From positions 1 through 33,617 of the forward strand of contig PABK01000028.1 in assembly GCA_002699145.1 (NCBI GenBank): DNA of 33,617 nt, in the 5' to 3' direction. The stretch is from Halioglobus sp. Lineage in GTDB: Bacteria; Pseudomonadota; Gammaproteobacteria; Pseudomonadales; Halieaceae. Below, in pieces: positions 1 through 33,617 of the stretch. Made by a program: the position numbers and the translations under genes. Each line of letters starts with the position of its first letter. Position 1 is the stretch's first letter. Under the pieces are notes generated by a model, which saw nothing but the letters and a program-made list of their open reading frames with translations, did not search any database and had not been told where the DNA came from.

Positions 1-102
1 CGGTGGATTCGGTGTTATTGGTTGAAGGGTCGCATCTCCAACCTTAACTCAATTCACCGCTTTTCTATTTCTGGCTCCCCGCTAATGTGCGAAGAACCTA
101 AA

Positions 103-129
103 AAAAGCCCCGGGGTCACCGGGGCTTTT
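103..129 (-). terminator. Rho-independent terminator of the atp operon
   Basis: A perfect 11-bp stem (103-113 paired with 119-129) encloses the 5-nt loop GGTCA. The GC-rich core is flanked by A and T runs, so read on the minus strand the hairpin ends in a U tract. It lies 23 bp past the atpC stop and closes the ATP synthase operon. The A/T symmetry would also let it act on transcripts arriving from the left. Bases 1-102 show no supportable gene. Confidence 0.9.
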
Positions 130-151
130 GGCACAAAGGGAACGGCGGCTT

Positions 152-580
152 TTAACCGCGCCCCGCCCTGTTCTTGAGTTTGCGCAGTGTCGCCAGCTGC
201 GCGGCCGCTTCGGCCAGCTGCGCCGAGGCTCGGCCGTAGTCGAAATCACCCGACTGGTTGGCCAGGGCCTGCTCGGCCTCCTTGCGTGCATCCTCGGCGG
301 CAGCCTCGTCGACATCACCCGCGCGGATGGCGGTGTCCGCCAGGATGGACACCACGCCCGGCTGCACTTCCAGGAAGCCGCCGGAGACGTAGTACACTTC
401 TTCGTCGCCGCTCTGGGTGACGACGCGCACCGGTCCAGGCACCAGGGAGGTCAGCAGGGGGGCGTGGCCGTAGCCCACACCCAGCTCACCCATCTCGCCG
501 GTGGCCACGAGCATTTCGACCAAGCCCGAGAAGATTTCCTCCTCGGCGCTGACGATGTCGCAGTGAATTGTCATTGCCAT
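152..580 (-). CDS. atpC: F1Fo ATP synthase epsilon subunit
   Basis: Epsilon subunit of the F1 central stalk, which couples rotation to catalysis and can inhibit ATP hydrolysis. The 142 residues match the usual length of about 140. The N-terminal beta-sandwich shows the family pattern around residues 30-45 ([13 protein letters not shown]) and the helical C-terminal hairpin is Ala-rich. ATG codons exist at 580 and 574. A GAGG about 9 bases upstream favours 580. It is the last gene of the operon, 24 bp after atpD, and is followed directly by the terminator. Confidence 0.97.
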
Positions 581-604
581 GTGATGGCCTCGCTCACGCC
601 AGTC

Positions 605-2026
<1,422 letters not shown>

Positions 2027-2070
2027 TCAATGTTTCTCAAAAGGCCTCAAAGCCAGCCCTGTGCGCGTTG

Positions 2071-2215
2071 CCGTCATTCCCGCGCAAGCGGGAATCCAGT
2101 CCTTCGTTCCAGCCAGCCCGGTGCGTGTCCCCGTCATTCCCGCGCAAGCGGGAATCCAGTGTTTCCAGGCCGCACTGTGCGTGTCCCCGTCATTCCCGCG
2201 TAAGCGGGAATCCAG
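2071..2215. repeat. Three dispersed palindromic repeats (first orientation)
   Basis: Three copies of a palindromic unit with core CATTCCCGCGCAAGCGGGAA lie at about 2071-2100, 2131-2160 and 2186-2215. The third has T instead of C in the loop. Each copy can fold as a hairpin with arms ATTCCCGC and GCGGGAAT. Copies are separated by related spacer sequence rather than by a fixed period. The unit resembles the abundant REP-like elements of many proteobacterial genomes, whose chance translations read VIPAQAGIQ or SFPRKRESS. They lie between atpG and atpD. Confidence 0.9.
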
Positions 2216-2230
2216 TGTTTCCAGGCCGCA

Positions 2231-2470
2231 CTGGATCCCCGCTTTCGCGGGGATGACGTCCTGGATCCCCACTTTCACAGGGATGACGTCCTGGGTCCTC
2301 GCTTTCGCGGGGACGACGTCCTGGGTCCCCGCTTTCGCGGGGATGACGCACTGGATCCCCGCTTTCGCGGGGATGACGTCCTGGGTCCCCGCTTTCGCGG
2401 GGATGACGTCCTGGGTCCCCGCTTTCGCAGGGATGACGTCCTGGGTCCCCGCTTCCGCGGGGACGACGTG
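2231..2470. repeat. Eight-copy 30-bp tandem array of the same palindromic repeat (opposite orientation)
   Basis: Eight head-to-tail copies start at 2231, 2261, 2291, 2321, 2351, 2381, 2411 and 2441, each exactly 30 bp. Each begins CTGGRTCCCC, continues with a GCTTTCGCGG core and ends with GGATGACGTC or close variants. They are the reverse orientation of the three copies at 2071-2215. Each unit contains a hairpin (CCCCGC against GCGGGG). There is no unique spacer, so this is not CRISPR. The array fills the atpG-atpD gap and is transcribed as part of the operon mRNA. The strict period points to amplification by slippage or unequal recombination. Confidence 0.92.
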
Positions 2471-2506
2471 TCGGGCTTTGCTAAACGCCCTCCCCGTATT
2501 TGTTCA

Positions 2507-3373
2507 CTAATTGCTGATCGCCGCGGCGCCGCCGACAATTTCCGACAGCTCCTGGGTGATCGCCGCCTGGCGCGCCTTGTTGTACACCAGCTGCAGGTCG
2601 TCGATCAGCTCGCCGGCGTTCTCGGTGGCGTTCTTCATCGCCAGCATGCGCGCGGCCTGTTCACAGGCGCCGTTTTCCACCACCGCCTGGTAAACCTGCG
2701 ACTCGATGTAGCGGGTCAGCAGGCCCTCCAGCAGTTCCTTGGCGTCCGGCTCGTAGATGTAGTCCCAGTGGTGCTTCATCTCGTCGGACTCTTCCGCCTC
2801 CAGCGGCAGCAGCTGCGCGACCGTGGGGTTCTGGGTCATGGTGTTGATGAACTCGTTGCTGACCAGGAACAGGCGGTCAATCGTGCCTTCTTCGTAGGCA
2901 TCCAGCATGGTCTTCACGCCGCCGATCAGGTCCGCCAGGCTGGGCTCCTCGCCCAGGTCGCGCACCGCCGCGGTGACGTTGCCGCCGTAGCTGCCGAAAA
3001 ACGCGGCCGCCTTGGCGCCTACCAGGCACAGGTCGATCTCGATGTTCTGGTCCGCCCACTGCTTCATGGACTTCACGGTGGTCTTGAACAGGTTGATGTT
3101 CAGTCCGCCGCACAGGCCCCGGTCGGTAGAGATCACGATGAAGCCGACGCGGCGGATATCCCGCTCTTCCATGTAGATGTGGCGGTACTCCGGCGCGGAG
3201 TTGGCCAGGTGGCCGACCACCGAGCGAATGCGGCGGGCGTAAGGCTTGCCCAGCTGCATGCGGTCCTGGGCCTTGCGCATCTTGCTCGCCGCGACCATCT
3301 CCATCGCACTGGTGATCTTCTGCGTGCTCTGGATACTCGCGATCTTGGTGCGAATTTCCTTTCCGGCTGCCAT
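2507..3373 (-). CDS. atpG: F1Fo ATP synthase gamma subunit
   Basis: Central rotor shaft of F1. The 288 residues agree with the family. The N-terminal coiled-coil segment ([26 protein letters not shown]) and the C-terminal coiled-coil ending in [13 protein letters not shown] are both recognisable and form the two helices inside the alpha3beta3 ring. The start is 5 bp after the atpA stop with no strong ribosome site visible, which suggests translational coupling to atpA. Downstream comes the repeat array, with the first repeat base 36 bp after the stop. Confidence 0.98.
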
Positions 3374-3378
3374 TTAAA

Positions 3379-4923
<1,545 letters not shown>

Positions 4924-4957
4924 GCTCTGTTCCTCAATCGGGTGTCCTGGAGCTAAC

Positions 4958-5494
4958 TCAGGAATTCATAGCCTCGGCGAGCTTGTTCAGCCTGCCGCGC
5001 ACGCTGCCGTCGATCACCGTATCGCCGGCACGGATTAAAACGCCGCCCAGGAGGTCCCGGTCGGTCGATGTACTCATTTTCACTTCGCGTTCCAGCTTGC
5101 GACCCAGCAACTCGGCCAGGCGGGAAGTCACGGCCTCGGACAGGTCGAAGGCGGAGATGACCTCGACATCCACCGACTTTTCCAGGTTGGCCTTGAACAG
5201 CTCGAACTGGCGCCGGATTTCCGGCAGCAGCGCAATGCGCTTGTTGTCGGCGAGGATGCTGACGAAATTTTTCACCTGTGCGGAGGTCGCGTCGCCGCAC
5301 ACCTCGTTCAGGGTCGCGGCCTGTTGTTCGCTGGTCAGCGACGGGCTGTCCAGCGCGGCGGCCATGCGCTCGTCCGCGGCGACGGCCGCAGCCGTCGCCA
5401 GTTCGCCGGCCCACTGCTCCAGGGCGCCGCCCTGGCGTGCGTACTCGAAGGCGGCCCTGGCGTAGGGTCTGGCCAGTGTGCTCAGTTCAGCCAT
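4958..5494 (-). CDS. atpH: F1Fo ATP synthase delta subunit
   Basis: Delta subunit, the peripheral-stalk cap joining F1 to subunit b. The 178 residues match the family. The N-terminal helical domain begins with the typical [13 protein letters not shown]. The C-terminal part has the conserved stretch around [29 protein letters not shown], here split over residues 128-156. The ATG at 5494 lies 12 bp after the atpF stop, a normal operon spacing. Confidence 0.98.
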
Positions 5495-5506
5495 AGCGTC
5501 CTTCCG

Positions 5507-5977
5507 TTACAGCTCGGCGGCGAGCTTTTCAACCAGCTCGCCGTGCGCCTGCTGGTCGATCGCGGCACCGAGTACCTTTTCCGCCCCGGCCAGGGACAGC
5601 GCGGCGACCTGGCTGCGCAGCGCCTCGCGCGCGCGGTTGGTCTCCTGCTCGATTTCCGCCTGCGCGGAAGCTTTCACGCGGTCGGCTTCGACCAGCGCGG
5701 CTTCCTTGGCTTCCTCGATCAACTGGTTGGCGCGCTTGTTGGCGGCGTCGATGATGCCGGCCGCCTCCTCCTTGGCTTCCTTGAGGCGCTCGACCGCCTT
5801 TTCCTGGGCGAGCTCAAGGTCGTGGCTGGCGCGATCCGCCGCGGCCAGGCCGTCCGCGATCTTCTCCTCGCGTTCCTTCATGGCGGCCAGGATCGGCGGC
5901 CACACGTACTTCATACAGAACACGACGAAGCAGACAAAAGCGACCATTTGCCCGATAAGCGTAAGATTTAGGTTCAC
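5507..5977 (-). CDS. atpF: F1Fo ATP synthase subunit b
   Basis: Membrane-anchored peripheral stalk subunit b, 156 residues, the same length as in Escherichia coli. One N-terminal membrane helix (about residues 5-26) is followed by a long charged coiled coil rich in Ala, Glu, Lys and Arg. It starts with GTG at 5977, supported by a strong GAGGAG about 7 bases upstream. It lies 63 bp after atpE, and that gap holds a strong hairpin. There is a single b-type gene and no b-prime, as expected for this lineage. Confidence 0.98.
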
Positions 5978-6003
5978 GCCTTGCTCCTCATTGGTTACTT
6001 ACG

Positions 6004-6022
6004 GGCCGCGGTAACCGCGGCC
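6004..6022 (-). promoter_or_regulatory. Intercistronic hairpin between atpE and atpF
   Basis: A perfect 9-bp GC-rich palindrome: GGCCGCGGT at 6004-6012 pairs with ACCGCGGCC at 6014-6022 around one base, or as 8 bp with a 3-nt loop. It lies 18 bp past the atpE stop on the transcript and has no T-run, so it is not a standard terminator. Its place after the subunit needed in most copies suggests a role as an mRNA 3'-end stabiliser or partial attenuator (inference). Confidence 0.6.
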
Positions 6023-6040
6023 GTGGCGTCGACGCTGTCG

Positions 6041-6280
<240 letters not shown>

Positions 6281-6310
6281 CTAAGTGAAAAGAACCGAAG
6301 TGACGGTCGA

Positions 6311-7195
<885 letters not shown>

Positions 7196-7242
7196 CTAAT
7201 GAACTCTTGATCTAGCCCCAGGTCGGGCTGTTAGCGGTTGTC

Positions 7243-7656
7243 TCATCCGGCTGACTGTTGCCGCAGCAACAACCAGCTTCCAGTAATCTGTAACGCCAGC
7301 ATCGCCAGGTAACCGGCGAATACCGCCGCACCTGCTATTGGCCTCACTGTCGCAAACACGACCGCGAAACCTGCCACGCTGAGTAAAAACTTGCCCACTT
7401 CGCCGGCGTAACTGGCACGGGCAATAGCCTGCGCTGCCCGCGCCCCGCTGTTGCGGAACGCCATGCGCGCGAACCATGCCTGCGGCACGATGGCGATCAG
7501 TCCGCCGGCGCCCACCGAGTAGGCCCACACTGCGTCGTAAACCGCCAGGACCAGGCACGCTGGGACAAGGATGGCCAGTTGAGCCAGGGTGATGCGATGG
7601 ATGGGAGGGCGCGGTATTCCGGCACCGGTTCCCCTGTCGGGCGCTTTACCAGCCAC
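7243..7656 (-). CDS. atpI: ATP synthase accessory protein AtpI
   Basis: Small membrane protein, 137 residues, with about four predicted hydrophobic segments (LAILVPACLVLAVYDAVWAY, then GAGGLIAIVP, a stretch around VAGFAVVFAT, and LAMLALQITGSWLLL). AtpI proteins are proposed to assist c-ring assembly or magnesium handling. Sequence conservation is low, so the call rests on position as first gene of the operon plus size and topology. The start is GTG at 7656, about 60 bases downstream of the operon promoter. Confidence 0.9.
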   Translation of the reverse strand: MAGKAPDRGTGAGIPRPPIHRITLAQLAILVPACLVLAVYDAVWAYSVGAGGLIAIVPQAWFARMAFRNSGARAAQAIARASYAGEVGKFLLSVAGFAVVFATVRPIAGAAVFAGYLAMLALQITGSWLLLRQQSAG

Positions 7657-7721
7657 GCGTGCCTCGCAATCCTCGCCAAACCATTAGCCACACGGGTGTC
7701 GTCCTCGGTTCGGGCGCGCGC

Positions 7722-7751
7722 ATTATAGGTGTAACGTGGGGTCCGGTTCAA
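7722..7751 (-). promoter_or_regulatory. Sigma-70-type promoter of the atp operon
   Basis: On the minus strand TTGAAC (7751-7746) is followed after 18 bp by a consensus TATAAT (7727-7722). The predicted start is roughly 60 bases upstream of the atpI GTG. The mnmG promoter at 12408-12435 uses the same two hexamers. Confidence 0.75.
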
Positions 7752-8008
7752 CAACGAGATGGGCGCAAGGTCGGCGAAAAACCGCCGGAGTTACCGGCAC
7801 GATAGCCGCCAACTTCCGCTCCCGGGGAGCGCCGGAAAACACCCACAGCATATAGTACGCCGTGTGGCGGATAGCACTATATCGTGTGTTTTTTACCCGA
7901 CAGGCGTCATGCCCCGGAAGCCCTGGATGCGGCCACCGACACCGCCGGAATTACCGGTAGCACCCACGGTTTTTCTGGACAAAAGCCGGGGGCAGCCCCG
8001 CGCCGGGC
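7752..8008. other. Gap between the atp promoter and parB, with a spaced inverted repeat and a possible parB terminator
   Basis: No coding potential is seen. It contains an inverted repeat ATATAGT (7850-7856) and ACTATAT (7876-7882) with a 19-nt interval. Just past the parB stop, read on the minus strand, an imperfect GC-rich hairpin (about 7984-8008) is followed by TTTTG, which could be the terminator of the mnmG-rsmG-parA-parB transcript. Two similar GCCGGARTTACCGG palindromes lie near 7790 and 7947. Confidence 0.4.
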
Positions 8009-8893
8009 CTACTTGATGTGGCCGAGGATGCCGTCCAGCTCTTCCAGGCTGTTATAAGTGAGCACCAACTTCCCCTTGCCCTTCGGCCCGTGCTGGATCT
8101 GTACCCTGGCGCCCAGGCGCGCGGCAAGGTCATCCTGCAGCTGGCGGATGTTCGGGTCCAGGGTTTTCGGCGCCGGCTCCGCGGGCTTGTCGGAGAGCAG
8201 CTTGCGCACCAGCGCCTCGGTCTGGCGCACGGAGTAGCCCTTGCCCACCACGGTGCGCGCGGCCTGGGACTGGCTCGCGCCCTCCAGGGCCAGCAGCGCA
8301 CGGGCGTGGCCCATCTCCAGGTCGCCGTGCTCCACCAGGCGGCGCACATCCTCGCGCAGCGACATCAGGCGCAGCAGGTTGGCCACCGTGGAACGGGACT
8401 TGCCCACCGCCTCGGCCACCTCCTGCTGGGTCAGTTCGAATTCCTGCTGCAGTCGCTGCAGGGACGCGGCCTCCTCGATGGGGTTGAGGTCTTCGCGCTG
8501 GATGTTCTCGATCAGCGCCATGGCCATGGCCGCCTCGTCGGGCACCTGCCGAATCACCACGGGAATACTGTCCAGCCCGGCGAGCTGGGTGGCGCGCCAG
8601 CGCCGCTCGCCGGCGATGATCTCGTAGCGTGCGTCGGAGATGGGCCGCACCACGATGGGCTGCATCACGCCCTGGGCCTTGATGCTGTCCGCCAGCTCCT
8701 GCAGGGATTCCGGGTCCATGTCCTTGCGCGGCTGGTACTGGCCGCGCTGCAGCAGGTCCACCGGCAGTTCCTTCAGCGCCGCGTCCGGCGCGCCGCCACC
8801 CGTCTCGCCCTGGCTTTCCGCCGGCTGCGCGGCGCTGCTGGCGCTGAGCAGCGCGTCCAGGCCACGACCCAGCCCCCTCTTTCTCGCAGACAT
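8009..8893 (-). CDS. parB: Chromosome partitioning protein ParB
   Basis: Site-specific DNA-binding CTPase clamp that loads at parS and spreads, organising and segregating the origin. The 294 residues show the start RGLGRGLDALL that contacts ParA, the ParB/Srx CTP-binding motif GERRWR (95-100), the second box ENIQREDLNP (129-138), the helix-turn-helix around 154-176 (LTQQEVAEAVGKSRSTV) and a C-terminal dimerisation region. The ATG at 8893 has GGGGAG upstream. It is 24 bp after parA. Two perfect cognate parS sites lie in recF in this window. Confidence 0.98.
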   Translation of the reverse strand: MSARKRGLGRGLDALLSASSAAQPAESQGETGGGAPDAALKELPVDLLQRGQYQPRKDMDPESLQELADSIKAQGVMQPIVVRPISDARYEIIAGERRWRATQLAGLDSIPVVIRQVPDEAAMAMALIENIQREDLNPIEEAASLQRLQQEFELTQQEVAEAVGKSRSTVANLLRLMSLREDVRRLVEHGDLEMGHARALLALEGASQSQAARTVVGKGYSVRQTEALVRKLLSDKPAEPAPKTLDPNIRQLQDDLAARLGARVQIQHGPKGKGKLVLTYNSLEELDGILGHIK

Positions 8894-8917
8894 TGCTGTT
8901 CTCCCCGTTTCCTGTGG

Positions 8918-9766
8918 CTAGAGTGACGCCGCGGGCGGCGGGCTGTCCGGGAGCGCGTCCTGCGCGGGGGCGTCCGGCGGCAAGCCGGCGTCGCGCAGGC
9001 GCTTTTCTTCGCGCCGGATGATCTCGCCGGCCAGGGCCATGTAGGCCTTGGAGCCGCGCGAGTTCCTGTCGTAGTGGATCGCCGGGATGCCGTGGCTGGG
9101 CGCCTCCGCCAGGCGAATATTGCGCGGCACCACGGTGCGGTACACCAGCCCGGCGAAATGCTCGTGCAACTGCGCGGACACGTCGTTGGTCAGGCTGTTG
9201 CGCGGGTCGTACATGGTGCGCAGTATGCCGACGATCTGCAGCCCGGGATTGGCGCTCTCGGCCACGCCGTTGATGGTGCTGACCAGCGCGGTGAGACCCT
9301 CCAGCGCGTAGTACTCGCACTGCATGGCGATAATGACCCCGTCCGCGGCGATGAGCCCGTTCAGGGTCAGCATGTTCAGCGAGGGCGGGCAGTCGATCAG
9401 CATGAAGTCGTAGTCGCCGGCGACTTCCGCCAGCGCCGTGCGCAGCCGCCGCTCGCGGTTTTCCACGTCCAGCAGCTCCACCTCCGCGGCGGTCAGGTCG
9501 CCATTCGCCGGCAGTACCGAGAAGCCGGCTTCGGCACTGGGTTGCGCCACCAGGTTGACCGGGGCGCGGTGCACCAGCACGTCGTAGATACTGCGTTCGA
9601 CAGCGTATTTGTCTATGCCGCTGCCCATGGTGGCGTTGCCCTGGGGATCGAGGTCCACCAGGAGTACGCGCCGGCCCATGGCGCCCAGGGACGCGGCCAG
9701 GTTGACGCAGGTGGTGGTCTTGCCCACCCCGCCTTTCTGGTTCGCTACCGCGATGATTCTTGCCAA
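8918..9766 (-). CDS. parA: Chromosome partitioning ATPase ParA (Soj)
   Basis: Deviant Walker A ATPase that moves ParB-parS complexes over the nucleoid. The 282 residues include KGGVGKTT at 11-18, DLDPQGN at 38-44 and the Walker B-type segment FMLIDCPPSL. The C-terminal tail after about residue 260 is Pro/Ala-rich and longer than in many relatives. The start codon is TTG at 9766, giving the canonical MARIIAVANQKGG. No in-frame ATG fits. It lies 60 bp after rsmG in the same operon. Confidence 0.98.
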   Translation of the reverse strand: MARIIAVANQKGGVGKTTTCVNLAASLGAMGRRVLLVDLDPQGNATMGSGIDKYAVERSIYDVLVHRAPVNLVAQPSAEAGFSVLPANGDLTAAEVELLDVENRERRLRTALAEVAGDYDFMLIDCPPSLNMLTLNGLIAADGVIIAMQCEYYALEGLTALVSTINGVAESANPGLQIVGILRTMYDPRNSLTNDVSAQLHEHFAGLVYRTVVPRNIRLAEAPSHGIPAIHYDRNSRGSKAYMALAGEIIRREEKRLRDAGLPPDAPAQDALPDSPPPAASL

Positions 9767-9826
9767 TGAATTCGCCCCTGGCTGTTGCGGGTCGGCGCTG
9801 CGCCTGCAAGCGCCTGGTCCCTGTCG

Positions 9827-10486
9827 TTACCGCCGGCTCGCCTGCGGCCGGATGTCCACCAGGTGCCTGTGTTCGTCCAGCCCCGGCACCTGCAGCGGAT
9901 GCACCGTGACACGCGCAGCCTGCAACGCGCTCGCGTTCAGCTCCCCGGCGGGATAGGTGCCCTTCATCGCCAGGCAGCGCCCCCCCGGCGCCAGCAGGTG
10001 GCGGCAGTCCCGGTACATGTCCCCCAGGGACGCGAAGGCCCTGGACAACACCTCGTCGTAGGGCGGGTCCGCGGGAAAGGTTTCCACCCGCGCCTGGTGG
10101 ACCACCATATTAGCCAAGCGCAGTGCAGTTTTCACCTGAAAAAGGAAGCGCGTGCGCTTGCCGTTGCTGTCCAGCAGGTGGAATTCCCGCCCCGGGTGCA
10201 TGATCGCCAGCGGCACCCCGGGCAGGCCGGCGCCACTGCCGACATCGAGGATGCGCGCGCCCTGCAGGTGGGGACTGACGGCCAGGCTGTCCAGCAGGTG
10301 ACGGGTAACCATCTCCTGCGGGTCGCGCACGGCGGTGAGGTTGTAGCTGCGATTCCAGCGCTCGAGCAACGCCAGGTAGTGCAACAGCGCGTCCCGCTGC
10401 GCCGGCGCGAGATCCAGGCCCAGGTCCTGGCAACCGCGTTGCAGCGTCCGGGCGTGTCGCCCCTCAGGCGAGCTGACGCTGCTCAT
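9827..10486 (-). CDS. rsmG: 16S rRNA (guanine-N7) methyltransferase RsmG (GidB)
   Basis: SAM-dependent enzyme that methylates G527 (E. coli numbering) of 16S rRNA. It has 219 residues. The family signature [15 protein letters not shown] is at 42-56 and the SAM-binding loop [12 protein letters not shown] at 79-90. The ATG at 10486 lies inside the end of mnmG (23-bp overlap), so translation is probably coupled. The mnmG-rsmG pair is the usual arrangement next to parA and parB. Confidence 0.98.
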
Positions 10487-12371
10487 GCGGCGCGGATTCG
10501 GCCAGCGCGCCGCGCTTTTTCAGGTAGATGAGCAGCAGCGAGATCGCCGCCGGGGTGACCCCGGGAATACGGCTGGCGCGCGCCAGCGTCTGCGGGCGCG
10601 CCTGGGCCAGTTTCTGCCGCACCTCGTTGGACAGGCCGTCGACCGCGTCGTAGTCGAGGTCCGCCGGCAGCGGGGTGTTCTCGTGCCGGCGCAGGCGCTC
10701 GATCTCCTCCTGCTGGCGATCGATGTAGCCGGCGTAGCGCGCCTGAATCTCCACCTGTGCGGCGGCCTGCTCGTCGGCGCAACCGTCGCCGGTAGCCGCG
10801 GCCAGGTCCGCGTAACTGAGCTGCGGCCGCTTGAGCAGGTCGGCCAGTGCGTACTCGCGGCCCAGGGGGCCGTCCAGCTTCTCGGCCAGGGCCGCCGCGG
10901 CCGGCGTGTGCGGGTGCACGAACGTGGTCGCCAGGCGCCGCGTCTCCGCCTCGATGGCCTCGCGCTTGGCGCTGAAACGCGCCCAGCGCGCGTCGTCCAC
11001 CAGGCCCAGATCACGCCCCTTTTCAGTCAGGCGCAGATCGGCGTTGTCCTCGCGCAGCAGCAGACGGTACTCCGCGCGGGAGGTGAACATGCGGTAGGGC
11101 TCCGCGGTGCCCATGGTAATCAGGTCGTCCACCAGCACGCCGATATAGGCCTCGTCACGGCGCGGGCACCAGGGCGCCTGGTCGCGCGCGGCCAGGGCCG
11201 CGTTGAGGCCGGCCAGCAGCCCCTGGGCAGCCGCCTCCTCGTAGCCGGTAGTGCCGTTGATCTGCCCGGCGAAATACAGGCCCGGCAACGCTTTCGTTTC
11301 CAGTGAGTAGTGCAGGTCGCGCGGGTCGAAGAAATCGTACTCGATGGCGTAGCCCGGGCGCGTGATGTGGGCGTTCTCGAAACCCTCGATGCTACGCACC
11401 AGTTGCAGTTGCACATCGAAGGGCAGGCTGGTGGAGATACCGTTGGGGTACAACTCGGTGGTGTCCAGCCCTTCGGGCTCGATGAACACCTGGTGCGAGG
11501 ACTTGTCGGCGAAGCGGTGTATCTTGTCCTCGATGCTCGGGCAGTAGCGCGGGCCCACGCCCTCGATCACCCCGGAAAACAGCGGCGAGCGGTCCAGACC
11601 GCCGCGAATGATGTCGTGGGTGCGCTCGTTGGTGTAGGTCACCCAGCAGCAGCGCTGCTCCGGGTGCATCTGCGCGTTGCCCATGAAGGACATCACCGGC
11701 TCCGGGTCATCGCCCCACTGCTGTTGCAGGCCGTCGAAGTTCACGCTGCGCGCGTCGATGCGCGGCGGCGTGCCGGTTTTCAGGCGTTCCACGCGAAAAG
11801 GCAGTTCGCGCAGGCGCTGCGCCAGGGCGATGGACGGCGGGTCGCCGGCGCGGCCGCCGGCGCTGTTGTCCAGGCCGATGTGCATCTTGCCGCCGAGGAA
11901 AGTGCCGGTGGTGAGCACTACCCGGGGTGCGCGAAAGACCAGTCCCATCTGCGTGACGGCGCCGGCCACGGCGCCGTTCTCGAGCAGCAGGTCGTCCACC
12001 GGCTGCTGGAAAATCGACAGGCCGGGCTGGTGTTCCAGCACCTGGCGGATCGCGTTGCGGTACAGCACGCGGTCCGCCTGGGCGCGGGTGGCGCGCACCG
12101 CCGGCCCCTTGCGCCGGTTGAGTACGCGGAACTGGATGCCGGCGCGGTCGGTGGCCAGCCCCATGGCACCGCCCAGCGCGTCCACCTCACGCACCAGGTG
12201 ACTCTTGCCGATACCACCGATGGCCGGGTTGCAGGACATCTGGCCCAGGGTGTCGACGGAGTGGGTGAGCAGCAGGGTGCGCGCGCCCATGCGCGCGGCC
12301 GCCAGGCACGCCTCGGTGCCGGCGTGGCCGCCGCCAATCACTATCACGTCAAACTGCTGCTGGTATTCCAC
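10464..12371 (-). CDS. mnmG: tRNA uridine-5-carboxymethylaminomethyl modification enzyme MnmG (GidA)
   Basis: FAD-binding partner of MnmE that modifies wobble U34 of several tRNAs. It has 635 residues. The dinucleotide-binding motif GGGHAG is at 13-18, the family signature [15 protein letters not shown] at 45-59, and [11 protein letters not shown] and the FAD-binding [13 protein letters not shown] follow. The C-terminal helical domain that binds MnmE is present. The start is GTG at 12371 with GGGA upstream. It heads the mnmG-rsmG-parA-parB operon. Its partner mnmE lies 4.5 kb away beyond the hppA block. Confidence 0.98.
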
Positions 12372-12407
12372 CGCCGTATCCCGGGCTTCCCGTACTGGGG
12401 GCTGGCG

Positions 12408-12435
12408 ATTATACGCGCCATGCGGGGCTGTTCAA
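12408..12435 (-). promoter_or_regulatory. Promoter of the mnmG-rsmG-parA-parB operon
   Basis: On the minus strand TTGAAC (12435-12430), 16-bp spacer, then consensus TATAAT (12413-12408), about 37 bp upstream of the mnmG GTG. It sits in the 264-bp divergent gap with hppA. The middle of that gap (about 12480-12550) is a GC-rich, partly self-complementary stretch. Confidence 0.7.
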
Positions 12436-12567
12436 AATTTGTGCGCCGGGAAATAGCGGTAATTTCCCGCCAGGCGCGCCCCGGCCCCCGGCCGGGACCC
12501 GGGTTTCCGGCGCTAAAACCCCTCCGGGAGCCGCCCAAAGGGGGCTGCGGATGGGTCAGGGAATAGC

Positions 12568-12597
12568 TTGTCACTGTCACGGGAAGTTAGGTAGCAT
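12568..12597 (+). promoter_or_regulatory. Possible hppA promoter
   Basis: TTGTCA at 12568-12573 and TAGCAT at 12592-12597 with an 18-bp spacer. The -10 element matches only four of six consensus bases, so support is modest. It is about 40 bp before the hppA start. Confidence 0.35.
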
Positions 12598-12635
12598 GAA
12601 AAGCCTGTCTAATAATAAAAGCTTGGAGTCAAGCT

Positions 12636-14627
12636 ATGTCTGAGTACTTCGCAGTACCTCCGCTGCTGGGTTTGGGCGGACTCGCATTTGCTTTTTTCAT
12701 CTACCACATCATGACGCGCCACAATCACGGCGATGGCGACGTGAAGAAAATCGGTGACCAGATTCACCTCGGCGCGATGGTCTTCATGAAACGCGAGTAC
12801 AAGATGCTCGCGATGTTCGCCGTCGTACTGCTTGTCGCGCTGGTGGTGTCGCTGGGCATGAACACCGCCGTGGCCTTCCTCGCCGGCGCGCTGTCCTCGG
12901 CGACGGCCGGCTACCTGGGCATGTTCTCCGCCACCAAGGCCAACGTGCGCACCGCGGTCGCGGCGCACAACCACGGCCAGGGCATGGCCCTGTCGGTGGC
13001 CTTCTACGGTGGCTCGGTGATGGGCCTGTGCGTCGCCTCCCTGGGCCTGGTCGGCCTGGGCAGCATCTACTGGCTGTTCGGCGGCGATCCGCACACGGCC
13101 CACGCCATCCACGGGTTCGGTATGGGCGGCTCTGTCGTGGCGCTGTTCTCACGTGTCGGTGGCGGCATCTACACCAAGAGCGCCGACGTCGGCGCCGACC
13201 TGGTGGGCAAGGTCGAGGCGGGCATCCCCGAGGACGACCCGCGCAACCCGGGCGTCATTGCCGACAATGTCGGCGACAACGTGGGCGATATCGCCGGCAT
13301 GGGCTCGGACATCTTCGAGTCCTATGTCGGCTCCATGATTGCCTGCATCGCCATCGCCTCCACCATGGCGATAAGCGCCGAAGAGCAAGGCGCGTTGATG
13401 TTCCTGCCACTGTCGCTGGCCAGCATCGGACTGCTGTCCTCCCTGTGTGGCATCGGCGTCGTGCGCATGCGCTCCAACGCCGCGCCCGAGGCGGCCCTGC
13501 GTGCCGGCACCCTGGCGGCGCCGGTCATCTTCGTCGGCCTGGCCTGGTTCCTGATCGCCGCATTGGGCGTGGACTCCAACGTCTGGTGGTCCGTGGTTTG
13601 CGGCGCTGTCGGTGGCGTCGCCATCGGCCTGATTACCGAGTACTACACCGGCGGTTCCCCGGTGGAGAAAATCGCCAGGTCCGGCGAAACCGGGCCGGCC
13701 ACGGTGATGATCACCGGTCTGGCGGTGGGCATGCAGTCGGTGGTCCTGCCGATCCTGTTCCTGGCGGGCATTATCTATATCTCCACCTCACTGTCCGGCC
13801 TCTACGGCGTGGGCATCGCCGCGGTGGGCATGCTCGCCACCGTCGGCATCACCATGGCCATCGACGCTTACGGCCCGGTGGCGGACAATGCCGGCGGCAT
13901 CGCCGAGATGGCGGGCATGGGTGAGGACACGCGAAAAATTACCGACGGGCTCGACGAGGTGGGCAATACCACCGCGGCCATCGGCAAGGGCTTTGCCATC
14001 GGCGCCGCGGCGCTGGCGGCCCTGGCGATCATCGCCGCTTTCGTGGAAACCGTCTCCGTGAACAAGCCCGGCTTTGCGCTGGAACTGTCCGACCCGGTGG
14101 TGCTGGTGGGCATGTTTATCGGCGGCACCATCCCCTTCCTCATCGCCTCCATCACCATGACGGCGGTGGGCGACGCGGCCTTCGACATGATCAACGAGAT
14201 CCGCCGCCAGTTCCGCGAAATTCCCGGCCTGCTCGAGGGCAAGGCGGAACCGGACACCGCCAAGTGCGTGGATATCGCCACCACCGCCGCGCTGCGCCGC
14301 ATGATCCTGCCCGGCGCCATCGCCGTCGCCGCACCGGTACTGGTCGGCTTCGGTCTCGGCGCGGCCTCACTGGGCGGCATGCTCGGCGGGGCGCTGCTCG
14401 GCTGTGTCCTCATGGCGCTGATGATGGCCAATGCCGGTGGCGCCTGGGACAACGCCAAGAAATTCGTCGAGAAAGGCAACCTCGGCGGCAAGGGTTCCGA
14501 CACCCACTCCGCGGCGGTGGTCGGCGACACCGTGGGCGATCCGTTCAAGGATACTTCCGGCCCGTCCATGAACATCCTCATCAACGTGATGGCGATCGTC
14601 AGCCTGGTTATCGCGCCACTGCTGTAA
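12636..14627 (+). CDS. hppA: Membrane-bound ion-translocating pyrophosphatase (K+-dependent type)
   Basis: Integral-membrane enzyme that hydrolyses cytosolic pyrophosphate and pumps protons (in some members sodium). It has 663 residues and about 16 expected membrane helices. The substrate-site signature is complete: DVGADLVGK at 184-192, EDDPRNP at 199-205 and DNVGDNVGD at 210-218. The C-terminal site has GGAWDNAKK and [14 protein letters not shown]. Residue 447 in GNTTAA is Ala rather than Lys, the known mark of potassium-dependent enzymes. Which ion is pumped cannot be settled by eye. The ATG at 12636 has GGAG 8 bases upstream. The gene is divergent from mnmG and faces the expected replication fork. 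Confidence 0.97.
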
Positions 14628-14808
14628 TCGCATGCCCGGGTCCAGCGCCGTACATCCACGCCAGTGGCCCTGTGCGACGCCGGGCCCGTCCCCGGTCCCG
14701 CACACCAGGTTGATTATTGCCACGCTTTTACCACTGGCCGAAAACACGGGGCCGTGGTTATGATGGGCGCCTTTCCCGCTACCCGCAACGAACGTGAGGA
14801 TCGCAGAC

Positions 14809-15273
14809 ATGGCACGCTGGCCCCGAGAAGAAATTGAAGCCGCCTTCGACAAGTACCAGGCTGCCGCGCTGAAGGGCGCACAGACCAAGGACTGGACCGC
14901 CTGGGCAAACTGCTTCACCGAGGACGCCACCTACTTCGAGCACCACTACGGTCGCTTCTGGGGACGCGAGCGCATCCTCAGCTGGATCACCGACACCATG
15001 ACCCAGTGGCCGGCCAGCCACATGACCGCCTTCCCGATCACCTGGTACTCCATCGACGAGGACCGGGGCTGGATCTTCTGCGAGGTGATGAACCGCATGG
15101 AGGACCTGGGCGACGGCAAGATCTACCAGGAGCCGAACATCACCATCCTGCACTACGCGGGCAAGGGCCTGTTCAGCTACGAGGAAGACGCCTACAACCC
15201 GCACAATATGGGCGTGACCATCGGCGCCTGGATCGAGGCGAAGAAAACGCTGGAAGCGGGGACGGTGGACTGA
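14809..15273 (+). CDS. SnoaL-like / NTF2-superfamily protein of unknown substrate
   Basis: A 154-residue soluble protein with the cone-fold pattern of the NTF2/SnoaL superfamily: N-terminal helices (EEIEAAFDKYQAA, KDWTAWANCFTEDATYFEHHYG), a conserved GRFWGRERILSWI segment at about 47-59, then alternating strands. Such proteins are isomerases, hydratases or binding proteins for small hydrophobic compounds. No specific reaction can be assigned. ATG 14809 is preferred over GTG 14794 because GAGG (14796-14799) is correctly spaced for it. The next gene begins 26 bp downstream, so the two probably form an operon. Confidence 0.85.
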   Translation: MARWPREEIEAAFDKYQAAALKGAQTKDWTAWANCFTEDATYFEHHYGRFWGRERILSWITDTMTQWPASHMTAFPITWYSIDEDRGWIFCEVMNRMEDLGDGKIYQEPNITILHYAGKGLFSYEEDAYNPHNMGVTIGAWIEAKKTLEAGTVD

Positions 15274-15299
15274 CGCGCGGTCAGCGCAAGCGAACTGCC

Positions 15300-16310
15300 A
15301 TGCCCGCAGACGCCCCGCCGGCCAGGCCGCCACAACGCAACATCGTACTGCGCTTCGACATGCGCAGGTCACCGGCCTGTCCAGATGCAGAGGGCGAGCG
15401 CTACCGCGCCGCGCTCGACATGGCCGCCTGGGCGGACGACTGCGGCGTGGACGTGATCGGCCTGTCCGAACACCACGTCACCGCCGACGGGTTTCTCAGC
15501 GCGCCGCTGACGCTGGCGGCCATGATGGCGGCGCGCACACGGCGCGTGCGCATCAGCGTCAGCGCCCTGCTCGTGCCGCTGCACGACCCGCTGCGCCTGG
15601 CCGAGGATATCGCGGCCCTGGACCTGGCCTCCAGCGGCCGCTTCACCGCCACCGCGGGCCTGGGCTACCGGCAGGAGGAGTACGCGCGCTTCGACGTGGA
15701 CTGGTCGCGCCGCGGCGCCATTTTCGACGCCAGGCTGTCGCAGCTGGTGGCGGCGCTCAAGGGTGAAAGCTTCAGCCGCCACGGCGCGCAGATGCGCCTC
15801 AATCCCACACCCGCCTCGCCCGTCCAGGCCCTGCTGACCATCGGTGGCAACAGTGCCGCCGCGGCGCGGCGCGCAGCGCGCTTCGGTCTCATTTTCTGCC
15901 CGGCCATCGACGACCCGGCGCTGGACGAGATCTACCGGCAGGCCTGCGCCGAACACGGCGTCGGTTTCGGCATGACGATCTTTCCGCGCGAGCCGTCGAC
16001 CACGTTCATCAGTGAGGATCCGGCGCGCACCTGGCGCGACATCGGCGACTACCTGCTTTACGACGCCACCGCCTATGGCGCCTGGCGCCACCCGAACCGG
16101 CGCGCCTACGCGGAGTCGTTCGCCACCGACCTGGACGGACTGATCGCCGAGGGCAAGTACCGCATCCTCACACCGCAGCAGGCGGTGGAGGTGGTACAAC
16201 AGACCGGTTCCCTGCACCTGGCGCCCCTGTGCGGCGGCGTGCCCCTGGACGCCGGCTGGCGCAGCCTGCGCCTGTTCCAGGACCAGGTACTGCCGCACCT
16301 GGCCACCTGA
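15300..16310 (+). CDS. Luciferase-like (LLM class) flavin-dependent oxidoreductase
   Basis: A 336-residue protein of the bacterial luciferase/F420-FMN TIM-barrel family. Characteristic segments are the early GVDVIGLSEHH (about residues 45-55), the strand ARTRRVRISVSALLVPLHDPLRLAEDIAALDLASSGR (spread over about 79-116), which carries the family pattern for the barrel core, and the LTIGGNSAAAARRAARFG phosphate-binding region. It probably uses FMNH2 or F420. The substrate is unknown. The first plausible start is ATG 15300, and ATG 15360 is an alternative because the first 20 residues are Pro/Arg-rich and the ribosome site is weak. It follows the SnoaL-like gene by 26 bp. Confidence 0.88.
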   Translation: MPADAPPARPPQRNIVLRFDMRRSPACPDAEGERYRAALDMAAWADDCGVDVIGLSEHHVTADGFLSAPLTLAAMMAARTRRVRISVSALLVPLHDPLRLAEDIAALDLASSGRFTATAGLGYRQEEYARFDVDWSRRGAIFDARLSQLVAALKGESFSRHGAQMRLNPTPASPVQALLTIGGNSAAAARRAARFGLIFCPAIDDPALDEIYRQACAEHGVGFGMTIFPREPSTTFISEDPARTWRDIGDYLLYDATAYGAWRHPNRRAYAESFATDLDGLIAEGKYRILTPQQAVEVVQQTGSLHLAPLCGGVPLDAGWRSLRLFQDQVLPHLAT

Positions 16311-16321
16311 CCCACACGGCC

Positions 16322-16441
16322 CTGCTGCACTGCAAACAGCCGCGCGATGTGGTCTTCGTCGACCAGATCCCGCGCAACCCCAGCGGCAAGATTCTCAGGC
16401 GCGTACTGCGGGAACAATTTCCCGGTCCCGCCGTGGAGTGA
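16322..16441 (+). pseudogene. C-terminal remnant of an AMP-forming acyl-CoA synthetase
   Basis: The frame starting just after the LLM stop encodes PRDVVFVDQIPRNPSGKILR followed by RVLREQ and a short tail. This is the C-terminal signature of AMP-binding acyl-CoA ligases, including the lysine of PSGKILR that is catalytic in the adenylation half-reaction. Only about 38 of the usual 500 or more residues remain. There is no start codon or ribosome site of its own, and the preceding bases belong to the LLM gene. A deletion probably fused the end of a ligase gene to the LLM gene's downstream side. Confidence 0.8.
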
Positions 16442-16442
16442 A

Positions 16443-16879
16443 GATTGTTTGCGTGTATTTATATAAGTACTAATCAAGTTATATATGTATAGAGATATAT
16501 AAGGATTATTGTTGTAGTAATTATTAGGGCGGCACCTGCCTGTGGAGAAGCGCTTTTTTTCCTTTGTCGCCCGTTGTTTGGCGCAATAACAAACGCCTGC
16601 AAAACCCCTTCGCCTGGACTGGGCAACAGGTGTTTTTCCTGCGCAGGAATTCTGGACAACTCCGGCTGTCAGTTTGCGCGCGGCGTCTGCTGTGTATTAC
16701 CCGCATTTTTTTCCCGCCGTAGTACAGGATTCACCCACGCGTTCTCCACAGCGCGGCGCTTGCCGGTCCCCCGGCGGGCATTGCCTGTGTGTAGTGTCTG
16801 GACAAGCTGTGCGATTGACCGTGCAGAGGAGTAGTGCTGTGCGCTGCCGGTGTTTTTGTTGGGCGTAGTCTGTGGATTA
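16443..16879. other. AT-rich tract plus four DnaA-box-like 9-mers upstream of hppA-block end and mnmE stop
   Basis: No gene fits in this interval. Bases 16443-16528 are strikingly AT-rich for this genome. Downstream lie four 9-mers that each differ by one base from TTATNCACA: TGTGGAGAA (16541-16549), TGTGTATTA (16691-16699), TTCTCCACA (16742-16750) and TGTGGATTA (16871-16879, overlapping the mnmE stop). An AT-rich unwinding-like tract beside clustered DnaA-like boxes is the architecture of an origin or DnaA-titration site. No clear terminator for mnmE is seen here. Confidence 0.45.
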
Positions 16880-18235
16880 CTTGCCGATACAGAAACTGGA
16901 AAAGATTTCGCCGAGCAGGGCATCGCTGCTCACCGCGCCGGTGATTTCGCCCAGGTGCGCCTGGCACTGGCGCAGGTCCTCGGCCAGCAGTTCCGCCGCC
17001 CCGGCGTGCGCGAGCTGTTGCCGCCCATTGTCCAGCGCGGCGCGCGCCCGTTGCAGCGCGTCCAGGTGACGCCGCCTGGCGGAAAACGCGCCCTCGTTCG
17101 CGTCCTGGTAACCCATACACTGTTTCAGGTGCTCGCGCAGCAACGCCATGCCGGCGCCGGTTTTGGCGGACAGGTGCAGCACGGTGTACGCGTCCTGCTC
17201 GCGCAGTTGCGGTGCAACGCCGGACAGGTCGCACTTGTTGGCCACCACCGTCACCGGGCGCTCGATCTGGTCCTCCCCGTCTGGCCACAGAAATTGCGGC
17301 GTGAAATCCTCGCGCGCCTCGCTGCCGTCTACAACCAGCAGTATGCGGTCAGCGGACGCCATTTCCGCACGCGCGCGGCGCACGCCCTCCTGTTCGATGA
17401 CATCGTTACTGTCGCGCAGGCCCGCGGTGTCGACGATGTGCAACGGCATGCCGTCGACCTCTATGTGCTCGCGCAGTATGTCGCGCGTGGTGCCCTCGAT
17501 CGCCGTGACGATCGCCGTGTCCTGGCCGGAGAGCGCGTTGAGCAGGCTCGACTTGCCGGCGTTGGGCCGGCCGGCAATCACCAGTTTCATCCCCTCGCGC
17601 ACCAGGCTGCCCTGGCGCGCCTGGCGGGCGACCGCGTCGAAATGCCCGACGATGGTGTCCAGGCGCGAGGCGACCTCGCCCTCTGCGATAAAGTCGATCT
17701 CCTCCTCGGGGAAATCGATGGCGGCCTCGATGTACACGCGCAGTGCGGTGACCTCGGCGACCAGCTCGTCGATGCGGCGCGAAAATTCTCCCTGTAGCGA
17801 GCGGCTGGCGTTGCGCGCGCCCTGCTCGGTGGAACTGGCGATCAGGTCGGCGATCGCCTCCGCCTGCGCCAGGTCAATCCTGTCGTTGAGGAAAGCGCGC
17901 TCGGTGAATTCCCCGGCGCGGGCGAGACGGGCGCCCAGCCGGCAGGCCTCGCGCAGCAGCATGTCCATCACGACCGGGCTGCCGTGCGCCTGCAGCTCGA
18001 CCACGTCCTCACCCGTAAAGGAATGCGGGGCGACGAAGAACAGCGCGATGCCGCTGTCCAGCAGGTCGCCGTCGGCGTCGCGGAATTCGCAGTGGTGGGC
18101 CTGGCGCGCCTGCAGCGGCTGGCCGCTGAGGGTCTCGCCGATGGCGCGGGCGCGGGGCCCGGAGAGGCGTACGATGCCGATGCCGCCGCGCCCGGGCGCG
18201 GTGGCGACGGCGACTATGGTGTCGGTTGCGGGCAC
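16877..18235 (-). CDS. mnmE: tRNA modification GTPase MnmE (TrmE)
   Basis: K+-stimulated GTPase that works with MnmG on wobble uridines. It has 452 residues: an N-terminal formyl-THF-binding domain ([21 protein letters not shown]), a helical domain, and an inserted G domain with GRPNAGKS (222-229), EGTTRD (247-252), DTAGLRD (269-275) and NKCD (333-336). The C-terminal FCIGK (448-452) carries the conserved catalytic-site Cys. It starts with GTG at 18235 with little visible ribosome site, 22 bp after yidC. It is the last gene of the rpmH operon. Confidence 0.98.
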
Positions 18236-18257
18236 GTGCGCGGGAGCCCGGGGTGGC

Positions 18258-19955
18258 TCAGGCCGCCGCGTCCGCCTTCTCGATCTGGCGCGTGATCCAG
18301 TACTGCTGTGCGATGGACAGCAGGTTGTTCACCAGCCAGTACAGCACCAGGCCGGCGGGGAACCAGAGGAAGAAGAAGGTGAACATGATCGGCATCCACT
18401 GCATGATCTTCGCCTGCATCGGATCCGGCGGCGGCGGATTGAGTTTCTGCATGAACCACATGCTCGCGCCCATCAACAGTGGCAGCACGAAATAGGGGTC
18501 CATGACCGACAGGTCACTGATCCACAGGAAGAAGGGCGCGTGGCGCAGCTCCACGCTTTCCATGAGCATCCAGTACAGGCCGATGAACACCGGCATCTGT
18601 ACCAGGATGGGGAGGCAGCCGCCCATGGGGTTGATCTTCTCCTTGCGGTACAGGTCCATCATTGCCTGGGACTGTTTTTGTTTGTCGTCGGCGTACTGCT
18701 CGCGGATGTCCATCATCTTCGGCTGCACGCGGCGCATGTTCGCCATGGAACGGTAACTGGCCGCGGACAGGCGGTAGAAGGCCGCCTTGATCAACACGGT
18801 CAGCAGGATGATGGCCACACCCCAGTTGCCCACCAGCGCCTGTATCTTGGTCAGTAACCAGAACAGCGGTTGCGCGATCCACCAGAGCCAACCGTAGTCA
18901 ACACTGAGGTCCAGGTAGGGGGAGATATCCTTGAGCCGGTACTGGTCCTTGGGGCCGGCATAGAAACCGGCGCCGACGCTGCCTGACTGTCCCGGGTCGA
19001 GCATCAGGGCGGGACTGGTGAACTCGGCGATATTGGCGCCGCTGCGGGTGGCGCGTGCGCTGTAGGTGTGTGTCTGCTCCGCGTTGGGAATCCAGGCGCT
19101 GAGGAAGTAGTGCTGGATCATGGCGATCCAGCCGCCGGGCAATTGCGCCTTGAACGACTCGTCCTGCAGGTCGTCGAAGCCGAATTTCTTGAAGCGGTCG
19201 TCCGGCGTGGTGGTGGCGATGCCGAGGAACGGTTGCAGACCCATGGCTGCGGTATCCTGGGAGGGCGGCAGGGCGCTGCCGCGTTTGATCTGCCCAAACA
19301 GGTTGGCCTGCCAGCGCGCGGCGCCGTTGTTTTTCACCAGGTATTGTACGTCCACCAGGTAGTCGCCGCGGCGCAGGGTAAAGCGTTTGGTGATGTCCGC
19401 GTTGCCCTCGCCCTGGTAGTGGAGGTCGACCACCAGGGTGTCCGCTCCCTCGGCCAGTTCGTACTGCGCCGCGGCGCTGTTGTAGACCGCGCGGCCGTTG
19501 CCGTCGATGCCGTCGGGACCGAGCAGGCCGCTGCGCGCGATGTACGTCAGTTTGTCGTTCTGCTCCAGCAGTACGAAGGGCCGGTCCGGGTTGTCCTGCT
19601 CTTCCAGGTGTTGCGGCAGGGATAGCTCGATGATATCGCCGCCGTGCAGGTCTATGGCCAGGTTCAGGACATCCGAGCGCAGTTGCACGATACGGCTGGC
19701 GTTAGTGTCGGCGCTCTGTTCGGCCGCGGCCTGCTGCGCCGGGTCCTGGGGCAGGGAGGGCAATTCATCGGCGGCGTCCACCGGCATCGCCGCGGGCTCG
19801 GGCAGTTCTGCCGCTGGTGTATCGCCGGAGAGGATGCGCGCGGTCTCCTGCTGGCTATCGCTGCTGCGCGCGTCCTTGAACGCGACCCACTCGGTCAGCA
19901 GCATGAAAGATAAAACGGCGATCGCGCCTATTAGCAGTGTGCGTTGCAAATCCAT
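18258..19955 (-). CDS. yidC: Membrane protein insertase YidC
   Basis: Inner-membrane insertase for Sec-dependent and independent clients, including F1Fo subunit c. It has 565 residues: an N-terminal anchor helix (about 6-22), a large periplasmic domain with a low-complexity Ala/Pro/Asp linker at about 45-90, and the C-terminal insertase core ([11 protein letters not shown], the [18 protein letters not shown] helix, and [20 protein letters not shown]). The conserved positively charged groove residue is in the [13 protein letters not shown] segment. The ATG is at 19955, 15 bp after yidD. Confidence 0.98.
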
Positions 19956-19970
19956 TGTTAACCCGGTGAT

Positions 19971-20198
19971 TTATTTGTGTGGGCAGGCCGGCGGAACGGG
20001 GTCGATACCACCCTCGTGCCAGGGGTGACAGCGGCATACGCGACGCAGCGCCAGGTACGTGCCGCGCGCGGCCCCGTGTTCGGCGATAGCCTCCTGGGCG
20101 TAACTGGAACAGGAGGGATGAAAGCGGCAGTTGTTACCCATGAACGGACTGAGGCAGGCTCTGTAGCAGGCGATGAGAAAAATCAGGAAGCGTCGCAT
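19971..20198 (-). CDS. yidD: Membrane protein insertion efficiency factor YidD
   Basis: Small membrane-associated protein of 75 residues that helps YidC-dependent insertion. The family signature is complete: CYRACLSPFMGNNCRFHPSCSSYA, split across residues 11-34, then RCHPWHEGGIDPVP near the C-terminus with the conserved Cys and His. The frame is open further upstream, but the ATG at 20198 gives the family start MRRFLIFLI. This ATG overlaps the rnpA stop by one base (TGATG), a classical translational coupling. Confidence 0.96.
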   Translation of the reverse strand: MRRFLIFLIACYRACLSPFMGNNCRFHPSCSSYAQEAIAEHGAARGTYLALRRVCRCHPWHEGGIDPVPPACPHK

Positions 20199-20596
20199 CA
20201 GGACTCTCGATTGTCGGCGTGCCGGGAGTTGCGGGTGTGGCGTTCCAGCTTCTGCCACTGCTGCTGCAATATAGAGGATAGCTCCGCGTTATCCAACTCG
20301 GCCAGGCCGCGACGCGCCAGTAGTACCACGTCCAGACCCGGGTCTGCTGGCGGCAGGTGGCGGAAGAATTCCCTGGCCAGGCGTTTGACCCGGTTGCGCT
20401 GTACCGCCAGGCGCAGGTTTTTCTTCGCGATCACCAGGCCCAGCCTGTGCACGCCGGTGTCGTTGCGACGCGCCAGGAGTAGCAGGTTGCGGTGCGAGGC
20501 GCGCGCGTCCGGCGCGTCGAACACGCGGCTGTAGTCACGGGCGTCGAGCAGGCGCCGGGACTTGCCAAAGCCGTTGCCGGGGGACTGGACGCCCAA
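20198..20596 (-). CDS. rnpA: Ribonuclease P protein component
   Basis: Protein cofactor of RNase P, which trims tRNA 5' ends. The RNR motif AVQRNRVKRLAREFFR is intact, preceded by GLVIAKKNLRLA. It is basic and normally about 115-135 residues; this reading gives 132. The start is taken as TTG at 20596, because an ATG 5 bases upstream is out of frame and the sequence from SPGNGFGKSRRLLDARDYSRVF is already the family N-terminus. It lies 26 bp after rpmH, and the stop is shared with the yidD start. Confidence 0.95.
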   Translation of the reverse strand: MGVQSPGNGFGKSRRLLDARDYSRVFDAPDARASHRNLLLLARRNDTGVHRLGLVIAKKNLRLAVQRNRVKRLAREFFRHLPPADPGLDVVLLARRGLAELDNAELSSILQQQWQKLERHTRNSRHADNRES

Positions 20597-20622
20597 ACCA
20601 TCCGCCCCGCCCGAGCAGCGTA

Positions 20623-20757
20623 TCAGGCGGAGAGGCGCTTGCGGCCCTTGGCGCGCCGGCGGTTGAGAACCGCGCGGCCGCTCTTGCTGGCCATGCGGGC
20701 GCGGAAGCCGTGCGTGCGTTTGCGTTTGAGAACGCTGGGCTGAAATGTTCTTTTCAT
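20623..20757 (-). CDS. rpmH: 50S ribosomal protein L34
   Basis: 44-residue, very basic ribosomal protein ([19 protein letters not shown] and so on to GRKRLSA). The frame is open further upstream, but ATG 20757 gives the invariant MKRTFQPS start. It is the first gene of rpmH-rnpA-yidD-yidC-mnmE and sits next to oriC, as in most bacteria. Confidence 0.99.
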
Positions 20758-20838
20758 AGCTGTAATCCAGATGTTTGCGAAGCCGGCACTGACGCCGATA
20801 AACAAGGCGGTGTGTCCCGGCCGGAAAAAAGGTGGGGT

Positions 20839-20867
20839 ATTCTATGTAAATGGCCGGTTCAATTCAA
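20839..20867 (-). promoter_or_regulatory. Promoter of the rpmH-rnpA-yidD-yidC-mnmE operon
   Basis: On the minus strand TTGAAT (20867-20862), a 17-bp spacer, then TAGAAT (20844-20839). The predicted transcript starts about 75 bases before the rpmH ATG. The -10 matches five and the -35 four consensus bases. Confidence 0.7.
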
Positions 20868-21299
20868 TCGGCGTCGGCCATTATTTCGCCCGTGGGCGCC
20901 GGGCGGCAGCGCTCTCCAGGCCGCTTGCAAGGAAGCGTGTGGAGCGAAAGCTTGAGTCGTTGTCAGCGTTTTGCCATAACTGCCCGAATACTGGTGATTT
21001 TTGCCTGGCAGCACACACCTTCCCCCAAAGATACACACAAGTTATCCACAGGTGGATCTATACCCAGCGGCATCCGGCTGTCTCGTTCAAAAAACGTACA
21101 TAAACAAAGTAAGTTATTGATAAATAAAAGCTAAATAAAATTAAATTTTTCACACAATACTGTGGATAAGTGGCCTGTTCGGGAGTATCATGCGCTGACC
21201 GTCCGGCAATAACGGGCGGAACCAGAACAACTAATTTTATCGTCACTACTATAAATTTAGAGGTGCGGGTTTCCGCAGTCTGTCTCTAAGGGGTTTTCT
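20868..21299. other. Chromosomal replication origin oriC (rpmH-dnaA interval)
   Basis: Two perfect DnaA boxes face each other: TTATCCACA at 21042-21050 and TGTGGATAA at 21161-21169. A one-mismatch box TTTTTCACA lies at 21146-21154. Between them, 21085-21150 is the most AT-rich stretch in this interval, with runs such as TTATTGATAAATAAAAGC, and is the likely unwinding element. This matches the rpmH-dnaA origin of Pseudomonas. Gene orientation diverges at this point. A TATAAA at 21250-21255 could be the dnaA -10, but no good -35 is seen. Confidence 0.88.
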
Positions 21300-22718
21300 T
21301 TGCCTGAACCACTTTGGCAACAATGCATCGACCAGCTGCGGGATGAACTCCCGTCACAGCAATTCAATACCTGGATCCGTCCGTTGCAGGCCAGCCGCAA
21401 CAGCCATTCACTCACCCTGCTGGCGCCCAATCGCTTCATCAAGGACTTTGTCGCCGAGAAGTATGCCCAGCGCATTCGCGAACTGGTGAGCAACCTGGAG
21501 CCGACCGCGCCGCTGCAACTGCAACTGGAAATCGGCGCCGGTCGCGCGCCGGAGCCCGCGCCAGCGGTGAGCGCCCCCCCGGCAGTCCCGCCCCCGGCCC
21601 TGTCCGGCGACGTGGTCAATGCCAGGCCCGCGCCGGCGGCGCGCCGCAACGGCGCCGCCCCGCCGCCCCGGGCGGAGGTGACCGGTTCGCTGCAACACGA
21701 GCATCACCTCGTGGACGCGTACACCTTCACCAGTTTCGTCGAGGGCAAGTCCAACCAGCTCGCCCTGGCCGCGGCGCAGCAGGTGGCGGAAAACCCGGGA
21801 GACTCCTACAATCCCCTCTTTCTCTACGGTGGGGTCGGCCTGGGCAAGACCCACCTGATGCACGCGGTGGGCAATGCGCTGAAACAACGCAACCCGGGCG
21901 CCAAGGTGGTGTACCTGCACTCCGAACGCTTTGTTGCGGACATGGTCAAGGCGCTGCAGCTCAATGCCATCAGCGATTTCAAGCGCTATTACCGCTCGGT
22001 GGATGCGCTGCTTATCGATGACATCCAGTTCTTCGCCAAGAAGGACCGTTCCCAGGAAGAATTTTTCCATACCTTCAATGCCCTGCTCGAGGGCGGCCAG
22101 CAGATGATTCTCACCTGTGACCGCTACCCGAAGGAAATCGACGGGCTGGAGGAGCGCCTCAAGTCCCGTTTTGGCTGGGGCCTGACCGTCGCGGTGGAGC
22201 CGCCGGAGCTGGAAACCAGGGTGGCCATCCTGATGAAAAAGGCCACCGAGGCGCAGGTCGACCTGCCCCCGGACGCGGCGTTTTTCATCGCTCAGCGCAT
22301 ACGCTCGAATGTACGTGAGCTGGAGGGGGCGCTGAAGCGGGTGATGGCGAGTGCTCACTTCGTCGGGCGGCAGATCGATATCGACCTGATCAAGGAGAGC
22401 CTCAAGGACCTGCTGGCGCTGCAGGACAAACAGGTCAGTATGGACAATATCCAGCGCACCGCCGCCGAGTACTACAAGATCAAGGTGTCCGACATGATGT
22501 CCAGGCGACGCAGCCGCTCCGTCGCGCGGCCGCGGCAGATGGCCATGGCCCTGTCCAAGGAGCTGACCAACCACAGCCTGCCGGAGATCGGCGACAGCTT
22601 CGGTGGCCGCGACCACACGACAGTTCTGCACGCATGCCGTAAAATCAAGGAACTTCGTGAAACGAACTCGGATATCCGCGAAGATTACAAGAACTTGCTG
22701 CGCTCGCTCACGACCTGA
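21300..22718 (+). CDS. dnaA: Chromosomal replication initiator DnaA
   Basis: AAA+ initiator that binds DnaA boxes and opens oriC. It has 472 residues: domain I (1-80), a Pro/Ala-rich linker domain II (about 82-125), an AAA+ core with GGVGLGKT (177-184) and LLIDD (237-241), and domain IV ending in the DNA-recognition motif [15 protein letters not shown]. The start is TTG at 21300 with AAGGGG about 7 bases upstream, giving [21 protein letters not shown], the normal N-terminus. A non-ATG start is common for dnaA and lowers expression. Confidence 0.99.
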
Positions 22719-22757
22719 GCGCGCCGGACAGGGCTGGCCCGGGCACGATCCGGAATG

Positions 22758-22780
22758 GCTATTTTTGTTATAAAAATAGC
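22758..22780 (+). promoter_or_regulatory. AT-rich perfect hairpin between dnaA and dnaN
   Basis: GCTATTTTT (22758-22766) and AAAAATAGC (22772-22780) form a perfect 9-bp stem with loop GTTAT. It has no GC-rich core, so it is a poor terminator. TTGTTA within it (22765-22770) followed by TATATA-like sequence at 22784-22793 could be a dnaN promoter, but spacing is imperfect. Confidence 0.45.
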
Positions 22781-22812
22781 TGTTATATATACCTTTAAGG
22801 AATAATACGTTT

Positions 22813-23922
22813 ATGAAGTTCAGCGTCTCGCGGGATACATTGCTCAAATCCCTGAACCTGGTCGCGGGCGTGGTAGAGCGGCGCCAGACCCTGCCCATTC
22901 TCGCCAATGTCCTGATGGTCCTGGAGAATGACCGCCTGTCACTCACCGGCACCGACCTCGAGGTGGAACTCGTCGGCCGGGTCCAGGTGCCCGCGGGCGC
23001 CGAGCCCGGTGAGGTGACTGTGCCGGCGCGCAAACTCACCGATATCTGCAAGTCCCTGCCAGAGGACAGCGATATCAGCTTCAGCGTGTCCGACGGCAAG
23101 GCGACGGTGAAGTCCGGGCGCAGCCGATTCACCCTGTCCACCCTGCCGGCGCGGGAGTTTCCCAACGTCGAGGACAGCATGGGCACACACCAGCTGACCT
23201 TGAAGCAGGGCCAGCTCAAGCGGCTCATCGATCGCACCGGGTTCGCCATGGCGCAGCAGGACGTGCGCTACTACCTCAACGGCATGCTGTGGGAACTGGA
23301 CGGGGAGCACCTGCGCGTGGTCGCCACCGACGGCCACCGCCTTGCCATGTGTAACCTGATGGACAAGGTGAAGGTCAAGGGAGATGGCGGTACCCAGGTC
23401 ATCCTGCCGCGCAAGGGGGTACTGGAGCTGGCCCGATTATTGCTGGATGACGAGGCGGACATTGAGATCATTATCGGCAGCAACCATATACGCGCGATGA
23501 CCGAGGATTTCACCTTTACCTCCAAGCTGGTCGATGGCAAGTTCCCCGATTACCAGCGGGTTCTGCCCCGCTCCCCCGACAAGGTTCTGCTGGGCTCGCG
23601 GCTGGACCTGCGCCAGGCCTTTACCCGAACCGCCATCCTGTCTAACGAAAAGTACCGCGGCGTGCGCCTGAAACTGTCCGCGGACACCCTGGATATCGTC
23701 GCCAACAACCCGGAGCAGGAGGAGGCGGAGGAAACCGTCCCTGTCACCTACGCTGGCGAGGCCATGGAAATCGGCTTCAACGTGAGCTACCTGCTCGATG
23801 TACTGGGCGTGCTCAGCGGGGAGCAGGTCAAGCTGTCCCTGGCCGACCCCAACAGCAGCGCCCTGCTGGAGGAGTCGGAGGAAGGCGACTCGCTCTACGT
23901 CGTCATGCCCATGCGTCTTTGA
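22813..23922 (+). CDS. dnaN: DNA polymerase III beta subunit (sliding clamp)
   Basis: Ring-shaped processivity clamp. The 369 residues fit the family (E. coli 366). It has three repeated clamp domains. Recognisable segments are the N-terminus MKFSVSRDTLLKSLNLVAGVVERRQTLP (over residues 1-28), the central RYYLNGMLWEL and VATDGHRLAMC, and the C-terminal YVVMPMRL that forms part of the partner-binding pocket. The ATG at 22813 has AAGGA about 11 bases upstream. It lies 94 bp after dnaA, and that gap holds an AT-rich hairpin. Confidence 0.99.
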   Translation: MKFSVSRDTLLKSLNLVAGVVERRQTLPILANVLMVLENDRLSLTGTDLEVELVGRVQVPAGAEPGEVTVPARKLTDICKSLPEDSDISFSVSDGKATVKSGRSRFTLSTLPAREFPNVEDSMGTHQLTLKQGQLKRLIDRTGFAMAQQDVRYYLNGMLWELDGEHLRVVATDGHRLAMCNLMDKVKVKGDGGTQVILPRKGVLELARLLLDDEADIEIIIGSNHIRAMTEDFTFTSKLVDGKFPDYQRVLPRSPDKVLLGSRLDLRQAFTRTAILSNEKYRGVRLKLSADTLDIVANNPEQEEAEETVPVTYAGEAMEIGFNVSYLLDVLGVLSGEQVKLSLADPNSSALLEESEEGDSLYVVMPMRL

Positions 23923-23953
23923 GGCATTCCGCCGCACCCGGGGAGTGGCCGTA

Positions 23954-25054
23954 GTGGCGCTGACCCAGGTGCAGATCGACCGTGTACGCAACCTGCGCGG
24001 GGTGCACCTCGAGGCCCTGCAGCGCGTCAACGTATTCTACGGCGCCAACGGCAGCGGCAAGACCAGTGTCCTGGAAGCCATTCACCTGCTGGGCATGGCC
24101 CGCTCGTTTCGCGGCAACAGCATACGTTCGCTGATAACCCACGGCGAAGATACCTGCACAGTGTTCGGCAGCGTCGCCCTGCCCGGGGCGGGCGCCCTCC
24201 CCCTGGGTATCCAGCGCAGCCGCAATGGCGAGGCGCAGATTCGACTCGGCGGCAAGACCGTGCGCACGGTCGCGGAACTGGCCGAACAGCTCCCCCTGCA
24301 GGTCATCAACGCCGACAGTTTCGGCCTGCTCACCGGCTCACCAGGAGCGCGCCGCCAGTTCCTGGACTGGGGAGTGTTCCACGTGGAACAACAGTTTTTC
24401 CCCCAGTGGCAGCGCTTCCAGCGCTGTATAAAACAGCGCAACATGCTGCTGCGCCGTGGTAAACTATCGCACCAGGAACTGGCCGTCTGGACACGCGACC
24501 TCGCACGTAGCGGCGCGGCCATCAACGAATTCAGGCAAGCCTACTTCGAGCAGCTGGCCCCGGGCTTTCAGCAGACCATGGCGCGGCTAGCGCCCTCCCT
24601 GGATACGCTGGAGTTGCGTTTTCGGCAGGGCTGGGACCACAAGCTGACCTACGCTGAGGCGCTCGAACAGGGCATCGCCACGGATAGGGAACAGGGCTTT
24701 ACCCACGCAGGACCCCAGCGCGCGGACATACGCGTTACCTCGGGCGGGCATCCCGCGGCGGAAACCCTGTCACGCGGGCAGCAGAAGCTGGTCGTTTGCG
24801 GCCTCAAGCTTGCCCAGGGGCAACTGATGTCGCAGTTGGGCCGCGGACAGTGCACCTACCTGATAGACGATCTGCCGTCGGAGCTAGACAGGAAGCACGG
24901 TGGCCTGGTGTGTGAATTGCTCGCGTCTATGGACGCCCAGGTATTCATTACCTGTGTAGAGCGGGACGAGATTCAGTCCGTCTGGCCGGACACAGGGGGT
25001 CTGGCCATGTTCCACGTGGAACATGGCAGGGTAAGCGCCAGCGGGTCGGCTTGA
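23954..25054 (+). CDS. recF: DNA gap-repair protein RecF
   Basis: SMC-like ATPase that promotes RecA loading at gaps with RecO and RecR. The GTG at 23954 with GGGGAG (23940-23945) upstream gives 366 residues starting MALTQVQIDRVRNLRGV, the family N-terminus. Upstream in-frame codons belong to the dnaN overlap region. The P-loop GANGSGKT is at 30-37, the ABC-type signature LSRGQQK and the Walker B segment TYLIDDLPSELD are near the C-terminus. The gene contains two complete parS sites, encoding FHVEQ and FHVEH. The second is in a tail beyond the conserved core. Confidence 0.97.
   Translation: MALTQVQIDRVRNLRGVHLEALQRVNVFYGANGSGKTSVLEAIHLLGMARSFRGNSIRSLITHGEDTCTVFGSVALPGAGALPLGIQRSRNGEAQIRLGGKTVRTVAELAEQLPLQVINADSFGLLTGSPGARRQFLDWGVFHVEQQFFPQWQRFQRCIKQRNMLLRRGKLSHQELAVWTRDLARSGAAINEFRQAYFEQLAPGFQQTMARLAPSLDTLELRFRQGWDHKLTYAEALEQGIATDREQGFTHAGPQRADIRVTSGGHPAAETLSRGQQKLVVCGLKLAQGQLMSQLGRGQCTYLIDDLPSELDRKHGGLVCELLASMDAQVFITCVERDEIQSVWPDTGGLAMFHVEHGRVSASGSA
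24375..24390. promoter_or_regulatory. parS centromere site 1 (inside recF)
   Basis: Perfect 16-bp palindrome TGTTCCACGTGGAACA, identical to the consensus ParB site used by Pseudomonas and most bacteria. It is read through as part of the RecF coding sequence. ParB encoded at 8009-8893 is the expected ligand. Confidence 0.95.
25008..25023. promoter_or_regulatory. parS centromere site 2 (near the recF 3' end)
   Basis: A second perfect TGTTCCACGTGGAACA, 633 bp from the first. The dyad extends three more bases on each side, giving a 22-bp perfect palindrome at 25005-25026. It lies about 3.9 kb from oriC, as expected for an origin-proximal segregation site. Confidence 0.95.
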
Positions 25055-27520
<2,466 letters not shown>

Positions 27521-27846
27521 GGGCTTACTGTTGGTTCGCACGCTATTTGAAAATTTCGCATGATAAATGAAAGGCGCGCAGCATATTTTTCTAAGCCAAT
27601 CAATATGTTAAAAGATGTTAACTAAATTCTGGGCAAGAATTGGGTTGGTTTTTTCGGGGTGGTCGATGTCGACCCCCTATGCCCTCGGAGCTTGTCGTCC
27701 AATCTAGATAAAAGAATGGAGGCGACGTGCTTTTGGGTTAATCTTTTGGTGTGGCGCGACCCGTTATCCTTTTGTCGTCATCGGTGATTCAAGGCCGCTG
27801 AGGGCACACTTATCATTAAACCCACTAAGGAAAGTAGGTTTATCTC
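27521..27846. other. Low-GC gap between gyrB and the helicase-nuclease gene
   Basis: 326 bp without a supportable gene. Base composition drops from the high GC of gyrB within about 20 bases of its stop, so this is the likely left junction of acquired DNA. It contains a short dyad GGTCGA-TG-TCGACC near 27660-27674. A TATCAT at 27811-27816 could be a -10 element for the next gene, but no convincing -35 precedes it. AAGGAAAGTAGG at 27827-27838 is the probable ribosome site. No tRNA, integrase or target-site duplication is visible. Confidence 0.5.
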
Positions 27847-30800
27847 ATGAGTCGCCTAAAACTCTCTTATCGAAATATTTCGACATACTCTCTGCCTGCA
27901 CAGCAGAACTCTTACCGTTTGTTCGAAAACCTTCGCCTCGGCTACGATGAGACCACAGAAGACGAAGACCATCCTATTCTTCGTGATTTGACGGTCAAGT
28001 TGGAATGCGAAGGAGGTGAGTTGCTTTCTGAAACATGGGAAATAGGTCAGATCTCACCAAGCCAATATGTTAAACTTCAAGATCGATCCCTCCGCTTTTC
28101 ACATGATTTTCTCATCAATCTATCTGATGAGATGCCTATCACATTCAGCTTTACTGTGTATGCGCAACAGAATCACAGCGCACCCCTGCTTAGCCAATCT
28201 GAAGAAATCACGGTTCTCCCAGCTAACTTCTGGGGTGGTGAGACAAGGCAGCCAGAATTACTGGCTTCTTTTGTTAAGCCAAATGGTGTCTACGTTGAGT
28301 CGCTGGTGAAACAAGTCACGGAGTTGCTTGAGGCAAATGGCCTTGGACGGCAAGCGGATGGATACCAGTCCAATACACGCGAAAAACCCTATGCAATGTC
28401 GGCGGCGCTTTGGAGCGTCATTTCAAGCCAGCGTATCTCTTACGTTTCTCCACCTCCGAGTTATGCGGAGCAAGGTCAGCTAGTTCGCCTTGCACCAGAT
28501 ATAAGCAATAGCAAAATGGGTGCTTGTCTTGACCTCTCCTTGCTCTTTGCAAGTTGCTTCGAGCTCATGGGACTTAATACCGTCGTAGCTCTAACCAACG
28601 ACCATGCTTTTGTGGGCGTATGGCTGATAGACAATATGTTTCCTCTCTTGACGAATGACGATCCCATGGAGCTGAGAAAGCGTGTCGACGCCAGGGATCT
28701 CATTCTGTTTGAGTCCACAATGGTTACGAATAGCACTGTTCCAACCTTCTTGCAGGCGTGTGACTACGCCAGAGCTCTTATCTCTGAAGACAATGAGGGA
28801 TCGTTTGTCTACGCCATTGATATTGCGCAGGCCAGAGCCCGGAAGATTAAACCTCTTGCAACTATAGAAGATCGAGCTGAGGAGATCACCTCTGACCAGA
28901 AGGACAGTTTAGAACTTCCGCCACCACCACCTCTTCCGCCAGTCAGCATGGACGAGCGAAAAGTGGACGAAACGCCTGAAACCCGGATCGATACTTGGCA
29001 GCGTAAACTCCTGGACCTGACTAAAAGGAATCCCCTCCTTTCATTCAAGGATCGATCGCAGGGTGTAAGGATTTTTTGTCCGGACATTGGCCAGATGGAG
29101 GATCAACTGGCAGACAATGCTCTCTTTACGTTCGAGTCTTCTGAGGTAAGCCCGGTTAATGACCGAGAAAGAAGCGCGGAATCGTTTCGATTGACAACGG
29201 GCGACGATATTCATGTTGAATACGCGACGAGACAGCTCGAAAAAAACATCCTGATTGCAAATATGCCCAGCAAGAAGGTAGAGACCACACTAATTAACTT
29301 GTTCAGAAAGGCCAAAAACGACCTAGAGGAAGGCGGTGCAAATACCTTATTCCTAGCTCTCGGAATGCTGTCTTGGAAGGAAACTCCACACGATGCTAAG
29401 TCTTACAAGGCACCATTAATTCTTATTCCAGTTCAACTTGAAAGAAAAAGTGCCAGGGCACCAATCAAATTAAGACAGCTGCAGGATGATGAGCCGCTAT
29501 TTAATTTAACGTTAATAGAATTTCTGAATACAGAACACGCAATAGATTTGTCGTATCTCAGAGACGAGCTGCCCGAAGATGAGTCAGGTGTTGATGTATC
29601 TCTCGTTTGGCGGAATGTTAGAGAAGCAATTGCGGAGCAGCCTGGCTTTGAGCTTGTTGAAGAGTGTGTGCTGGCATCATTTTCTTTCGCGAAGTACTTG
29701 ATGTGGAAAGATCTGAGAGATCGAATTCAAGACCTCAAGGAGAATCCATTTGTGGCTCACTTGGTCGATAAGCCACAGGAAGCCTACCAGCAAGACGCGT
29801 CCTTTATCTTGAGAGACCAACTTGATCAGAAGATTGACCCGAAAGATATTTACCTCCCACTGAATTGCGACAGCTCTCAGATGGTAGCTGTAGAAGCTAG
29901 TTCTAGGCAGCAAGACTTTGTTCTCGAGGGGCCGCCGGGTACAGGTAAGTCAGAAACAATCGCCAACATGATTGCCAATAATCTGGCCAAAAGTCGCAAG
30001 GTGCTTTTTGTTGCTGAGAAGATTGCTGCATTGCATGTGGTCTATAGACGATTGGAAAAGATACACCTTGACCCCTTTGTTCTGGAGTTGCACTCAAACA
30101 AAGCGAATAAAAAAGCTGTGTTAGACCAATTACGTAGGTCGGCTGACAAGCGGAGTGAAAAGAGCTCGGATGAATGGCTTGTCGCAGCTAATGACTTACG
30201 TACCAAGAGAGACAGACTCAATGTTTTCGTAACGGCTCTTCACGAGGATTCCGAGTTTGGAATTTCGCCGCGAGCGGCTATCGCGAGAGTTGCGGGTTAT
30301 CAGAACAGTAGGAAGGTTGAGCTCACCTGGGGTATGAGCTTGGAAGATTCCCCCGTAAGGGGTGTGCAGGGATATGAAGATTTTAAATACGTTGCCAAAG
30401 CTGCAGGAATTGCTTTCGGGGATGTTTGTAACTTAGATGCGAGCTCTTTTAAACTAGTCGATGCCATCTCTTGGTCATATTCTTGGCAGAACAGCTTTGT
30501 TGCTGCCGCGAATTCATTTATTGCTAGCGTCGAAGAGTCAGCACCCGTACTGCGGGCATTTGCTGACCATTTCAGTGTTGATCTACAGAGTCCTACATTC
30601 GCTCAGCTCAAACAGCTAGGGGCTTTGTCTGAATTAGTTGCAATCGCTTTAGAGCAGCCCATCGAATTCGCATTGGGCCCAGATGTAACGAAAAAGCTCG
30701 ATAGTCTGGGGAAGTTAGCTGAAGGAAAGTCAGCACTTGACGCTAGTCTAACGAAGATAGCTCATGGCGCATCGGCACCTCTATTGGCGAAGACGCCGGT

Positions 30801-33558
30801 AGAAGACTGGATAGTCATTTTGGAGGAGGCTCAAGAGAGCTGGTGGAAAAAGATATTCATTAAAGGAAAGCTTAACAAGCTAGCCAGGTCAGCGGGCTAC
30901 CAAAAATTTAGTGAACTCGACATTCTTTATGCACTACGGGATGCCAAGTTGCTGGTAGCGGATGTTCAAGCATTGTCTCAGGAGTTTGAAACTCACGATA
31001 TATGGAAGGGATGGGATAGTCAGGCGCCCGAACTGATGGCAACGCAAGCACAAGGTCGAAAAATTCATTCTCTAGTCAAACAGGCCATCGGTTTGGCTGA
31101 TGAACCAATGGAACTCTTGGTCGCAATAAAAGCAAAGCTAGTGGATGGACGGGAGTTTCTTGAGGTCTCAAAGCTTCATGGTGACATGCAAAAGTTTGAA
31201 GCTGCGCTACAGAAGCTCTATTCGTCGACTAGTGAAGCCACGAATATGGGTATTAATCTCGACGAATCGGTTCCTCTTGAGGCCTATCAGTCCAAACTTA
31301 GAACGATTGTGAGTCACGAAAAGCAACTCAAACCCTGGGTAGAGTGGGTTGCCGCGAAAAAGCGTTGTGAGGAACTGCGATTACAGCCACTTTGCGAAGC
31401 TTTAGAGTCAGGAGTAATTCTGAGTGAAGACGCTCAAGATCAAGCAACCACTGCGTTCTGCGCTTGGCTGGCTCCTCGTCTGATTGATGATCGCGAGCCC
31501 CTAAGAAGTTTTAAGGTTAGCGAGCACAATGCGTTGCTGGAAGAGTTCCGCCAGCTAGATGAGCAAGTTGCTGACACGACCGCAGAGTATATTTCGACGA
31601 TCCTAGCCAATAAGACGCCGGACATCAAAAGCAAAGAGCACGCTAAGACATTTGGAACTCTGGCTAGGGAGTTACAAAAGAAAACCAGGCATAAGCCAGT
31701 GCGAGCGTTGTTTGAAGATATGGGTGCTCGTTTATTGGACCTTTGCCCCTGTATGATGATGTCTCCACTGTCGGTAGCCCAGTTCCTTCCATCAGATTTC
31801 AATGCGTTCGATCTAGTTATATTCGACGAAGCTTCTCAAATGACCACCTGGGATAGTGTTGGGTCTATAGCGCGTGGCAAGAACGTCATCGTAGTTGGTG
31901 ATCCGAAGCAAATGCCCCCCACAAATTTCTTTAGTACAAGCGCGGGCTATGACGATCTGGATGAAGAGGACTTAGAGTCAATTCTCGATCAAGCACTTGC
32001 AGCGGGTCTACCGCACCTTAGATTGATGGGACACTATCGTTCGAAACACGAAACGCTCATCGCATTTTCTAACTCGAAATATTATGAGAACTCGCTTGTT
32101 ACTTACCCGTCATCCGATACAAAGCAGTCGGCGGTCACTCTCCACCGGGTAGATGGTGTTTATGCCAAAGGTAAAGGTAGAAATAACCCCATAGAGGCTA
32201 AGGCGGTAGTTGAAGAAGTAGTTCGGCGACTTCGCCACCCTCGTCTCAGTGGACAGACATTAGGTATCGTCACCCTAAATAGTGATCAGCAGCGCACGAT
32301 CGAAGATCTGCTGGACAATGCGCGAAGATCATCTCCGGAGATCGAGCAGTACTTTCAGTCAGGCGAAGATTTCGACCCCGTGTTCGTTAAGAATCTCGAG
32401 TCAGTTCAGGGTGACGAACGTGATGTCATCATGTTCAGCATGGGCTACGGGCCTACGGAGCCTGGCGGCAAAACCATGTCTATGAACTTTGGCCCTCTAA
32501 ACAAATCAGGTGGAGAACGAAGGCTGAATGTTGCGATAACGCGGGCAACAACTGAAGTGGTTGTCTTTTCTAGCTTCGATTCAAGCATGATAGATCTCTC
32601 CCGAACATCCGCTACAGCGATCGAACACCTTAAACACTATTTGGAGTTCGCGGAGAAAGGGCCGATAGCTCTTGCTGAGCAAAGCACAGCGGCCCATGAT
32701 GTTGATCAGTTTGATAGCGATTTCGAACAAGCGGTGGCTTGGGCGCTTCGAGACTTGGGCTGGAAAGTTCAAACTCAAATTGGGGTCAGTAAATTCAGGG
32801 TGGATCTGGGCATAGTTCATCCCGATAGCCCTGGGCTTTATTTGGCCGGAGTTGAGTGTGATGGTGCTACGTATCATGGATCTCCTAGCGCCAGAGACAG
32901 AGATCGTACACGGCAGGCGGTGCTAGAGAATCTGGGTTGGCGGCTCGTGAGATTGTGGTCGACTGACTATTTTAGGGACCCAGAGTCCGCCATTCAGCAG
33001 ATCCACGATAGGCTGTCCGAAATACTGGCAGATGATAGATCCAGACGAGAAGAGGAAGCTTCTATTGATGTAGACATGCTAGTCGATGAACCCTCTATAT
33101 CAACGGATGGATTGGAGTTAGAGGCATATGCCGCCGCTGAAGATCGCATAGTAGATGTGGAACATGCGGAGGAAGATCAAAACACATTAGCGAACCTGTA
33201 CTTTGAGGAGAGTCACAAACCGCAGCTAATCGAGATGGCAAAGTCGATTCTTTCCGAGCGACCTTGTATCACCAAAAAGGCCCTCGCTTTGGAAATTGCT
33301 CAACGTCATGGCCTCCGCCGAACCTCTAAAAAACAGCTGGAGCATCTGGCGCCTCTGGTAGAAGCATGGGCAGGTATCCTCTCCCCAGGATTGGAAGAGT
33401 CCGTATATTGGGTCTCTCCAGATGATGTTGTTGAAGTGATTCCATGGCGCGGACTAAGCCCTTTTGGATATGAACGTGATTGGAGCGAAATAGCGAAGCC
33501 TGAGGCGATCGGATTAGCGCTGGAGGCTGTTGATTTGCACCGAAAATTGACCCACTAA
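27847..33558 (+). CDS. Giant DUF4011-type helicase-nuclease with transglutaminase-like domain; candidate anti-phage defence protein
   Basis: One intact frame of 1903 residues. In order: beta-rich N-terminus (1-130); transglutaminase/cysteine-protease-like segment with Cys227 (GACLDL) and His253 (DHAFVGVW); Pro-rich linker (about 355-366); DUF4011-type motif WQRKLLDLTKRNPLL (384-398); SF1 helicase with GPPGTGKS (695-702), DEAS (1327-1330), GDPKQ (1351-1355), HYRS (1396-1399), VQGDERD (1520-1526) and NVAITRA (1561-1567); a 550-residue helical insert between motifs Ia and II; Vsr/PD-(D/E)XK-like nuclease with Glu1627, Asp1653 and ECD (1670-1672); DUF3320-like C-terminus from about 1780. GC is far lower than in neighbours. 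From memory, a DUF4011-helicase-Vsr gene was reported as a single-gene phage defence (hhe). Homology at that level is inference. The last roughly 10 residues come from IS-like sequence. Confidence 0.85.
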   Translation: MSRLKLSYRNISTYSLPAQQNSYRLFENLRLGYDETTEDEDHPILRDLTVKLECEGGELLSETWEIGQISPSQYVKLQDRSLRFSHDFLINLSDEMPITFSFTVYAQQNHSAPLLSQSEEITVLPANFWGGETRQPELLASFVKPNGVYVESLVKQVTELLEANGLGRQADGYQSNTREKPYAMSAALWSVISSQRISYVSPPPSYAEQGQLVRLAPDISNSKMGACLDLSLLFASCFELMGLNTVVALTNDHAFVGVWLIDNMFPLLTNDDPMELRKRVDARDLILFESTMVTNSTVPTFLQACDYARALISEDNEGSFVYAIDIAQARARKIKPLATIEDRAEEITSDQKDSLELPPPPPLPPVSMDERKVDETPETRIDTWQRKLLDLTKRNPLLSFKDRSQGVRIFCPDIGQMEDQLADNALFTFESSEVSPVNDRERSAESFRLTTGDDIHVEYATRQLEKNILIANMPSKKVETTLINLFRKAKNDLEEGGANTLFLALGMLSWKETPHDAKSYKAPLILIPVQLERKSARAPIKLRQLQDDEPLFNLTLIEFLNTEHAIDLSYLRDELPEDESGVDVSLVWRNVREAIAEQPGFELVEECVLASFSFAKYLMWKDLRDRIQDLKENPFVAHLVDKPQEAYQQDASFILRDQLDQKIDPKDIYLPLNCDSSQMVAVEASSRQQDFVLEGPPGTGKSETIANMIANNLAKSRKVLFVAEKIAALHVVYRRLEKIHLDPFVLELHSNKANKKAVLDQLRRSADKRSEKSSDEWLVAANDLRTKRDRLNVFVTALHEDSEFGISPRAAIARVAGYQNSRKVELTWGMSLEDSPVRGVQGYEDFKYVAKAAGIAFGDVCNLDASSFKLVDAISWSYSWQNSFVAAANSFIASVEESAPVLRAFADHFSVDLQSPTFAQLKQLGALSELVAIALEQPIEFALGPDVTKKLDSLGKLAEGKSALDASLTKIAHGASAPLLAKTPVEDWIVILEEAQESWWKKIFIKGKLNKLARSAGYQKFSELDILYALRDAKLLVADVQALSQEFETHDIWKGWDSQAPELMATQAQGRKIHSLVKQAIGLADEPMELLVAIKAKLVDGREFLEVSKLHGDMQKFEAALQKLYSSTSEATNMGINLDESVPLEAYQSKLRTIVSHEKQLKPWVEWVAAKKRCEELRLQPLCEALESGVILSEDAQDQATTAFCAWLAPRLIDDREPLRSFKVSEHNALLEEFRQLDEQVADTTAEYISTILANKTPDIKSKEHAKTFGTLARELQKKTRHKPVRALFEDMGARLLDLCPCMMMSPLSVAQFLPSDFNAFDLVIFDEASQMTTWDSVGSIARGKNVIVVGDPKQMPPTNFFSTSAGYDDLDEEDLESILDQALAAGLPHLRLMGHYRSKHETLIAFSNSKYYENSLVTYPSSDTKQSAVTLHRVDGVYAKGKGRNNPIEAKAVVEEVVRRLRHPRLSGQTLGIVTLNSDQQRTIEDLLDNARRSSPEIEQYFQSGEDFDPVFVKNLESVQGDERDVIMFSMGYGPTEPGGKTMSMNFGPLNKSGGERRLNVAITRATTEVVVFSSFDSSMIDLSRTSATAIEHLKHYLEFAEKGPIALAEQSTAAHDVDQFDSDFEQAVAWALRDLGWKVQTQIGVSKFRVDLGIVHPDSPGLYLAGVECDGATYHGSPSARDRDRTRQAVLENLGWRLVRLWSTDYFRDPESAIQQIHDRLSEILADDRSRREEEASIDVDMLVDEPSISTDGLELEAYAAAEDRIVDVEHAEEDQNTLANLYFEESHKPQLIEMAKSILSERPCITKKALALEIAQRHGLRRTSKKQLEHLAPLVEAWAGILSPGLEESVYWVSPDDVVEVIPWRGLSPFGYERDWSEIAKPEAIGLALEAVDLHRKLTH

Positions 33559-33617
33559 CCCCCCAGATTTGCATCGAATTTTGACCCACGTATAACCCCT
33601 CCCTGCACAAATAATGA
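33528..33617. mobile_element. Probable terminus of an IS21-like insertion sequence (runs off the window)
   Basis: Starting with TG at 33528, two 24-bp direct repeats lie 34 bp apart: 33532-33555 and 33566-33589, identical at 21 of 24 positions. Both start GATTTGCA and end TTGACCCAC. Multiple short repeats of this kind just inside a 5'-TG end are characteristic of IS21-family termini. No transposase is inside the window. The stop codon of the upstream giant gene (33556-33558) lies within this segment. Confidence 0.55.

Follow-up and report, generated by a model that had tools for sequence, protein, structure and literature searches.

The locus and its features

The window analysed here, that is, the whole stretch of 33,617 bases, is the whole of contig C44, one of 61 in a draft genome of 5.2 Mb. 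Near its right end lies a real, uninterrupted ORF of 1903 codons at 27847-33558 on the plus strand, open throughout as an earlier note on this DNA had described it, and Pfam identifies dnaN, a recF-like gene and gyrB upstream of it. The low G+C content claimed for the gene is borne out, with values per kilobase of 0.457-0.504 (28001 to 33000) compared with 0.587-0.706 (1 to 27000). A scan of 27400-28000 returned a single promoter-like site, lying on the minus strand, and a single terminator-like site past gyrB, to which we give no weight because shuffled sequence gave means of 0.4 and 0.9, respectively. The features are as follows, all on the plus strand.

25100-27520, +: gyrB, conserved left neighbour of the insertion site (Pfam; present in 17 of 18 genus genomes, own included)
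27847-33558, +: ProA-family ORF, final codons IS-derived (NF058533, 1830.6 bits; PADLOC PDC-S37, 1127.5 bits)
27847-28836, +: N-terminal region, a beta-rich part and then a probable transglutaminase-like part, residues about 1-330 (AlphaFold2, Foldseek, conservation)
29005-29526, +: DUF4011, residues 387-560 (Pfam PF13195, 148.2 bits)
29929-32547, +: SF1 helicase core with a long insert (Pfam AAA_11, AAA_12; motifs aligned in relatives)
29929-29952, +: helicase Walker A, GPPGTGKS (alignment to relatives)
31822-31839, +: helicase DEAS (alignment to relatives)
31897-31920, +: helicase GDPKQ (alignment to relatives)
32032, +: helicase HYRSK (alignment to relatives)
32404, +: helicase VQGDERD (alignment to relatives)
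32518-32547, +: helicase RRLNVAITRA (alignment to relatives)
32722-33015, +: Vsr-like REase MTES_1575, residues 1626-1723 (Pfam PF18741, 119.6 bits)
33208-33411, +: winged-helix-like region, approximate (alignment transfer from the L022 model)
33517-33527, +: 11-base direct repeat, left of the IS (repeated on contig C13 just past the IS right end)
33528-33617, +: left end of a 2466-base IS21-family element (9 genome copies of this end)

The ORF matches the NCBIfam equivalog model NF058533, "anti-phage protein ProA", at 1830.6 bits against a cut-off of 1500, and the match spans model positions 5-1882 of 1903. An uninterrupted relative, L022, reaches 1825.7 bits against the same model, nearly equal to the window ORF.

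Domain architecture and predicted structure

The DUF4011 and MTES_1575 matches, together with AAA_11 (60.8 bits) and AAA_12 (56.9 bits), all lie above the Pfam cut-offs, in agreement with the domains proposed from motifs in the earlier note. DUF3320, proposed alongside them as a check, did not match the window protein, and it matched 4 of 18 C-terminal fragments of the ProA family. Helicase motifs and nuclease residues are strongly conserved in the alignment of relatives, in which a truncated relative (L029) lacks everything past the Walker A and DUF4011-side motifs and a distant one (L007) is unaligned at Walker A. In its own locus (L029:9956-15663) the former is split between two neighbouring ORFs (1187 and 714 codons), which may reflect a frameshift or a sequencing error. 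Another relative (L030:9977-15763) carries DAAS instead of DEAS in motif II and GNERD in motif V and, like L084, Gln instead of His253; judging from these changes, the gene, which in L030 lies near a type I restriction-PrrC locus, looks as if it were decaying or inactive. One further relative, close to the gammaproteobacterial ones, comes from a MAG titled Helicobacter pylori PMSS1 (L031), a title that is probably wrong.

The N-terminal region was modelled with AlphaFold2 (residues 1-390, 20 sequences; pLDDT 85.4, pTM 0.82). Foldseek returned no match for this model at E 0.001 or better; the best was transglutaminase 2 (E 1.5e-3, with a TM-score of only 0.18), in a list that also contained RhoGDI, fibronectin and many other beta folds. 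Candidate triad residues are Cys227, His253 and Asp271/Asp272, of which Cys227 is invariant in 20 of 20 alignment rows and the others are conserved at 90% or above. A second alignment (23 rows) has Gln for His253 in two rows, L030 and L084, which by their coordinates look like one genome, and a gap in one row. Among 20 members searched with transglutaminase Pfam models, DUF553 matched two (best E 0.015) and Transglut_core two (best E 0.14), all of them weak matches at E 0.015-0.15, and the window's own N-terminal row matched none of these models. No HEPN domain was matched in the window protein by the Pfam search or in the N-terminal members. Taken as a structural prediction, the N-terminal region is probably transglutaminase-like, a feature that the earlier note overlooked.

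Modelling of the L022 protein from residue 1605 on, from 18 sequences (pLDDT 80.6, pTM 0.48), gave a nuclease and a linker of low confidence, followed by a winged-helix-like part and, at the end, a three-helix unit; the winged-helix-like part, model residues 181-248, runs helix-helix-helix-strand-strand. Fold matches for this model were weak, none reaching E 0.001, and the top rows were a mitochondrial ribosome chain and Roquin ROQ domains. Matches to the endonucleases 3hrl and 3r3p, the latter the I-Bth0305I catalytic domain, had a probability of 1.00 at E 0.048-0.13.

An IS21-family element forms the end of the gene

From position 33528 on, the ORF runs within the left end of an insertion sequence, which encodes residues 1895-1903 and the stop. 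The earlier note had placed the gene between core origin genes and an IS-like end; the origin genes are indeed upstream, but the IS is within the gene instead of beside it. The 90-base end was found at nine places in the genome, window included, and complete copies measured 2466 bases in all four inspected. We assign the element to the IS21 family because the copy on contig C13 encodes IstB and a Mu-type transposase (Mu-transpos_C_2). The contig end downstream of the ORF is an assembly break at a repeat: the gene's surroundings do leave the window here, as had been remarked, and they continue on C13, where the tail and the downstream genes are found. An ORF in a draft genome can thus look complete though its end belongs to a transposable element.

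With the last 100 residues of L022 as query, the lost tail was located in the same genome at C13:54371-54496, minus strand (E 2.1e-9, 50% identity). An IS right end lies directly next to it, and the 11 bases that come first beyond that IS are identical to the 11 bases ahead of the IS in the window. Another left-right pair of IS ends, on C28 and C22, shows a 9-base repeat. No direct repeat of its own was found for any of the three complete copies with readable flanks (C4, C11 and C13), so that the C13 copy, as assembled, joins flanks that do not stem from one insertion; its left flank matches none of the eight right-end flanks seen, and the two ProA flanks match each other. In the C13 stretch from 46000 to 62000 (L067), at about position 10960, this IS lies between the ProA tail and an unrelated flank with a DUF445 gene. 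Either the IS has mediated a rearrangement here or the assembly is misjoined. The lack of repeats in the three copies shows that rearrangements or misassemblies are frequent around this element across the genome, which makes the order of events at the ProA gene a matter of inference.

By comparison with relatives, about 40 C-terminal residues are missing from the window ORF. Past the junction column, each of the 16 relatives longer than 1900 residues, L030 and L084 (which look like one genome) included, continues for 37 to 45 residues, a count that leaves out six shorter ones (L036, L080, L032, L079, L081 and L029). Among the shorter ones, L036 and L080 extend 215 and 238 residues beyond the nuclease, L032 has a stop 22 residues past it and lacks the entire C-terminal part, L079 ends 8 residues past it with a stop within its frame, and L081 runs off the end of its locus. 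The lost part is predicted to be the last two helices of the terminal three-helix unit of L022 (pLDDT >90); the insertion removes the end of this unit and no catalytic motif.

The tail could be dispensable, with the IS providing a harmless new end and the gene defending the cell as it stands. Such full activity would agree with an ORF that is open to the IS-borne stop, with retained catalytic motifs and with a ProA score almost equal to that of L022; L032 does without the whole C-terminal part, but its contig has low coverage and this gene, too, could be broken. A tail present in all 16 relatives above 1900 residues, and folded with high confidence into the three-helix unit of the L022 model, speaks against it, and we consider full activity possible but rather unlikely. 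Impairment of the window copy by the tail loss is instead likely, although not certain. The suggestion that the gene defends its host is accordingly kept for the family assignment and weakened for present defence by this copy; even so, a truncated copy that exceeds the cut-off with all motifs in place may still be working. A natural tail-less ProA also raises the question of how important the C-terminal three-helix unit is.

A ProA relative on a Klebsiella pneumoniae plasmid (L105, CP094888.1, locus 4274-6525) is likewise broken by an IS21-family element (istA, istB, ISEc10). The record CP095469.1, equal in length to CP094888.1, has the same features in the list of matches. After the window copy, this is the second IS21-family case in the ProA family.

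Genomic position and distribution

On C13 the tail is followed by LysR, glyoxalase, Usp and SulP-type genes, one unassigned ORF, rmuC and glyS; the G+C content is 0.52 in the region of LysR and the tail and reaches 0.65-0.70 at rmuC-glyS. A search for gyrB was successful in 16 of 17 other genus members, and we examined seven of these congeners. In all seven, homologues of this rmuC and glyS come after gyrB, no ProA lies between, and the gyrB-rmuC gap contains no ORF of at least 70 codons, or small ORFs, or other ORFs. In six of the seven, nothing in the genome matches ProA at E 0.001; in the seventh (G001) ProA is on contig C14 and gyrB on C34. Because the congeners show gyrB-rmuC-glyS without ProA, we conclude that the ProA gene and its neighbours were inserted between gyrB and rmuC, which makes this interval an insertion site of a known one-gene defence family in a Halioglobus-like lineage. 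No tRNA that could serve as insertion target was found in the window or in the C13 stretch.

Counting the own genome each time, the ProA cut-off was passed in 4 of 96 related genomes and in 7 of 369 genomes of the class, and within the genus only two of 18 genomes, the own one and G001, hold a strong match. Relatives were found in 82 of 72,556 plasmid records at E <=1e-100, all below 60% identity; 62 of the 82 match over at least 80% of the query, and they count as relatives by similarity, not by ProA-model score. Across 15 relatives, 211 neighbour ORFs (at least 80 residues, flanks up to 10 kb, several much shorter) yielded no cluster present in more than two of the 15 loci, in line with the absence of partner genes upstream that the earlier note had remarked. 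A one-gene system is likely because relatives are patchy, some are on plasmids, and no partner recurs.

Two of the 15 loci, picked by eye and hence a selected sample and not an enrichment test, adjoin other defence genes: type I restriction and PrrC in L030, and Azaca zacABC in L031. PADLOC models matched eight of nine defence-like neighbours scanned in these two, and none matched the C13 LysR.

Could the gene instead encode a helicase-nuclease for DNA repair or maintenance? Its helicase core resembles IGHMBP2/UPF1 proteins and it sits beside replication genes. DUF4011 proteins can, moreover, be core genes: in all P. aeruginosa isolates of one study, such a protein borders a defence hotspot (PMC10250203). 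But no ProA occupies this position in the seven congeners examined, relatives are patchy and partly plasmid-borne, and the G+C content is low, which leaves a repair function improbable. The housekeeping distribution that would have spoken against defence was looked for and rejected, the genus and class searches both being patchy (2/18 strong; 7/369 over the cut-off).

Interpretation and proposed mechanism

Our preferred reading, which we hold to be highly probable, is that the ORF is a horizontally acquired member of the ProA one-gene anti-phage family, inserted between gyrB and rmuC in a Halioglobus-like gammaproteobacterium, and that an IS21-family element later inserted into its last codons.

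In intact members of the family, DUF4011 and the winged-helix and three-helix parts at the C-terminus would guide the UPF1/IGHMBP2-like SF1 helicase as it loads onto foreign DNA or onto replication intermediates. The Vsr-like nuclease of the same chain would then cut the foreign DNA without a methylation partner, DNA degradation being the presumed defence step, and the N-terminal transglutaminase-like part could act as a protease or regulator. As for the trigger, a single chain that unites helicase and nuclease and comes with no methyltransferase suggests that ProA may recognise a DNA state or structure rather than methylation. A bolder version, which we put forward as speculation with little chance of being right, would make ProA a three-enzyme protein (transglutaminase-like protease, helicase and nuclease) with the three-helix unit as sensor or brake, and would have IS21-family insertions, seen in ProA genes at the end here and in the Klebsiella plasmid copy, selected to switch off a costly defence.

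Relation to known defence systems

The earlier note had placed the gene in the DUF4011-helicase-Vsr class of one-gene anti-phage proteins, under the name hhe and as a candidate system. The class is upheld by the ProA score, by the patchy distribution in the genus and by the lack of a recurring partner among the 211 neighbour ORFs, as far as sequence comparison can tell; the name is not. Hhe shares the overall domain class and ranks second both in NCBIfam (equivalog NF042953) and in PADLOC (563.1 bits), but with 789.6 bits against a cut-off of 2000 for the former, with the ProA cut-off exceeded, and with the same verdict for four relatives, membership was rejected on score and an Hhe identity is scarcely credible.

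The defence-database search suggested by the earlier note gave PDC-S37 as the best PADLOC model (1127.5 bits, residues 378-1841), listed without a curated cut-off. PDC-S37 is a candidate label, and the name occurs in no paper of the literature collection searched. A sequence search of the Protein Data Bank gave 12 sequences at E <=0.01, all of them helicase cores, SMUBP-2, SEN1 and UPF1 among them. No publication on ProA itself was among the literature matches listed, so the term "anti-phage" is taken from the name of the NCBIfam model. Prometheus (DefenseFinder) is named as a defence system in PMC12629846, PMC12447246, PMC13356809, PMC12846349 and PMC12390725, whose accessible passages do not tie it to DUF4011, and in PMC11706625 the word denotes an instrument; ProA as short for Prometheus is unproven. 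Judged by its sequence, the ORF is an ordinary member of an already named one-gene defence family and nothing new in kind, so that the idea of a new candidate system is given up.

Among described systems, giant HEPN-transglutaminase-SF1 helicase-Vsr-wHTH proteins without modification genes had a defence role proposed for them in 2013 (PMC3710099). The window protein would resemble these in its transglutaminase-like part, SF1 helicase, Vsr-type nuclease, wHTH and lack of modification genes, and differs in the HEPN domain, theirs having no counterpart among its matches. Hhe, which PMC12278908 lists among helicase defence systems, is alike in combining DUF4011, an SF1 helicase and a nuclease, and differs by the wide margin between the window protein's score and the Hhe cut-off. 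The likeness to PDC-S37 lies in its being the best PADLOC model. From other ProA proteins the window copy differs in that its natural C-terminus is replaced by the IS, whereas L022 and L031 reach model positions 1903 and 1899; an own C-terminal end is a criterion of ours and not of the model, its lack points to a probably damaged copy, and membership was decided by the curated score. By that score the closest likeness is to ProA, whose model the window protein matches above the curated cut-off over nearly its whole length.
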